From Epibacterium ulvae (GTDB lineage: Bacteria > Pseudomonadota > Alphaproteobacteria > Rhodobacterales > Rhodobacteraceae), in assembly GCF_018678075.1 (NCBI RefSeq), contig NZ_JAHHIR010000025.1, positions 62,001 through 126,000 of the forward strand: a DNA stretch of 64,000 nucleotides, written 5' to 3'. The notes beneath the pieces are model-generated. The model was not told the origin of the DNA. It searched no databases and saw only the letters and a program-made list of their open reading frames with translations. The stretch's first letter is position 1, and each line of letters begins with the position of its first letter. This document shows positions 1 through 64,000 of the stretch, one piece after another. The position numbers and the translations under genes are program-made.

Positions 1-630
1 GACCAGGATCGGATTGCCCGCGTCATCAAAGAATTTTGCACCATAGCTAAACGCCGGGCCCGCCCAACGGTGCGCAGTGCGGTCCATCGCCAAACCGGCA
101 GTAATACCAGTGTTGTCTTTGACCTCCAGCAACGCCGTCGCCCAGTCGTCCCAGGTCGCGCCATCGCCGGGCATATCCACGCCTGCGTCTTCAAACAGTG
201 AGACGTTTACATAAGGACCGGTCACGGTCAGCTGAGTCATCCAGCCATAGATCCCCTGATCGTCACCACCGGGTGCGCGGAACCATGGCAAGGTCGCGCC
301 ATAGGATGCATTCCAAGTGTCAGCATCCACATAGGGAGTCAGATCAAGATAATATTGGTTCAAACCACCCAGATTGGTGACCCGTGCCACATCGGGGGCT
401 GCGTCCGTTTGCAGCTGATTTTCCAGCTGGTCGCGAATGACGTCATAACCAACGGTCTGCAGTTTGACGGTATGGCCCGTTGCCTCGGTAAATGCAGGCA
501 GCATCTCTGCGATGACATCGCATTCGGTTGCATCCTGATAACACAGGAAATTCACCTCATCCGCTGACGCGGAATAAGCACCCGCCATCAGCACAATCAA
601 CAGACCTGTCGACGTGAACAGTTGTTTCAT
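1..630 (-). CDS. Sugar ABC transporter substrate-binding protein (C-terminus outside the window), SmoF-like candidate
   Basis: Starts at the ATG at 628-630 and runs off the left edge, so only about 210 N-terminal residues are visible. A cleavable signal peptide is followed by a family 1 extracellular solute-binding fold: an early LPAFTEATGHTVKLQTV-like segment, then RVTNLGGLNQYYLDLTPYV and a tryptophan-rich stretch typical of sugar binders. It would act in the periplasm, delivering a sugar to an ABC permease that must lie further left. It is the last visible gene of the minus-strand operon with the flavin reductase, aldo/keto reductase and monooxygenase. In sulfo-SMO clusters the equivalent protein, SmoF, binds sulfoquinovosyl glycerol; that specificity is inferred from context only. 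A purine-rich TTCCTCC complement just upstream gives a strong ribosome binding site. Confidence 0.85.
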   Translation of the reverse strand, partial: MKQLFTSTGLLIVLMAGAYSASADEVNFLCYQDATECDVIAEMLPAFTEATGHTVKLQTVGYDVIRDQLENQLQTDAAPDVARVTNLGGLNQYYLDLTPYVDADTWNASYGATLPWFRAPGGDDQGIYGWMTQLTVTGPYVNVSLFEDAGVDMPGDGATWDDWATALLEVKDNTGITAGLAMDRTAHRWAGPAFSYGAKFFDDAGNPILV

Positions 631-712
631 ATTTTCCTCCCTTGAATCTTAACCGGGCCCCACATGACCCGTCACATATTACCGTTCAGAACACCTGCCC
701 CCTCCACTGGGC

Positions 713-1228
713 TTATTGGGCCTGAAACGTACTCATCTTTCCTTTGAAGAAGCCAAGCGCGTCACCGGTATCCCGCATGGTGACACGTAAAACGCGTCCG
801 ACAACTATTTCGTGGTCTCCTCCGTCATAAATTGCATGGCGACTACATTCGAAACGGGCCAGACATCCCTCCAGAACCGGCACGCCCTCGGCGTTTTGGG
901 CCACGTCCAATTTGGACAGGGCTGACATGTCCTTGGCCACATCCCAGCACAGATCACTTTGTTCCGTCGAAAGCACGTGAACCGCGAAATACTCTGCCTC
1001 GACAAAATATGGGAATCGACGCGAGGCCTTTTGCGGTGACCACAGAACCAATGGCGGATCGATGGAGACTGACGAAAAACTATTGGCGGTGATTGCGACG
1101 GGGCCCTCATTGGACCCTACGGTCACGACGGTGACACCCGTTGCAAACCGACCAAAAGCATCGCGCAGGTTGCGCGCATTGCTCGCATCAGGCTCGAATT
1201 GCTGCATGTTATCCAATGAGGCCAGCAT
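713..1228 (-). CDS. smoA: Flavin reductase family protein (SmoA-like)
   Basis: 171 residues, the normal length for a single-domain flavin reductase-like (HpaC/DIM6-NTAB type) protein. Family features are ATGVTVVT at residues 29-36 and ANSFSSVSIDPPLV at 48-61, which line the flavin site, and a GGDHEIVVGRV segment toward the C-terminus. It would use NAD(P)H to make reduced FMN for a two-component monooxygenase. The start is 2 nt past the aldo/keto reductase stop, so the genes are translationally linked, and the monooxygenase is one gene further upstream. That arrangement argues it is the reductase partner of that enzyme, as SmoA is for SmoC in sulfoquinovose degradation. The symbol rests on context; the enzyme class is clear. 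Confidence 0.85.
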   Translation of the reverse strand: MLASLDNMQQFEPDASNARNLRDAFGRFATGVTVVTVGSNEGPVAITANSFSSVSIDPPLVLWSPQKASRRFPYFVEAEYFAVHVLSTEQSDLCWDVAKDMSALSKLDVAQNAEGVPVLEGCLARFECSRHAIYDGGDHEIVVGRVLRVTMRDTGDALGFFKGKMSTFQAQ

Positions 1229-1230
1229 CC

Positions 1231-2124
1231 CTATGCAACCTCATGACCAAGTGCCGCTTCATAGAGCGAGAACCAGGTTGGCCGGTCCAGCTCAACCCGC
1301 AGTGCATCCGAAATGGAGGCAATTCGGTCGAGGTTATTGGTGCCCATCACCGGCAAGATATGCGCCGGGTGTCGCAACAAAAAAGCCACGGCAACGGCCG
1401 CGCGATCAACACCTTGTTCGGTCGCGATCTTGTCCAAATGCTGCGCCAACTGCCCGTTGCCGGTCATCAGCGATCCACCACCCAGCGGTGACCACGCCAT
1501 GATCGGCTGGCGGTGATGTTGGTGAAAAGCCACATCACCATTGGTAAACGGGGTGATTTCCGACAGCGAAACTTCCATCTGGTTGGTGACCAGTTTCGAC
1601 GACATCCCTGATTGCAGCAATTGCCAATCCCAGGGGCGGAAATTGGAGACGCCAACCGCGCGGACCTTACCGCTGGCAATCACATCGTCCAGCGCTTTGC
1701 CGGTCTCTGCGTGATCCATCAAGGGGTCGGGACGGTGGATCAGCAAAAGGTCGACGTGATCGATCTGCATTGCCTGCAAAGACAGGTCTACAGATTTGAA
1801 AATATGCGCGCGTGAGGTGTCGTAATACTTCACCGGCGCATCCGCATAACGTCCACATGGCGCAACGATGTCACATTTGGTGACAACCTCAATCCGGTCG
1901 CGCAGTGCAGGATTTGCGCCCAGCGCAGCACCCAGAACGGCCTCGGCCCCATAATCGCCATAGATATCCGCCTGGTCAAAGGTGGTGATCCCCTGTTCCA
2001 GGCAGGTGTTGATTTTGGCCTCAACATGGGCAGGCGATGTATCTTTATCGTCAGCCAAACGCCACATGCCATAGATCAAGCGGCTAAAAGACAGGTCCGG
2101 GGTGAGTGTGACACGCGGCATCAT
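1231..2124 (-). CDS. smoB: Aldo/keto reductase (SmoB-like, candidate 6-oxo-glucose reductase)
   Basis: 297 residues from the ATG at 2122-2124. This start overlaps the upstream monooxygenase stop (TAATG) and has a GGAG ribosome binding site; a longer reading frame to 2202 would run deep into the monooxygenase gene. The AKR catalytic tetrad is visible: Asp50, Tyr55 (FDQADIYG), Lys83 (VVTKCD) and His130 (LLLIHRPDP). The sequence resembles the YdhF-like AKR branch. In the sulfo-SMO pathway the AKR SmoB reduces 6-oxo-glucose, released by SQ monooxygenase, to glucose with NADPH. Position between the monooxygenase and the flavin reductase supports that role; substrate is inferred. Confidence 0.87.
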   Translation of the reverse strand: MMPRVTLTPDLSFSRLIYGMWRLADDKDTSPAHVEAKINTCLEQGITTFDQADIYGDYGAEAVLGAALGANPALRDRIEVVTKCDIVAPCGRYADAPVKYYDTSRAHIFKSVDLSLQAMQIDHVDLLLIHRPDPLMDHAETGKALDDVIASGKVRAVGVSNFRPWDWQLLQSGMSSKLVTNQMEVSLSEITPFTNGDVAFHQHHRQPIMAWSPLGGGSLMTGNGQLAQHLDKIATEQGVDRAAVAVAFLLRHPAHILPVMGTNNLDRIASISDALRVELDRPTWFSLYEAALGHEVA

Positions 2125-3278
2125 TAGCGACGTTCTCCGTTTCCAAGAGGTGTAGCAGGCGTTGATGTGGGCACCCGGCCGTAGGCATGCGGCAACGAGC
2201 ATGTGTTCATCTGCGGAAGGACACGTTGGCCGAAATGTTCTGCCTCGTCCAGATGTGGATAGCCGGACAAGATAAAGGCGCGAATGCCCATCTTTTTGTA
2301 GGCCTCCAATTTGCTGAGGACCTGATCAGTCGATCCAACCAAGGCAGCCCCACATCCGGACCGCGCACGACCAACACCGGTCCACAGGTTTGGTTCGATA
2401 TAGCCGTCGTCATCAGCGATATCGCGGTTCTTGGCCTGATGGCTCACCCCCAGCGATTTTGCATCCAACGCGCGATTGCGGATGGCATCGCCCTGGCCAT
2501 CATCCAGTTTAGAGACGATATAGTCGGCGTATTCACGGGCCTCGGCCTCGGTGTCGCGTACAATCACGTGAACCCGCAGGCCATAATCCAGCGTGCGGTT
2601 ATGCCGCTCGGCCACAGCGTTCACTGCCTTCATCCGGCCTTCCAGCTCGTCCATCTTTTCCGGCCACATCAGGTAGACATCGCAATGTTCGCCGCACAGC
2701 TCCAACGCGTCTGGCGAGTAGCCACCAAAATACAACAACGGCCCGCCGGTTTGATACGGGCGTACGGGATCCGTTGTCAGGCCGGTGAAGTTATAAACCT
2801 CGCCGGAATGATTGATCTCATCCTTGGTCCAGGCCTGTTTTAGGATCTCCACCACTTCGCGAGACCGTTGATATCGGAAACTGCTCTCAGCCTTTTCACC
2901 TGGAAAATCAGACGAGATGATGTTGACCGTCAAGCGCCCGTTCAGCATGTGATCCAGCGTTGAAATGGTACGCGCCAACATGATCGGCTGCATCTCACCA
3001 CAGCGCACGGCCGCCAGCATGTTGATGTCGGATGTGATCGGCGCACAGCCGGCCACAAAGCTCAGCGTGTCTTGTCCCACCTGATAAGACGATGGGCACA
3101 GGATGTTGCGAAACCCCTGCGCTTCGGCGGTTTTTACGATTTGCGAGCAATGCTCCCACGATGACCGCAGCTTTCCATCGGGTACGCCCAGGAACTGGTA
3201 GTCATCGGAGCAAAGCGCGGCGAACCACGAGACCTCTACTGCGTCCAATCCCTCGGATGTAATAGGTACGACACCCAT
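2124..3278 (-). CDS. smoC: LLM-class flavin-dependent sulfonate monooxygenase (SmoC-like, candidate sulfoquinovose monooxygenase)
   Basis: 384 residues from the ATG at 3276-3278, which sits 7 nt after an AGGAGGA ribosome binding site; an upstream TTG at 3282-3284 is less likely. The protein is a bacterial luciferase-like (TIM barrel) monooxygenase of the SsuD type: LGVPDGKLRSSWEHC near the start, RTISTLDHMLNGRLTVNI and DEINHSGEVYNFTGL in the middle, and LVGSTDQVLSKLEAYKKMGI near the end. SsuD-type enzymes use reduced FMN and oxygen to cleave C-S bonds of sulfonates. Together with the adjacent AKR, flavin reductase and sugar-binding protein this fits SmoC, which converts sulfoquinovose to 6-oxo-glucose and sulfite. 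First gene of its operon, divergent from the regulator. Confidence 0.87.
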   Translation of the reverse strand: MGVVPITSEGLDAVEVSWFAALCSDDYQFLGVPDGKLRSSWEHCSQIVKTAEAQGFRNILCPSSYQVGQDTLSFVAGCAPITSDINMLAAVRCGEMQPIMLARTISTLDHMLNGRLTVNIISSDFPGEKAESSFRYQRSREVVEILKQAWTKDEINHSGEVYNFTGLTTDPVRPYQTGGPLLYFGGYSPDALELCGEHCDVYLMWPEKMDELEGRMKAVNAVAERHNRTLDYGLRVHVIVRDTEAEAREYADYIVSKLDDGQGDAIRNRALDAKSLGVSHQAKNRDIADDDGYIEPNLWTGVGRARSGCGAALVGSTDQVLSKLEAYKKMGIRAFILSGYPHLDEAEHFGQRVLPQMNTCSLPHAYGRVPTSTPATPLGNGERR

Positions 3279-3413
3279 GACCAATTCCTCCTGTTTGCTC
3301 GACGTCCGGTGCGGCTCTCCCCCTAGAAACCGCTTGACTTTCTCTATCGGTAACAGTGTCTTCCATATGGATCAATAGTGCATCAATTTACCGGAAAGCA
3401 CATAGAAAACGCA
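3279..3413. promoter_or_regulatory. Divergent promoter/operator region of the sulfonate-sugar cluster
   Basis: 135 bp between the divergent monooxygenase and GntR-regulator genes must hold both promoters. A TTGACT (3334-3339) is a plausible plus-strand -35 box but no convincing -10 follows at 17 nt. The palindrome CCATATGG (3363-3370 region), with CGGTAA and TTACCG in inverted orientation about 40 nt apart on either side, is a candidate operator for the GntR protein. The assignment of the operator is inference. Confidence 0.45.
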
Positions 3414-4136
3414 ATGTCACAAACCATCTACGAAAGACGTTCAACGACTTCGGCTTTGCCCATCTACGTACAAATCAGCGAAGTTCTGATCCGCGAGATT
3501 GCGTCTGGCCGTCTGATTGATGGCACCTGTTTGCCTCCGGAACGTGAGCTGGCGAAACAGCATTTCACAACCGTTCGAACCCTGCGAAAAGCGCTCGAAA
3601 TCGTAGAAGAAAAAGGCCTGATCGAACGTGTTCACGGCTCGGGAAACTACGTCCGTTCAAGCACTGCAGTCGAGAGCATCTATTCGATGTTCCGTCTGGA
3701 ACTCACAACCGGTGGCGGTCTGCCGACGGCGCATGTCCTTTCGGTCGACGCGTTGGAAAAACCCAGCACGCTGCCAGAATTCGGCACCTCAAACCGAGGT
3801 ACGCGCATTCGCCGTCTCAGGTATCTCAATCGGATTCCAATCGCGGTCGAAGAGATCTGGCTCGACGAATCAGTTGGTCGAATCGATCCAAACACGTTGT
3901 CGGATTCGCTTTATCGCTACTACAAAATGCAGTTGGGATTCTGGATCTCACGTGCCGAAGATTCCGTTGGCGTTGACGGCGTGCCCGAATGGGCGCCCGA
4001 CGATTTCCCTCCCCCCGCACATACACCTGTCGGCTACATCGAGCGGTTCAGCCACTCGGATCAGGTCGGCACTGTTGAATATTCTAAAACCTGGTTTGAC
4101 CACACATCAACGCGCTACGTCCAGCGGCTAAAATAG
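3414..4136 (+). CDS. GntR family transcriptional regulator with UTRA domain (SmoD-like)
   Basis: 240 residues from ATG 3414; an in-frame upstream start at 3378 would add 12 residues. The N-terminal winged helix is typical GntR: LPIYVQISEVLIREIASGRL, then LPPERELAKQ and ALEIVEEKGLIERVHGSGNYV. The C-terminal half fits the UTRA (HutC-type) ligand domain, which senses small metabolites, often sugars or amines. It is transcribed away from the monooxygenase operon and toward the Gfo/Idh/MocA gene, so it is the obvious local regulator. A sulfoquinovose-derived effector is likely by context but unproven. Confidence 0.87.
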   Translation: MSQTIYERRSTTSALPIYVQISEVLIREIASGRLIDGTCLPPERELAKQHFTTVRTLRKALEIVEEKGLIERVHGSGNYVRSSTAVESIYSMFRLELTTGGGLPTAHVLSVDALEKPSTLPEFGTSNRGTRIRRLRYLNRIPIAVEEIWLDESVGRIDPNTLSDSLYRYYKMQLGFWISRAEDSVGVDGVPEWAPDDFPPPAHTPVGYIERFSHSDQVGTVEYSKTWFDHTSTRYVQRLK

Positions 4137-4145
4137 GGAGAGAGC

Positions 4146-5252
4146 ATGTCAACCACCACCCATTACGGTATCATCGGCTGCGGCATGATGGGACAAGAGC
4201 ACCTGCGCAATATCGCTTTGCTGCCAAGTACCTGCGTCTCGGCCATCTTTGAACCCAATGCAGAAATGCGCGCGACGTCCGCAAATTTCGCCGCCGCCGC
4301 CAAATTTGTGGACAGCATCGATGCACTGCTTGCGGTGCCAGATCTAGACTGCATCCTGATCGCCAGCCCCAATTTCCGGCACATAGAACAGCTTCAAACC
4401 ATTGCAAAAAAACGCCCTGTGCCGATCTTGGTGGAAAAACCGCTGTTCACCGACATCGAACAGCTCACTGAGCTGGATGCGTTTATCAAAACCTACCCGG
4501 CCCCGGTCTGGGTCGCGATGGAGTACCGTTACATGCCCCCCGTGGCTGCGATGCTCGAGTGCGTCGAGGCGGCAACAGGCGGGATCAAGATGCTGACCAT
4601 CCGCGAACATCGGTTCCCCTTCTTGGAAAAGGTCGGCGACTGGAACCGGTTCAACCGCTACACCGGCGGCACGTTTGTCGAGAAATGCTGCCACTTCTTC
4701 GATTTGATGCGTCTGGCCATTGGAACCGAGCCGGTGCGTGTCATGGCATCGGGCGGTCAGGATGCGAACCACCTTGACGAAACCTACCAGGGCGACACAC
4801 CAGATATCCTCGACAATGGTTATGTGATTGTGGATTTCGACAATGGCACCCGCGCGATGCTCGAACTGTGCATGTTCGCCGAAGGGGCGCGGTATCAGGA
4901 AGAGATTTCCGCCGTTGGACCAACTGGCAAAGTAGAAGCGCTGGTGCCTGGCCCCGGTCGGTTTTGGCCCGAACATCTGGGCGCGCCGCCCGTGCCCCAA
5001 TTGATTGTCAGCCCACGTCACGCCAAAGGACCCGAACTGCGCGAAATCCCGGTTGATCCAGAACTACTGGAAGCCGGTGATCACAATGGATCGACGTTCT
5101 ATCAGCACCAAAAGTTCCTCGAACTGGTTCGTGGTGAACGGAATGCCCCCGAGGTCAGCCTGCATGATGGGAAATTGGCCGTTCTCATGGGGATGGCGGC
5201 CCAAACATCCATGAAAGAGGGCCGCGCGGTTTCGATTTCCGAGCTGACGTAG
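4146..5252 (+). CDS. Gfo/Idh/MocA family oxidoreductase; candidate NAD-dependent sulfoquinovosidase
   Basis: 368 residues. The N-terminal Rossmann fold carries GCGMMG at residues 11-16 and the family EKP motif at 97-99. The C-terminal domain shows GGTFVEKCCHFFDLM around 174-188, where Lys180 and His183 occupy the usual catalytic region. The ribosome binding site GGGAGAGAGC lies between the regulator stop and this ATG, 9 nt apart, so the two genes form an operon. Most family members are sugar dehydrogenases, but some are NAD-dependent glycosidases; a group of these (GH188 as I recall) hydrolyses sulfoquinovosides. No GH31 sulfoquinovosidase is visible in the window, so this protein could release sulfoquinovose for the monooxygenase. 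Plain sugar dehydrogenase activity is the alternative. Confidence 0.8.
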   Translation: MSTTTHYGIIGCGMMGQEHLRNIALLPSTCVSAIFEPNAEMRATSANFAAAAKFVDSIDALLAVPDLDCILIASPNFRHIEQLQTIAKKRPVPILVEKPLFTDIEQLTELDAFIKTYPAPVWVAMEYRYMPPVAAMLECVEAATGGIKMLTIREHRFPFLEKVGDWNRFNRYTGGTFVEKCCHFFDLMRLAIGTEPVRVMASGGQDANHLDETYQGDTPDILDNGYVIVDFDNGTRAMLELCMFAEGARYQEEISAVGPTGKVEALVPGPGRFWPEHLGAPPVPQLIVSPRHAKGPELREIPVDPELLEAGDHNGSTFYQHQKFLELVRGERNAPEVSLHDGKLAVLMGMAAQTSMKEGRAVSISELT

Positions 5253-5262
5253 ACAGCTTCCT

Positions 5263-5312
5263 GTTTTGACCGGGCACTTGGGGTTCATTTGATCCAAGAG
5301 CCCGGTCAAAAC
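5263..5312 (+). terminator. Strong hairpin after the Gfo/Idh/MocA gene
   Basis: Perfect 13-bp inverted repeat GTTTTGACCGGGC (5263-5275) and its complement (5300-5312), with an inner CTTGG/CCAAG pairing (5277-5281 with 5294-5298). It lies 10 nt after the stop codon. There is no U-run, so it may be a Rho-assisted or RNA-stabilising structure rather than a classical intrinsic terminator. Confidence 0.6.
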
Positions 5313-5443
5313 ATCAATTCAGTCGAGATGTTCCCGCAAAGATCCGCTTGCGCAGGCAGCCGAGTATAAAAGCCAAGGCAACAGGTTGCATTTCTTCTGC
5401 TTTCCGCAATCGACATAAAAGCATTCTCATGATGCTTTTGCCC

Positions 5444-5472
5444 TTGCAGAGCCTCCAGACTCGCCGTATACG
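5444..5472 (+). promoter_or_regulatory. Promoter of tRNA-Leu
   Basis: TTGCAG (5444-5449), a 17-nt spacer, then TATACG (5467-5472). Transcription would start near 5480, about 12 nt before the mature tRNA. The same -35 hexamer, spacing and nearly the same -10 occur in front of rimP (37645-37673, minus strand), which strengthens both calls. Confidence 0.65.
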
Positions 5473-5491
5473 CCCTCCTCACGACATCTGT

Positions 5492-5578
5492 GCCCAGATG
5501 GCGGAATTGGTAGACGCGCTAGCTTCAGGTGCTAGTGTCCTTATGGACGTGGAGGTTCGAGTCCTCTTCTGGGCACCA
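5492..5578 (+). tRNA. tRNA-Leu (anticodon CAG)
   Basis: 87 nt including an encoded CCA end. The acceptor stem pairs GCCCAGA with TCTGGGC (5568-5574). The anticodon stem is CTAGC/GCTAG around the loop TTCAGGT, with anticodon CAG at 5526-5528, reading CUG. The long variable arm (GTGTCCTTATGGACGTG region) is the leucine class II feature, and the T arm holds GGTTCGAGTCC. Confidence 0.97.
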
Positions 5579-5683
5579 TTTACCCCTCAAAATTTGTTCT
5601 ATTTCTGCTTTTGTTGAGTTCAACAGAAGAAATGCCTATGTCGGTCCTTGGTGAATAGATTGGCACGCACGAGGACAGATCAT

Positions 5684-6298
5684 TTGGCAAATTTTCTATA
5701 CAAAAACGATCTTCCCGATGATCTCGACCTTGGCCCCGTGGTTGCCATTGATTGCGAAACAATGGGCCTCAATCCGCTGCGTGATCGCCTTTGCGTGGTT
5801 CAGTTGTCCGGAGGCGACGGCAACGCACATGTCATTCAAATCCAAAAGGGTCAGCACGAGGCCCCGAACATCGCCCGGGTATTGGCAGATGACGATGTGC
5901 TGAAACTCTTTCACTTTGGGCGTTTTGACATTGCGGCGTTGCTTAACGCCTTTGGTGTTCTTGCCGCGCCAGTCTACTGCACAAAGATCGCCAGCCGTCT
6001 AGTGCGCACCTACACCGACCGTCACGGGCTTAAGAACCTGACCCAAGAGCTCCTCGGGATCGACATCTCGAAACAACAACAGATGAGCGATTGGGGCGCC
6101 GAAACACTCACAAAAGCGCAGCTAGATTACGCTGCATCAGACGTGTTGTACCTACATAAGTTGAAATCTGCACTAGATCTGCGGCTGGAGCGCGAAGGGC
6201 GTTGCGATTTGGCAAAATCTTGCTTTGAATTCTTGCCAACACGGGCCAAACTGGATTTGGCAGGCTGGCCTGATACTGATATTTTTGCGCATTCCTAA
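5684..6298 (+). CDS. rnd: Ribonuclease D-like 3'-5' exonuclease (short form)
   Basis: 204 residues when begun at TTG 5684, which has GAGGA eight nt upstream and gives the typical N-terminus MANFLYKNDLPD. An upstream TTG (5648) or GTG (5651) would add an atypical leader. The DEDDy nuclease residues are visible: Asp23 and Glu25 (AIDCET), Asp82 (HFGRFD) and Tyr149/Asp153 (YAASDVLYL). The protein has only the exonuclease domain and lacks the HRDC domains of E. coli RNase D; this short form is common in alphaproteobacteria. It would trim structured RNA 3' ends in the cytoplasm. It lies 16 nt before lptC. Confidence 0.9.
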   Translation: MANFLYKNDLPDDLDLGPVVAIDCETMGLNPLRDRLCVVQLSGGDGNAHVIQIQKGQHEAPNIARVLADDDVLKLFHFGRFDIAALLNAFGVLAAPVYCTKIASRLVRTYTDRHGLKNLTQELLGIDISKQQQMSDWGAETLTKAQLDYAASDVLYLHKLKSALDLRLEREGRCDLAKSCFEFLPTRAKLDLAGWPDTDIFAHS

Positions 6299-6314
6299 AA
6301 AATTGTGAGCCCTC

Positions 6315-6914
6315 ATGGACCGCCACACACGGATTATTGCGCTGCTCAAGGTCATCTTGCCTCTGACTGCGCTCGCCCTTCTATCGACCGTGTTTCTCGT
6401 CTCGCGTGGAAGCGAGCAGGATGCTGCTATTCCCTTTGCGCAAAAAGAAATCGAGGAGCGGATGCGCGGCCAGCAAGTCACGCGCCCGTTCTTTGCGGGT
6501 AGCACCCCAAACGGTGACGAGATTCTGGTAAGCGCTGACAAAGCGCGCGTTGAAGATTCCGAGACAGGCCCGACGACCCAAGCCTTGTCGGGTATCATGC
6601 GCCTCGCCGATGGTGGCCATATCTCGCTCAAATCTGAAACCGGCTCACTCAGCTCCGATATGGAAATCGCCCATTTTCGACAAAAGGTCGTTGTGGAAAC
6701 GGATGATGGCCTGAGGGTTGAAACGGAGCTGCTGGATGCGCATCTGAACGCAATCGCTGCCGAGGCGCCCGAGACGGTTGAAGCCACCAGCCCTCTTGGT
6801 CATTTAATCGCAGGTTCAATGCACATAAAAACGGAATCGCAAGGCAGTGAGGTTCATATACTGTTCAACAAGGGCGTAAAATTGGTATACGAGCCCCAGA
6901 CTTCAGAAAGATAA
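6315..6914 (+). CDS. lptC: LPS export ABC transporter periplasmic protein LptC
   Basis: 199 residues. A single transmembrane helix (about residues 7-29, KVILPLTALALLSTVFLV) anchors a periplasmic LptC-type beta-jellyroll. The call rests on this topology together with position directly before lptA and lptB. LptC links the inner-membrane LptB2FG extractor to the LptA bridge. It is 6 nt from lptA. LptC sequences are poorly conserved, so the synteny carries much of the weight. Confidence 0.9.
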   Translation: MDRHTRIIALLKVILPLTALALLSTVFLVSRGSEQDAAIPFAQKEIEERMRGQQVTRPFFAGSTPNGDEILVSADKARVEDSETGPTTQALSGIMRLADGGHISLKSETGSLSSDMEIAHFRQKVVVETDDGLRVETELLDAHLNAIAAEAPETVEATSPLGHLIAGSMHIKTESQGSEVHILFNKGVKLVYEPQTSER

Positions 6915-6920
6915 CTCAAT

Positions 6921-7418
6921 ATGTTCCTGCGCCACTTTTTCATCGCCTTGATGGTCATAACTCTGCCCACATTTGCTGCGGCGCAGGGAACAATTGCATT
7001 TGGCTCTGTCAAAACCGACCCCGGCGCACCGGTTGAGGTCTCGGCAGAAAACCTCGAGGTCAATCAGACCGATGGTTCTGCCCGCTTCACCGGCAACGTC
7101 GTGATCATCCAAGGCGTCATGCGTCTGTCGGCTGACATCGTGCATGTGACCTACAAAACCGGTGATGATCAGCAAAAGACTGGCATTGAAAGCCTGAATG
7201 CTTCTGGTGACGTGATTTTGGTCAACGGACCCGACGCGGCTGAGGCTAACACGGCCGAATACAATATTGATTCCGGCACGATCACTATGACGGGCAACGT
7301 CTTGTTGACCCAGGGCGCTGCGGTGCTGACCTCAAACAAAATGGTGGTGAATCTTACCAGTGGCACGGCCGAAATGGCGGGTCGTGTAAAAACAATTTTG
7401 AACCCGAACGGAAACTGA
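6921..7418 (+). CDS. lptA: LPS transport periplasmic protein LptA
   Basis: 165 residues with a cleavable signal peptide ending near AAAQ at residue 22. The mature part is an OstA/LptA repeat fold: [23 protein letters not shown], a segment with ADIVHVTYK, and [12 protein letters not shown]-like turns. LptA monomers form the periplasmic bridge that carries lipopolysaccharide to the outer membrane. Its stop codon overlaps the lptB start (ATGA), so the two are translated together. Confidence 0.93.
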
Positions 7419-8176
7419 TGGCACGCCCCGAACTGACTGTGACCGAAGGCTCGTCTGGGCTGCGAATTGAAAAGCTACGTAAATCCTACCGCAACCGGGT
7501 TGTCATTCGCGACGTCACCCTGTCGTTAGATCGTGGCGAAGTGGTTGCGCTCTTGGGACCAAACGGTTCGGGCAAGACAACCACTTTCTATTCGATTGCC
7601 GGTCTTGTCTTTCCAGAAGGCGGGGCTGTGTCTATCGACGGTCAGAACGTAACGTCACTGCCCATGTACCGCCGCGCCCGGCTGGGTATTGGGTATTTGC
7701 CACAAGAGATGTCGATCTTTCGCGGGCTTTCCGTTGAAGACAACATCTTGGCCGTGCTCGATATTTCGGAAAAACACACCCACAAACGACGCGAACGCCT
7801 AGAAGAGCTGTTGTCAGATTTCTCGATCGAACATCTGCGTCGCGCGCCTGCGTTGGCCTTGTCCGGCGGGGAACGCCGCCGGGTTGAGATCGCGCGCTGC
7901 CTTGCCGCCAATCCAAGTTATCTATTGCTCGACGAGCCCTTTGCCGGGGTGGACCCGATCAGCGTTGGCGATATTCGCCACCTGGTTGCCGATCTCAAAA
8001 AACGTGGTATTGGCGTTTTGATTACCGACCATAACGTGCGGGAAACGTTGGAAATTGTGGATCGCGCCTACATCTTGCATGATGGTCGGGTTTTGATGTC
8101 CGGCAGCCCTGAAGAAGTTGTCGAAAACGAAAACGTCCGCCGCGTTTACCTGGGCGACAGCTTTCGCATCTCCTAA
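7418..8176 (+). CDS. lptB: LPS export ABC transporter ATP-binding protein LptB
   Basis: 252 residues, the usual LptB length. Walker A GPNGSGKT is at 47-54, the signature LSGGE at 148-152 and Walker B LLLDEP at 169-174, followed by [12 protein letters not shown] and TDHNVRETL, which are LptB-specific wording. As a dimer it powers LptFG, whose genes are not in the window. The first dozen residues before the ABC fold are slightly longer than in E. coli. Confidence 0.97.
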
Positions 8177-8215
8177 CCGCAAAGACTTCGGCAAATCGAC
8201 GCAACTACCCGCAAG

Positions 8216-8243
8216 ATCGCCGCCTAGGTCTGGGCGATTTTAG
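8216..8243 (+). terminator. Possible terminator after lptB
   Basis: ATCGCC (8216-8221) pairs with GGCGAT (8233-8238), followed by TTTTA. The stem is short, so this is a weak call. It separates the lpt genes from hpf; the remaining leader up to 8451 holds no visible gene. Confidence 0.4.
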
Positions 8244-8451
8244 GTTTGCCATTGACTCTCCACCGCCTTTGTCATCGAATTGTTTCATGGCACAGATGCA
8301 ATCCTTTGCAGCAAATCGGACAGCCTTGTTCCCAGGGCCTGATCTTCTGCAATCCGATATCTGGTCGTACACACCAATCTAAAGTTCGGTTCAAATCTCT
8401 GGTTGCGCACGCGACCGGGCCGTTCTGACGAGCAATGAGCAAGGAGATCCC

Positions 8452-9015
8452 ATGCGTTACAAAATCAGCGGAAAACAGATCGACATCGGCGAAGCTCTGC
8501 AATTTCACGTGCAGTCTGAGTTAGGTGAAGTTGTTGCCAAGTATGCTGAGCGACCTACGGACGCATCAGTGGTGTTTTCACGTTCTGCGCATGAATATGT
8601 GTGCGAGGCCACTGTGCATCTTTCGACCGGGCTGACCGCACAGGCCAAGGCGCATGCCACTGAAATCTATAGCGCTTTTGATAAATGCAATGAGAAGATG
8701 GAAAAACAGCTGCGCCGGTACAAGCGCCGCCTCAAAGACCATCATCGCGAAAGAAGCGAACCAGTTGAACTTTCGGGAGCCGCGTCATATATCTTGGCTT
8801 CGGAATCGGCTGAGCATGAAGCGGAACCAGAATCTTTGCAACCCATTATCGTTGCGGAGATGGAGACCAAGATTCAGTCTTTGTCTGTTGGTGAAGCGGT
8901 GATGCAAATGGAGCTTACGGGTTCGCCTGTGTTGATTTTCCGAAACGAAAACAAAGACGGTCTAAACGTTGTGTACCGCCGCGAAGACGGCAATATCGGC
9001 TGGATCGACCCGTAA
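8452..9015 (+). CDS. hpf: Ribosome hibernation promoting factor, long form (HPF/RaiA family)
   Basis: 187 residues, the long-form length. The N-terminal S30AE domain begins YKISGKQIDIGEALQFHV and contains KAHATEIYSAFDKCNEKMEKQLRRYK, a basic helix that sits in the 30S decoding region. The C-terminal domain has GEAVMQMELTGSPVLIFRN and ends NIGWIDP, the dimerisation element that joins two ribosomes as 100S particles in long-HPF organisms. A GGAG site precedes the ATG. It is followed 46 nt later by ptsN, as in many proteobacteria, although rpoN is missing from between lptB and hpf here. Confidence 0.95.
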   Translation: MRYKISGKQIDIGEALQFHVQSELGEVVAKYAERPTDASVVFSRSAHEYVCEATVHLSTGLTAQAKAHATEIYSAFDKCNEKMEKQLRRYKRRLKDHHRERSEPVELSGAASYILASESAEHEAEPESLQPIIVAEMETKIQSLSVGEAVMQMELTGSPVLIFRNENKDGLNVVYRREDGNIGWIDP

Positions 9016-9061
9016 AAACGGCTAAACGGGCCGAATTAGGCACCTGAGCGGAGCAAGCCAA

Positions 9062-9526
9062 ATGCAAATTTCCAAGATCCTCAGACAAGAGGCGGTGCGG
9101 GTTATTGGCTCCACCTCAAGCAAGAAGCGTTTGTTTCAGGAAATCGCGGACGTCGCGCATACAAACTATGGCTTGCCTGCTGAAAAAACGGTCGAGGCGT
9201 TGCTGGAACGTGAAAGCCTCGGCCCAACCGGTGTCGGACACGGCGTTGCCTTGCCACATGCTCGTCTGGATGGCCTGACTGATGTGGTTGGCGTGTTTAT
9301 GATTTTAGAAAAGCCGCTCGATTTTGGCGCGGTGGATCGCCAGCCTGTCGACATCGTCTTTGCACTGTTCGCGCCTGAAAGCGCCGGTGTTGACCACCTC
9401 AAGGCGCTCGCCTTGGTGTCGCGTACGTTGCGTGAACAGAGCTATTGCACCAAGCTGCGTTCGAACCCTGATGCAAACACGCTCTATACGATTTTGACCG
9501 AGAACCAGTCCGCTCAAGTCGCCTAG
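9062..9526 (+). CDS. ptsN: Nitrogen-regulatory PTS IIA protein PtsN
   Basis: 154 residues. The phosphorylated histidine is His66 in GHGVALPHARL, and ESLGPTGVGHG just before it is the family loop. The protein is the terminal acceptor of the PTS-Ntr chain, and it regulates potassium transport, stress and nitrogen-linked functions through protein contacts rather than sugar uptake. It shares the hpf region, matching the usual hpf-ptsN pairing. It converges on the sulfotransferase gene 9 nt away. Confidence 0.95.
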   Translation: MQISKILRQEAVRVIGSTSSKKRLFQEIADVAHTNYGLPAEKTVEALLERESLGPTGVGHGVALPHARLDGLTDVVGVFMILEKPLDFGAVDRQPVDIVFALFAPESAGVDHLKALALVSRTLREQSYCTKLRSNPDANTLYTILTENQSAQVA

Positions 9527-9535
9527 TTTTAGACG

Positions 9536-10966
9536 TTACGACTTGGACGTCGGGCGCCACGGCTCGAACCCAAAGAGCATGTAATCGCGCCGGTAAATCA
9601 CCTGCGCCTGTGCTTCAAGCTCCGCGTCATATATATCGGCTAGCTGCAAGTCGCCAGGGTCGGGCGCGAGTTGGAACGTCCGGGCCTCAGAGCGTCCGAA
9701 CTTTTGCCCAAGGAACAAAAGATCGGCCTCAAGCTCATGCTCTCGCAACACCAGATCCGGGGCACAGAATTCTTCAAACCCAGACAGGATGGTCGATTGG
9801 CTGACCCAACGCGCATCGACCCGCAATACGGATTGCCCGTTCAAGTTCTGCTTTAGAAACTCCAGAAATCCCTGAAATGCCACGCGATGTTGTGCGTGAT
9901 CGATCGCCTTGCCTTTTGGAAGTTCCACTTGAAAGTGACCCTTAAGGAGCGATCGTAGTTTCTGAGAAAATTGAGATTTCCCCGTTAAAGCCACGTCGCA
10001 AAAGGCCTTGTGCGCCCGTGCCAGCGGATGCCGTAAAACAGTGAAACTCCGGTGGCCAGGGTTTGCACTCATCCATTCCCGCAGCTGTTTTTGCCCGTCC
10101 ATAATCTGGAGCGCATCCACCGTGCTGCTATCGAGATCTGCCAGCCATCGGCAGATCTCATCCTCGGGACCGCCCTTGATCGGCATGAACAGCAACGCAG
10201 TTTGCGGTGCGGTCACGTAACTGCGGACATTCGGCCCGCGGCGGGGTTCAAAGTTAGGGGTGCGGGACAAGTCGAATGTGTCGATCTTGGTCAGGTTTTC
10301 CGCCATTTCCGTAGGATTAGATACTTTTGAAATGGCCGGTTCAGGGTTTTGCCGTTTCAACTTATCATCTAGCCCCGGAAGGCGCTCATCGAAGCCGAGC
10401 CACTGCAAAAGGCCGTTCAACACATCCACATTCTGCAGATCTTCGTACGCAATGTAGAACGGAGTTTGGCCACGTTTCTGCAAACCCTGCATCAAAACCA
10501 GCTGAAATTGCTGCAGGTCAGCCAAATGCGCGTCAAACTCGGCCGTGTCAAAGGCAACCTGCGCATCCTTGCGCTTTTTGACATTTGTCAACTTCCACTG
10601 TCCGGTCTCTTTCGCGATTTTCAACGAGATATAGCTGTCGAGCGGGTTGCGTGTCAGGATGATTTTGGCACAGCGCGGGTCGTTCAAAATGGCGTCCAGC
10701 ACGCGTGGGTCATGGTCGTGGAAATAGCGAAATCCGCCAAAGCCATCATACTCTCTGACGGCGTCTAACAACTGCATCGGTTCGCTGTCACGCTGCGCCT
10801 GCGTCACGCCCAATACATCCGCCTGGTTCGGATACCCAATAAAATGGGGGTTAAACGCTTCGCCAAAACTGGTGAAGGCTCCTGCATTGCTGAGGTTGCT
10901 TTCCAAAAAGTTGGAGCCTGTTCGCATCTCAGCAAAGATGACAAAATAGTCGAAAGAAGCCTGCAT
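9536..10966 (-). CDS. Sulfotransferase family protein with a second sulfotransferase-like region
   Basis: 476 residues from the ATG at 10964-10966, 2 nt after the upstream gene's stop. The N-terminal half has a PAPS-binding P-loop-like RTGSNFLESNL (about residues 15-25) and a 3'-phosphate motif in ILTRNPLDSYISLKIAK, as in Stf0/NodH-type carbohydrate sulfotransferases. The C-terminal half repeats the theme with RSFTVLRHPLARAHKAF, but no clear P-loop was seen there, so it may be a degenerate or structural copy. It closes a glycosyltransferase operon, so the likely acceptor is a surface glycan. CysQ, which removes the PAP by-product, is encoded 6 kb upstream in the same region. Confidence 0.8.
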   Translation of the reverse strand: MQASFDYFVIFAEMRTGSNFLESNLSNAGAFTSFGEAFNPHFIGYPNQADVLGVTQAQRDSEPMQLLDAVREYDGFGGFRYFHDHDPRVLDAILNDPRCAKIILTRNPLDSYISLKIAKETGQWKLTNVKKRKDAQVAFDTAEFDAHLADLQQFQLVLMQGLQKRGQTPFYIAYEDLQNVDVLNGLLQWLGFDERLPGLDDKLKRQNPEPAISKVSNPTEMAENLTKIDTFDLSRTPNFEPRRGPNVRSYVTAPQTALLFMPIKGGPEDEICRWLADLDSSTVDALQIMDGQKQLREWMSANPGHRSFTVLRHPLARAHKAFCDVALTGKSQFSQKLRSLLKGHFQVELPKGKAIDHAQHRVAFQGFLEFLKQNLNGQSVLRVDARWVSQSTILSGFEEFCAPDLVLREHELEADLLFLGQKFGRSEARTFQLAPDPGDLQLADIYDAELEAQAQVIYRRDYMLFGFEPWRPTSKS

Positions 10967-10968
10967 TT

Positions 10969-12669
10969 TCAACGCACCAGATAGGGTTTACGCGGCAGTG
11001 ACGGTGCCGTTCTTTGAATCGGTTCCAGTGGGAAATCCCCCATCAAATATGGATGCATTCCCTGGTTCTTGAGGCTCTGCAAAAATTGACCAAAGCCTGT
11101 TAGATCCACCATTTGCGGTGTATCGGCCAGATGACGGTGATTTCCTTTGGTGATCTCATCGACGATGGTTTGCAGATGCTCCATGGGTGTTTCGATAAAT
11201 TCCGCCATCGTCCAGATCCGCACGCGCGCCTTCAGCCATTGATCCCGCAGGATTTTCAATTGCTCCGCCTCGATCTGCTGCAAACGTGCGGCTTCCCGGC
11301 GCAGTTCATCAAAACCTTTCCCCGATTTGAACAGATCAACGGCCCATGCGCCAGAGATTACCGAGATCTGCGCATGAGTGTCACGCGCCATAAGTTCAAC
11401 CGCGTCCTGCGTATCGTTGGGACCAAATTGAAAACACTGACGTTCGCCCCGCGTGTTCCACAGAAGATTGGTCAAAAAGCGTTCCGGATCATAGTCCCGC
11501 TGCGCGGCACTGTCACAAAGCGCCCCATTGTATGAGGTCTGGCTATCCACAAACTCCACCCTATCGGGTGAGAACAGATGTCCATGAACGCGAGTCTGCG
11601 TCGTCTTGGCGAGCCAGTCTTCGAAATCGACAAACAGCTCACTAAACCCCTGAAGAACCGAATATTCGCCAGAGGTGATCCCATTTTCACGCCCATGCCA
11701 AGGCAGCCGGCTTTGCATATAAAGCCCCGGACGCCCGCGCATCCGTCGTTCCACGGCTTTGGAAAAGATTCGGTCTATTTTACGAGGGTTGGGTTCCGTT
11801 CGGCTGGACGCACCATCAGGCGGCGTCAGAAAGGAATGATACAGGCGATGCGCATGCAACCAGATCTTGCGCGCGACAAAACAGTCTGAGCGTCGCAACA
11901 AATGCAAGTGGTCGTCGTAAAAGATATGCGGTTTGCCCTGATAGTCGAATTTGGACAGGGTCAGCGAACGGCTTTCGATCTTCGCTGAATGCAGTCGAAC
12001 CAACGTCTGGTAATAGCTTTCGTCCGGGATCCAAACACGTTTGAAATATTGATCATAGGTTGGTCGATCAGGGTCATCCAAAATCGCCGCCAGGGTTTTG
12101 CGCGTCAGGCACCACCACTGGCTGCCCATATGAGGCACAAGGCCATCCGGGACTTTGCGTTTCAGCCGGAGCTTTCGTTGAAGGGCGACATAACCATCAA
12201 ACAGCCCGCGGTGCTTTTTCCACGAAAAGGGAAAGCGCAGCGTAAAGCGTTCAAAACTCAAGCCGCCAACAATCCATGGTACATCCGCCGTTGTGGCGCT
12301 TTCAATAAAATCCGTGTCCGACCGGTCTGACAGATAGCCAACCAGTTCGCTGACGGGTCGTAGCGGCAGACAGGACCCCGAGGTGAGGTAGACATGTTCA
12401 ACGCCAGGATGCGACTGCAGCATCTGGCTAGCGGCAGCTTGAGACCCGGCAACGATACCCCAAGTCCCCCATTCGCACCGGTGGCGTTTGGAAAAGCTGA
12501 TCAGAGGGTAGGATTTGAGCGACTCTGAAAACTCATGGTATTCTGACTTGGCAACTTTGGAGTCCACATGGATCACAACCGGGCACCCGGCTTTTGCCCA
12601 GTGGCGCGCAACCTGGGCCGCCCGCCACAAGGCCGTGTGCACCATCATCACGATGCCAACAGTGCTCAT
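10969..12669 (-). CDS. Core-2/I-branching type glycosyltransferase (GT14-like) with C-terminal domain of unknown function
   Basis: 566 residues from the ATG at 12667-12669, which overlaps the upstream stop (ATGA); the longer frame to 12717 would intrude on that gene. The N-terminal half matches the Branch family (beta-1,6-N-acetylglucosaminyltransferase-like): VVIHVDSKV, HRCEWGTWGIVAGSQAA, YLTSGSCLPLRP and GSQWWCLTRKTL, with VWIPDESYYQTL as the acidic motif. The C-terminal 230 or so residues resemble the roseobacter-type extension annotated DUF5928 as I recall. It should be a cytoplasmic sugar transferase for a surface polysaccharide; donor and acceptor are unknown. Confidence 0.8.
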   Translation of the reverse strand: MSTVGIVMMVHTALWRAAQVARHWAKAGCPVVIHVDSKVAKSEYHEFSESLKSYPLISFSKRHRCEWGTWGIVAGSQAAASQMLQSHPGVEHVYLTSGSCLPLRPVSELVGYLSDRSDTDFIESATTADVPWIVGGLSFERFTLRFPFSWKKHRGLFDGYVALQRKLRLKRKVPDGLVPHMGSQWWCLTRKTLAAILDDPDRPTYDQYFKRVWIPDESYYQTLVRLHSAKIESRSLTLSKFDYQGKPHIFYDDHLHLLRRSDCFVARKIWLHAHRLYHSFLTPPDGASSRTEPNPRKIDRIFSKAVERRMRGRPGLYMQSRLPWHGRENGITSGEYSVLQGFSELFVDFEDWLAKTTQTRVHGHLFSPDRVEFVDSQTSYNGALCDSAAQRDYDPERFLTNLLWNTRGERQCFQFGPNDTQDAVELMARDTHAQISVISGAWAVDLFKSGKGFDELRREAARLQQIEAEQLKILRDQWLKARVRIWTMAEFIETPMEHLQTIVDEITKGNHRHLADTPQMVDLTGFGQFLQSLKNQGMHPYLMGDFPLEPIQRTAPSLPRKPYLVR

Positions 12670-13688
12670 GCCCAGTTCCCTTTGGACATCAGCCCCAGGA
12701 TCTCTAACTGGCGCCAATTAATGTATTTTTCGCTCCACTTGCACCAGAGTTCCGGGTGTTCCTTTAGTCTTTGCATATAGGCTTGGTATTCCGCAGAAGT
12801 GGCATAATGCTGCTCGCGGGTCATTTCCTCGGCGGCTTTTTCCGAGAATGTGTGCAGGAATTTTGTATGCAACAAAACACCGCTGGCCTTCTCTCCCCCA
12901 TCCGTTTCGAACACTCGGTTCAAACCGCGCGGCAATAACATATGCGTGGAACTGACATAAGCGTAACGGCGGTCCCATTTGACCAAGGGAATTTTATTGA
13001 GCGCAGGAGACTTCTTTGGCTTGTCTTTGAAAAACACGCGGGACCTTACCCCGCCCTGGATCCAAAGGTTTCCATAGGTTCCATTGCGTTTGACCGTGTA
13101 GTTTCCGCTGTCAAACCAGTTCGAAATTTCCAGCGGGTCCTGACCGGCGCGGTAGGGTTCTGCGTCTAACGCCCCTTTGGGATAGACGTCCAACAGCATC
13201 GCCGAAAAACTTCTGATGGAGGACTCATCCAGCCAGTCGGTCAAGGCGCGCAGCGGGCGCGTATCGCAGAACGGATAGACAAACAGCTCGTCCGGATCCG
13301 CGACGACCACCCAATGGCCATGCGCATAGCGGCGTTTGATATGGTTCATCCAATCCACACCAAATGTCGCGCGCTTATAGCTGGCTTGTGTGTGCCACAG
13401 GGACACATCCTCCATTCCCTGCAAATAGGCCTGCGTGCCGTCGCTGGAGTCATTGTCCACGAACAGGAAATGATTAACGCCCAGGTTTCGGTAGTATTGC
13501 AGAAAATACGGCAGCCGGACGTGCTCATTTCGCATGGTCGACACCAACAAAATATCGCCCTCTTTAATCCGGTTCGTATTGTCTTGGACAGAGGTTAGCT
13601 CACGGGATTTGCGCATGGCCCGAATAATCCGGCGTTTGCGCCGCAATCGCATGCGATAAGAATCCCAAAGGCCCAATGATCTGTCCAC
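12666..13688 (-). CDS. Glycosyltransferase family 2-like protein (paralog 1)
   Basis: 340 residues from a GTG at 13686-13688; an internal ATG at 13652 would give 328. The start of the fold is unmistakable: LLVSTMRNEHVRLPYFLQYYRNLGV, then FVDNDSSDGTQAYL, and the DXD-type metal site VVADPDELFVYP. A downstream block with WIQGGVRSRVF, LNKIPLVKW and SSTHMLLPR is shared almost word for word with the next gene upstream (13796-14875), so the pair arose by duplication. It likely adds sugars to the same surface glycan. Its stop overlaps the core-2 type gene. Confidence 0.83.
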   Translation of the reverse strand: MDRSLGLWDSYRMRLRRKRRIIRAMRKSRELTSVQDNTNRIKEGDILLVSTMRNEHVRLPYFLQYYRNLGVNHFLFVDNDSSDGTQAYLQGMEDVSLWHTQASYKRATFGVDWMNHIKRRYAHGHWVVVADPDELFVYPFCDTRPLRALTDWLDESSIRSFSAMLLDVYPKGALDAEPYRAGQDPLEISNWFDSGNYTVKRNGTYGNLWIQGGVRSRVFFKDKPKKSPALNKIPLVKWDRRYAYVSSTHMLLPRGLNRVFETDGGEKASGVLLHTKFLHTFSEKAAEEMTREQHYATSAEYQAYMQRLKEHPELWCKWSEKYINWRQLEILGLMSKGNWA

Positions 13689-13795
13689 TTTTGCAAAACG
13701 GGTGCCTGCACCAAACGCAAATCAGTACGGCCAAGATCCCTATTTTCGCCAATATGTCATGGGTAAACCATGGGATTCAATGCATTTAGAAAGCG

Positions 13796-14875
13796 TTACA
13801 AATTGTTGGAATTTGTCTGTGGCAAATCATCGCCCCATTGGATCGTGGACATCAGACCCAAGTCGATCAATTGCTGGTGGTCGCGCAGCTGACAGGAACC
13901 AGCGTGCCACATGTCGGGTGCTGCCATGATCTCTTCGTAATAGCGATCAAAGTCGGGTGGCGTGTGGAAATGCTGTTGGCGCGATTTTTCAGTTTCCGAT
14001 TTGGCAACAATCTCTGGCAGAAACTTGGTGTGAAGCAACACACCGCGAGGTTTGGGGCCCGCTGGACCGTCATACAGCTCATTCAACGCACGTGGCAAAA
14101 TGGAATGGGTCGAGTTTACATAGACATAGGATTTGTCCCACTTCACCAATGGGATCTTGTTCAACGTCGGCGACCGCTCGGGCCGGTCCGCGAAAAACAC
14201 CCGCTCCCGCGCGCCGCCTTGCAGCCATAAGTTCCCAAAAGGGGCCTGACGCACGGCGCGGTACGGCGATGGATCAAACCAGTTCAACACCTCACACGGG
14301 TTCTGACCTGCCGTATATGTGCAATCAGCCAGCGAGCCTTTGGGGTAGAGATCCAACATCATGGCACCAAACCCACGCAGCCCGCGCTGATCCAGCCAAG
14401 CCGTAAGCTGCGGCAGCCCGTGTTCCGCGCTTCCGTCAAAGGTCAGCAGTTCATCCGCATCGACGGTCAAACACCAACGATCGTGGCCGTAGCTGCGTTG
14501 CAACCAGGTGATCCAATCCAGCCCAAATCGGGACGCGCGATAGCCATGGCTCGCATGCCAAAGCGCCACGTCCTCTTGCTCGTGCAAATAGCTATCGCTG
14601 CCATCTGTGCTGTCATTGTCGACCACACAGAACTGAGACACACCAAGGCGTCGGTAGTGTTCAAGAAAATAGGGCAGTCGCGTCCGTTCGTTGCGCAACA
14701 CGACAAACGCGATGACCTCATCGGAGCGGAAGTAGGTTTTGGGGAGTTTGACGGGGGTGAGTTGACGGCGCGCACGAAACGCACGCCACAACAGCCGCTT
14801 CCGCTTGAGCCGCAATAGATATGCCGCGCGCCAAGAGACACGCGGCATAGACAGGTCAGAGACCTCTGCGTCCAT
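13796..14875 (-). CDS. Glycosyltransferase family 2-like protein (paralog 2)
   Basis: 359 residues if begun at the ATG at 14873-14875, which overlaps the galE stop (TAATG); a longer start at 14911 lies inside galE. It has LRNERTRLPYFLEHYRRLGV, VVDNDSTDGSDSYLHEQ and the acidic LTVDADELLTFD, then LWLQGGARERVFF, LNKIPLVKWDKSYVYVNST and ILPRALNEL in the same order as its paralog downstream. The basic N-terminus (LRLKRKRLLWRAFRARR) may bind membrane. The two enzymes are about as diverged as old tandem duplicates and probably act at different linkages. Confidence 0.83.
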   Translation of the reverse strand: MDAEVSDLSMPRVSWRAAYLLRLKRKRLLWRAFRARRQLTPVKLPKTYFRSDEVIAFVVLRNERTRLPYFLEHYRRLGVSQFCVVDNDSTDGSDSYLHEQEDVALWHASHGYRASRFGLDWITWLQRSYGHDRWCLTVDADELLTFDGSAEHGLPQLTAWLDQRGLRGFGAMMLDLYPKGSLADCTYTAGQNPCEVLNWFDPSPYRAVRQAPFGNLWLQGGARERVFFADRPERSPTLNKIPLVKWDKSYVYVNSTHSILPRALNELYDGPAGPKPRGVLLHTKFLPEIVAKSETEKSRQQHFHTPPDFDRYYEEIMAAPDMWHAGSCQLRDHQQLIDLGLMSTIQWGDDLPQTNSNNL

Positions 14876-15858
14876 TATTTCTCGTAGTTGCCGCTTTGAT
14901 GCCAAGGCCAAGCATCTGCGATCATCTCACTCATGTTTGAGCGGGACGGCTCCCATCCCAGGTCTTGGATCGCACGGGTGGAGCCTGAGACCAGTTTGGT
15001 ACAGTCACCAGCGCGACGTTCGCCAATGTTATGCGGCACTTCCTGGTTGGTGACGCTGCGCGAATGCTCGATCACATCCATAACCGAAAAGCCGGAGCCG
15101 GTTCCCAGGTTGAACACCTGGCTGCCTTTTCCGTCTTCCAGCCATTTCAGACCAAGAACATGCGCATCGACCAAATCGCACACGTGCACATAGTCACGAA
15201 TGCAGGTGCCATCAGGTGTGTCGTAATCGGTGCCAAAGACGGTCAACGCATCCCGTTCCCCTTTGATCGCCTGGATCATCAGCGGAATGAGATGGGTTTC
15301 CGGTTGATGGAACTCACCAACTTCGGCCTCGGGATCGGCACCCGCGACATTGAAGTAGCGGAAGATCACTGACCGCAGACCATAGGCCGCTTCAAAGTCG
15401 GTCAGAATATCCTCGACAGCGCGTTTGCTGGCCCCATAGGCGTTCAAGGGCTGCTGCGATGTATTCTCATCCAACACAACATTGTCGTGCTCGCCATAGG
15501 TGGCACATGTGGAGGAGAAGACAAAATCCATGCAATCCGCCGCAACGGCCGCTTCGATCAGGTTGAGGGATCCGCCAACATTGTTCGCCCAATACTTGCC
15601 CGGCTGAGACATCGCCTCACCCACTTGGCTGAGGGCCGCAAAATGCATGACGGCAATGGGTTTATGTTTGGCAAAGACTTCATCCAAACGGGCACGATCC
15701 GTCAGATCACCTTGTTCGAACGGGCCGAACTTTACAGCGTCCTGCCAGCCGGTCACCAGGTTGTCATAGGTAACCGGCGTATAGCCCGCAGCCTTGAGCG
15801 CTTTGCAAGCGTGCGAGCCAATATAGCCCGCACCGCCAGTAACAAGAACAGTTTTCAA
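14875..15858 (-). CDS. galE: UDP-glucose 4-epimerase GalE
   Basis: 327 residues, the standard length. The NAD site is GGAGYIG at 8-14, followed by SHACKAL; the catalytic tyrosine and lysine lie in NAYGASKRAVE, and the family sequences DGTCIRDYVHVCDL and GTGSGFSVMDV are present. It interconverts UDP-glucose and UDP-galactose for glycan synthesis. It follows galU by 44 nt, and its stop overlaps the next glycosyltransferase start, so the sugar supply and the transferases are co-expressed. Confidence 0.96.
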   Translation of the reverse strand: MKTVLVTGGAGYIGSHACKALKAAGYTPVTYDNLVTGWQDAVKFGPFEQGDLTDRARLDEVFAKHKPIAVMHFAALSQVGEAMSQPGKYWANNVGGSLNLIEAAVAADCMDFVFSSTCATYGEHDNVVLDENTSQQPLNAYGASKRAVEDILTDFEAAYGLRSVIFRYFNVAGADPEAEVGEFHQPETHLIPLMIQAIKGERDALTVFGTDYDTPDGTCIRDYVHVCDLVDAHVLGLKWLEDGKGSQVFNLGTGSGFSVMDVIEHSRSVTNQEVPHNIGERRAGDCTKLVSGSTRAIQDLGWEPSRSNMSEMIADAWPWHQSGNYEK

Positions 15859-15902
15859 ACCGTTTTTCCTTCGTCAAAGTTTACCAGGTGGTCCAGCTGC
15901 GC

Positions 15903-16796
15903 TTATTGCGCAGCCTTGTCCATCTGAGCAACTTCTTGGATGTAGCCCATCAGCTCTTCACGTAGCTCTTCGCGCGCCAAGGCAAATGCGACGGTCGCCT
16001 GAAGGAAGCCAGCCTTGGAACCACAGTCAAAACGCTGACCGCGGAAACGATACCCATAGACCGGCACATCATTGTCGATGTCTTCCGCAATCGCATCGGT
16101 CAGCTGGATCTCACCACCGGTGCCCTGCTTTTTCTTGTTCAGGTTTTTCATCACGGTCGGAGACAGCACATAGCGGCCGATAACAGCCAGGTTCGACGGC
16201 GCGTCCTCTTGCTTGGGCTTTTCAACCATGCCGCGGGCTTCGACCACAGAACCCATGTCGTTCTTTACATCTAGAACACCATAAGCAGACGCCTTTTCAG
16301 GTGCGACTTCCATCGCCGCGACCATGTTGCCGCCGGTCTCTTCGTAGGCTTCAATCATCTGCTGCAAGCAGGGCGTTTCAGCTGCGATCACGTCATCCGG
16401 CAGGATAACCGCAAAAGGCTCGTTGCCGATCAGGCGACGTGCGCACCATACCGCGTGGCCCAAGCCCAGCGCTTGGTGCTGGCGGATATACGCGATCGCG
16501 CCCGAATCCATATTCGTGTGCTTCAATGTTTCCAGAAGCTCAGTTTTACCCTTCTTGCGCAGTTCCTGCTCAAGGATGGGGGAGTGATCGAAGTAATCTT
16601 CGAGGGCACCTTTGCCGCGCGAGGTTACAAAGATGAATTCTTTGATACCGGCAGCGCGTGCCTCATCGATCGCGTATTGGACCAAGGGGCGGTCCACCAA
16701 GGTCATGATTTCTTTTGGGACAGATTTGGTTGCTGGTAGGAACCGAGTACCAAGACCAGCAACGGGAAAAATAGCTTTTGTAACTTTTTTACGCAT
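15903..16796 (-). CDS. galU: UTP-glucose-1-phosphate uridylyltransferase GalU
   Basis: 297 residues from the ATG at 16794-16796 with a GAGAGAGCGAG ribosome binding site; the frame extends to 16853 but that leader is not GalU-like. The nucleotide-binding motif PVAGLGTRFLPATKSVPKEIM is at 11-31, followed by RPLVQYAIDEARAAGI, and FDCGSKAGFLQA near the C-terminus is the UDP-glucose site. It makes UDP-glucose for galE and the glycosyltransferases. It is the first gene of the minus-strand glycan operon; its promoter must be in the upstream 374-bp non-coding stretch. Confidence 0.96.
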   Translation of the reverse strand: MRKKVTKAIFPVAGLGTRFLPATKSVPKEIMTLVDRPLVQYAIDEARAAGIKEFIFVTSRGKGALEDYFDHSPILEQELRKKGKTELLETLKHTNMDSGAIAYIRQHQALGLGHAVWCARRLIGNEPFAVILPDDVIAAETPCLQQMIEAYEETGGNMVAAMEVAPEKASAYGVLDVKNDMGSVVEARGMVEKPKQEDAPSNLAVIGRYVLSPTVMKNLNKKKQGTGGEIQLTDAIAEDIDNDVPVYGYRFRGQRFDCGSKAGFLQATVAFALAREELREELMGYIQEVAQMDKAAQ

Positions 16797-17170
16797 AACT
16801 CGCTCTCTCTTTTCACACAATGACCGTAATCGCGTCTTCGGACGAGGGGTCAAATATTCACTTTTAGCTACCTGGGAAGCAGTTCTTGCTTCTTGGAGGA
16901 GGCGTATCAGGCAGCTGTTCGTCCTTCATTACTGATACTATAACCGTAGCTGTCCTGTACCTATCCATGTGGATATCGGATAAATTTATAGGAAAAATAT
17001 ATCCGATCCTGATACATTAACGGTCAAGTCGGCATACTCTTTAGACTTCATGTACAACAGTTCCATGTAGCACTCTCATTTTAACGTTTGAAAATGGAAA
17101 CATTGAACGAACATTGTGCACCAGGCGCCCTACGATTCTGTCTCGAACCCCAAGGCGCCGGCTAAATCTC
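16797..17170. other. 374-bp AT-rich non-coding region upstream of galU
   Basis: No open reading frame or RNA gene is evident. It carries the galU promoter region and the 3' side of cysQ. The AT-rich stretch 16968-17045 includes an 8-bp inverted repeat ATCGGATA (16975-16982) and TATCCGAT (17000-17007) around a 17-nt loop, a candidate binding site for a regulator. No terminator with a U-run was found downstream of cysQ. Confidence 0.5.
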
Positions 17171-17968
17171 TTACGCAGTCTTCAGCTCAACGCCCGGGGC
17201 GTATGCGATGAAGAAGGGGTTTGCATACCCTTCCTTGCCATAAACCAAAGGCTCGTGATTGTCGAAACGCACGACTTTGCCGCCCGCGCCCAACAAGACC
17301 GCATGACCAGCTGCTGTGTCCCACTCCATGGTACGTCCCACACGAGGATAAATATCCGCCTCGCCTGTTGCGACCAGGCAGAACTTCAGCGATGAACCGG
17401 CGCTCTTGCTGTCTTTGACATTGTATTTGCCGATGTAGTCGTCGGTTGCTTGATCGCGGTGAGACTTGGAGGCAACCACCATCAATGCGGCATTGTCGCT
17501 TTCGGCCACCCGGATTGCTTTGGTTTCTCCCAATGCGTCGGGGTCAAATGCGCCGGTCTCTTCCACGGTGGAACCATCGGCCAAAGTGAAGAACATGCGT
17601 TCACGCGCGGGCGCATAGACAACGCCGCGTGTCGGAACGCCCTTTTCCACCAAGGCAATATTGACGGTAAAATCGCCGCGGCGGTTGATGAATTCTTTGG
17701 TCCCATCCAAGGGATCAACGATCAAGAATGTCTCGCCGCGCTCTTTGTGAGAGGCAGACTGCTCTTCGGTGACCAGCATCATGTCTGGGAAGGCTGCGCG
17801 CAGCCCCTCAGAGATCAGGGCGTCTGCAGCCTCATCGGCGGCGGTCACTGGGCTATCATCGGATTTAACTTTTACGTCAAAATCATCGGAGTTGTAGATT
17901 TCCATGATTTTGTTACCGGCTTCGATCGCCAGTTTGCGGATAACTGGGATCAGTTCGTCGTAAGTCAC
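17171..17968 (-). CDS. cysQ: 3'(2'),5'-bisphosphate nucleotidase CysQ
   Basis: 265 residues from the GTG at 17966-17968, which has GGAGA seven nt upstream; an ATG farther up (18034) would add 22 untypical residues. This is an inositol-monophosphatase-fold enzyme with the metal ligands VTEEQ (Glu68/Glu69) and DPLDGT (85-90), and EWDTAAGHAVLLGAGG near the C-terminus. CysQ converts PAP to AMP, removing an inhibitor made by PAPS-dependent sulfation or sulfate assimilation. Its place beside a glycan cluster containing a sulfotransferase fits that role. Confidence 0.93.
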   Translation of the reverse strand: MTYDELIPVIRKLAIEAGNKIMEIYNSDDFDVKVKSDDSPVTAADEAADALISEGLRAAFPDMMLVTEEQSASHKERGETFLIVDPLDGTKEFINRRGDFTVNIALVEKGVPTRGVVYAPARERMFFTLADGSTVEETGAFDPDALGETKAIRVAESDNAALMVVASKSHRDQATDDYIGKYNVKDSKSAGSSLKFCLVATGEADIYPRVGRTMEWDTAAGHAVLLGAGGKVVRFDNHEPLVYGKEGYANPFFIAYAPGVELKTA

Positions 17969-18089
17969 ACTATTTCTCCGAATAACGGGATAAAATTGAA
18001 AACATTCTCTCCACCCCTTATGGTACCGGTACAACGGAACAGCAAGAATTCCGTGTCACCTTAGGCAGCAATCAGCGCAATTGGTTCCA

Positions 18090-18914
18090 ATGTTTCAGCA
18101 TAATACGCCCCGCACTCCTGCATTTTTTGCCTTCCTCGAAATGAGTGAGGTGATTTTTCATGCCATCGTGCGCAGCGTGAGGTCCAAGCACAACAACGCC
18201 TTGATGGCCCTTGGCCTGACGATTTTTCAGGCGGTGATGTTTGTTGCGATCTTTTTCGCCATGTTCGAAATCTTGGGCGTCAAAGGGGCCGCGATCCGGG
18301 GCGACTTTCTGATCTATGTGATGACCGGCGTCTTTCTGTTCCTGACCCATACCAAAGCGGTCAGCGCTGTCGCCGGTGCCGAAGGGCCCAGCAGTCCGAT
18401 GATGCAGCACGCGCCGATGAACACCATTGTGGCAATTGTATCCGCGGCTCTTGGATCGCTTTATCTGCAGACCCTGGCGCTGGTGATCATCTTGTTTGGC
18501 TACCACGTCGCGTTCACCCCTGTTGTGATCGAAGATCCGGTCTCAGCCTATGGAATGATGTTGATCGCCTGGTTTTCTGGCGCCTGCATCGGGCTGGTCT
18601 TTTTGATCATGAAACCATGGGCCCCGTCGGTGGTTGGTATCTTTTCCACCATCTACCAACGGGCCAATATGATCGCCTCTGGCAAGATGTTCCTGGCCAA
18701 CACGCTGCCGACGTCCATGCTGGTCATGTTCGATTGGAACCCGCTGTTTCACTGCATCGACCAAGTGCGCGGCTACACGTTCAAGAATTACAACCCGCAT
18801 TTCAGCAATTGGGAATATGCGCTGACGGTTGCGCTGGTCTTGCTGGTGATCGGGATGATGGGCGAATTCTATACCCGCCGCAAAGTCTCCCTCAGCTGGA
18901 GCGCGCGACGCTAG
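18090..18914 (+). CDS. ABC-2 type polysaccharide export permease (KpsM/Wzm-like)
   Basis: 274 residues from ATG 18090; a TTG at 18081 is also in frame. Six hydrophobic helices are visible, starting with LMALGLTIFQAVMFVAIFFAMF and ending with ALVLLVIGMMGEF, as in capsule or O-antigen ABC permeases. The C-terminal WNPLFHCIDQVRGYTF block is characteristic of KpsM/Wzm-type proteins. The ATP-binding partner (KpsT/Wzt) is not in the window, so it must be elsewhere. It is divergent from cysQ and converges on alkB with only 2 bp between stops. Confidence 0.85.
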   Translation: MFQHNTPRTPAFFAFLEMSEVIFHAIVRSVRSKHNNALMALGLTIFQAVMFVAIFFAMFEILGVKGAAIRGDFLIYVMTGVFLFLTHTKAVSAVAGAEGPSSPMMQHAPMNTIVAIVSAALGSLYLQTLALVIILFGYHVAFTPVVIEDPVSAYGMMLIAWFSGACIGLVFLIMKPWAPSVVGIFSTIYQRANMIASGKMFLANTLPTSMLVMFDWNPLFHCIDQVRGYTFKNYNPHFSNWEYALTVALVLLVIGMMGEFYTRRKVSLSWSARR

Positions 18915-18916
18915 GG

Positions 18917-19519
18917 TCACGTCACCACCCGCAGTGTCAGGTTGATACGCCCGCCCTTGGGCAGCAGGCGCGAAGATTTAAAACGGATGCGGTCGACCCC
19001 GTGATAGGCCAGCCGCGCCTCTCCGCCCATCACCACGACATCGCCCGAGTTGAGCCAGATTGATTCGGTTTTGCCACCGCGCGTCGGGTTGCCGATGCGA
19101 AACAGGGCGTCATCTCCCAGGCTGATCGACAGAACCGGAAAGGAAAAGTCCGCCTCATCCTTGTCCTGATGCATCCCCATGCGCGCGGTTTCACCGTAGT
19201 AGTTCACCAAACAACACTCGGGCGGGCGTTCAGGGCTCACCAGCGTCTCCCACAGTGTGAGAATCGGCGCAGGAATATCCGGCCAGATTTGCCCTCTGGG
19301 GTGGGTCTCTGCGTATCGATACCCTGAGGCATCCGAAAACCAGCCGAATTTTCCGGCAGAGGTCATGCGCACGGACATCTGCCCGCCCGAGGGGACAGTT
19401 GGTGAAAAAAGAGGCGCCGCCTTCAAGACCGGGCGTAACGCCTCCACAATTTCCTGCTGTTTGCCCTGCGAAAGGCAATTTTTGTGGATTTCAAATCCTC
19501 GAACACGCAGCAAAGGCAT
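18917..19519 (-). CDS. alkB: Alpha-ketoglutarate-dependent dioxygenase AlkB
   Basis: 200 residues from the ATG at 19517-19519. The iron ligands are His117 and Asp119 (MGMHQDKDE) and His173 (AYHGVDRI); the 2-oxoglutarate arginine is in RINLTLR at 191-197. NYYGETARMGMHQDKDEADF is the AlkB signature. The enzyme oxidatively repairs 1-methyladenine and 3-methylcytosine in DNA or RNA. The gene stands alone between a permease and dnaK. Confidence 0.93.
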   Translation of the reverse strand: MPLLRVRGFEIHKNCLSQGKQQEIVEALRPVLKAAPLFSPTVPSGGQMSVRMTSAGKFGWFSDASGYRYAETHPRGQIWPDIPAPILTLWETLVSPERPPECCLVNYYGETARMGMHQDKDEADFSFPVLSISLGDDALFRIGNPTRGGKTESIWLNSGDVVVMGGEARLAYHGVDRIRFKSSRLLPKGGRINLTLRVVT

Positions 19520-19592
19520 CAGTCTTATTCCATTATTAACCATACCCCTTGCAAAAACCGTTCAGAACGGCGACATGCGGCGTGCTGAGGCG

Positions 19593-19621
19593 GTTGCAGG
19601 GACGAATTGTGCTCCTTATAT
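19593..19621 (+). promoter_or_regulatory. Candidate heat-shock (RpoH) promoter of dnaK
   Basis: GTTG (19593-19596) in place of the alphaproteobacterial RpoH -35 CTTG, an 18-nt spacer, and CTTATAT (19615-19621), which matches the CYTATNT -10 pattern. Position about 110 nt before the dnaK ATG is plausible. No CIRCE repeat was seen. Confidence 0.5.
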
Positions 19622-19729
19622 ACGCTTCGACGCGGAATGGTTTAAACCAAACGCGCCGTGATCGGGGTCAGGATGCCACAACGGGTTCGGACCTCGGGTA
19701 ATCGCCTTAAAGGAAAAAAGGGATCGAAG

Positions 19730-21652
<1,923 letters not shown>

Positions 21653-21673
21653 TCCTCTTGGTTTTGTCCAAGA

Positions 21674-21702
21674 CGGGCCGGTCCGCACCCCGGATCGGCC
21701 CG
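21674..21702 (+). terminator. Hairpin between dnaK and dnaJ
   Basis: CGGGCCGGTCCG (21674-21685) pairs with CGGATCGGCCCG (21691-21702) around CACCC: 12 bp with one G-U pair, followed by CTTTCGTT. It is a weak terminator or mRNA-processing hairpin that would lower dnaJ expression relative to dnaK. Confidence 0.55.
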
Positions 21703-21730
21703 CTTTCGTTGAGGCAGAAGGAACAGACCG

Positions 21731-22906
21731 ATGTCAAAACGTGACTATTATGAAACTCTCGGAGTGGTAAAAGGCGCCAGCGCCGATGAGATCAAGAAGG
21801 GTTTTCGCAAGAAGGCCAAAGAACTGCACCCGGACCGCAACTCTGACAATCCTGACGCGGAAGCGCAGTTCAAGGAAGTCAACGAGGCCTATGAGGTCCT
21901 GAAGAACGACGAGAAAAAAGCAGCTTATGACCGCTTTGGGCATGCCGCTTTTGAAAACGGCATGGGTGGCCCCAGCGCAGGCGGGCAACGCGGAGGCCCC
22001 GGTTTCGGCGGCGGCGGCGGCGATTTCTCTTCTGCGTTCTCAGACGTATTTGACGATCTGTTTGGCGACTTCATGGGCGGTGCCCGTGGCGGTGCTGGCG
22101 GTGGCCGTCAACGTGCGTCACGCGGTGCGGACCTGCGATATAACCTGCGCGTCACACTGGAAGACGCCTTTGCGGGTATCCAGAAAACGATCAAAGTCCC
22201 CACCGCCGTTGGATGTTCGTCCTGCGATGGAACCGGGTCCGAAGGTGGCGCAGAGCCCACCACCTGTCCCACATGTTCCGGCATGGGCAAGGTCCGCGCG
22301 CAACAGGGTTTCTTCACTGTCGAACGCAGCTGTCCAACCTGTTCTGGCCTGGGCCAGATCATCAAGAACCCCTGTAAAACATGTCATGGCCATGGCCGTA
22401 TCGAAAAAGACCGCTCGCTATCGGTCAACATTCCGGCGGGTGTGGAAACGGGGACACGTATTCGCCTTGCTGGCGAAGGCGAGGCTGGTTTGCGGGGTGG
22501 CCCTCCGGGCGATCTTTATATCTTTGTCGAAGTGGCCGCGCATGATCTGTTTGAGCGTGAGGCGGACAATCTCTATTGCCGCGTTCCGGTCGCCATGTCC
22601 AAGGCAGCTCTGGGTGGCGCGATTGAGGTTCCAACGATCGATGGTGGCCGCGGTCGCGTTCAGATCCCCGAAGGCAGCCAATCCGGTCGCCAGATGCGCC
22701 TGCGTGGCAAAGGCATGCCTGCGCTGCGTGGCGGCGGCGTTGGTGACATGTTCATCGAGCTTGCGGTCGAAACGCCGGTCAATCTGACCCCAAAACAAAA
22801 GGAACTTCTGCGTGAATTCGAAGATATCTCGCAGGAAAACAACAATCCCGAAAGCGGCAGCTTCTTTTCTTCGGTCAAGAGCTTCTGGGACGGGATGAAA
22901 GGTTAA
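21731..22906 (+). CDS. dnaJ: Co-chaperone DnaJ
   Basis: 391 residues. The J domain has the HPD tripeptide at 33-35. It is followed by a glycine-rich linker with repeated GGG and ARGGAGGG segments, then four zinc-binding repeats [24 protein letters not shown] and CKTCHGHG. It stimulates DnaK ATP hydrolysis and delivers unfolded clients. It lies 78 nt after dnaK with an intervening hairpin and ends at a strong terminator. Confidence 0.99.
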
Positions 22907-22910
22907 GTGA

Positions 22911-22937
22911 AACGCTCCCTTCGGGGGGCGTTTTTTT
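22911..22937 (+). terminator. Intrinsic terminator of the dnaKJ operon
   Basis: AACGCTCCC pairs with GGGGGCGTT around a TTCG loop, followed directly by a run of T residues (to 22937). It begins 4 nt after the dnaJ stop. Confidence 0.9.
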
Positions 22938-23021
22938 GGCTTTCGCAAATAGTACGTCAATCCAGAGCCACACAGAACGTCCTTAACCTTCTGTAAAGGC
23001 TTGCGGCCAAATCATGTCCGC

Positions 23022-23780
23022 ATGAAAACGCCGGGTAGCTTTCAGGACGCAGCACTCCCCCTCTTTTCAGAGGCCAGTTCACCTGTACCCAAGCCATCAT
23101 CCAAGCAGCCCTCCTATATCCGGGATCATCGCGCGCGGCTGCGGTCTCGTTTCATGGAAGGCGGCTCAAAAGCTGTTCCCGACTACGAACTGCTTGAACT
23201 GATCTTGTTTCGGTCGATCCCACGCAAAGACGTCAAACCGTTGGCGCGCCGCCTGCTGGACCATTTTGGCGACATCAATCGTGTTATCACCGCCAATCCA
23301 GAGCGCCTCGCCGAAGTCAAAGACGTGGGTGACGCCGTTATCACTGACTTCAAGATCCTGGAAGCCGCCGCACAGCGTCTGGCACGCGCACGTATCCTTC
23401 AGCGCCACGTCATTTCCAGCTGGGATGCGCTTCTGGATTACTGCCACACCAGCATGGCGCATCTTGAGACAGAGCAGTTCCGGGTGCTGTATCTCGACCG
23501 CAAAAACGTGTTGATCGCGGACGAAGCCCAGGCCGAAGGCACGGTGGATCACGTGCCAGTTTATCCCCGCGAAGTGGCCAAACGTGCGCTGGAACATAAC
23601 GCCAGCGCCATTATCCTGGTCCACAATCATCCCTCCGGCGACCCGACGCCGTCGGACGCCGATATCTCTATGACAGAGCAGATTTCCAATGCTCTGACAC
23701 CACTCAGCATTGTGGTTCACGACCATCTTATTATTGGAAAATCACGTGAACTCAGCTTTCGGGCGCAGGGATACCTGTGA
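23022..23780 (+). CDS. radC: RadC family (JAB/MPN domain) protein
   Basis: 252 residues from ATG 23022; an in-frame TTG at 23001 would add seven. The N-terminal helix-hairpin-helix part includes DYELLELILFRSIPRKDVKPLARRLL, and the C-terminal JAMM-like zinc site is in LVHNHPSGDPTPSDAD. Once linked to DNA repair, RadC's function is now considered uncertain. It is preceded by a terminator, so it has its own promoter, and converges on the next gene. Confidence 0.93.
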   Translation: MKTPGSFQDAALPLFSEASSPVPKPSSKQPSYIRDHRARLRSRFMEGGSKAVPDYELLELILFRSIPRKDVKPLARRLLDHFGDINRVITANPERLAEVKDVGDAVITDFKILEAAAQRLARARILQRHVISSWDALLDYCHTSMAHLETEQFRVLYLDRKNVLIADEAQAEGTVDHVPVYPREVAKRALEHNASAIILVHNHPSGDPTPSDADISMTEQISNALTPLSIVVHDHLIIGKSRELSFRAQGYL

Positions 23781-23783
23781 CCC

Positions 23784-25331
23784 TCAGCGCACCCAAATTT
23801 CCACCCTGCGGTTTACTTTGCGACCCCATGCGCTATCGTCACAAGCCATTGGCATTGCCTCTCCAAAAGCCTCAACGGACAAGTTCACCAAAGACAAATT
23901 TGCCGTCTCACTGGTTTCGATAACAGCATCCCGGACTGCCGTGGCCCGCTTCAAAGCGATGTCGCGGTTTGCGGCTGCCGGCCCCTCTCCATCTGAAAAG
24001 CCAACAAACATCAATTTGCGCCCGTCATATACGCCCGCCTCTAGGTCCCGTGCTAGCTGTTCGATATTGCCGCGCGATTGTGCATCGGGGCGTGCTGAGC
24101 CTGTCTCGAACCTGAATGTGGTTGTCAGGCGATCCATCTCCTTCACCCCATCAACCAGCCGGGCAAGCTCGCTGAGCCCGACTTCATCACCGGCGGACGA
24201 AATCGCATTTGCCAGCCGGTTTCCTTGCCGGTTGAGCGCGATCCGTTCGGGGGCTTGGTCGACAAAACCAGCCCGACGAATGACAATTTGTGCCGCAGGA
24301 CCGCGTACATAGGACAGAAACTCTCGTCCGATCTTGGGCAGTCGTCGTGCAGGGAGGTATAGAAACAGGGGCGCGGTTATAGGGTAATCTTCGGTTTTGA
24401 CCGCCTGGCGTCCAACTTCCAACCCAAACCCGCAGTTGCCGCCAAGTTGCAGCGCACGCGCCGTGCCAATCTGAGAATAAAGCCCCAAACCCAGGGCAAA
24501 CGGATCAATGGCGACGTAGCGCGCCAAGGCATCCAATCGCTCGTGTTGCTGCGCCCGCGACGGCAGCCCCGTAAGGTCAAATTCATCCTCGATCAGTTGC
24601 GCGACGCCAACACCCTCTAGCGGTACATGGGTTGAAATCGGCGCATCCGGTCCCCCCAAGACGGACCAATTGTCGATTTCTCCACGCAACACAGCGATCA
24701 AACTTGGCAGGTCGATATTCTGAACGGGATTGTCCGGCGCCACGATGGGAACCAATGCATCCAGCGCCAAAACTCGGCTGCGTGCAGGCTGCGTGAGATC
24801 ACCAAGCCCAAGCGACCGGGCAGCCGACAATTCCGTGTCGCGCACTTCACGTTGCGCCATGACGATATCCGCCGCATCGTCCAACAGGTCAGCGAATCCT
24901 TGATCCGTGTCACTTACGGCAAAAACGAATCTCGCAGCCGTCCCACCGCCCGCCTTGCGCAAGAGATACTCAAAATCCTGGCCGGACAGTTTATTGCGGT
25001 GTGTCTGGTAACCATTGCGCAGCGCGTAGCCTTCGATCAGGGCCGGCAGGAGAATTTCCGCCATTGCCGCGGAACCAGACAGCGTGATCTCGGCCACGAA
25101 ATCAGACAGGCTCGGACATCCCGGACCCTCGCAGCTGACGCCAGAGCCGTCGACCGTCAGTTCGCCAAATTTGGTATCAACGCGATAAAATTCACCATCG
25201 AACCCCAAAAGATTCCCGGTGATTTCAACGGCTCCATCAGGAGAAGACAGCGTGACATCTTGTGCCGCGACAGGTTGCAGGCCGCACAATAGGAGGAGTG
25301 CAGCGGAAACCACCGCACGAAAATTAACCAT
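23784..25331 (-). CDS. PstS-like substrate-binding domain fused to a C-terminal OmpA domain
   Basis: 515 residues with a signal peptide ending near AAQ at residue 24. An N-terminal segment of unclear fold (VTLSSPDGAVEITGNLLGFDGEFYRV) precedes a phosphate-binding-protein-like region starting ITLSGSAAMAEILLPALIEGY and including VPIVAPDNPVQNIDLPSLIAVLRGEI. The last 110 residues form an OmpA-type peptidoglycan-binding domain ending VEAFGEAMPMACDD and KVNRRVEIWVR. It should be periplasmic and wall-bound; phosphate binding is not shown and the role is unknown. Immediately downstream of an unrelated exported protein gene on the same strand. Confidence 0.8.
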   Translation of the reverse strand: MVNFRAVVSAALLLLCGLQPVAAQDVTLSSPDGAVEITGNLLGFDGEFYRVDTKFGELTVDGSGVSCEGPGCPSLSDFVAEITLSGSAAMAEILLPALIEGYALRNGYQTHRNKLSGQDFEYLLRKAGGGTAARFVFAVSDTDQGFADLLDDAADIVMAQREVRDTELSAARSLGLGDLTQPARSRVLALDALVPIVAPDNPVQNIDLPSLIAVLRGEIDNWSVLGGPDAPISTHVPLEGVGVAQLIEDEFDLTGLPSRAQQHERLDALARYVAIDPFALGLGLYSQIGTARALQLGGNCGFGLEVGRQAVKTEDYPITAPLFLYLPARRLPKIGREFLSYVRGPAAQIVIRRAGFVDQAPERIALNRQGNRLANAISSAGDEVGLSELARLVDGVKEMDRLTTTFRFETGSARPDAQSRGNIEQLARDLEAGVYDGRKLMFVGFSDGEGPAAANRDIALKRATAVRDAVIETSETANLSLVNLSVEAFGEAMPMACDDSAWGRKVNRRVEIWVR

Positions 25332-25354
25332 GAGAAGCCCTGATAAATCGCGTT

Positions 25355-26287
25355 CTAATTCGCCGCGATTGTCAGGTTTTCGACCAGATTATTCAACACC
25401 AGAAAGTCCCCTATGGCGTCGCAAGTGGGCATGTTGAGCACAAGATCACGACCACGCAGCGTCCCTTGCCGCAAATCGAGCGTTTGAGCGGCCACTGTTT
25501 GGTTGCAATTGAGTTCTGAGACCTCGGCCTCCACCGTGAGTTCGACGCGTCCATTCGCACCGTCTGCATCTCGGGGCAAGCTGTACACGTCCGCCAGGAG
25601 CGGTGAAATCGCATCCACGTCTCCTAGGCGATATACGGTGCCAACGCCGCCTTGGGCTGCGCCAGTCCAAACATGTCCTTCTTCACCGTAGTTCGCACCG
25701 AATTCGCGCGCGTGAAGTTCAAATCCCCCATATCCGCCCCACTGCAAAACCACCCGGTCATAGTTGGCGACTTCGGGCACTGTCATCGAAACAGTACCGT
25801 GGTAGCCGCTTTCCGTTTCGGCGATGAACACGCTGGTTTCGTTCAACGCAGGCAACAGCACCTCTGCCTGACCTGCGCCATCCACGCTAGTGGCAAAGAT
25901 CATGCCATTGTGGTGGATTTTCACGACAGAATACGGTGTGCAGGCCGTCTCAACGGATAGGCTAACCATCGCGGCAGCGTGCAAAACAGCACCAAGGCTG
26001 AGCCCGCATTCCGATACCGGAGAGCGATCCGAAGCAGCCGTTTCCGGCAAGGTCGGATGCGCCGCTGTCAGGGTAATGTTTTCCAAGATCAAAGGCACAT
26101 CGGGGTCATTCGGCAAAACGGCCGCTTGCGAGTCTTGGGCGTCAACCGTTTCCTGCACGGCATCCTGCGCTGCTCCAAAGACCAAGGATTTAGCATTGGA
26201 CAAGAGTTGCGGCTGCATTGCCACGCCAATTGCAACGGCGCCGCACAGGGTCGCGCCGGTAAGCATTAAAGCACGTGGATTTACCAT
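25355..26287 (-). CDS. Exported protein of unknown function
   Basis: 310 residues; I do not recognise a family. The N-terminus MVNPRALMLTGATLCGAVAIGVAM looks like an uncleaved signal anchor or a signal peptide. The mature part is acidic, with two cysteines (ECGLSLGAVLHA and VETACTPYSVV) that may pair, then beta-rich segments such as HHNGMIFATSVDGAGQAEVLLP and YDRVVLQWGGYGGFEL. It sits between the secA terminator and the PstS-OmpA gene on the same strand, so the two may be co-transcribed and work together in the envelope. The same gene beside secA is common in roseobacters as far as I recall. Confidence 0.7.
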   Translation of the reverse strand: MVNPRALMLTGATLCGAVAIGVAMQPQLLSNAKSLVFGAAQDAVQETVDAQDSQAAVLPNDPDVPLILENITLTAAHPTLPETAASDRSPVSECGLSLGAVLHAAAMVSLSVETACTPYSVVKIHHNGMIFATSVDGAGQAEVLLPALNETSVFIAETESGYHGTVSMTVPEVANYDRVVLQWGGYGGFELHAREFGANYGEEGHVWTGAAQGGVGTVYRLGDVDAISPLLADVYSLPRDADGANGRVELTVEAEVSELNCNQTVAAQTLDLRQGTLRGRDLVLNMPTCDAIGDFLVLNNLVENLTIAAN

Positions 26288-26327
26288 TCTGGCCTCCCGG
26301 ACTCATAAGGTTAAGGAAGCATGACTG

Positions 26328-26353
26328 AAAAAGGTGGCCAACTCGTGGCCACC
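26328..26353 (-). terminator. Intrinsic terminator of secA
   Basis: GGTGGCCA (26333-26340) and TGGCCACC (26346-26353) form an 8-bp stem with a 5-nt loop. Read on the minus strand it is followed by five T residues (26328-26332). It lies about 45 nt beyond the secA stop and separates secA from the exported-protein gene. Confidence 0.88.
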
Positions 26354-26395
26354 TTTCGGCAAAATAATGCAGATTTTAGACGAATGTTGCGGCTT

Positions 26396-29086
26396 TTAGG
26401 TCAATCGCCCGTGGCAATGTTTGAACTTCTTGCCTGAACCGCAGGGGCATTTGTCGTTGCGCGATGGGTTGCCCCAGGTCGACGGATCATTTTCGTCAAA
26501 GCCTTCCAACGGCTCCTCGACCAGCTCTACCGGTTCAGGCGCTGCGGGTTGCAGAGCGGCCTGACGTGCGGCCATTTCCATCAACATTTGCCGCTGTTCG
26601 TCCTCGGAAATCGGACGCACATGGCTGATCTGTTTGGTCACATCTTCCCGCAGGCTGTCCAACATGTTTTCAAACAGCTGGAAGCTCTCGTTTTTGTACT
26701 CGTTCAACGGGTCGCGTTGCGCGTAGCCACGGAAACCAACAACCGAGCGCAGATGCTCCAAGGTCAGCAGATGTTCACGCCACTTTGCATCGATGGTTTG
26801 CAACAACACCTGTTTTTCGATGTTGCGCATACCTTCATCGCCAAAGGCTTCGATTTTTTCTGCCATCTTCGCGTCAGAAGCTTCCAACAGACGTTCGCGC
26901 ACTTGCTCGTCGTCGACACCTTCTTCGGCAGCCCAATCGGCAACAGGCACATCAAGACCAAGCTTTTCTTTGACCGCCTCTTGCAGACCTTCGGTGTCCC
27001 ATTGATCCGCATAGGTTTTGGGCGGCATGAAGCTGTCCAACAGATCATCGACAACTTCGTCCCGCATATCAGTTACGACATCGGACAAGTTTTCCGCCGC
27101 CATGATTTCACGGCGCTGGTTAAAGATAACCTTTCGCTGGTCATTCATCACGTCGTCAAACTTCAGAACGTTCTTACGCATATCGAAGTTACGGCCTTCG
27201 ACCTTTGCTTGTGCGCGTTCCAAAGACTTGTTCACCCACGGGTGAATAATCGCCTCACCCTCTTTCATGCCCAGAGTCGACAGCATCTTGTCCAAACGTT
27301 CGGATCCAAAGATACGCATCAGATCGTCTTCGAGGCTTAGGTAGAAGCGCGTCAGACCCGGATCACCCTGGCGACCGGAACGACCCCGCAGCTGGTTGTC
27401 GATACGGCGGCTTTCGTGACGTTCTGAGGCCAGAACGCACAGGCCACCAGCCTCCAGAACCTTCGATTTTTCTTCGGCGTGTTTGGCTTCTTCAGCCGCA
27501 CGCAGTTCTGCCGGATCAGCATCGGGTTTGGCTTCCAAGGCGGTCATCACCTTGATCTCGACGTTACCGCCAAGCTGAATGTCGGTCCCACGACCGGCCA
27601 TGTTGGTTGCAATGGTTACGGCGCCCAGACGGCCGGCGTCGCCAACGATCTGCGCTTCTTGCTCGTGATGGCGGGCGTTCAGAACGTTGTGTTCGATGCC
27701 TTCCTTCTCAAGCATGTGGCTCAGCAGTTCGGACTTCTCAATCGAAGTTGTCCCTAAGAGAACCGGCTGACCTTTTTCATACGCCGCTTTGGCGTCATCG
27801 ATCATGGCCTGATATTTCTCAACCGCGGTGCGGTAGACTTGGTCGTCTTCGTCTTTCCGGGCGATCGGTCTGTTGGTCGGGACCTCAACCACACCAAGGC
27901 CGTAGATCTCCATGAACTCGTCCGCTTCGGTCATCGCGGTGCCGGTCATGCCAGACAGCGTGTCATAAAGACGGAAGTAGTTCTGGAAGGTCACCGAGGC
28001 CAACGTGGTGTTTTCTGGCTGGATCGTTGCGTTTTCCTTAGCTTCCAGCGCCTGGTGCAAGCCATCGGACAGGCGACGCCCTGGCATCATACGACCGGTA
28101 AACTCGTCAATCAGGATCACTTCGCCGCTGCGGACGATGTATTCTTTGTCCCGCTGGAACAATTTGTGCGCCCGCAACGCCTGGTTCACGTGGTGAACAA
28201 TCGTGGTGCTTTCAGGGTCATAGAGCGAGGCGTCCGCTTCCAGCAAACCACGTTGCTGCAGGATCTGCTCCAGCGCTTCGTTGCCCTCTTCAGTAAAGGT
28301 TACGCCGCGCGTCTTTTCGTCAATCTCATAGTGGTCTTCGTTCAACTCAGGGATCAACTGGTCGATCGTTGTATAAAGCTCTGAACGGTCTTCCGCCGGG
28401 CCCGAGATAATCAGCGGCGTCCGCGCTTCGTCAATCAGGATCGAGTCGACCTCATCCACAATCGCAAAGTTGTGGTGCTTTTGGAAAACCTGATCCAGGC
28501 TCGGTTTCATGTTATCGCGCAGATAATCAAAACCCAGCTCGTTGTTGGTGGCATATGTCACGTCCGAGGCATAGGCGGCCTGCTTTTCGGGATCCGGCTG
28601 TCCGGACCAAATCACGCCGGTGGTCATGCCAAGCGCCGCAAAGACCTTGCCCATCCACTCGCTGTCACGTTTGGCCAAATATTCGTTCACGGTCACAACG
28701 TGCACGCCTTTGCCCGTCAGCGCGTTCAGATACGCCGGGAAGGTCGCGACAAGGGTTTTACCCTCACCGGTCTTCATCTCAGAGATATTGCCCTGGTGGA
28801 GGAATACACCCCCCATCAGCTGCGTATCAAAGGCGCGCAGGCCCAGGGCACGTCTGGCCCCTTCGCGCACGTTCGCAAAAGCCTCGGGCAAAATGCTCTC
28901 AAGGCTTTCACCATCAAGCGCGCGTTTGCGCAGCTCGTCTGTCTTTTCAATCAGGCCTTGGTCGCTGAGCTTCTCAAACTCGGGTTCCAGCGCATTGATC
29001 TTGGCAATCAGCGGCCGCGTCGCCTTAACTTTCCGGTCGTTCGGCGTGCCGAAGACCTTTTTGGCGAGAGTTCCGATACCCAGCAT
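26396..29086 (-). CDS. secA: Protein translocase ATPase SecA
   Basis: 896 residues from an ATG with GGAGAAC upstream. The Walker A site is in [17 protein letters not shown], the DEAD-type motif in [18 protein letters not shown], and motif VI in [11 protein letters not shown]. The zinc-binding SEC-C tail [14 protein letters not shown] ends the protein and contacts SecB and lipid. It drives preproteins through SecYEG. The gene is divergent from the parvulin gene. Confidence 0.99.
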
Positions 29087-29264
29087 GTGTTCTCCAACGT
29101 GTCTGTCATTGGTCGTGTCAAAAGCCGGACTTGCCCGCCCTGCTCACAACCCATAGATAAAGGTGGATTAGACGGTCCTGCCATCGGCCCTATGGCGATG
29201 TAAGGGTCAGGTATTTGAGTGTCAACGCCACGGCCCGTGGTCAGAACAGAATAGGAAGATTTCC

Positions 29265-30116
29265 ATGCGTAAAGGTCTCACTTTTCTGCCAGCTCTCGCT
29301 CTGGCAGCCGCATTAGCATTGCCGGGCGTTGCAACAGCTGCTCCTCACGCCAATACGGTGGTCGCTACTGTAAACGGTGAAGACATCACCGTAGGCCACA
29401 TGGTCATCGCCCACAAAGAGCTGCCCGAACAGTACAAGCAGCTGCCAGCCGACGTACTTTACAAGGCTATTCTGGACCAGTTGATCCAACAAACCGCGCT
29501 TAAGCAACAATTGCATGGTGAAGTCCCGGCCTATGTTCAACTGACCATCGACAATGAGATGCGCACGCTTTTGGCGCAGGAAGTTGTGCAGAACGTCATG
29601 GAGAAAGCCGCGACCGAAGAAAATATTCGCGCAGCCTACGATGCGACCTATTCCACCGGCGATGGCGGGGATGAGTTCAATGCTTCTCACATTCTCGTGG
29701 AAAGCGAAGCCGAAGCACTGGACATCAAGAGCGAGCTAGACGCTGGCGCGGATTTCGCAACGCTCGCCAAGGCGCGCTCCACCGGTCCATCCGGTCCCAA
29801 TGGCGGTCAATTGGGATGGTTCGGCCTTGGCCAAATGGTGCCCGAATTCGAAACCGCTGTCCTATCGCTGAGCAATGGCGACGTATCCACCCCCATTCAG
29901 ACCCAATTTGGCTGGCATGTCATCCTTTTGACAGAACGCCGCAAGGCCGAAGCGCCCGAATTCGAAGTGGTCCGCGAGCAACTTGCCAATACTTTGCGCC
30001 AAACCGCCGTCGAAGCCCATGTTGACACCCTGACGACTCGGGCCGATATCACCCGCCCGGAGATCGAAGACTTCACGCCTGAAATCATCAAAGATCTGAG
30101 CTTGATAGGGAACTAA
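29265..30116 (+). CDS. Exported parvulin-type peptidyl-prolyl isomerase
   Basis: 283 residues with a signal peptide (to about residue 25, ending VATAAPHA) and an AGGAAG ribosome binding site. A chaperone-like N-terminal region includes DVLYKAILDQLIQQTALKQQL; the parvulin domain starts NASHILVESEAEALDIKSEL and continues GPNGGQLGWFGLGQMVPEFE to TQFGWHVILLTERRK. It is of the PpiC/SurA type and probably folds outer-membrane or periplasmic proteins. It is separated from argJ by 3 nt, an arrangement common in roseobacters, despite the unrelated function. Confidence 0.9.
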   Translation: MRKGLTFLPALALAAALALPGVATAAPHANTVVATVNGEDITVGHMVIAHKELPEQYKQLPADVLYKAILDQLIQQTALKQQLHGEVPAYVQLTIDNEMRTLLAQEVVQNVMEKAATEENIRAAYDATYSTGDGGDEFNASHILVESEAEALDIKSELDAGADFATLAKARSTGPSGPNGGQLGWFGLGQMVPEFETAVLSLSNGDVSTPIQTQFGWHVILLTERRKAEAPEFEVVREQLANTLRQTAVEAHVDTLTTRADITRPEIEDFTPEIIKDLSLIGN

Positions 30117-30119
30117 AGA

Positions 30120-31346
30120 ATGGCTGGTTCGCTTCCGGTGTCCCCATTGGCACCAGAAAAATTCCCCACGCTTCCTGTTATTAGTGGCGTAACTTTTGCA
30201 AGCGCATCTGCGGGGGTAAAGTACCAAGGGCGCGATGATGTGATGTTGGCCGTTCTGCAGCCCGGAAGCGCGGTCGCTGGGGTATTCACCAAATCCAAGA
30301 CCCGTGCAGCACCCGTACTGGATTGTCAGGCGAAACTTGGCGGCGCGAATTCCGACGGCGCGGCTATACTGGTTAACTCGGGCAATGCAAATGCGTTCAC
30401 CGGACAATTCGGCCAAGCCTCGGTCAAAGAGATTACGTCAGCAGTTTCCGCGTCCCTTAACGTTCCTGAGGAACGCGTGTTCACCTCTTCGACCGGTGTC
30501 ATTGGTGAACCACTGCCTCATGATCGGATCACGGCCAAGATTGGTGAGCTGGGCGGCACCTTATCTAAGAAGGGTATCGAAGACGCCGCTAAGGCGATCA
30601 TGACCACGGATACTTTTGCGAAGGGGTCAGGCGCGACGATCACCATCGACAGTCAAGAGGTCCAGATCGCAGGCATCGCCAAGGGCTCTGGCATGATCGC
30701 GCCGGACATGGCGACGATGCTGGTCTATATCTTTACCGACGCCATATACGAACAATCCGCGTTACAAGCGTTGCTGTCCGGTCTGAACGAAACAAGCTTT
30801 AACGCAATAACGGTCGACAGCGATACCTCAACCTCGGACAGTTTGTTGCTGTGTGCGACGGGCGCATCTGGTGTTGACGCAACCGGCAATGCTGACTTTG
30901 CAGCGGCGCTCAATTCCGTCATGCTGGACTTGGCCCATCAGGTTGTCCGCGATGGTGAGGGTGCGACCAAATTCATCGAAATCCAAATCACCGGCGCGGT
31001 TTCCAACGGTGAAGCCAAGACACACGGGCTGGCGATTGCAAATTCACCTTTGGTGAAGACCGCGATTGCGGGCGAAGATCCCAACTGGGGACGTGTGGTC
31101 ATGGCGATTGGCAAGTCCGGAGCCGAGGCCGACCGCGATCGGTTGTCGATCTCCTTTGGCGATGTTCTGGTGGCTGAAAAGGGCTGGGTCGCGGACACCT
31201 ACCGCGAAGAGCTCGGCGCGGCTGAGATGAAGAAACAGGACATCACAATGCACGTCGACCTTGGGCTTGGTTCGGGCAAAGCGACCGTTTGGACGTGTGA
31301 TTTGACCCACCAATACATCACGATCAATGCAGACTACCGCTCATGA
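30120..31346 (+). CDS. argJ: Bifunctional ornithine acetyltransferase / N-acetylglutamate synthase ArgJ
   Basis: 408 residues. The autocleavage site is KGSGMIAPDMATM, with Thr199 as the expected nucleophile of the beta chain. Also present are NSGNANAFTG and DPNWGRVVMAIGKSGA, both family signatures. It transfers the acetyl group from acetylornithine to glutamate in arginine synthesis and is probably able to start the pathway with acetyl-CoA. Its stop overlaps the mutT start (ATGA). ArgG is encoded 29 kb away. Confidence 0.97.
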   Translation: MAGSLPVSPLAPEKFPTLPVISGVTFASASAGVKYQGRDDVMLAVLQPGSAVAGVFTKSKTRAAPVLDCQAKLGGANSDGAAILVNSGNANAFTGQFGQASVKEITSAVSASLNVPEERVFTSSTGVIGEPLPHDRITAKIGELGGTLSKKGIEDAAKAIMTTDTFAKGSGATITIDSQEVQIAGIAKGSGMIAPDMATMLVYIFTDAIYEQSALQALLSGLNETSFNAITVDSDTSTSDSLLLCATGASGVDATGNADFAAALNSVMLDLAHQVVRDGEGATKFIEIQITGAVSNGEAKTHGLAIANSPLVKTAIAGEDPNWGRVVMAIGKSGAEADRDRLSISFGDVLVAEKGWVADTYREELGAAEMKKQDITMHVDLGLGSGKATVWTCDLTHQYITINADYRS

Positions 31347-31741
31347 AGACGGTCCTTGTTTCAGCGGTCGCCTTGATTGATCCCGACGGGCGTATCCTTT
31401 TGGCGCAGCGCCCCGAAGGGAAATCGATGGCCGGTATGTGGGAATTTCCCGGTGGCAAAATCGAACCTGGTGAAACACCCGAGGCGGCTTTGGTTCGGGA
31501 ATTGCAGGAAGAGCTGGGCATCAACACTTGGAAATCCTGCTTGGCTCCGCTGACATTCGCCAGCCATAGTTATGAAGACTTTCACCTACTGATGCCGCTT
31601 TTCGCCTGCCGAAAGTGGGAGGGCATTCCGCAAGGGAAAGAGGGTCAGACGCTCAAATGGGTGATTCCCCAAGATTTGCGAAACTATGACATGCCCCCGG
31701 CAGATATTCCGCTGATTCCTATACTTCGAGACTGGCTATAG
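31343..31741 (+). CDS. mutT: 8-oxo-dGTP diphosphatase MutT (NUDIX)
   Basis: 132 residues. The NUDIX box is GGKIEPGETPEAALVRELQEE followed by LGI, with all metal-binding glutamates in place. The opening VLVSAVALIDPDGRILLAQRPEGKSMAGMWEFP is typical of MutT, which removes oxidised dGTP from the nucleotide pool. It overlaps argJ by 4 nt. Confidence 0.93.
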   Translation: MKTVLVSAVALIDPDGRILLAQRPEGKSMAGMWEFPGGKIEPGETPEAALVRELQEELGINTWKSCLAPLTFASHSYEDFHLLMPLFACRKWEGIPQGKEGQTLKWVIPQDLRNYDMPPADIPLIPILRDWL

Positions 31742-31835
31742 GTTTTTGTTTCGATATTTTGGAAAAGAGTACGTTTTTAAAGTGACTTTTTCTTGATCAG
31801 AAACAAGTTTCGCTAGCTTACTTTGTGAACTTTTT

Positions 31836-31896
31836 GTTAAGATCTACCCTAAAGGATGACACTGCAAGGTCATACTTCTCCATTTTGGATCTTAAC
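31836..31896 (+). promoter_or_regulatory. Structured 5' leader upstream of the 40-codon gene
   Basis: GTTAAGATC (31836-31844) pairs perfectly with GATCTTAAC (31888-31896), closing a 61-nt region that contains an inner hairpin ATGAC (31856-31860)/GTCAT (31869-31873). The outer stem ends directly before the GGGAGG ribosome binding site (31897-31902) of the gene at 31910. It could be a cis-regulatory RNA element controlling translation; no known riboswitch class was recognised. Confidence 0.5.
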
Positions 31897-31909
31897 GGGA
31901 GGGCGTTTC

Positions 31910-32032
31910 ATGATCCGGACTATCACTATGGGTACTTATGTGTCTGTTCAGGGTGTATTTTCACACTCTCTGCCCAACGGCAAGATTGCTGTTAAAGTGG
32001 GCAAAAAGGTTTACGAAGGCAAGCCAGTCTAA
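31910..32032 (+). CDS. 40-residue conserved small protein, function unknown
   Basis: Translates as a 40-residue basic peptide starting MIRTITMGTYVSVQG and ending KVYEGKPV. It has a clear GGGAGG ribosome binding site 7 nt upstream and is followed 35 nt later by a classical terminator, so it is a complete transcription unit. Valines and glycines alternate as in a small beta-barrel or SH3-like strand pattern, but I do not recognise a domain. From memory, similar small proteins occur in other Rhodobacteraceae. No signal peptide or membrane segment is visible. It lies in an otherwise gene-free 440-bp gap. Confidence 0.7.
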   Translation: MIRTITMGTYVSVQGVFSHSLPNGKIAVKVGKKVYEGKPV

Positions 32033-32066
32033 CTGGCGATACGAACTACCACTCACACGGAATATC

Positions 32067-32095
32067 GAAGGCGGCCTCTGGTCGCCTTCTTTTTT
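32067..32095 (+). terminator. Intrinsic terminator of the 40-codon gene
   Basis: GAAGGCG (32067-32073) pairs with CGCCTTC (32083-32089) around a 9-nt loop, followed by six T residues. Confidence 0.9.
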
Positions 32096-32131
32096 GGGGG
32101 ATTTCGCCGTCGCGACCATGTCCCCAAAGAC

Positions 32132-32161
32132 AAAAAACCCGGCCAGTGGCCGGGTTTTTTT
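32132..32161 (-). terminator. Intrinsic terminator of the rimP-nusA-ylxR-infB operon
   Basis: CCCGGCC pairs with GGCCGGG around an AGT loop, flanked by six A residues on the left and seven T residues on the right, so it can act in both directions. On the minus strand it lies about 22 nt past the infB stop. Confidence 0.92.
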
Positions 32162-32182
32162 ACTACATATTCACATGACGTC

Positions 32183-34690
32183 TTAGTCAAGCGTACGTGT
32201 AACTTCTTCGCGCTCGAAGATCTCAATAACGTCATTGGCGCGGATGTCATCATAGTTCTCGAACGCCATACCGCATTCTTGACCAGACTGAACCTCGGCC
32301 ACTTCGTCCTTGAAGCGCTTCAGCGTTTTCAGCGTGCCTTCGTGGATCACCACGTTGTCGCGCAGCAGACGTACACCTGCAGAGCGGCGTGCAACGCCTT
32401 CGGTCACCAGACAGCCTGCAACCTTACCAACGTTGGATACCTTAAAGACATCCTTGATGGTCGCGTAACCGATAAAGTTCTCCTTGATTTCCGCCGACAA
32501 CAGGCCAGAAGCCGCTGCTTTTACATCATCAACGAGGTCATAGATCACCGAGTAATAGCGGATCTCGACGCCTTTTTGGTTCGCTGTATTTCGCGCAGAC
32601 GTATTGGCACGGACGTTAAAGCCCATGACCGGCGCGCCGGATGCTTCGGCCAGACCGATGTCCGTTTCCGTGATCGCGCCCACACCGGAGTGCAGAACAC
32701 GGACTCGGACTTCATCGTTGCCGATTTTTTCCATCGCCTGAACGATCGCTTCGGCAGAACCCTGAACGTCAGCTTTGACCAGGATCGGCAGTTCAGAGAC
32801 GTTCTCGTCGTCTTTTGCCTTCTGCATTAACTGTTCCAAGGTCGTCGCGGCACCAGCTGCGGCCCGTTTGTCCTTGGCTGCGTTTGCGCGATATTCAGCG
32901 ATTTCACGCGCTTGTGCTTCGGTATCTGTCACGTTCAAAACGTCACCAGCTTCTGGTGTACCATTCAGACCCAGAACCTCAACTGGAACGGAGGGGCCTG
33001 CTTCTTTGACGCGCTCGCCCTTGTCGTTGATCAACGCACGGACTTTACCGTACTGCTCACCCACAACAAAGATGTCACCTTGGCGCAAAGTGCCTTTTTG
33101 AACCAGAACGGTTGCAACAGGACCGCGACCCACATCAAGCTGCGCCTCGATCACGGCACCTTGGGCGGCGCGATCTGGGTTGGCTTTCAGTTCAAGGATT
33201 TCGGACTGCAGCGCAATGGCTTCCAGCAGTTCATCCAGACCCTGACCTGTGTGCGCAGAGACTTCGACGTCTTGCACTTCACCGGACATGGCTTCCACGA
33301 TCACTTCGTGTTGCAGAAGCTCGGCACGTACTTTGTTTGCATCGGCCGCAGGTTTGTCGATCTTGTTGATCGCGACGATCATCGGCACCTGGGCCGCTTT
33401 TGCGTGGGCAATCGCTTCGACGGTCTGTGGCATCACCGAATCGTCGGCGGCGACAACCAGAACCACGACATCCGTGACCTGAGCACCGCGAGACCGCATC
33501 GACGTAAAGGCCGCGTGGCCAGGTGTGTCGAGGAAGGACAGCGTGGTGCCACCTTCTGTTTTCACCTGATAGGCGCCGATGTGCTGTGTGATACCGCCAG
33601 CTTCGCCAGACACAACTTTGGCGTCACGGATGGCGTCCAAGAGCGATGTCTTACCGTGGTCAACGTGGCCCATGATGGTGATCACAGGTGGACGTGACTG
33701 CAGGTCGCCTTCGTTTTCTTCGATGTCCTGGATCACGTCTTCAACGTCAGCATCCGAGACACGAACAACTTTGTGGCCGAATTCTTCGATGATCAGTTCG
33801 GCAGTATCAGCGTCGACGGTTTGGTTCTGTGTCACCATCATGCCCATATTCATGAGCGATTTGACAACATCACCAACGCGTTCGGCCATACGGTTCGCAA
33901 GCTCAGAAACCACGATGGCTTCTGGCAGCTGAACGTCACGAACTACCTTTTCGCGCTCAACCGTCCCCATGGCTTTTTGACGGGCACGTTCTTGCTTACG
34001 ACGCATGGATGCAACAGAACGTTGACGTCCACCGGCACCACCGGTTGCCTGGCTCAGCGTCAGTTTACCTGAACGGCGGCCTCCGTCTTGGTTCTTGTTA
34101 CGACCACGCTCTTCGCGCTCACGGTCAGATTTGCGCGGCGTCGCGGCACCGGCCGGCTTGAACGATGGTCCAGGACGGGCGGAAGCAGGAGCTGGGGCGG
34201 CGGCGGCAGGCGCTTTTTTCTTTTCGGCGGCTGCGGTCGCTTGGTCAGCTGCGCGTTTTTTTGCTTCGGCAGCTTCGGCGCGCTTGCGCTCTTCTTCTTC
34301 GGCCTTTTGGCGCGCGCGTTCTTCAGCTTCACGCTGTTCGCGCTCTTTGGCTTCCAGCTCTGCGCGGCGACGCTCACGATCTTCGGCGCGCGCTTTCTCT
34401 GCGGCAGCGCGTTCGGCTGCTTCTTCGACTTCGCGTGCTTTGGCTGCTTGCAGAGCTTTCAGACGGCGTGCCATTTCCGCATCAGAAATGCCTGCGGGGC
34501 GACGCGATGCATCACCCGAGCCGCCGACTCCGCCACCTGGCTTTCCGGCGCCCGGCTTGGGAACCACAACGCGCTTGCGTTTGGTTTCCACCACGACATT
34601 TTTGGTCCGCCCGTGGCTGAAACTCTGTTTCACGTTCCCAGGACGGGAACCACGCAAACCCAATGTCTTTTTGCCGTCATTATCGCTCAT
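32183..34690 (-). CDS. infB: Translation initiation factor IF-2
   Basis: 835 residues from the ATG at 34688-34690; the frame continues to 34858 but that extension overlaps ylxR. A long lysine, alanine and glutamate-rich N-terminal region is followed by an IF2-N helix and the GTPase motifs [22 protein letters not shown] and NKIDKP. The C-terminal domains end with [20 protein letters not shown]. It places initiator tRNA on the ribosome. The gene is last in the operon, 8 nt after ylxR. Confidence 0.98.
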
Positions 34691-34698
34691 AAAGCTCT

Positions 34699-35319
34699 TT
34701 ATCCTTCCGTGCGGCCGTTGCCGCCCTTCAATTCGCGCAAACCTTGCAGTCGTTGCGCTTCCTCTACAACACGTTTGCTGAGTCCACCAGAGGCGAGGGC
34801 CGCATGTATGACAGTTTCGCGTCCAAATGCCATCCCGAGCTCGTTTGCGGTCATACAACCAACAAATTTTCCCTTATAGGGTGTGCTCAGTTTGGACTTT
34901 CCGCGCGCGGATCCATCAGACGCTTGCAAAAGGATCCTTGCTTCTTCTTTGATCAGCCAGTCTTTGACCTTTTCGTAACCCGCAATGGCTTGACCAGACT
35001 TCCGGGCAAGGCTGATTAGGTCCACCAACCGCCGTGCGATCTGCGTTTCAATCTCGTCAATAAGATCGCCGCGCATCTTTACCTGAGACTTGAAGCCACG
35101 TGCAAAGAGTTTCTTTTTGATTGCCTCTTCCAGCGCAGAGCGTTCGGACGCGACATAGACACCACGGCCTGGAAGTTTTCCCATCACATCCGGAAAAACC
35201 TCATCGTCAGGACTCAGAACAAAGCGGATCAACCCGTGTTTGGGTTGAATCTCTCCCGTTGCCAAGCATTTACGCTCAGCCCCGTCGCTTCGGTCAGTTG
35301 TGGCACCAGCACGGCCCAT
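34699..35319 (-). CDS. ylxR: YlxR-type RNA-binding protein (DUF448), with L7Ae-like C-terminal domain
   Basis: 206 residues. The N-terminal YlxR fold contains [20 protein letters not shown] and [18 protein letters not shown]. The C-terminal part, [34 protein letters not shown], looks like a ribosomal L7Ae/L30e RNA-binding domain, a fusion common in alphaproteobacteria. In Firmicutes YlxR (RnpM) modulates RNase P; in this clade the role is unknown. Between nusA and infB, as in most bacteria. Confidence 0.9.
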
Positions 35320-35342
35320 TCAAACTCTCCTAAAACCTGAGA

Positions 35343-36959
35343 TCAGGCTTCGCCGTCTTCGGCTTCTGTTTCTTCAGCATCTTCTTTGGCGGCTTCCAGC
35401 TCAGCCGGATCAACCCAGCCCAACATGACGCGCGCGGTCATAACCAGATCCTGCGCATCCTCGAGGCTGACGCCGTGGCTTTCCAGGATACCGTCGTCCT
35501 TGACGCGTTGACCATCCACTGTGGTCCAGCCACCAGCCAATTCCCAATCGGCGCAGGTAGCGAAATCTTCCAGCGACTTCACGTCATCCTTGGCCAAAGC
35601 TTCCACCATCTGGGGTGTCAGGCCTTCGAATTCAATAAGGCTGTCTTCGACACCCAAGGCACGTGCAGCATCCAGTGCGGCTTTTGCTTGCGCTTCAAGG
35701 TAGTCGCGCGCACGTGCTTGCAGCTCTTGCGCGGTACCATCGTCAACACCGTCGATGACCAGCAGTTCGTCCAGTTCCACATAGGCAACTTCTTCGAGGT
35801 TGGTGAACCCTTCAGAAACCAGCAGCTGTGCGAAGAACTCATCCAGATCCAGCGTGGCCATGAACAGGCCGGTGCGGGCTTCGAATTCTTTCTGACGACG
35901 CGCCGATTCTTCTGCTTCGGTCATGATGTCGATGTCTAGGCTGGTCAGCTGCGACGCGAGGCGTACGTTTTGACCACGACGACCAATTGCCAGGCTCAGC
36001 TGCTCTTCTGGAACAACAACTTCGATCTTGCCCGCTTCTTCGTCCAGAACAACTTTGGACACTTCGGCCGGCTGCAGCGCGTTCACCAGGAATGTAGGCT
36101 GATCTTCGTTCCACGGGATGATGTCGATCTTTTCACCCTGCAGTTCGTTGACAACCGCCTGAACCCGCGAGCCGCGCATACCCACACAGGCACCAACCGG
36201 ATCGATGGAGTTGTCAAATGACTGAACAGCGATTTTCGCGCGGGAACCCGGATCGCGAGCAACGGCTCTAATCTCGATCACGCCATCATAGATTTCAGGC
36301 ACTTCCATCTTGAACAATTCGGCCATGAATTCAGGGGCTGTCCGAGACAGGAAGATCTGCGGGCCGCGCTGTTCGCGGCGCACGTCTTTGATAAAGCAGC
36401 GAATACGGTCGTTCGGGCGATAGGCTTCGCGGCCAATCTTTTCGTTGCGGCGCAGGATGGCTTCGCCAGCACCCACGTCCACGATCACATTGCCATATTC
36501 TTCGCGCTTTACCAGACCATTGATGATGGTGCCTGCGCGATCTTTGAATTCGTTGTACTGACGGTCACGTTCGGCTTCGCGTACCTTCTGCAGGATAACC
36601 TGTTTGGCAGATTGCGCCGCGATACGGCCCATTTCCACCGGTGGAATTTCTTCCACATAGGTCGCGCCAATCTCAGGCTCAGACATGTATTGCTTGGCCT
36701 GCTCGACCGTCATTTCCGACTGATAGTTTTCCAGCTCGTCCGCATCCACAACGGTACGCACACGGGTAAATGTGGCGCGACCGGTTTTGCGGTCGATAGA
36801 AACACGGATGTCCATCTCAGAGCCGTAACGGCTTTTGGCAGCCCGCGCTAGGCTCTCTTCCATGGCTTCGACCACCAAACCGGGGTCGATCATTTTCTCA
36901 CGTGCCACGGCCTCAGCGGTTTGCAACAGCTCCAGCTGGTTTGCAGAGGTAATCGCCAT
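35343..36959 (-). CDS. nusA: Transcription termination/antitermination protein NusA
   Basis: 538 residues. The N-terminal RNA polymerase-binding domain is followed by S1, then KH domains (VGACVGMRGSRVQAV and LAIGRRGQNVRLAS). The C-terminal helix-hairpin-helix repeats include DELLVIDGVDDGTAQEL and the protein ends in an acidic tail (EAAKEDAEETEAEDGEA). It controls pausing, termination and rRNA antitermination. Its ATG overlaps the rimP stop. Confidence 0.98.
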   Translation of the reverse strand: MAITSANQLELLQTAEAVAREKMIDPGLVVEAMEESLARAAKSRYGSEMDIRVSIDRKTGRATFTRVRTVVDADELENYQSEMTVEQAKQYMSEPEIGATYVEEIPPVEMGRIAAQSAKQVILQKVREAERDRQYNEFKDRAGTIINGLVKREEYGNVIVDVGAGEAILRRNEKIGREAYRPNDRIRCFIKDVRREQRGPQIFLSRTAPEFMAELFKMEVPEIYDGVIEIRAVARDPGSRAKIAVQSFDNSIDPVGACVGMRGSRVQAVVNELQGEKIDIIPWNEDQPTFLVNALQPAEVSKVVLDEEAGKIEVVVPEEQLSLAIGRRGQNVRLASQLTSLDIDIMTEAEESARRQKEFEARTGLFMATLDLDEFFAQLLVSEGFTNLEEVAYVELDELLVIDGVDDGTAQELQARARDYLEAQAKAALDAARALGVEDSLIEFEGLTPQMVEALAKDDVKSLEDFATCADWELAGGWTTVDGQRVKDDGILESHGVSLEDAQDLVMTARVMLGWVDPAELEAAKEDAEETEAEDGEA

Positions 36960-37552
36960 TACTTCGTCTCCTCTTCGGACCCTTCTTCGGTCTCTATCTC
37001 GTCGAATGCGTCTTCGTTCAATGCACCGGTTGCCTTACGCTGGCGCAACATTTCGCTGATCAGATCGTCGGTCAGAACCAGTTTGGCATCGCTCAACCAG
37101 TCGAAATCCAACCCAATTGTAACCGTCTCGCCGTGTTCCTGAATATTGATCAGGACTTCGTTTTCTTCGATCCCGGCCAGCTCACCCTTAAAGCGACGAC
37201 GGCCGTCGATCAGTTCCGTGGTCTCAATTTTTGCCTCATAGCCTTCGAACATGTCGAAATCTTTGAGACGGGTTAGAGGCCGGTCAATCCCGGGGCTCGA
37301 TACTTCAAGCGCATAAGCGTCCAGAATAGGATCTTCAACATCCAAGGTTGCGCTGATTGCGTTGGAAATCTCCGCGCAACCATCAACTTCGATGCCTCCA
37401 TCCGGCTTGTCAGCCATAATTTGCAATGTCGTGGTCTTGCCAGACATCAGGCGAATACGCACAAGCTCATAGCCCAGGTCCTCGATCACCGGAGAGATGA
37501 TCTCAGCCAGGCGCCGGTCTATGGCAGCTTTGGCGATCAGGTCGTTGGTCAT
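36959..37552 (-). CDS. rimP: Ribosome maturation factor RimP
   Basis: 197 residues from the ATG at 37550-37552; a GTG five codons earlier is also in frame. Typical features are [21 protein letters not shown], the segment [18 protein letters not shown] and [18 protein letters not shown]. It helps assemble the 30S subunit. The acidic tail [11 protein letters not shown] is a local extension. First gene of the nusA-infB operon, downstream of a promoter and a leader hairpin. Confidence 0.96.
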
Positions 37553-37567
37553 ATGCGGTCCAAACAC

Positions 37568-37591
37568 AAAAAAACGGGCGCGCGGCCCGTT
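37568..37591 (-). terminator. Terminator-like hairpin in the rimP leader (possible attenuator)
   Basis: On the minus strand AACGGGC pairs with GCCCGTT around a CGCGC loop and is followed by TTTTTTTG; genomic arms are 37573-37579 and 37585-37591. It lies between the promoter at 37645-37673 and the rimP start, so it would end transcripts after about 70 nt unless read through. Control by NusA is a possible reason. Confidence 0.65.
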
Positions 37592-37644
37592 AAACTTACC
37601 CGGTGGAGCTTCGAACCAAGTTCGACGCGCCGCTGTTGGAGAGG

Positions 37645-37673
37645 TGTATATGCGGTTGCCCCTGAGTCTGCAA
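37645..37673 (-). promoter_or_regulatory. Promoter of the rimP-nusA-ylxR-infB operon
   Basis: On the minus strand TTGCAG (complement of 37668-37673), 17-nt spacer and TATACA (complement of 37645-37650). The -35 box and spacing are the same as in the tRNA-Leu promoter at 5444-5472. Confidence 0.65.
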
Positions 37674-37744
37674 GGAAAACCTCAACCTGCGTCAATTGCA
37701 GCGCTAAGCCACTGGTTTTAAATCCTATTCAACTCAGAATATGA

Positions 37745-38581
37745 CTAGATCTTCCACCAGCGTTCAAGCAAACGCGCATCATCCAGTGCGGAAACCTTGC
37801 CAACCTGACGCGGAACCCCGACGCCGTGATGGGCCACGATTTGCATGTCTTCGACAGAAGGGTGAAAGGTCAAATCGCGGCGGTCTCGCAAGATTTGTTG
37901 CGCCGGGAAGGCCGCGACATCAACATATCCGTCCCGCAGCGCTTCTGCGCGGATGGCGGGATCCGGGATCACCGCGACCTCGACAGTGTCGAGCCATCCT
38001 GCAAGGTGGTCTTTGTAATGATGGGCGATGCGCTCTGCCCTGAAATCACGGCCTTCATTCGCGCGCGTAATGGCGTAACACCCGCTGCCGGCCCCTTGGT
38101 CGAGCGTATCAACCGTCGCACCACGCTGCGAGATCACGCAGCCCGACGCAGACAGAACATAGGGCAGATGTGGATTTGGCGAGCTGAGTTCAATGATGAC
38201 CCGATTTGGACCCGCGGCCTGGATCGACCAGATATCTTCTATCACCTGTGTCAGGCTGTCGATGACATCACTGACCGCAACTGGCGCACCAGATTGGAAT
38301 CGCGCATCACGGCGTAGATCGAACTCCCACCGCAGCGCGCGCGCATCACTACGCCATCCCGAAGCCAGCTCACCGCGAAGCACCCCGTCAGGTCCGATTT
38401 CCACCAGCGTGTCGTGGCTTGCGCGCAGCGCGAGGTTGCGCATCAGCTCCGGGTCGCGCGGAATCGCCAATCGCAACAGACCGCCACGTTGTGGCGCGCC
38501 ATGAACCGAGGTCCCAGTCGCGGCCAAAAGCGCGGCTGCTGCACCAGACGTAAAAAGGGCACGGCGGTCCATTCGGTTCAT
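37745..38581 (-). CDS. Short oligopeptide-binding-like ABC substrate protein (Tat signal)
   Basis: 278 residues, about half the length of ordinary family 5 (DppA/OppA-type) binding proteins. A twin-arginine-like start (MDRRALFTSGAAAALLAATG) precedes segments recognisable from the family, such as LASGWRSDARALRWEFDLRRDARFQSGAPVAVSDVIDSL and SGCYAITRANEGRDFRAERI. The normal C-terminal lobe seems largely missing or collapsed. The stop is clean and the upstream gene overlaps by 4 nt, so it is probably a real shortened protein, not a fresh frameshift. Ligand and transporter are unknown. Confidence 0.72.
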   Translation of the reverse strand: MNRMDRRALFTSGAAAALLAATGTSVHGAPQRGGLLRLAIPRDPELMRNLALRASHDTLVEIGPDGVLRGELASGWRSDARALRWEFDLRRDARFQSGAPVAVSDVIDSLTQVIEDIWSIQAAGPNRVIIELSSPNPHLPYVLSASGCVISQRGATVDTLDQGAGSGCYAITRANEGRDFRAERIAHHYKDHLAGWLDTVEVAVIPDPAIRAEALRDGYVDVAAFPAQQILRDRRDLTFHPSVEDMQIVAHHGVGVPRQVGKVSALDDARLLERWWKI

Positions 38582-39558
38582 TCTTGCTGTTCCTCAGCGA
38601 TACTATCCATGGCCCGAACCAGTTCCTGACTGATTCCCGGCTCTGACAAAGCATGACCGGCGTTGCGCACCATCACAAGATCCGCGTTGGGCCACAATTC
38701 GCTTAGCCGCCATGCGGATTGTGGTGGGCAGATCATGTCATAGCGTCCTTGAACGATCTTGCCCGGCAAATGCGAAATCCGACCCATGTTGGCCAGAATC
38801 TGCCCGTCGAAATCGAGGAACCCGTTGTTGATGAAGTAATGGTTTTCCAATCGCGCAAAGGCGCGGGCGTATTCGCTGGGTGGGTCGCCAGACACACCGT
38901 TGGAGGCAATGGATGCCAATGCATTTTCCCAGGCGGACCAAGCTCTGCCAAATCGCACTTCTTCGTTCCGATTCCCGGAGAAAAGCCGCTTGTGGTAGGC
39001 TTTGATCAGATCGCCACGTTCGTTTTCAGGCACAAGACCGATGAACCGTGACCAGGTCTCGGGCCAGAATCGCCCAGCGCCGCCGTTGTAGAACCAATCC
39101 AGCTCGGACTGGGTCATCAAGAACACGCCGCGCAATACGATATGGGTGACCCGCTCTGGGTGCGACTGCGCATAGATCAAGGCAAGCGTCGCGCCCCAAC
39201 TACCGCCAAACAGCACCCATTGCTCGATCCCCAAGGTGCGCCGGATCTCTTCCATATCTGCCACAAGGTGCCAGGTGGTGTTTGCCTCGCAGGACGCATA
39301 GGGGCGCGAACGCCCACATCCGCGTTGGTCAAACAGAATCACACGGTAGACATGCGGGTCAAAATAGCGGCGCATTGCGGGACTGCTGCCACCGCCGGGA
39401 CCGCCATGACAAACGATAACCGGAATTCCATTCGGATTGCCCGATTGTTCAAAATATACGCGGTGCCCTTGGCCAACATCTATGATCCGCTGATCAAAAG
39501 GTTCGATCGGCGGGTAGAGAAATTGCACTGCGCGCTTTTGGTCAGGGTATTTGTCCAT
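38578..39558 (-). CDS. pip: Prolyl aminopeptidase (proline iminopeptidase)
   Basis: 326 residues, an alpha/beta-hydrolase. The nucleophile is Ser120 in FGGSWGATLAL; the oxyanion region HGGPGGGSSPAMRRYFDP and the FDQRGCGRSRPYASCE segment are characteristic of family S33 prolyl aminopeptidases. It removes N-terminal proline from peptides. Its end overlaps the short binding-protein gene by 4 nt, suggesting a link to peptide use. Divergent from ubiG. Confidence 0.95.
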   Translation of the reverse strand: MDKYPDQKRAVQFLYPPIEPFDQRIIDVGQGHRVYFEQSGNPNGIPVIVCHGGPGGGSSPAMRRYFDPHVYRVILFDQRGCGRSRPYASCEANTTWHLVADMEEIRRTLGIEQWVLFGGSWGATLALIYAQSHPERVTHIVLRGVFLMTQSELDWFYNGGAGRFWPETWSRFIGLVPENERGDLIKAYHKRLFSGNRNEEVRFGRAWSAWENALASIASNGVSGDPPSEYARAFARLENHYFINNGFLDFDGQILANMGRISHLPGKIVQGRYDMICPPQSAWRLSELWPNADLVMVRNAGHALSEPGISQELVRAMDSIAEEQQE

Positions 39559-39607
39559 TACAGGCCTATATAACGTCTACTAGCTAAAAGAACATACGGA
39601 GACAGGA

Positions 39608-40357
39608 ATGCAAGCGCCTCACACGACCGTAGATCCGTCTGAGATCGCAAAATTTGAGGCCATGGCCGCCGAATGGTGGGATCCGAACGGGAAATTTAAG
39701 CCTCTGCATATGCTTAACCCCTGCCGGCTGGACTATATCACCAGCCAGATCGCCGCTGAATTTGGTCGCAATCTGAATGATCCCTCCCCTTTGAAAGGGC
39801 TTCGTGTTCTGGATATCGGCTGTGGCGGCGGATTGCTGAGCGAACCGATCGCCCGGCTGGGTGCTGAGGTGATTGGCGCAGATGCTGCGGAAAAGAACCT
39901 TCCGGTCGCGCGTCTGCATGCAGAGCAATCCGGGCTCGACATCGACTATCGCCACACCACCGCCGAGGCCATGGCCGAAGCAGGTGAGCACTTTGACGTT
40001 GTCATGAATATGGAAGTGGTCGAACACGTCGCGGATCCGCTGAGCTATCTGACCGCCATTCAGCAATTGCTGCGCCCTGGCGGTCTGCAGATTTGCTCAA
40101 CCATCAACAGAAACCCCAAAAGCTTTGCGATGGCCATCGTGGGCGCTGAAGTCATCATGCGCTGGCTGCCCCGTGGCACGCATGAATGGTCGAAATTCAT
40201 CACTCCGGATGAGCTTTTTGATCTACTGGCCCAGTCAGGGATGACTCCGGTGGACAGAAAAGGGTTCGTTTTCAACCCGATTTTGTGGAGTTGGAGCCTT
40301 TCTGAACGAGATCTTAGTGTGAATTACGCGACGGCAAGCACCAAGCCTGCAGTGTGA
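39608..40357 (+). CDS. ubiG: Bifunctional ubiquinone O-methyltransferase UbiG
   Basis: 249 residues. SAM motif I is [22 protein letters not shown]; the opening [30 protein letters not shown] is diagnostic of UbiG. It performs both O-methylations in ubiquinone synthesis at the membrane surface. The ATG follows a short GGAGACAGGA site. Its position divergent from pip is shared with other roseobacters. Confidence 0.97.
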
Positions 40358-40399
40358 TTTAATCGCATTAGTTCAATAATTTACGCGCATTTATAATTG

Positions 40400-40425
40400 A
40401 ATGCCTATCCTTTTGGGTAGGCATT
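40400..40425 (+). terminator. Hairpin after ubiG
   Basis: AATGCCTA (40400-40407) pairs with TAGGCATT (40418-40425); inner bases allow a few more pairs. There is no U-run, so termination is only possible. The gap 40358-40626 also holds a CAAGACC/GGTCTTG repeat (about 40491-40518) and no gene. Confidence 0.45.
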
Positions 40426-40592
40426 GTCACATCTGCGCCATTTTCAATGACGTTTTGAAAGGTTAGTTTCTTATTCAGGGGTTTGAGATCCAAGACCACC
40501 ACTCGCAAAGCGGTCTTGTACTCTTGATGGGAGAGGACAAGATCGCGGCGAAGCGGGCAAACTCAACAAAATTGACTAGCGGAGCAATCCGC

Positions 40593-40618
40593 AAAGGCGC
40601 TTCCCCAAAAGCGCCCTT
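40593..40618 (-). terminator. Hairpin after the marR gene
   Basis: GGCGCTT (40596-40602) pairs with AAGCGCC (40609-40615) around CCCCAA, flanked by AAA and CTTT. It begins about 9 nt beyond the marR stop on the minus strand. The T-run is short. Confidence 0.55.
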
Positions 40619-40626
40619 TCCTTTGC

Positions 40627-41067
40627 TTAGGTCGCGGCGTCCAGTTTGGCGCGCAATTCCCGCAAAATCGGTAGGGTCGCCCGGACACGTTCATCCCCCA
40701 ATTCATTCACCACTTCGGAAATAATCGGAACAATACCAGCCAGGGCAGAATCACGAGCTTGTCGGCCCGCCGGACTGATGGCCACAAATTTCCGACGCGC
40801 ATCGTCCCAATCCGGACGGATATGGATGTAGCCTGCGACTTCCAATTTGTTCAACGTGTTGGTCATCGCTCCACGTGTCACGTGAAACAATTTCGCCAAT
40901 TGTGCAGGCGTACGCTCCATCCCAACCCCCGCAAGGTGATTGAGCACCGAGAAATGTGACAGCTCCATTCCTTTTGGCAAGGCGCGGCTCAACCGCGCGC
41001 GTGCCAACTGGTCCGCCATGAGGATTTCACTGAACAGCGCAACGGCAAGTGGTGTGGTTTCTTCCAT
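40627..41067 (-). CDS. MarR family transcriptional regulator
   Basis: 146 residues, standard MarR length. A winged helix with LAKLFHVTRGAMTNTLNKLEVAGYIHI and the wing DWDDARRKFVAISPAGRQARD is clear. It should bind DNA as a dimer, often responding to phenolic compounds. Its ATG overlaps the nitrilase stop (TAATG), so it is the last gene in the comF-grxC-nitrilase-marR row; the regulated gene is unknown. Confidence 0.92.
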   Translation of the reverse strand: MEETTPLAVALFSEILMADQLARARLSRALPKGMELSHFSVLNHLAGVGMERTPAQLAKLFHVTRGAMTNTLNKLEVAGYIHIRPDWDDARRKFVAISPAGRQARDSALAGIVPIISEVVNELGDERVRATLPILRELRAKLDAAT

Positions 41068-41897
41068 TAGGGTTCGTCGAACTCTCTATCATGGGTCAGG
41101 GACGGCACACGTCTACGTGCTTCTTCTACACTTTTCATGTCGAGATCAACGAAACTCACACCTGGATCAACGCCTGCGTCCAATAAAACTTCACCCCAGG
41201 GCGCGACCACCAGCGAATGACCGTAGGTTTTGCGACGCGGCCCGCGTGATGCCGCGTGATGACCGGTCTGCGCCGGGGCCAGAACGAAACATCCGGTTTC
41301 AATGGCGCGCGCTTGCAGCAGCGCATGCCAATGCACGGCGCCGGTCACCGTGGAAAACGCCGAAGGCACAACCAGGATCTGCGCGCCCGCCTGCGCCAAT
41401 GTCCGATAGAGATACGGGAACCGCAGATCATAGCATATGGTCATACCGATATGAGCGAACCCGGCATCGGCCATCACAGCGCGTTGGCCAGGACGGTAGC
41501 CATCAGATTCGCGGTAGCGTTCCTCGGCTGAGACATCCACATCAAACATATGGATTTTATCGTAGGTCGCAGTGATCTCACCCTGTGGTGAAATCAAGAA
41601 CTGTCGATTGGCAAACCTTCCGTCCGGATCACCGGTTTTCACAGCGAGCGACCCAATGGTGAGCCAGATGCCGTGTTGTTGTGCCGCGTCACACAACGCA
41701 GGCAACGATGTGTCATCCGCTTGTCTCTGCAAAACGGATTTTTGATGGGTCCGACTGCCGGAAATGCAATTTGTCACTTCCGGGGTCAGAACATAGTGCG
41801 CACCGCCATCCACAGCGGCGTCAATCATCCCTAGAGCAGTCCGAAGATTTTCCTCGGGCTGATCAGAGGATTTCATCTGCAGCAGAGCAGTACGCAA
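41067..41897 (-). CDS. Carbon-nitrogen hydrolase (nitrilase superfamily, Nit-type)
   Basis: 276 residues from a TTG start with AAGGGT upstream; it gives the family-typical MRTALLQMKSSD. The catalytic triad is Glu40 (LTPEVTN), Lys114 (YDKIHMFDVD) and Cys155 (ICYDLRFP). The protein is close to the Nit1/Nit2 group, and the omega-amidase or deaminated-glutathione amidase activity known for that group is likely. The neighbour grxC suggests a glutathione link. The start 12 nt after the grxC stop supports an operon. Confidence 0.9.
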   Translation of the reverse strand: MRTALLQMKSSDQPEENLRTALGMIDAAVDGGAHYVLTPEVTNCISGSRTHQKSVLQRQADDTSLPALCDAAQQHGIWLTIGSLAVKTGDPDGRFANRQFLISPQGEITATYDKIHMFDVDVSAEERYRESDGYRPGQRAVMADAGFAHIGMTICYDLRFPYLYRTLAQAGAQILVVPSAFSTVTGAVHWHALLQARAIETGCFVLAPAQTGHHAASRGPRRKTYGHSLVVAPWGEVLLDAGVDPGVSFVDLDMKSVEEARRRVPSLTHDREFDEP

Positions 41898-41908
41898 ATG
41901 TTTTACCC

Positions 41909-42166
41909 TTATGCCGCCAGCAAGGGGTCTAGCTTGCCTTCACGCTCCAACGCGTAGAGCTCATCGCAGCCACCCACATGCGTTGTACCAATAAAGATCT
42001 GTGGCACAGTGCGTCCGCCATTGGCGCGTTTGATCATTTCCTGTTTGCGCTTTGGGCTGGTCAGGACGTCGACTTCGGAAAACTTGACGCCTTTTTGTTT
42101 CAGCAAGCGTTTTGCCTGATGGCAGTAACCGCACAATGGCGATGTGTAGATCTCAACGGCTTTCAT
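41909..42166 (-). CDS. grxC: Glutaredoxin 3 (GrxC)
   Basis: 85 residues from the ATG at 42164-42166 with GGAG seven nt upstream; a longer frame to 42178 adds four residues. The redox site is CGYC after IYTSPL, with GGRTVPQIFIGTTHVGGCDEL as the glutathione-binding part. It reduces disulfides with glutathione and can serve ribonucleotide reductase. Confidence 0.95.
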   Translation of the reverse strand: MKAVEIYTSPLCGYCHQAKRLLKQKGVKFSEVDVLTSPKRKQEMIKRANGGRTVPQIFIGTTHVGGCDELYALEREGKLDPLLAA

Positions 42167-42251
42167 TCGTGGCTCCAATTTGGAATAGGCATGTCTTTAC
42201 AAGCCAATTTGGGATGCCGCCAATGTAATTTCTAGATGGAAACTGCCGTGA

Positions 42252-42989
42252 TCACTGTTGCGTGACGCGCGCCAGCACGGAAACACGCACATCAGCCGCG
42301 CCTGCCCGCATACAGGCCTCGGTACAAGCGGCCAAAGTGGCGCCGGACGTCATAACGTCATCAATCAATACAACGACCCGCCCGCGCATCAATTCCATAT
42401 GCCTTGGATGCGGAGCGATTGCGTTCTTCAGCGTCTTGAACCGCTGTTCTTTTGATTTGTGATCCAACGACGGTGTAATCTTGGTCCGTTTCAAAAGATC
42501 CGGCCAATAGTCCAGCCGCCCATGTTCAGCAAATGCTTCGGCCAATAGCGCCGATTGATTGTACTTGCGCCGCAGCATCCGGGTCCAATGAAGCGGCACC
42601 GGGGTCACGATCGGGTTGTCCTGCAACAGGGGCGCAGAGGCGCGCAGCATCCATCCCGCTGCCATCCGGGCCACATCGGTGCGGTCGGCGTATTTCAAGC
42701 CCAGCACCAGATCCTTGGCTTTGCCTGCGTATTCAAGCGCTGCCCGGCCTTGGCTCCAAGGGTGCGCGTGCGACAGGCATCGGTCACATTCCAGACGAAA
42801 CCCGTCGCTTTCGCCAGGCAAGGCACATCCGCAACCATCGCAGACGGTGCCGGAAATGAAATTCATCTCTTTCCAGCATGTTCCACACAGACCAAAGTCG
42901 CTCTCGACCATCGCATCGCAGCACGAGCACTGCGGTGGGTAGACCAGCGAAACAGCTGTTTGAATCTGGGCGTGCAACATCCTAAACAT
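42252..42989 (-). CDS. comF: ComF family phosphoribosyltransferase-like protein
   Basis: 245 residues; an alternative ATG is at 42980. The N-terminus has two CxxC pairs (PPQCSCCD and LCGTCWKEM) and another set CDGCGCALPG / CDRCLSH, forming zinc ribbons. The phosphoribosyl-binding motif VVLIDDVMTSGATLAA lies near the C-terminus. ComF proteins act in DNA uptake in competent bacteria; in many alphaproteobacteria the role is unclear, though the homolog supports gene transfer agent uptake in Rhodobacter. Divergent from the NDUFAF5-like gene. Confidence 0.93.
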   Translation of the reverse strand: MFRMLHAQIQTAVSLVYPPQCSCCDAMVESDFGLCGTCWKEMNFISGTVCDGCGCALPGESDGFRLECDRCLSHAHPWSQGRAALEYAGKAKDLVLGLKYADRTDVARMAAGWMLRASAPLLQDNPIVTPVPLHWTRMLRRKYNQSALLAEAFAEHGRLDYWPDLLKRTKITPSLDHKSKEQRFKTLKNAIAPHPRHMELMRGRVVVLIDDVMTSGATLAACTEACMRAGAADVRVSVLARVTQQ

Positions 42990-42994
42990 TCCTC

Positions 42995-43828
42995 ATGAGT
43001 GAAACATCGCAAAACCAGCCCGATCTGTTCGACCGCCAAGCCCTGGATGCCCATCGCGCCCGGACCAAGCCTGATGCCCTATTCCTGCATCAACTTGCCC
43101 GTGACGAGGTTGAGGATCGGCTAACGATGGTTAACAGGACCTTTACAAAGCCGGCGATCGTTAGTGGTTTCGTCAAAATTTGGGAAAATTTTAGCAAAAA
43201 TGCCACAATCGTTCGGGACGAGGATGTTCTGGACCTAGAACCCAACACCCATGATCTGGTCATTCACGCCATGTCCTTGCATTGGGCAAACGACCCCGTT
43301 GGGCAATTGATCCAATGTCGCCGCGCTTTGAAAGAAGACGGATTGTTGTTGGTCACGCTTTTGGGCGGGCACACGCTGCATGAGCTGAGGGCTGTTCTGG
43401 CCGAGGCTGAAACGCGCGTTATGGGCGGGTTGTCTCCCCGCATCGCACCCATGGCAGAAGTACGTGACCTGGGCGGATTGCTGCAACGCGCGGGCTTTGC
43501 CCTGCCGGTGGCGGATGTGGTTCCGTTGACAGCCGAGTACCGCGATATCTGGCACCTGTGTCGCGATCTGCGGGACATGGGTGAAACCAACGCAATGGCG
43601 CAACGCCTGCGACGCCCAACGCCACGTCGTGTTTTTGACGAGGCAGATACGTTTTATCGTGCGCATTTCGCAAATGACGCCGGACGCCTGCCCGCAACGT
43701 TTGAGGTTGTGTGCCTGACCGGGTGGTCACCGTCGGACGCTCAACAACAGCCTCTGCGCCCCGGATCCGCCAAGATGCGACTGGCTGATGCCTTGAAAGT
43801 ATCCGAAGAGCCACTGGACAAAGATTAA
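42995..43828 (+). CDS. NDUFAF5-like methyltransferase-fold protein with a degenerate SAM site
   Basis: 277 residues. The second half of the Rossmann domain is recognisable (VLDLEPNTHDLVIHAMSLHWANDPVGQLIQCRRALKEDGLLLV), and GGLSPRIAPMAEVRDLGGLLQRAGFALPVAD is shared with NDUFAF5/BioC-type proteins. The glycine-rich motif I expected near residues 50-60 is missing; the region reads KPAIVSGFVKIWENF. Mitochondrial NDUFAF5 hydroxylates an arginine in complex I, so an assembly role for NDH-1 is possible but inferred. The start lies 5 nt from the divergent comF start. Confidence 0.75.
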   Translation: MSETSQNQPDLFDRQALDAHRARTKPDALFLHQLARDEVEDRLTMVNRTFTKPAIVSGFVKIWENFSKNATIVRDEDVLDLEPNTHDLVIHAMSLHWANDPVGQLIQCRRALKEDGLLLVTLLGGHTLHELRAVLAEAETRVMGGLSPRIAPMAEVRDLGGLLQRAGFALPVADVVPLTAEYRDIWHLCRDLRDMGETNAMAQRLRRPTPRRVFDEADTFYRAHFANDAGRLPATFEVVCLTGWSPSDAQQQPLRPGSAKMRLADALKVSEEPLDKD

Positions 43829-43926
43829 TTCAGACTATCGCTGCGCCAATGTGATCCAATTGGTTTTTTGGACAGTATCGTCTTATCTACGAGCTACACG
43901 GAATTCGGCCGCACAGGACTTTAACA

Positions 43927-44988
43927 ATGCTGGACAAAACTCACACCGCCACCTGCCCCGCCCACGCGCCGGCAGATCACCCCAAGATCAAGGCGGAGAA
44001 AGTCGGCGTCCTATTGGCCAACCTCGGCACGCCCGATGATTACAGCTACTGGCCGATGCGGCGCTATTTGAGCGAGTTTCTGTCCGACCAGCGGGTAATC
44101 GACTATCCGGCATGGAAATGGCAGCCGCTGCTGCAATTGATCATTTTGACCAAACGCCCGTTTTCCTCGGGTGAGGCGTACAAGTCGATTTGGAACCACG
44201 ACAAGGGCGAAAGCCCGCTGATGACCATTACAAAAGACCAGACCAGCAAAATGGCAACCGCGATGCAGGACCGTTATGGCGATCAGGTCATGGTCGATTT
44301 CTGCATGCGCTACGGCAACCCCTCAACCAAATCCAAAGTCCGCAAAATGGTTGAAGCTGGCTGCCAAAAGATCCTCTTTGTGCCGCTTTATCCGCAATAT
44401 GCGGGTGCCACGTCGGGCACGGCCAATGACGAATTCTTTCGTGCGCTGATGGAAGAGAAACAGCAACCCGCCGCCCGCACCATTGCGCCCTATTTCGACC
44501 AGCCCGCCTATATCGATGCCTTGGCGCGTTCCGTGACAGAAGCCTATGAGAAGGCCGAAAAACGCCCTGACATTCTGGTGGTGTCCTATCACGGCATGCC
44601 CAAGCGATATCTGATGGAAGGTGACCCCTACCATTGCCAATGTCAGAAAACGACACGACTGCTCAAGGAGCGGCTGGGATGGGACGACACGCAGATCACA
44701 ACGACATTCCAATCCGTTTTCGGCCCTGAGGAATGGTTACGCCCCTATACCGTGGAACATGTTGCGGAGCTGGCGCGTCAGGGAAAGAAGAACATTGCGG
44801 TGATCGCGCCCGCGTTCTCAGCCGATTGCATCGAAACACTGGAAGAGATCAACGAAGAGATCTTTGAGAGTTTTGAACATGCAGGCGGAGAAGAGTTTTT
44901 GTACATCCCCTGCCTCAACGACGACGACGATCACATCGCGGCCTTGGGCGATGTCATTCAACAGAACCTGAAAGGCTGGCTGGAGTAA
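43927..44988 (+). CDS. hemH: Ferrochelatase HemH
   Basis: 353 residues. The start VGVLLANLGTPDDYSYWPMRRYLSEFLSDQRVID, the region LFVPLYPQYAGATSGT and the active-site histidine in VVSYHGMPKRY are diagnostic. It inserts iron into protoporphyrin IX to make haem. It ends at a strong terminator shared with the small gene on the opposite strand. Confidence 0.98.
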   Translation: MLDKTHTATCPAHAPADHPKIKAEKVGVLLANLGTPDDYSYWPMRRYLSEFLSDQRVIDYPAWKWQPLLQLIILTKRPFSSGEAYKSIWNHDKGESPLMTITKDQTSKMATAMQDRYGDQVMVDFCMRYGNPSTKSKVRKMVEAGCQKILFVPLYPQYAGATSGTANDEFFRALMEEKQQPAARTIAPYFDQPAYIDALARSVTEAYEKAEKRPDILVVSYHGMPKRYLMEGDPYHCQCQKTTRLLKERLGWDDTQITTTFQSVFGPEEWLRPYTVEHVAELARQGKKNIAVIAPAFSADCIETLEEINEEIFESFEHAGGEEFLYIPCLNDDDDHIAALGDVIQQNLKGWLE

Positions 44989-45019
44989 TTACAGCCGCCA
45001 CATCGGTCATCCGAGCAAT

Positions 45020-45054
45020 AAAAAAGGCGGTGGGAAAACCACCGCCTTTTTTTT
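45020..45054. terminator. Bidirectional terminator between hemH and the small exported protein
   Basis: GGCGGTGG (45026-45033) pairs perfectly with CCACCGCC (45039-45046) around GAAAA. Six A residues precede and eight T residues follow, so both convergent transcripts can end here. Confidence 0.94.
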
Positions 45055-45072
45055 GAATGTATCGTATCGAAC

Positions 45073-45255
45073 TTAGTTCGATGCAACAGCAGCGCCAACC
45101 AAAACCAGCAGCAGCAGCGGCAGCAGAATGCCCGAGGACGAACCTTCAGCAGCTTCTACGATAACCGGTCCTTCAACGATCGGCTCAGCCAGACCACCAG
45201 CAACGGCGGCGCCAGCAGCTACGGTCAGAGCGGCAGCAAGAACGAGTTTCTTCAT
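45073..45255 (-). CDS. 60-residue exported hydrophobic small protein
   Basis: 60 residues from the ATG at 45253-45255, which has GGAGG six nt upstream; the frame extends to 45327 without support. A signal peptide (MKKLVLAAALTVAAGAAVAGG) is followed by a short acidic segment (EPIVEGPVIVEAAEGSSSG) and a hydrophobic C-terminal helix (ILLPLLLLVLVGAAVAS). It is probably a small inner-membrane or periplasmic peptide. The same type of gene beside hemH is, as I recall, common in roseobacters and sometimes wrongly labelled ferrochelatase. Function unknown. Confidence 0.78.
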   Translation of the reverse strand: MKKLVLAAALTVAAGAAVAGGLAEPIVEGPVIVEAAEGSSSGILLPLLLLVLVGAAVASN

Positions 45256-45388
45256 GTTAACCTCCAGTAAATGCGCACAGGAATAGCGCGCGCAGCCAAG
45301 ACTTACTTCGTGATTTTTTCTAATCACCCCAGTCGCGAAAATGCAAACACTTGTTGCACTTAGGGTTCCCAGCCTAAAGCCTATGTCG

Positions 45389-46006
45389 TCAAATTAGCAA
45401 CACTTGCGTTCCAACTTTCGTAAGTGAGAACAGTTCGGCGATATGCTCGTTGTACAGGCCAATACACCCATTGGACGATTTACGGCCAATTTTGCGCGTG
45501 TCATGGGTCCCGTGGATACGATAGTACTTCCAGCTTAGGTACAAAGCGTGTGTTCCCAAGGGGTTATCGGGGCCAGGCGGGATAAAGGCGGGCCATTCCG
45601 GGTTGCGTTTGCGCATATTAGGCGTTGGCGCCCAGCTCGGACCGTTCACCTTACGAATGACCTGAGTTCGCCCTCGGCGTGTCAAATCGTCGGATAAAGG
45701 GACAGAAGAGGGGAATAATTTGTAAGTTTCCCCATTCTCGGACCAATAGTGAAGCGCGCGGCTGTCGATATCCACGAGAATCGCACCACGATTGAGATTG
45801 TCGAAATAAGGCTGCCATTCTTTCGCACGAAACGCGGAGATATTGCGTGCCACCGGGGCCTCTGGTTCTGGCGGTGGACGCAGGGGGTCAAAGCCAGTTT
45901 CTGCAGCAGGATCCGTTTGTTGCGCCAAAACAGGTGTCGCTGCAAACGCGGCTGCGGACGTCAGGAAACGGCGACGGTTCAAGTTCTCAAAGATGGACTT
46001 GGTCAT
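45389..46006 (-). CDS. L,D-transpeptidase (YkuD) with Tat-type signal
   Basis: 205 residues from the ATG at 46004-46006. A twin-arginine signal (NRRRFLTSAAAFAATPVLA) leads into a YkuD domain, with RIHGTHDTRKIGRKSSNGCIGLYNEHI carrying the catalytic cysteine. It would make 3-3 cross-links or anchor proteins to peptidoglycan in the periplasm. Another YkuD protein is encoded 0.7 kb away on the same strand, on the other side of a CAP-domain lipoprotein gene. Confidence 0.92.
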   Translation of the reverse strand: MTKSIFENLNRRRFLTSAAAFAATPVLAQQTDPAAETGFDPLRPPPEPEAPVARNISAFRAKEWQPYFDNLNRGAILVDIDSRALHYWSENGETYKLFPSSVPLSDDLTRRGRTQVIRKVNGPSWAPTPNMRKRNPEWPAFIPPGPDNPLGTHALYLSWKYYRIHGTHDTRKIGRKSSNGCIGLYNEHIAELFSLTKVGTQVLLI

Positions 46007-46175
46007 GTGTTTTCTACCTACAAAAGGTCGTAACGAAGTGTTGAGCATATAATATGGCGCGAATGCCTCAGTCGCAAATCAAACAGAACTGTGACAGGCA
46101 TTATACCGCCAGCCCATTTGCGCATCCGCCACAGGAGAGGTAAAGGCAATATGTGCAGATTATCCAAGGTGCGAC

Positions 46176-46670
46176 ATGTCCCGAATTCTTTCGATCTTTG
46201 CGCTGTGTTTCTCTCTGATCGCCGCAGCCTGTACGACGGCCACAGAGGTGGACAGTTCGAACAGCGGCGTTTACCGCATCCGAAACGCAGATAAAGTCCA
46301 GTTCCGTATGCTGGATTCCGTCAATGCCCTGCGTGAGGCTGCAGGCCAACCGCCTGTTCAACTTAACGCGCAGCTCAACGCTGCCGCCGCCACCCATTCT
46401 CGCGATATGTCGGTGCAAAACCGGCCTTGGCATTTTGGCTCGGACGGTTCTTCACCGCTGGACCGCGTAGCCCGTACAGGGTTTGCAGGCGTGCTGGTGG
46501 GCGAAGCCATCTCGGAAACATATGAGAGCGAAGTGCAAACCCTGACAGCTTGGATGGAAGATCCGACAACGCGGTCGGTTGTTCTGGACTCAACAGCTGC
46601 CAATATGGGTTTCTTCTGGTTCCAGGAACCAAATGGGAAACTGTGGTGGACTTTGGTGATGGGTACCTAA
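46176..46670 (+). CDS. CAP (SCP/PR-1) domain lipoprotein
   Basis: 164 residues. The signal peptide ends in a lipobox-like IAAAC with Cys19. The CAP domain is visible in MLDSVNALREAAGQPPVQLNAQLNAAAATHSRDMS, the HFGSDGSSPLDRVARTGF segment and GEAISETYESEVQTLTAWM. Bacterial CAP proteins are secreted with uncertain roles, sometimes wall-related. It lies between two L,D-transpeptidase genes and is transcribed the opposite way. Confidence 0.88.
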   Translation: MSRILSIFALCFSLIAAACTTATEVDSSNSGVYRIRNADKVQFRMLDSVNALREAAGQPPVQLNAQLNAAAATHSRDMSVQNRPWHFGSDGSSPLDRVARTGFAGVLVGEAISETYESEVQTLTAWMEDPTTRSVVLDSTAANMGFFWFQEPNGKLWWTLVMGT

Positions 46671-46715
46671 ACCGCAAAGAGCGCGCGACAGAATGCCCGC
46701 GCCTTTTGTCCGGAT

Positions 46716-47237
46716 TTAGGCGTTCAAGAAGATCGGGATGCCATTTTTGATCATGGCATAGATTTCTTCCATTTCGCCATTCTTGACGGCGATACAGCCG
46801 GCTGTCCAATCGCTTGCCCGCTCTGCGCGTTTACGATCACGCAGAATATTGGGCTGCCCGTGAATGAAAATCTCACCGCCGGGGCTTTTTCCCAATGCAC
46901 GTGCTTTGGCAATGTCCTGCGCATTTGGGTATGAAATCCCAAGGGACAGGTGAAAGGCGCTGTTTGGATTACGACGATTGATCCAATATTGGCCTTCGGG
47001 GGTTTTCCCATCCCCTTCGATCCGTTTGTGCCCCCGTGGCGCAAAACCAAGGTCGACTTTGTATTTGCGCAGAATGTCGTTGTTGTTCAGCAAATACATA
47101 TGACGGGCGCCTTTGTTGACGACAACTGACGTCACCCGTGGGCCGTGATAGTTTTGAAACTTTCCGCTCTGATCTGAGCATGCGGCCAAAGCAAGGCTTG
47201 CCGCTGCGCTCGCTGCAAATGCGCGTCTGTCCATCAT
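46716..47237 (-). CDS. L,D-transpeptidase family lipoprotein (YkuD)
   Basis: 173 residues. The N-terminus combines twin arginines (MMDRRAF) with a lipobox ALAACS, so it is probably a Tat-exported lipoprotein. The YkuD domain includes VVVNKGARHMYLLNN, GDGKTPEGQYWINRRNP and the active-site region IFIHGQP ... DWTAGCIAVKNGEMEEIY. It is shorter and differs in motif spacing from the other YkuD gene, closer to the ErfK/DpaA-like branch. It follows the Nav channel gene on the same strand. Confidence 0.9.
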   Translation of the reverse strand: MMDRRAFAASAAASLALAACSDQSGKFQNYHGPRVTSVVVNKGARHMYLLNNNDILRKYKVDLGFAPRGHKRIEGDGKTPEGQYWINRRNPNSAFHLSLGISYPNAQDIAKARALGKSPGGEIFIHGQPNILRDRKRAERASDWTAGCIAVKNGEMEEIYAMIKNGIPIFLNA

Positions 47238-47293
47238 ACTGCTCTTTTTTTTGCCTCAAGTTGCCAATACAGAAGATTGACCGCTTTCCCAAA

Positions 47294-48103
47294 TCACTTC
47301 TTTGAGTCTTGGTCCGAGAACTTGGCAAGATTTTGCTCTATCCGTTCCAGTCGGGTCAAGACATCGTCGCGGTAAGCATCCGTAATTTGCGTCTCTTCTT
47401 CACCATGTGCGTCCTGCATAGAGTTCACAATCAGACCTACCAGGAGGTTAACAACGGCAAAGGTTGTGACCATGATGAAGGGGACAAAGAACATCCAGGC
47501 ATAGGTGTAGATCTCCATGACGGGTCGCACGATGCCCATTGACCAGCTTTCCAAGGTCATGATCTGAAACAGCGAATAGGCTGATCGCCCAAGGTTTCCA
47601 AACCATTCCGGGAACTGTTCAGCAAAAAGCTTCGTCGCGATGACCGAGCCGATGTAGAAGATGATCGCCATCAGCAAAAACACCGAGGCCATTCCAGGCA
47701 GCGCATTAATGAAGCCTTCCACCACCCGGCGCAGGCGCGGAGCCACTGAAATGACCCGCAACACCCGCAAAATGCGCAATGCACGCAACACCGACAGACC
47801 CTGCGCGCCGGGAACCAAGGCGATGCTCACAATTACAAAGTCAAAGATGCTCCAACCGTTCAGGAAGAACTTCAATCGACGTACAACCAGTTTCGCCAGA
47901 AGCTCGGCCACAAAAATGATAAGGCAGAGATTGTCCAGCGAGCCGATGATACCGCCAAACCGGCTCATGATTGCGGGCGATGTCTCCATCCCCAAAGTCA
48001 CAGCGTTGATAAGAATAACTGCGGTGATGAAACGACCAAAGGCGACGCTATCAAGGATATTGGACAGGCGTTGAAGGGGCATTGATTTCAGGTTCCCTGT
48101 CAA
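47294..48103 (-). CDS. Voltage-gated sodium channel (bacterial Nav family)
   Basis: 269 residues with six transmembrane helices. The S4 sensor has arginines at 107, 110, 113 and 116 (LSVLRALRILRVLRVISV). The selectivity filter TLESWSM is at 183-189, identical to the NaChBac/NavAb type. A C-terminal segment DDVLTRLERIEQNLAKF forms the tetramerising coiled coil. NavSp and NavRd from roseobacters are known members. In bacteria these channels are tied to motility, chemotaxis and pH homeostasis. The gene ends just before an L,D-transpeptidase and starts 2 nt from the RNA methyltransferase stop. Confidence 0.96.
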   Translation of the reverse strand: MTGNLKSMPLQRLSNILDSVAFGRFITAVILINAVTLGMETSPAIMSRFGGIIGSLDNLCLIIFVAELLAKLVVRRLKFFLNGWSIFDFVIVSIALVPGAQGLSVLRALRILRVLRVISVAPRLRRVVEGFINALPGMASVFLLMAIIFYIGSVIATKLFAEQFPEWFGNLGRSAYSLFQIMTLESWSMGIVRPVMEIYTYAWMFFVPFIMVTTFAVVNLLVGLIVNSMQDAHGEEETQITDAYRDDVLTRLERIEQNLAKFSDQDSKK

Positions 48104-48105
48104 TG

Positions 48106-49353
48106 TCAGTTTTCAAATGTAAAGGACGCCGCCAATTCGGCATGGGGCGACCAACGGAACTGATCTACCACCTGAACCCAATTGAGCCGATACCCCGCAT
48201 CCACCAAAACCCGCGCATCACGGGCAAATGTGACCGGATTGCAAGAGACATAGGCAATCACAGGGGTTTTGGCCCGTGCGATTTCAACGGTCTGCGCTTC
48301 GGCCCCGGCACGTGGCGGGTCGATAACAACCGCATCATAGACAGCGCCAAAGGGGGACAGTTCATCCGGCAGCATCGGGCGGCGGAACAGGTCGCGCACT
48401 TCTGAGGTTACTTTGTGAAGCCCTTGCGCCTTGCGCCAACCAGCGTCGAGCGCGTCGATCATGGTCCGCTCACCCTCGACCGCATACACATCTGATCGCT
48501 CGGACAAGGGCAATGAAAACGTCCCGCAGCCGGCAAACAGATCCATAATCCGCTTGGACCCTTTGGTGATTTCCAACACCGCGTTGAGCAGTGCCGTTTC
48601 ACCGTCTTTGGTGGCTTGCAAAAACGAACCCGGTGGCGGGCAAACCTGCGCTTTGCCAAAGACTTGGGTCGGCGGTTGCTCCATCGCGATCAGCTCGTCT
48701 TCCCAGGTCAGGCGCGCCACGTCGTATTTTCCAACCAATTGCGCCAAACCGATGCGCAAATCTGCGTCCAGCGGCTTCCCGTTTCGAACTGACACGTCCA
48801 ACCCAGCGCCCGCGGTTGTCACCGTGACCGCAAGCGGAGTTTTGCGGCTGGCACCCAATATGGCCAACTCCCGCGCCAAGGGCAGAGCCGCCATCAACTC
48901 GGGGTCTAACAATATACAGTCTGTGATTTCGGTTATCACATCTGACGCGGTGCCGTGAAATCCAACAAGCGCGCCTTTTTTGGTGCGACGCGCCGCAAAG
49001 GTCGCGCGACGGCGCGAACGTTCGGGCGAAGTATGGATCGGGCGAAACTCTGCCTCGATCCCTTGCGCGGCCAAAGCGTTGTGCACAAATGCCTGCTTCC
49101 ACTCGGCAACAAACTCTGGCGCGGCATGTTGCACGCTACATCCACCGCAGGCCTTGTAGTGGCGACAAGGTGCCTGAACCCGGTCCGCGCTTGGATCCTC
49201 TATCCGGATCTCCGTCAGCGTCTGGCCCTTTACAATACCGCTCACAACCTCTCCCGGAAGGCAGCGGCTTGCAAAAATCGGGCCATCAGCCACACCATCA
49301 CCCTGGTGGCCAAGCCGGTTAATCGTCGTCGTGGTTCTATCTGTGCCTGTCAT
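48106..49353 (-). CDS. RNA (uracil-5-)-methyltransferase, TrmA/RlmD family
   Basis: 415 residues. A TRAM-like N-terminus is followed by the iron-sulfur ligands CRHYKACGGCSVQHA. The SAM motif is DLFAGCGTFSLPL, and the catalytic pair is in VIDPPRAG and AYVSCNPVTFARD. It makes 5-methyluridine in rRNA (RlmD-type, U1939) or tRNA; the iron-sulfur motif favours the RlmD/RlmC side. Start chosen at ATG 49353; it is upstream of the Nav channel gene on the same strand. Confidence 0.92.
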   Translation of the reverse strand: MTGTDRTTTTINRLGHQGDGVADGPIFASRCLPGEVVSGIVKGQTLTEIRIEDPSADRVQAPCRHYKACGGCSVQHAAPEFVAEWKQAFVHNALAAQGIEAEFRPIHTSPERSRRRATFAARRTKKGALVGFHGTASDVITEITDCILLDPELMAALPLARELAILGASRKTPLAVTVTTAGAGLDVSVRNGKPLDADLRIGLAQLVGKYDVARLTWEDELIAMEQPPTQVFGKAQVCPPPGSFLQATKDGETALLNAVLEITKGSKRIMDLFAGCGTFSLPLSERSDVYAVEGERTMIDALDAGWRKAQGLHKVTSEVRDLFRRPMLPDELSPFGAVYDAVVIDPPRAGAEAQTVEIARAKTPVIAYVSCNPVTFARDARVLVDAGYRLNWVQVVDQFRWSPHAELAASFTFEN

Positions 49354-49392
49354 AAACGCGGTGATAACGAACCCGCCGACAACGCAAAAGCC

Positions 49393-51231
49393 TTATTCGG
49401 CGGCTTCCGCAGTATCTGCACCGATAAAACCACCCGATTGACGTGCCCAGAACTGCGCATAGCGTCCGCCTAGCGCCAGCAATTCGTCATGCGTACCGGT
49501 TTCGACAATGCGTCCAGCGTCCAACACAATGATCCGGTCCATCTCGCTGAGGGTGGAAAGCCGGTGCGCGATGGCCAGTACGGTTTTACCCTCCATCACC
49601 CGGCTCAGCGCGGATTGGATCGCCGCTTCGACTTCGGAATCCAGAGCCGAGGTTGCTTCGTCCAGCACCAAAATCGGTGCATCCTTCAAAATCGCCCGAG
49701 CAAGCGCGATGCGTTGTCGCTGCCCGCCGGACAGTTTCACCCCACGGTCGCCAAGATAGGCATCGTACCCGGTGCGCCCCTGCCCGTCTTTGAGATCTTG
49801 AATGAACCCATGGGCCTCAGCTTTTTCAGCCGCTGCAATCAGCTCTTCTTCGGTAGCGTCTGGCCGACCGTACAGGATGTTGTCCCGCGCCGAGCGATTG
49901 AACATCGCTGTTTCCTGCGTGACCATGCCTATATGGCGACGAAGCGAGTCCTGGGTGACGTCAGAGATATCCTGATCATCAATCAAAACGCCCCCAGCTT
50001 CGGTGTCATACAGACGCAAAAGCAGCGAAACCAAAGTGGATTTACCTGCACCTGACGCACCAACAATGCCGAGCTTTTCGGCCGGTTTGACCACCAATTC
50101 CAAATCTTGCACACCGCCAACATCCCGCCCATAGGCGAAACTGGCGCTGTCAAAGGTGATCTCACCCTTGGTGACCTGCAACTCAGCGGCGGATGTGTCG
50201 GGGATGCGGTTTTGGACGGCCAGCGTGGTCATCCCGTTTTCAATTTCCCCAACATTGGAATAGATCGCCATCAGGGTGAAACTGACCCAACCGGTCATCT
50301 GGGCAATACGGATCGACACCGCGCCGGCGGCGACGATATTGCCCTCACTCGCGATCCCCACGTGCCACAGATACAGCGTCGCGCCGATCAACAAGACAGG
50401 CAAAACACCAGCAAGCGCCATCAGGCTGAAACGGAACCCGGCCGACATATAACCAAAATCCAAGGCCTTCTCACGGAACACGGCCATTGCATCCAGAGCG
50501 CTGTGTTCTTCATGGGACGCATGCGCAAACAATTTAACGGTGCGGATATTGGTCAGCGTATCGACAACTTGCCCAGAAACCGTCGCCCGCGCGCCTGCCC
50601 GTGCGGCAGAGCGTTTGCGGATGCGCGGCATGAACCAGCGGATCAGCGCGAAATAGGCAATCAGCCAAACCACAAACAGGCCGGTGATGCGCATATCAAC
50701 CGTCCCCAACAAGATCATCGCGCCCGCCAGCGACGCCAAAGCAAAGGCCACAACGTTGATCATCTCCGTTGTGACAGAAGTCACCGCATTTGCAGTCTGC
50801 ATCTGCTTTTGCGCAATCCGACCTGCAAAATCATCGTCGAAGTAGCCGACCGATTGGCCCAACGTCCAACGGTTGAGTCGCGACAGCACCAGCGGGTTGA
50901 TATTTGGTGCAACAATGATCGAGTTGGACGCAGAGGACAGGCCGAACAGCACCGGCCGCAGGATCAGGAAAAAACCCAGCGCGCCAGCCAGCGCGGCGAA
51001 GTTCGCTGTGGTAAAGAACCCCTCCGGCCCGCTCGTTATTGCCCGATCGATCACCATCCCCAAAATGAATGCGGTGCCGGCCTCCATGGCCCCCGCAAGC
51101 GCAGAAAACAATGTTGCGACCCCCATCGCCAACCAAGACCCGGACAAGCACCACAGCATAAACTTACCCAGTTTCTGGGGCGGCGGTCCGTCAGCGGGCT
51201 TAAAGGGGTTCATTAGGTTGTCGAATATCAT
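49393..51231 (-). CDS. ABC exporter half-transporter, subunit 2 (MsbA-like)
   Basis: 612 residues with an N-terminal six-helix ABC membrane domain and a C-terminal ATPase: Walker A GASGAGKST, signature LSGGQRQRIALARAIL and Walker B LVLDEATSALD. It overlaps its partner by 4 nt (ATGA), which indicates a heterodimeric exporter. Such pairs transport lipids, peptides or drugs; the substrate is unknown. Both ATPase sites look intact. Confidence 0.93.
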   Translation of the reverse strand: MIFDNLMNPFKPADGPPPQKLGKFMLWCLSGSWLAMGVATLFSALAGAMEAGTAFILGMVIDRAITSGPEGFFTTANFAALAGALGFFLILRPVLFGLSSASNSIIVAPNINPLVLSRLNRWTLGQSVGYFDDDFAGRIAQKQMQTANAVTSVTTEMINVVAFALASLAGAMILLGTVDMRITGLFVVWLIAYFALIRWFMPRIRKRSAARAGARATVSGQVVDTLTNIRTVKLFAHASHEEHSALDAMAVFREKALDFGYMSAGFRFSLMALAGVLPVLLIGATLYLWHVGIASEGNIVAAGAVSIRIAQMTGWVSFTLMAIYSNVGEIENGMTTLAVQNRIPDTSAAELQVTKGEITFDSASFAYGRDVGGVQDLELVVKPAEKLGIVGASGAGKSTLVSLLLRLYDTEAGGVLIDDQDISDVTQDSLRRHIGMVTQETAMFNRSARDNILYGRPDATEEELIAAAEKAEAHGFIQDLKDGQGRTGYDAYLGDRGVKLSGGQRQRIALARAILKDAPILVLDEATSALDSEVEAAIQSALSRVMEGKTVLAIAHRLSTLSEMDRIIVLDAGRIVETGTHDELLALGGRYAQFWARQSGGFIGADTAEAAE

Positions 51232-53066
51232 TCCGCGGCCTCAAGGTTCAGGAAACCGCCGGATTGTCGGCTCCAGAACTGTGCATATAGGCCTTCACGC
51301 TGCAAAAGTTCAGTGTGTGAGCCCTCTTCTACGATTTTTCCATCATCCAGAACCAGAATTCGGTCCATTTGGGCGATCGTGGATAGGCGGTGCGCAATTG
51401 CGATGACGGTCTTGCCTTCCATCATTCCATACAGAGTTTTCTGGATCGCCGCCTCAACCTCGGAATCCAGGGCCGAGGTCGCCTCGTCCAGCACAAGGAT
51501 CGGCGCATCTTTCAGGATCACACGGGCCAATGTCACACGTTGACGCTGACCACCGGAGAGTTTCACACCCCGTTCGCCCACATGGGCATCATAGCCAGCG
51601 CGCCCCTGCGGATCCTGCAAATCGGCAATGAATTCATCCGCTTCGGCCTGTCGCGCGGCCTCCAGCATGTCTTTTTCGCTGGCCTCTGGTCGGCCGTACA
51701 GGATGTTGTCGCGCACCGAGCGGTGTAGCAGCGACGAATCTTGCTGAACCATGCCGATGTTGCACCGCAGGCTGTCTTGGGTCACATCACAAATGTTCTG
51801 ACCGTCGATCTTGATCTGGCCATCCTCGGCCTCATAAAACCGCAGAAGCAATTTCACCAAAGTCGACTTGCCTGCGCCCGATCTGCCCACCAGGCCAATC
51901 TTCTCACCCGGATTGATCGACAGGGAAATCCGGTCCAGCCCGCCTTGTCCACGTCCATAATGGTGGCTCAAATCTGAAATCTCGATACGGCCCTCGACCA
52001 GGTCCAACGGTTTTGCATTTGACTTGTCCATCAGATCAATGGGTTGGGAAATGGTCTCCATCCCTTCGGCGACAACACCCAATTGGCGGAAAAACGTGGT
52101 CAGTGCCCACATGATCCAACCGGTCATCGCATTCAAGCGCAACGTCAACGCCGTCGCCGCAGCCACAACACCCGTGGTCGCCCCCCCATTCAACCAAAGC
52201 GCAAGGCCCCAACCGACCACGCCGACAATCAACAGCCCGTTCAAAAAGACCAGTACCGCATCCATCGTCGTATAGATCCGCATCTCTGCCTGAATGGTTG
52301 TGCGCGTCGCCTCGATGGCTTCTTTTGCGTAGTCCAGTTCGCGATCGTGATGGGCGAACATCTTCACCGAATGAATATTGGCATAGCTGTCGACAACCCG
52401 CCCCGTCACCGTGGAACGTGCATCCGATGCGGCCTGGCTTGCAGGACCAACCCGCCTCATCGTCCAGCGCATAAGACCAGCATACAATACCAACCAAACG
52501 GCCAGCGGCACCAACAGGCGAACATCGGCAGACCACAACATAATCGCGGCCCCGATGATGTAAGCGGTGGCAAAGGTGATCGCGTCAAAGGCTTGAAAAA
52601 CGACCTCACCCGCGGCGGGTGGCGTCTGCATTATCCGATTGGCGATACGTCCTGCAAAATCGTTTTCGAACCAGCCAACCGATTGACGCAAAACATGTTT
52701 ATGGGCGCGCCAGCGAATGATGGTTCCAAAGTTGGGGATGACCGCGTTGTTCAACAACAAGACGTCAAAAAGCTGCAGGATCGGGCGCAACACCAAGATA
52801 AAGGCACCCACAAGCAACAGCTCGGTCCCGTAGGTCTCCCACACCTCAGCCGGATCGCCGATCAAGATGTCGACCACACGCCCCATGTAAAAGATCAGAC
52901 CAATCTCAATCGCGGCCACGACAACTGACATAAACGCCGTGAGCCAAAACAGTTTCCGAAACGGAACCGCATAGTAGCGAAAAAACGCGCCTAGTGTCTG
53001 AGGGGGGGGTGCCGTCTCATCATAGGCACCGTAAGGATGCACCAGGTTTTCAAAAAAGCGAAACAT
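51228..53066 (-). CDS. ABC exporter half-transporter, subunit 1 (MsbA-like)
   Basis: 612 residues from the ATG at 53064-53066; an upstream start at 53087 adds seven residues. The membrane domain begins RFFENLVHPYG and has six helices; the ATPase has Walker A GRSGAGKST, signature LSGGQRQRVTLARVIL and LVLDEATSALD. The two partners are clear paralogs, for example the end region EVEAAIQ with TLYGMMEGKTVIAIAHRLSTIAQMDRI. Upstream is the non-coding gap before cca. Confidence 0.93.
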   Translation of the reverse strand: MFRFFENLVHPYGAYDETAPPPQTLGAFFRYYAVPFRKLFWLTAFMSVVVAAIEIGLIFYMGRVVDILIGDPAEVWETYGTELLLVGAFILVLRPILQLFDVLLLNNAVIPNFGTIIRWRAHKHVLRQSVGWFENDFAGRIANRIMQTPPAAGEVVFQAFDAITFATAYIIGAAIMLWSADVRLLVPLAVWLVLYAGLMRWTMRRVGPASQAASDARSTVTGRVVDSYANIHSVKMFAHHDRELDYAKEAIEATRTTIQAEMRIYTTMDAVLVFLNGLLIVGVVGWGLALWLNGGATTGVVAAATALTLRLNAMTGWIMWALTTFFRQLGVVAEGMETISQPIDLMDKSNAKPLDLVEGRIEISDLSHHYGRGQGGLDRISLSINPGEKIGLVGRSGAGKSTLVKLLLRFYEAEDGQIKIDGQNICDVTQDSLRCNIGMVQQDSSLLHRSVRDNILYGRPEASEKDMLEAARQAEADEFIADLQDPQGRAGYDAHVGERGVKLSGGQRQRVTLARVILKDAPILVLDEATSALDSEVEAAIQKTLYGMMEGKTVIAIAHRLSTIAQMDRILVLDDGKIVEEGSHTELLQREGLYAQFWSRQSGGFLNLEAAE

Positions 53067-53212
53067 GACTGGCTCCAAATATTTCACGGCACAGGAATGG
53101 GATCAGCCTAACGTGTCCGTTTAACAATACGACGGCACGTCTGGGTCGGTTCAGAAATAGTGGAAAGAACCTGCTTCGTCACCAAAAGGCGCAGAATCGG
53201 TACAATTTCGCG

Positions 53213-54385
53213 CTATTTGAGGGCCGAAAGCAAAGCGTCGCGATCCATTTGGAACCTGCTGTCGATCCACGTGGCTTCAAGCTTTTTCAGCGCAACGCCC
53301 AGCGCAGGTCCCGTGATTTCGGGCATCAAATCACTGGCTTGGATCGGAAAGGATGCAGACGACCCTTTGACCAATGCGTCTTGCAAATCGACGGACAAGG
53401 GCGATTCCAGCAATGCGGCACGCAAAACGGACGCTGCTTGTGCGTTCCGAACCCCGTGGCGATACGACAGTTCCGCCGCGTCTTGGGTGCCGGTGGCTGT
53501 GTTGCGCAGCAAGGTCAGCCGTTTTTCCTGTACCTTGCTCAGCCGAAGATAGTCGACAAACACATCCGGTTCACCCAATGCCGCGAGGCGCAAAACGGCA
53601 TCACAGTTTTCATCTGGAAAAGGGGCTTCGCCCTCCAAATGAACAACCGGAGCCAAGGCGCGATCATCCGACCCCGGGAAAAGCGCCATCAAAACGCCTG
53701 TTTGGCGCATTGCCGCAACTGCCGGTGCCGGGTCCGGAGCGGCCATAAGTTTGAGCATCTCATGCGTCACACGTTCCCGCGAAAGCAGTGCCAACCCGTC
53801 CAGGTTTTCAGCAATCGCCGCCAGCGCGTCCGGGTCCATGCCGCCGTTAGGATCGCCGTACCAGGCATGAAACCGGAAATAGCGTAGCGTGCGCAGGAAG
53901 TCTTCCTGGATGCGGTGGGCCGCCGTGCCGATAAAACGCAGCTTGCGGGCCTGCAGGTCCGGCAGTCCGCCGAGCGGATCAAAAAGCGCACCCGTGGGAT
54001 CCGCATAAATCGCATTCATCGTGAAATCACGACGCCGCGCGTCATCTTCCATATTCTGCGCAAAGGCCACAACCGCGCGACGTCCATCGGTGGCGACATC
54101 CTTGCGAAAGGTGGTCACTTCGAATGGAACCCCGTCGACCACCAATGTCACCGTGCCATGATCAATCCCGGTTGGAATTGCCTTGATCCCGGCCTTTTGG
54201 GCCAGTGCTAAAACCGCATCGGGATGCGCATCGGTTGAGATATCAAGGTCGGATACGGGCGCTCCAAGCAAGGCGTTGCGCACGCAGCCCCCCACAAAAT
54301 AGACCTGCGCGCCGTCGGCCTGCAACGTGGCGCAGACCCGTTGGGTGGTATCTACCGAAAGCCAATCTTGCTCGATCCGCATCAT
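53213..54385 (-). CDS. cca: CCA tRNA nucleotidyltransferase
   Basis: 390 residues from the ATG at 54383-54385, which overlaps the NUDIX stop; the frame continues to 54490 but inside that gene. The class II nucleotidyltransferase head has GGCVRNALLG at 32-41 and the metal pair in DLDISTDAH (46-48). ARRRDFTMNAIYADP and RIQEDFLRTLRYFRFHAWYG follow as the neck. It adds or repairs the 3' CCA of tRNAs. The C-terminal third is the usual variable tail. Confidence 0.94.
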   Translation of the reverse strand: MMRIEQDWLSVDTTQRVCATLQADGAQVYFVGGCVRNALLGAPVSDLDISTDAHPDAVLALAQKAGIKAIPTGIDHGTVTLVVDGVPFEVTTFRKDVATDGRRAVVAFAQNMEDDARRRDFTMNAIYADPTGALFDPLGGLPDLQARKLRFIGTAAHRIQEDFLRTLRYFRFHAWYGDPNGGMDPDALAAIAENLDGLALLSRERVTHEMLKLMAAPDPAPAVAAMRQTGVLMALFPGSDDRALAPVVHLEGEAPFPDENCDAVLRLAALGEPDVFVDYLRLSKVQEKRLTLLRNTATGTQDAAELSYRHGVRNAQAASVLRAALLESPLSVDLQDALVKGSSASFPIQASDLMPEITGPALGVALKKLEATWIDSRFQMDRDALLSALK

Positions 54386-54999
54386 CAAACCATCCGACTG
54401 GCCAGCGCATGCAACATGCGGGCGGATGCACCCCAAATGTAATAGGGGCCATAGGGAATGGTGTAGTAATAGCGTCTTTGCCCGCGCCAACGACGTCCCT
54501 GGATCACAAAATTCTTGGTATTCAGAACATGATCCAAAGGCACGGAAAACACTTCGGCCACTTCGCCGGGTTCAGGAACCGGTTGAAACGGTTGCTCCAC
54601 CAATGCGACAACTGGCGTTACAAGAAAGCTTGTAACCGTTTCATGTGGCGCAAGGTCGCCCAACACACGAACGGATCGCGGCGGCAGGCCAATTTCCTCA
54701 TCCGCTTCGCGCAAGGCCGCGGCGATGACGCCACTGTCGCTGTCTTCGACCTTGCCCCCGGGAAAGGCGATCTGCCCCGGATGATGTTTGAGGGCCGAGG
54801 ATCGTTTGGTCAGGATGAGACGTGGTCCAGATTCCGCCAAGACAATTGGCATCAAGACACCCGCTGGGCGCAGCTTGCGATTTGGTGGTAACTTCACATC
54901 AGGATTGAGATCAAAGTCGGACGAGCCTTCACCGGCCCGTCCCAATGCCTCTTTTACCTGTTGGATCAACTCATGCACCTGCGTTTTTGTCCGCATCAA
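54385..54999 (-). CDS. NUDIX hydrolase, CoA pyrophosphatase type
   Basis: 204 residues. The NUDIX box is inside FPGGKVEDSDSGVIAAALREADEEIGL, preceded by LTKRSSALKHHPGQIAFPGG, the CoA-specific wording. It should cleave CoA or related nucleotides. The start overlaps the hslO coding end by 29 nt; an ATG at 54996 is equally possible. Overlaps the cca start as well, so hslO-NUDIX-cca are one operon. Confidence 0.9.
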   Translation of the reverse strand: MMRTKTQVHELIQQVKEALGRAGEGSSDFDLNPDVKLPPNRKLRPAGVLMPIVLAESGPRLILTKRSSALKHHPGQIAFPGGKVEDSDSGVIAAALREADEEIGLPPRSVRVLGDLAPHETVTSFLVTPVVALVEQPFQPVPEPGEVAEVFSVPLDHVLNTKNFVIQGRRWRGQRRYYYTIPYGPYYIWGASARMLHALASRMV

Positions 55000-55957
55000 A
55001 ACCCAGTGTCTTGGGATCCATATCGTAATGCGAACTGCAGAACTGACAATCGGCCGTCACGCGACCCGCTTCGTTGGTCATTTTCTCCAAATCGCGCGCG
55101 GAATAGATCGACAAGCTTTGACGCACACGTTCTTCTGAACAAGTACAGCCAAATTTAACCATCTGGGCATCATACACCCGCGGTTGTTCTTCATGAAACA
55201 AGCGGACCAACAAATCATTTGGCGCAACCGACGGGCCGATCAGCTCAAGCTCTTCGACTGTGTCGAGAAGAATGTTGACTCGGCTCCAGTTCTCTTCTTC
55301 ATCGTCGGACACCAGATCCGTGGGGGAAAGAACGTCGCCCGAGCCCTCTTCGTTTGCCACAAAGGGAGACGCTTTTGGCATATGTTGCAACATGACCCCG
55401 CCCGCACGCCAATGGGCGTCCACACCGGGTTCCGACGACAGGCCGAATTCCAGTTTAAACGTCGTGGGCAGCTGCTCGGACTGGGCAAAATAGGATTCCG
55501 CACAAGCCGCAAGGGATGCGCCCGCCAAAGGCGTGATGCCCTGATAGGGTTTCATCCCTTCGCCCTGGTCGATCATAATGGCAAAATAGCCGTCACCAAC
55601 CTGATCAAACGGATCGCCGTCCGTCAGCCGGTCAGCATCAAAACTTGCATAGGCGCGAATACGGGCGGGCTCGCCCTCTTTTTCGGGCGCATAGTAATCC
55701 GTCGCAATCATGCGAACCGGGCCTTTTGATTGGACCTGCAACGAAAGCTTCCACTGCAGCTTAACTGTCTGCCCGATCAATGCCGTCAGCAGCGCCATCT
55801 CTGCCACAAGCGCCTCGACCTTTTGCGGATAGTCATGCTGTTTCAGAATACCGTCCAAGACACCGTCCAGACGCGCCACGCGGCCGCGCATGTCAGGTGC
55901 ATCAAGTTGGAAAGGCAGGACTGTATCGTCCCACGCGATTTTAGAGGCGAGTGTCAT
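54971..55957 (-). CDS. hslO: Redox-regulated chaperone Hsp33
   Basis: 328 residues. The zinc-binding switch is at the C-terminus: Cys271 and Cys273 (GCTCSE) plus Cys304 and Cys307 (DCQFCSSHY), the CxC and CxxC pairs whose oxidation activates the holdase. The body contains VSGKGPVRMIATDYYAP-like core and GYFAIMIDQGEGMKPYQGITPLAG. It protects proteins during oxidative and heat stress. First gene of the hslO-NUDIX-cca operon. Confidence 0.96.
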   Translation of the reverse strand: MTLASKIAWDDTVLPFQLDAPDMRGRVARLDGVLDGILKQHDYPQKVEALVAEMALLTALIGQTVKLQWKLSLQVQSKGPVRMIATDYYAPEKEGEPARIRAYASFDADRLTDGDPFDQVGDGYFAIMIDQGEGMKPYQGITPLAGASLAACAESYFAQSEQLPTTFKLEFGLSSEPGVDAHWRAGGVMLQHMPKASPFVANEEGSGDVLSPTDLVSDDEEENWSRVNILLDTVEELELIGPSVAPNDLLVRLFHEEQPRVYDAQMVKFGCTCSEERVRQSLSIYSARDLEKMTNEAGRVTADCQFCSSHYDMDPKTLGFDADKNAGA

Positions 55958-56035
55958 GGGGTTTCCTTAGACGCCGGAGTTTGGCATATCGAGCCTATAT
56001 AGGCTTACCACCCCAAGTGTGAAGAGGGCAGTCCC

Positions 56036-56473
56036 ATGATCCGCCGTTTTGGAGAACCCCCGAAATCGGGAATTCGTTACCGTGCGCGCCCCGGCGCCTA
56101 TGCGATCCTACCCCACAACGGGCGTCTATTGCTTACGCTGCAACGCGCACCGGACCCTGATTTTCAATTGCCTGGTGGGGGTATTGAACGCGGCGAGGCA
56201 CCGATTCCGGCGCTGCATCGCGAAGTTTATGAAGAAACCGGCTGGCTGATCTCGGCACCCAAAAAACTGGCTGTTTTCAGGCGGTTCGTTTTTATGCCGG
56301 AATACGATCTATGGGCTGAAAAGATCTGTCATATCTACAAGGCGCACCCTGTTCGCCGTCTTGGTCCCCCGTTGGAACCCGGACACGAAGCGCTTTGGAT
56401 GCACCCTGAGGACGCGGTTCATGAATTGGGTAATGACGGCGATCGCCACTTTGTCGCGGAATTGTTCGGCTAA
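56036..56473 (+). CDS. NUDIX hydrolase
   Basis: 145 residues. The NUDIX box GGGIERGEAPIPALHREVYEETGWL is intact. The opening YRARPGAYAILPHNGRLLLTLQRAPDPDFQLPGGG resembles roseobacter NUDIX proteins of uncertain substrate. It is divergent from hslO and converges on the SpoIIE-type phosphatase 8 nt away. Confidence 0.9.
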   Translation: MIRRFGEPPKSGIRYRARPGAYAILPHNGRLLLTLQRAPDPDFQLPGGGIERGEAPIPALHREVYEETGWLISAPKKLAVFRRFVFMPEYDLWAEKICHIYKAHPVRRLGPPLEPGHEALWMHPEDAVHELGNDGDRHFVAELFG

Positions 56474-56481
56474 GGCCGGAC

Positions 56482-57804
56482 TTATGCGCCGTTGTATTCA
56501 AACAAAGTCGCGGATACGTCGTCTTCCATTCCGAATTCTTTGGACATGACCTCGGTCAGGTTCCAATACATCTCGTCCAAGAATTCCTGACCGGATTGAC
56601 CGCCATCGCACTTGCGCACCAAATCGATGAGCCCCTCGTCATCGAGCATCTCTCCGCTTTCAAGGCGTGCTTCGGTGAAACCATCCGAATAAAGCAAAAG
56701 GCGGTCGCCTTTTTCCAACACAACTTCTTCGCGAGAATAGGCGATATCGGGAACAAGGCCAACCGGAACGCCCCCTTGTCCAATGAATTCCGTGCTTCCG
56801 TCCTTGCGGATCAGCAGCGGATGCGGGTGCCCGGCTTGTACCATTTTCAAAAGCCCACTGCGCAAATCGACGGTGCAGTACGCCATGGTGAAATATTCTT
56901 CGATCCCAGTGTCGGCGATCAAACGCGCGTTTAGGATGCCAGCCACTTCTTCCGGTGATTTCAGCGCGTAGTATCGATTAAACCGCTGTTCCATCGCGAC
57001 GTTTTGATCAAAGTGCGTCGACGACAGGTATCCGCCCAGACGCGCCGTCATCATGGCAGACGTAATGCCGTGTCCGGATACGTCGATGGAGTAAAAGCCA
57101 AGTCTGTTCACACCCGGCGAGAACATGCCGACCAAGTCACCACCGATGTGGCCACAAGGTTTCAAAAGCAGGCTGACATCCGATGATCCAAATGTGCCGT
57201 GGAGTTCCGGAACCAAGGACTCTTGAATTTTACGCGCTTGCATCAGGTCTTTGTCAATTGCGTCATATACGCGTTGGAGTTCATCCAATGTTTCAGAAAC
57301 AATTCTATTCTTTTCTGAAAGTTCTCGCTGCATTCGCAAAATACGCTCACCCGCGGAAATACGTGCGCGCAATTCATCAGAGTTTACGGGTTTTGTCAGG
57401 AAATCATCCGCGCCGGAATGCAAACCTTCGGCAATTTCATTTTTTTCGCTTTTTGAAGTCAGAAGAATAAAATAGCTATAATCGTCTGTATTTAATTTCC
57501 GTAGATTACGACAAAACTCCAAACCGTTCATTCCCGGCATCATCCAATCACTGAGGATCAGATCCGGCGCTTCTTCCTGGCAAATCTCCATCGCCGACGC
57601 GCCGCTGTCCGCTTCGACAACGTCGAAACCCCATTTTTTCAAGGAGGCTACGAGTATGCGTCGCTGTAGTCGGCTATCGTCAACGACCAGGACGCGCCGG
57701 ATCGACCCAGTCATCTCAACCGGCTCCGCTTCGTCGTTTTTAAGGTCTGGCAGCACCGAGGGCACCTCGTAAAAAGGGATAATTCTGTTGTTCTCACTTG
57801 GCAC
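56482..57804 (-). CDS. Response regulator with PP2C-type (SpoIIE/RsbU) phosphatase output
   Basis: 440 residues. The receiver domain starts about residue 37 with VLVVDDSRLQRR (Asp42, Asp43) and the phosphoacceptor Asp86 in ILSDWMMPG. A coiled-coil linker (ERILRMQRELSEKNRIVSETLDELQRVYDAIDKDL) leads into a PP2C-like phosphatase with FYSIDVSGHGITSAMM and LLLYSDGFTEARLESGEM. Such proteins control partner-switching (anti-anti-sigma) systems of the general stress response. Divergent from an Hpt protein that could supply the phosphate. Partner genes are not in the window. Confidence 0.93.
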   Translation of the reverse strand: MPSENNRIIPFYEVPSVLPDLKNDEAEPVEMTGSIRRVLVVDDSRLQRRILVASLKKWGFDVVEADSGASAMEICQEEAPDLILSDWMMPGMNGLEFCRNLRKLNTDDYSYFILLTSKSEKNEIAEGLHSGADDFLTKPVNSDELRARISAGERILRMQRELSEKNRIVSETLDELQRVYDAIDKDLMQARKIQESLVPELHGTFGSSDVSLLLKPCGHIGGDLVGMFSPGVNRLGFYSIDVSGHGITSAMMTARLGGYLSSTHFDQNVAMEQRFNRYYALKSPEEVAGILNARLIADTGIEEYFTMAYCTVDLRSGLLKMVQAGHPHPLLIRKDGSTEFIGQGGVPVGLVPDIAYSREEVVLEKGDRLLLYSDGFTEARLESGEMLDDEGLIDLVRKCDGGQSGQEFLDEMYWNLTEVMSKEFGMEDDVSATLFEYNGA

Positions 57805-57931
57805 TATCCTGGTAGACCTTTAACAGTCCATGAAATCTAAAAATTGATCAAAGATCGCACTTTCACTGTAATTTTACCGATGTCAAATTACCACCGTCCT
57901 GAATTCGGATGATATAGAACGGGAAACCGAC

Positions 57932-58255
57932 ATGATTGACTGGTCTAGAGCAATGGAACTGCGCGAGGAAATCGGCGCAGACGACTTTGAAGAAGTCGTA
58001 GAAATCTTTTTGGAAGAAGTCGAGGGCGTTCTTGATAAGTTGCGCACCGGTGACAAAAGCCAACTGGAGCAGGACTTACACTTTTTGAAAGGCTCTGCGC
58101 TGAATTTGGGCTTCCGTCAATTTTCGAACCTCTGCCAAGAGGGCGAACGCGCGTCTTCTCAAGGGGACAGCGCCAGTGTGGATTTGGGAATTATTCTAAA
58201 GCTTTATGACGAATCCAAAGCCGTCTTTCTGGAGGAACTTCCCTCTCATTGCTAA
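57932..58255 (+). CDS. Histidine phosphotransfer (Hpt) domain protein
   Basis: 107 residues. A four-helix Hpt domain with the phosphorylated His50 in LHFLKGSALNLGF. The rest matches the Hpt pattern: ELREEIGADDFEEVVEIFLEEVEGVL at the start. It is divergent from the REC-SpoIIE gene, 127 bp away, so it probably passes phosphate to or from that receiver. No histidine kinase is encoded nearby. Confidence 0.92.
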   Translation: MIDWSRAMELREEIGADDFEEVVEIFLEEVEGVLDKLRTGDKSQLEQDLHFLKGSALNLGFRQFSNLCQEGERASSQGDSASVDLGIILKLYDESKAVFLEELPSHC

Positions 58256-58273
58256 GGCCACGCGCCGAAGTCA

Positions 58274-59500
58274 TCAGATCAGAAACTGCGCCAATGTCTC
58301 ATCATTGGTGATGTCGGTGAACGCCATGCCGCTGCTGTCGAGGCGGTCAAAAATGCGGCGAAAATTCTCAGGTTTTTTGGTTTCGATCCCAATGAGGACT
58401 GTTCCGAAGTTCCGGGCGGACTTTTTCAAATATTCAAATCTAGCGATATCGTCCTCCGGCCCCAGAATGTTCAGAAACTCCTTCAACGCACCAGGACGCT
58501 GAGGCAGACGAAGCAATAAATATTTTTTGATTCCCGAGTACCGCTGCGCGCGTTCCTTGACCTCAGGTAGACGTTCGAAATCAAAATTCCCGCCAGAGGT
58601 GACGCAGACAACCGTCTTGCCGCGAATCCAGCTCAGCACATCGCCCAGCGCTTCGACTGCAAGCGCGCCCGCTGGCTCCAATACAATCCCTTCGACGTTC
58701 AGCATTTCGATGATGGTTGTGCAGATACGGTCTTCGGACAATGTCAGCACATCCGGCGCAGGTGTATTCTGCAACAGCGAGAACGGCTTTTCCCCGATTT
58801 TGCCCACTGCTGCGCCATCGACAAAAGTATCAACACGATCTAGCGCAACCGGCCGGCCCGCAGACAGCGCGGCTTTCAAACACGCACCGCCCTGGGGTTC
58901 GGTAAACAGACAATGCACGTCATCGCCAAACCATGTGGCAACCCCCGACGACATGCCACCGCCACCAACGGGCAGGATAACGTGATCAGGCGCACGCCCA
59001 AGCTGTTCCTGGATTTCAACCGCGATGGAGGCCTGGCCTTCGATCACATCGTCATCGTCAAACGGAGATAGAAAATGTCCACCCTGGCTTGCGCACCAAT
59101 CCTGTGCCGCCGCGAGCGTGTCATCAAAATAGTCACCGGTCAGATGGATCTCGATTTGGGATCCACCAAACATCCGGGTTTTCTGAATTTTCTGCTGCGG
59201 CGTGGTCACGGGCATGAAGATCACACCACGTTTCCCCAACTGCTTGCACATAAACGCCACGCCCTGGGCATGGTTGCCGGCTGACGCACAGACAAACAAA
59301 TCCTGGTCGGGTTGTTTGCGCATGGCGTTGAAAGCACCCCGGATCTTGTAGGATCGAACCGGGCTTAGGTCTTCGCGCTTGAGGTAGATGTCTGCCCCAA
59401 ACCGTTCAGACAGCAAAACGTTGCGTTGAAGCGGCGTTGCGGGAAATACATCGCGCATGGCTTGGGTTGCGGTGCGGGCATCTGATCGAAAATCACTCAT
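58274..59500 (-). CDS. ilvA: Threonine ammonia-lyase IlvA (short form)
   Basis: 408 residues with one C-terminal ACT-like segment (YLLLRLPQRPGALKEFLNILGPEDDI). The PLP lysine is Lys52 in SYKIRGAFNAM and the phosphate loop is PVGGGGMSSG. It makes 2-oxobutanoate for isoleucine; the single regulatory domain distinguishes it from the two-domain E. coli enzyme. A hairpin sits directly before its start codon. Confidence 0.95.
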   Translation of the reverse strand: MSDFRSDARTATQAMRDVFPATPLQRNVLLSERFGADIYLKREDLSPVRSYKIRGAFNAMRKQPDQDLFVCASAGNHAQGVAFMCKQLGKRGVIFMPVTTPQQKIQKTRMFGGSQIEIHLTGDYFDDTLAAAQDWCASQGGHFLSPFDDDDVIEGQASIAVEIQEQLGRAPDHVILPVGGGGMSSGVATWFGDDVHCLFTEPQGGACLKAALSAGRPVALDRVDTFVDGAAVGKIGEKPFSLLQNTPAPDVLTLSEDRICTTIIEMLNVEGIVLEPAGALAVEALGDVLSWIRGKTVVCVTSGGNFDFERLPEVKERAQRYSGIKKYLLLRLPQRPGALKEFLNILGPEDDIARFEYLKKSARNFGTVLIGIETKKPENFRRIFDRLDSSGMAFTDITNDETLAQFLI

Positions 59501-59517
59501 GCCCTTTGTTGGCGCAT

Positions 59518-59543
59518 GCCTGCCCCTATGACAAGGGGCAGGC
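59518..59543 (-). promoter_or_regulatory. Perfect hairpin just upstream of ilvA
   Basis: GCCTGCCCCT (59518-59527) and AGGGGCAGGC (59534-59543) form a perfect 10-bp stem with a 6-nt loop, 17 nt before the ilvA ATG on the minus strand. No T-run follows, so it may end the upstream transcript through Rho or act on ilvA translation. Confidence 0.5.
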
Positions 59544-59566
59544 GTAAGGCAAAATGCAAGACCGCT

Positions 59567-60325
59567 TTAGATTTCGCGACCTTCGACATACACGCCGTAG
59601 ATAGTTGTTGCGATACTGACATGCAGGAAGGATGAAAGGATCGTAATCCCTACGCTCAACGCACTGAATACCCCCTCGGGAAGGACCAGCGCAACTCCGG
59701 TTTGCAACAGGCCGAAAACGGCGAAGATCAATGCCAAACCAAACAAAGCGCCCGAACCGGGTCTCGTCGCAGCCCAGGCCACGGCAAGACCATTGCCTTC
59801 ACGCCTCAATGCGATCCCTGGAAACAATGGTGTCATTCGGTAGATGATCCATGTCATCACGGTTGAAACGCCAAAATTTAGGAAAAAACCAAAAGCGGAT
59901 AACAGCACTGTCGCGTTCGCCCCGAGGAACCAGTAAAGGGAAAGGGTTGGGATCAAAACCAAAATCATCACCCCCAAATACCCAAAGAAGTACATAAAGA
60001 TGCTCGAGATCTCGACCTTGTTGATCCAATCAACCGGGGTCTCAAGCAGCACGAAACGGTGCCATGTGACAATTGGCCAGATCAAAACCAAGTTGATCAA
60101 GATGATGAACAGTAAGATCATCAGGATGGGCCCGATCGCCGCGCCAAAATTGCCAAGGTAAAGCTGGAACATCGCGTCCCCTTGGACTTGTACAAAAATC
60201 GCGATCACCAACACGATGGTGAGCAAAAAAGGCACTGTGAAAATCTTGAACATGGTGCCGGCGTTTCGGATCAACATCATTAGTGAATGCATTAGGATCC
60301 GCCAGGATATCGCAAAACTTGCCAT
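59567..60325 (-). CDS. Multi-pass membrane protein of unknown function
   Basis: 252 residues from the ATG at 60323-60325; the open frame continues to 60514 but would run into the divergent argG. Six or so hydrophobic helices are visible (for example FKIFTVPFLLTIVLVIAIFV and FMYFFGYLGVMILVLIPTLSLYWFLG). I recognise no catalytic or transport motif. It may be a membrane-integral protein of a roseobacter-conserved type. No neighbour suggests a role: argG is divergent and ilvA follows after a hairpin. Confidence 0.75.
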   Translation of the reverse strand: MASFAISWRILMHSLMMLIRNAGTMFKIFTVPFLLTIVLVIAIFVQVQGDAMFQLYLGNFGAAIGPILMILLFIILINLVLIWPIVTWHRFVLLETPVDWINKVEISSIFMYFFGYLGVMILVLIPTLSLYWFLGANATVLLSAFGFFLNFGVSTVMTWIIYRMTPLFPGIALRREGNGLAVAWAATRPGSGALFGLALIFAVFGLLQTGVALVLPEGVFSALSVGITILSSFLHVSIATTIYGVYVEGREI

Positions 60326-60462
60326 AATATGTCTTTCAGTATTGTTTAAGTTGAATGCGAGTAACCGTCTACCGCAACTCGATTTGGCTGCAACCCCTGA
60401 AAACCTTGCCCTTGGTTCAAAAAAGCGGTAGGGCGCTTTCGTTCTGATCAAGAGGAAAACCC

Positions 60463-61686
60463 ATGTCCGCGCCCAAGAAAGTTGTGCTGGCCTACTCCGG
60501 CGGCCTTGATACATCGATCATCCTGAAATGGCTGCAGACCGAATACGGCTGCGAGGTTGTCACCTTCACTGCTGACCTTGGTCAGGGCGAAGAGTTGGAG
60601 CCGGCCCGCCAAAAGGCTGAGCTGCTCGGTATCAAACCGGAAAACATCTACATCGAAGACATCCGCGAAGAGTTCGTGCGTGACTTTGTCTTCCCGATGT
60701 TCCGCGCCAATGCGGTTTACGAAGGGCTATATCTGCTGGGCACGTCAATCGCACGCCCGCTGATCTCCAAACGTCTGGTTGAGATCGCGGCAGAGACCGG
60801 TGCCGATGCGGTATCCCACGGTGCCACCGGCAAAGGCAACGACCAGGTTCGGTTTGAACTGTCGGCCTATGCGCTGAACCCTGAGATCAAGGTGATCGCA
60901 CCTTGGCGTGAATGGGATCTGTCCTCGCGCACCAAACTGTTGGAATTCGCCGAAGCGAACCAGATCCCGATCGCCAAAGACAAACGCGGCGAAGCGCCGT
61001 TCTCGGTCGATGCGAACCTGCTGCATACTTCGTCCGAAGGTAAGGTTCTGGAAGATCCGGCGCAAATGGCGCCCGATTACGTCTATCAGCGCTCGGTTCA
61101 CCCCGAAGATGCGCCTGATACGCCTGAATTCATCGAAATCACCTTTGAAAAAGGCGACGCAGTTGCCATCAACGGTGAGGCGATGTCGCCGGCAACCATC
61201 CTGACCAAGCTGAACGAATATGGCGGCAAGCATGGTATCGGTCGTCTGGATTTCGTGGAAAACCGTTTCGTCGGCATGAAATCGCGAGGCATCTATGAAA
61301 CACCGGGCGGCGACGTCCTGCTGGAAGCGCACCGCGGTATCGAACAGATCACCCTGGATTCTGGCGCGGGTCACCTGAAGGACTCGATCATGCCGCGCTA
61401 TGCTGAGCTGATCTACAACGGCTTCTGGTACTCGCCCGAACGTGAGATGCTGCAAGCGCTGATCGACAAGAGCCAGGAACATGTCTCCGGCACCGTTCGT
61501 CTGAAACTCTATAAAGGGTCGGCAAAAACCGTGGGCCGCTGGTCGGATCACAGCTTGTATTCCGAGGCGCATGTGACCTTCGAAGAAGACGCCGGCGCCT
61601 ATGACCAAAAAGATGCAGATGGCTTCATCCAGTTGAACGCGCTGCGCTTGAAACTTTTGGCAGCGCGCAACAATCGCCTGAAATAA
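60463..61686 (+). CDS. argG: Argininosuccinate synthase ArgG
   Basis: 407 residues. The ATP pyrophosphatase P-loop AYSGGLDTS begins at residue 10. Also visible: [21 protein letters not shown] and the GRSDHSL-like C-terminus, [14 protein letters not shown]. It joins citrulline and aspartate in arginine synthesis. An AAGAGGAAAA site precedes the ATG and a strong terminator follows. Confidence 0.98.
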
Positions 61687-61693
61687 TCCTGTC

Positions 61694-61726
61694 AAAGCCC
61701 GGCCAAGCGCCGGGCTTTTTCTTTTG
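61694..61726 (+). terminator. Intrinsic terminator of argG
   Basis: AAGCCCGG (61695-61702) pairs with CCGGGCTT (61710-61717), followed by TTTTCTTTT. It begins 8 nt after the argG stop. Confidence 0.92.
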
Positions 61727-61836
61727 GAACTCCTGACATTTTCGACCCGTTCTCACCTGTGCGTGACATCGCGCCGCTGTGAGTTGCCGTTGCCTGCATC
61801 TGCTGCACATTTAGGCAAAGGAAACAGGAGGCTCCT

Positions 61837-62502
61837 ATGACCGCATTCGAAAAAATCAAACTCGCTGCTTTGGCACTTGCCGTATCAGTCGCCACTGTCG
61901 CGGGGACGGGTAAAAGTCACGCGGCTGAGCCCGAAACACTGACCGTGGCTGGCGGGTGTTTCTGGTGCGTCGAAAGTGATTTCGAAAGCGTGCCCGGCGT
62001 TTTGGAAGCTGTATCAGGTTTCACCGGTGGCAAGGCGTCAAACCCGAACTACAAACAGGTCACCGCCGGCGGCACGGGTCACTATGAAGCGGTGCAGATC
62101 ACCTTTGATCCCGACCAGGTCTCGCGTCGTTCCCTCCTGGATATGTTCTTTCGCTCCATCGATCCAACGGATGCTGGCGGGCAATTTTGCGATCGCGGCG
62201 ACAGCTATAGATCAGCGATCTTTGTCGGATCAAATGGCGAAAAGTCACTGGCGAGCGCGGCAAAATCCAATGCGCAATCCGAACTGGGGCAGACTATTGT
62301 AACGCCCATTTTGGACAAGGGCGCATTTTTCCCGGCTGACGCCTACCACCAAGATTACTACAAAGGCAGCAAGTTGATCATCACCCGTTTTGGCCCCAAA
62401 CGCCAGGCAGAGGCTTACAAACGCTACCGCACCGCCTGTGGTCGCGATGCCCGTGTGAAACAGCTTTGGGGTGACGCGGCACCTTTTGCTGATCATCACT
62501 AA
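61837..62502 (+). CDS. msrA: Exported peptide methionine-S-oxide reductase MsrA
   Basis: 221 residues with a signal peptide ending near SHAAE at residue 30 and an AGGAGG ribosome binding site. The catalytic cysteine is Cys41 in GGCFWCVE, with GTGHYEAVQITFDP following. It reduces methionine-S-sulfoxide, here probably in the periplasm. A second cysteine (RTACGRDARV) lies near the C-terminus and may resolve the disulfide. Stand-alone gene with its own terminator. Confidence 0.95.
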   Translation: MTAFEKIKLAALALAVSVATVAGTGKSHAAEPETLTVAGGCFWCVESDFESVPGVLEAVSGFTGGKASNPNYKQVTAGGTGHYEAVQITFDPDQVSRRSLLDMFFRSIDPTDAGGQFCDRGDSYRSAIFVGSNGEKSLASAAKSNAQSELGQTIVTPILDKGAFFPADAYHQDYYKGSKLIITRFGPKRQAEAYKRYRTACGRDARVKQLWGDAAPFADHH

Positions 62503-62507
62503 CGTCA

Positions 62508-62530
62508 AAGGGGCCGTTTGGCCCCTTTTT
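62508..62530 (+). terminator. Intrinsic terminator of msrA
   Basis: AAAGGGGCC pairs with GGCCCCTTT around GTTT, followed by TT. The stem abuts the end of the ribokinase-type gene on the opposite strand and can serve both. Confidence 0.88.
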
Positions 62531-63423
62531 CATTTCAGGTCTGCGCTCTTGGCCTCGGCCAAGGTTGGAATGACATCTGCAGTACCGCGCCGTGTAACCA
62601 TGACGGCTGCGGCGCGGCTTGCCATTTTGATTGCAACGTCCATCGACTGCCCCGCATCTAGCCCCGCTAAGACATAGCCGGTAAACGTATCGCCGGCGCC
62701 CGTGGTATCCACGACCTCCACATCAAATGCGTCGAATGTGGAGACCTTGCCGGTTGAACCATCAATGTGACGTGCGCCGTCTCCGCCAAGGGTCACGATC
62801 ACGTCTTTGATCCCCAGCTCCTCGGCCCGTTTCCCGGTTGCCTCAAACAGCTGTTCCGCCTCGACCTGGTTCAGGATCAGAAAATCCAGATACGGCAGCA
62901 CAGCGGCAACAGCACCGGCGTCAAACGGTGCGGCCGCGTAGCAGACCCGCAACCCCTTGGCCGCGGCCAGCCGGCAGGCCTCTACCTGCATATTCGTCTC
63001 ATTTTGCGTGACAAAAATATCGCCGACCGTCGCGCCAGCCATGGCGTTTTCGACATGTTCGGACGTTAGGTCCTGATTTGCACCGGGGAAAAGGACGATC
63101 TGGTTTTCGCCCTTCTCCTTGCTGTCCTTGTTCGCCACGACATAGATCACCGCGTGGCCTGTTGGGCTGTTCGCAGCCGCGACCTTGGCGGTATCAACGC
63201 CAAAATCAGATAGCTTCTGAACCATCTCCGCCCCATCGGGACCAACAGCACCGATGTGATGCACTGTCGCGCCAGCCCGAGCGGCCGCAACAGACATATT
63301 TGCGCCCTTACCACCCAGAAATCTGTCGACCTGGTCTGCCGCAAGCGTTTCACCGGGCGCGGGAAAACGCGACAGGGTGTAGACGAGATCCAGATTGATC
63401 GACCCGAGATTCCAGATGGCCAT
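62530..63423 (-). CDS. rbsK: PfkB family sugar kinase, ribokinase-like
   Basis: 297 residues. The start GSINLDLVYTLSRFPAPGETLAADQVDRFLGGKGANMSVAAARAGATV is the family signature 1; the catalytic base lies in TTGAGDTFTGYVLAGL. Ribokinase is the best match, phosphorylating ribose or a related sugar, but other PfkB sugars cannot be excluded. It is preceded on the same strand by the maeB gene 6 nt away, so the two are co-transcribed. Confidence 0.87.
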   Translation of the reverse strand: MAIWNLGSINLDLVYTLSRFPAPGETLAADQVDRFLGGKGANMSVAAARAGATVHHIGAVGPDGAEMVQKLSDFGVDTAKVAAANSPTGHAVIYVVANKDSKEKGENQIVLFPGANQDLTSEHVENAMAGATVGDIFVTQNETNMQVEACRLAAAKGLRVCYAAAPFDAGAVAAVLPYLDFLILNQVEAEQLFEATGKRAEELGIKDVIVTLGGDGARHIDGSTGKVSTFDAFDVEVVDTTGAGDTFTGYVLAGLDAGQSMDVAIKMASRAAAVMVTRRGTADVIPTLAEAKSADLK

Positions 63424-63429
63424 AGGCGT

Positions 63430-64000
63430 TTACCCCACGTTGCTGGCAGCAAGGATCGCCATGTTCAAAACATCATTGGCAGTCGAGGTGGTGGAACAGA
63501 TCTGAATAGGCTTGTCCACACCGGACAGGATCGGGCCAATCACGGTCGCCCCACCCATTTCCTGCATCAATTTGACCGAGATCGACGCCGAATGGCGCGC
63601 TGGTACGATCAGGATGTTTGCAGGCCCGGTCAGACGTTGGAAGGGATAGGCCTCTTGCGCGCGGCTGTTGAGCGCGACATCAACGGTCATTTCGCCTTCG
63701 TATTCGAAATCCACACCACGTTTGTCCAGAACAGCCGGTGCCAGATGCATTTTCTCGGCCCGTTCGGACACCGGATAGCCAAATGTCGAGAAGCTGACAA
63801 ATGCGACACGCGGTTCAAGGCCCATATGGCGCGCAACACCGGCCGCACGTTCAGCGATATTGGCCAGATCTTCTTCGTTTGGCCATTCATGCACCAACGT
63901 GTCGCCAATCAAGACAATACGCCCCTTGTGCAACAAGGCCGTCACGCCGGCAGAGCCCTGATTTTCATCTGAATCAAACACGTGGTTGATACGATCCAGG
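63430..64000 (-). CDS. maeB: MaeB-type malic enzyme, C-terminal phosphotransacetylase-like part (5' end outside the window)
   Basis: At least 190 C-terminal residues; the frame continues through the window edge (LDRINHVFDSDE). The visible part is the phosphotransacetylase-like tail of NADP malic enzymes: VTALLHKGRIVLIGDTLVHEWP, SFSTFGYPVSERAEKMH, LTGPANILIVPARHSASISVKLMQEMGG and IGPILSGVDKPIQI. The malic enzyme half itself lies further right. It would convert malate to pyruvate, while the tail is usually regulatory. A true stand-alone phosphotransacetylase is the main alternative. Confidence 0.85.
   Translation of the reverse strand, partial: LDRINHVFDSDENQGSAGVTALLHKGRIVLIGDTLVHEWPNEEDLANIAERAAGVARHMGLEPRVAFVSFSTFGYPVSERAEKMHLAPAVLDKRGVDFEYEGEMTVDVALNSRAQEAYPFQRLTGPANILIVPARHSASISVKLMQEMGGATVIGPILSGVDKPIQICSTTSTANDVLNMAILAASNVG

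What the first reader, a model, noticed from the sequence alone, without database searches (positions are those of the whole stretch)
31836..32032. 40-codon gene with its own structured leader and terminator
Seen: a 9-bp outer stem (31836-31844 with 31888-31896), an inner hairpin, a GGGAGG site directly after the stem, a 40-codon gene and a T-run terminator, all within 260 bp. The frame is not listed by usual size limits. The stem placement beside the ribosome binding site suggests a cis-acting RNA switch. No known riboswitch class was recognised.
Basis: partly seen in the sequence, partly recalled or inferred. Interest (0 to 1): 0.6.

Follow-up and report, generated by a model that had tools for sequence, protein, structure and literature searches.

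The report
Tiny conserved protein with hairpin leader
A 40-residue protein found in most of the sampled Rhodobacteraceae genera also turns up as the front end of some sulfate-binding proteins, while the folded RNA in front of it was found in only four close relatives and is probably not a widespread switch.

Summary
In detail: the 9-bp arms, the GGGAGGG site, the 40-codon frame and the terminator are where stated. The frame is a real gene: 167 of 248 sampled family genomes, one per genus, encode a relative, typically in the order argJ-mutT-X, convergent with infB. It has no Pfam, NCBIfam or PHROGs match. AlphaFold predicts a four-stranded barrel, mean pLDDT 95. Unexpectedly, the same 40 residues begin some sulfate-binding protein precursors, ahead of the signal peptide. 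Other copies sit on plasmids and two viral contigs.

The 'RNA switch' is only partly supported. The helix extends to 17 G-U-tolerant pairs and hides the ribosome site, but its DNA was found in 4 of 61 genomes. The outer helix shows no compensatory change and is interrupted in one of four. Its 5' arm is also kept without the 3' arm, in other genera and in 5 of 10 sister loci lacking the gene, so it probably serves DNA. No Rfam class matches. I favour a transcript-start-dependent block: read-through RNA closed, RNA from the gene's own promoter open. That mechanism is inferred.

The parts
31343..31741 (+). upstream neighbour, mutT-type NUDIX hydrolase
   Evidence: Pfam NUDIX_4 1.8e-27; found beside the gene in 79 of 80 named loci
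31827..31840 (+). GAACTTTTTGTTAA, conserved element overlapping the 5' arm; probably promoter or operator DNA (inferred)
   Evidence: pattern RAACYTTTTGTTAA occurs once in each of 8 chosen genus genomes, always in this gap, 4 with and 4 without the gene; the reversed control pattern also occurs once in 3 of the 8
31830..31846 (+).
31856..31873 (+). inner hairpin ATGAC-(8 nt)-GTCAT
   Evidence: 2 of 5 pairs change on both sides in one of four sequences
31886..31902 (+). 3' arm of the extended helix, includes most of the ribosome site
31897..31903 (+). Shine-Dalgarno GGGAGGG
   Evidence: sequence; predicted about 1% unpaired at 37 C in RNA from 31829, 47% from 31836, 83% from 31842 or 31855
31884..31891 (+). 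segment that can pair instead with 31912-31919 (first codons), the alternative open fold
   Evidence: predicted fold of RNA starting at 31855
31910..32032 (+). 40-codon gene, product MIRTITMGTYVSVQG...EGKPV, predicted small beta barrel
   Evidence: conservation, codon pattern, AlphaFold mean pLDDT 95.4
32067..32095 (+). intrinsic terminator-like hairpin and T-run
   Evidence: kept in the close relatives
32183..34858 (-). convergent infB (translation initiation factor IF-2; name recognised by me, not from a call)
   Evidence: ORF; convergent with mutT in 76 of 80 named loci

Best explanation
Shown by sequence: the 40-codon frame is a conserved protein gene of the Rhodobacteraceae whose product is homologous to a 40-residue module in front of the signal peptide of some sulfate-binding protein precursors. 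Predicted: it folds as a minimal four-stranded beta barrel. Inferred: the free protein is a cytoplasmic adaptor or regulator, most likely linked to sulfate uptake or sulfur status, because the sulfate-binding protein is the only larger protein I saw it fused to. Inferred: in the four Tritonibacter-like genomes the leader works as a transcript-start-dependent translation block. RNA that starts upstream of about 31830 (for example read-through from mutT) folds the 17-pair helix and hides GGGAGGG; RNA from a promoter lying within the 5' arm lacks that arm, keeps the inner hairpin and is translated. Likelihoods: real gene 0.97; homology to the sulfate-binding module 0.95; sulfur link of function 0.4; start-dependent block 0.35.
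For: Family: 13 of 61 genomes at E below 1e-6, own included; 220 encoding stretches in named genomes; 167 of 248 family genomes; of 289 class genomes 3 match at E<=0.001, all of the same family. Synteny. Fold. Module homology: hhalign probability 99.2, E 2.7e-19 over 40 columns; two fusions scanned are named sulfate ABC transporter substrate-binding proteins; identity among 11 fusions 46% in the module, 26% in linker and signal peptide, 75% in the binding protein; the same four strands are modelled in the fusion, pLDDT blocks 78-91 there. Leader: 1 of 300 shuffles gives as long a helix; ribosome site about 1% open in RNA from 31829, 83% from 31842 on; the 5' arm element is kept without the 3' arm.
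Against: No transcription start is known and the sigma-70 scan found none. An RNA starting at 31836 would be half open (0.35-0.57), so the block depends on the exact start. In G017 two outer pairs are lost without compensation and the site is predicted 25-62% open at 37 C even with the arm present. Only four leaders exist: 28 of 500 shuffles reach the covariation score. In three gene-less gaps the 5' element has another predicted partner (columns 6-12 with 70-76), so an RNA role of the arm is not excluded. The sulfur link rests on a minority: 15 of 248 genomes had a second match, 13 of these in a sulfate-binding frame; the window's genome has one match only. PDB fold matches are weak (best E 1.6).
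Confidence: 0.5

Rival explanations
1. The inverted repeat is mainly a DNA feature (promoter or operator half-site plus a chance complement); the leader RNA has no switching role and the gene is simply expressed from its own promoter.
For: The 5' arm element occurs in 5 of 10 gene-less gaps, none of which holds the 3' arm GATCTTAAC; of 12 among 90 leaders with TGAA-N7-TTAA, the 8 outside the clade lack the 3' arm, and five of these keep the element 86-88 nt before the start codon (84 in the clade); the outer helix has no two-sided change.
Against: A G-U-tolerant helix of 17 pairs ending on the ribosome site arises in 1 of 300 shuffles; 3 of 4 leaders keep it closed; in gene-less gaps the element may pair elsewhere.
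Confidence: 0.3
2. One reading: a cis-acting RNA switch (riboswitch or thermometer) that opens the ribosome site on a signal.
For: Closed helix over the ribosome site with a U-rich strand opposite GGGAGG; mutually exclusive fold with the first codons; two compensated inner pairs.
Against: 4 of 61 genomes only; no Rfam class; no predicted melting from 10 to 50 C in 3 of 4; outer helix interrupted in G017.
Confidence: 0.15
3. The transcript is a coding small RNA with a second, RNA-level role, like Pos19 of Rhodobacter sphaeroides; sister genomes without the frame keep an RNA from the same promoter.
For: Terminator behind the frame; gene-less gaps keep the 5' element, and three of them share a foldable stretch of about 300 nt in which 13 of 76 predicted pairs change on both sides; ACTCAC before the terminator is seen in 4 of 5 gene-bearing and 3 of 10 gene-less gaps. 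Pos19 lowers cys transcripts including cysP (PMC5036791: abstract, section 5 and the first part of section 10 read; passages of others).
Against: Only three sequences in that fold; beyond the 5' element and the 3' end the window does not align with the gene-less gaps; no RNA data; in Pos19 the effect did not need the peptide (abstract).
Confidence: 0.15
4. The frame is not translated and is conserved by accident or as RNA.
For: No proteomic evidence was available to me.
Against: 167 of 248 sampled genera keep the protein, third-position bias, fusion in frame to a longer protein.
Confidence: 0.03

Closest known systems
Sulfate ABC transporter substrate-binding protein (TIGR00971 / NF008022)
   Same: Its precursor in some Rhodobacteraceae starts with the same 40-residue module
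   Different: Here the module is a free protein of 40 residues beside mutT, with no transporter gene next to it
Pos19, coding small RNA of Rhodobacter sphaeroides (PMC5036791)
   Same: Short transcript with its own promoter and terminator, a small translated frame (150 nt), effect on sulfur genes including cysP
   Different: Between cxp and fadB on chromosome 2, RpoE promoter, reported as not found in other species; its peptide sequence is not in the text I read, so homology is untested
Hfq / Sm-like and SH3-like small beta barrels
   Same: Small barrel; Caulobacter Hfq is Foldseek's first hit (E 1.6)
   Different: 40 residues only; matches are weak (best VIA Z 4.3, to a Tudor domain)
Read-through protection of transposase genes in IS10/IS50 (recalled; the listing showed no paper on it)
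   Same: Outside transcripts fold an inverted repeat over the ribosome site, inside transcripts do not
   Different: No insertion sequence here; start site not mapped
fourU-type RNA thermometers (recalled)
   Same: U-run opposite a purine-rich ribosome site
   Different: Much longer helix; no predicted melting from 10 to 50 C in 3 of 4 sequences

Membership tests
N-terminal module of sulfate-binding protein precursors | homology over the whole module | tested here: met
   hhalign probability 99.2, 40 of 40 columns
N-terminal module of sulfate-binding protein precursors | fused in frame to a sulfate-binding protein | tested here: not met
   the window product ends after 40 residues; it is a free relative
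Known riboswitch or other Rfam cis-regulatory RNA | match to a curated covariance model at its gathering score | tested here: not met
   none in or near the leader; at E<=0.5 four sub-threshold hits in 7 loci, none on the leader
Conserved cis-acting RNA switch | compensatory changes in homologous leaders | tested here: inconclusive
   0 of 17 outer pairs, 2 of 5 inner pairs, four sequences
RNA thermometer | ribosome site opens with temperature | tested here: inconclusive
   computed only: closed 10-50 C in 3 of 4; G017 opens from 0.04 to 0.73 if RNA starts at 31829 but not if it starts at 31815 (0.67 to 0.37)
Hfq/Sm-like proteins | Sm fold and ring assembly | tested here: inconclusive
   weak fold hits; assembly not testable
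Pos19-type coding sRNA | homology of the peptide | not testable with these tools
   the sequence is shown in a figure, not in the text I read
Pfam / NCBIfam / PHROGs family | profile match | tested here: not met
   0 families at E<=10 for the window protein; PADLOC not searched

The most novel reading that the evidence does not exclude
A previously unnamed 40-residue barrel domain acts as a free cytoplasmic partner and as a pre-signal-peptide module of the sulfate-binding protein, coupling synthesis or export of the transporter to sulfur status; in one clade its synthesis is gated by where transcription starts, and in sister species the coding RNA has turned into a non-coding one.
Probability: 0.15. 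Interest if true: 0.8.

Novelty: new variant of a known kind. Interest (0 to 1): 0.5.

Why it matters
A protein kept in about two thirds of the sampled Rhodobacteraceae genera (167 of 248) has no match in the three family libraries I searched, and 14 of 15 plasmid records with a relative show no gene under it in their (incomplete) tables. Its fusion to sulfate-binding proteins gives a functional lead that can be tested in well-studied, harmless organisms such as Paracoccus denitrificans, which carries it (L086). A folded domain placed before a signal peptide is, as far as I know, unusual and raises the question of what the cytoplasmic stub does after cleavage. The leader, if start-dependent, would be a neat natural insulation against read-through.

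Tried and rejected
Rfam identity: none. Sigma-70 promoter scan: none. By eye I tried to place -35/-10 boxes (for example TTGTGA 31823-31828 and TACCCT 31845-31850); the second is not conserved in G012, so I do not claim it. A CtrA-type site (TTAA-N7-TTAA, recalled) was considered for the 5' element; a term search of PMC8116508 gave no such motif and I dropped it. OB-fold (PriB, E 1.1) and FlbD (E 0.16) resemblances are too weak to keep; bactofilin was only a thought. Two out-of-family hits of the fusion profile (E 0.0026 and 0.0034, partial, inside 780- and 699-residue frames) were taken as chance. Phage records: no match at E<=1 with a consensus query. A nucleotide search of plasmids with one gene-less gap found nothing. 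Term searches of two sRNA papers (PMC4809877, PMC5107571; main text, not supplements) found no infB or mutT. Nine literature searches (open-licence PMC library only) listed no paper that I recognised as about this protein; subscription journals are not covered. Second matches of the fusion profile in G086 and G162 and a match in G062 were not looked at; of 11 Sulfitobacter plasmid records two were opened.

Rows dropped or doubled: L014-L018 were chance hits (E 0.048 to 0.88) and left out; L002-L004 were counted through named duplicates L019-L021; the 90 leaders are 89 distinct (L006 = L036). An error of mine: the infB query was translated in a wrong frame; searches use the right one. The eight genomes were chosen because the gap was already known to hold the element, so only the absence of further copies is news there.

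Full report
What is there. All elements of the finding are at the stated places. One of 300 dinucleotide shuffles of the gap gives as long a helix; 13 of 300 give a Watson-Crick stem of 9 bp or more. By total energy the leader is not remarkable (z -1.73, 10 of 200 shuffles as good).

The gene is real. Thirteen of 61 genomes, the window's own included, match at E below 1e-6 over 40 residues. A pattern scan of named genomes gave 220 encoding stretches, of which the best 80 were kept. With an alignment, 167 of 248 family genomes (one per genus, drawn from a larger group) match at E<=0.001. Among 289 genomes drawn from the class three match, and all three are of the same family. In the 80 named loci mutT and argJ are found in 79 and infB in 76, convergent with mutT in all 76; in 27 further unnamed family loci mutT is found in 26 and infB in 27. 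Codon differences to three close relatives are mostly synonymous: 7 to 1, 7 to 4, 22 to 7. Pfam, NCBIfam and PHROGs give nothing at E<=10.

Structure. AlphaFold on 40 sequences gives mean pLDDT 95.4 (pTM 0.66; the five models average 95.4 to 72.4) and four strands, 2-7, 11-20, 26-30, 33-39. Foldseek against the PDB has no hit better than E 1.6, with Caulobacter Hfq first. The VIA second look tops at Z 4.3, with Tudor, biotin ligase, integrase C-terminal and Lsm chains among the rows. In the viral library one 57-residue protein is 51% identical over 39 residues (E 1e-3). I read this as a minimal SH3/Sm-like barrel; membership in any of these families is not shown.

A second home for the same module. 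A plasmid search found 15 records with a relative, 14 of them with no listed gene under the match. In Ponticoccus and Thioclava the module is the start of the sulfate-binding protein, behind an Rrf2-type regulator gene. Fifteen of the 248 family genomes had a second match. Fetched again, those second copies are: twelve that run on into a sulfate-binding sequence (370-398 residues from the module's first aligned residue), a thirteenth (L178) of the same kind whose match begins at module residue 12, one free 41-residue copy (L170) and one partial match of 21 positions (L181). NCBIfam names the two that I scanned as sulfate ABC transporter substrate-binding proteins. Among 11 fusions identity is 46% in the module, 26% in linker and signal, 75% in the binding protein. 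Profile comparison of free and fused modules: probability 99.2, E 2.7e-19. The fusion model reproduces the four strands (pLDDT 78-91 in the module; 65.4 overall, so the rest is poor). Free copies also sit on two Paracoccus plasmids and, in the two Sulfitobacter records opened, after a mannose-1-phosphate guanylyltransferase gene, and on two viral contigs beside genes that I read as phage-like.

The leader. Its DNA is found in 4 of 61 genomes. On these four, 96.6% of cells pair; the outer helix has 13 of 17 invariant pairs, none changed on both sides, three broken in one sequence each (two in G017, one in G012); the inner hairpin has two pairs changed on both sides, both in G017; 28 of 500 shuffles reach the overall score. 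So there is modest support for the inner hairpin and none from covariation for the outer stem. Over 90 leaders (89 distinct) the ribosome site is unpaired with median 0.45; 8 lie below 0.05, three of them from this clade. Hiding the site is not a family habit.

The 5' arm looks like DNA. In the genus, 5 of 18 genomes have the gene. Of 17 with mutT, 5 have the gene, 10 have a complete mutT-infB gap without it, and in 2 infB is not within the fetched stretch. Five of the 10 gene-less gaps keep (A/G)AACCTTTTRTTAA, and none of the five holds GATCTTAAC. In eight genomes chosen for having the element it has no second exact copy; the reversed control pattern occurs once in three of the eight, so single copies alone are near chance and it is the place that tells. 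Among the 90 leaders 12 carry TGAA-N7-TTAA: the four of the clade with the 3' arm, and eight without it, five of them with the element 86-88 nt before the start codon against 84 in the clade. Against this, in a consensus fold of three gene-less gaps the element pairs with another segment.

Mechanism. Because the element overlaps the 5' arm, the most economical reading is that the gene's own promoter lies in or next to it. In G000 and G002, RNA from 31815 or 31829 is predicted closed (6% open or less from 10 to 50 C), RNA from 31842 or 31855 open (about 83%), and RNA from 31836 half open (0.35-0.57). G012 behaves alike for the long RNAs and for a start at 31855; from 31842 its open state weakens with heat (0.83 to 0.41) and from 31836 it is 0.46-0.75 open. 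G017 is leaky: 25% or 62% open at 37 C for the two long RNAs. This is computed from sequence; no start site has been measured. The role of the protein is a guess from the fusion partner. Pos19 of R. sphaeroides, a coding small RNA that lowers cys transcripts, is an intriguing parallel, but its peptide sequence was not in the text I read.

Verdict. Observation confirmed; switch interpretation partly supported and probably too broad; the protein family and its fusion to sulfate-binding proteins are the more interesting result.

Noticed in passing
L201 and L203 (about 1215-1514, minus strand), L204 (1501-1800): After the same 5' element three gene-less sister genomes share a conserved, foldable stretch of about 300 nt; 13 of 76 predicted pairs change on both sides. 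Possibly a non-coding RNA that replaced the gene.
   Followed up: partly
L167, L168, L169, L171-L174, L176, L124, L125, upstream of the module: By eye, a recurring CACGAC...GACGTGATT...CACGAC...CTGTCGT type motif before 10 of 14 printed sulfate-binding fusions; the free copy L170 has a similar stretch. Suggests one shared regulator.
   Followed up: no
L197 and L198, 5001-5120: Free copies of the module on two viral contigs next to genes that I read as phage-like; a 57-residue protein of the viral structure library is 51% identical.
   Followed up: partly
window 18657-18809, minus strand: Match to Rfam RF02645, Ruegeria cis2 sRNA, 83.8 bits; in R. pomeroyi cis2 is listed as antisense to an ABC transporter permease (PMC4809877, passage).
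   Followed up: no
window 31800-31811: GAAACAAGTTTC, a short palindrome upstream of the leader; GAAACAAGTTT is kept in three of the four clade sequences.
   Followed up: no
L099-L103, L110, L115, 3' part of the mutT-infB gap: ACTCAC occurs downstream of the frame in 4 of 5 gene-bearing gaps and in 3 of 10 gene-less gaps; in the G011 gap (L103) the alignment with the window runs from there through the terminator.
   Followed up: partly
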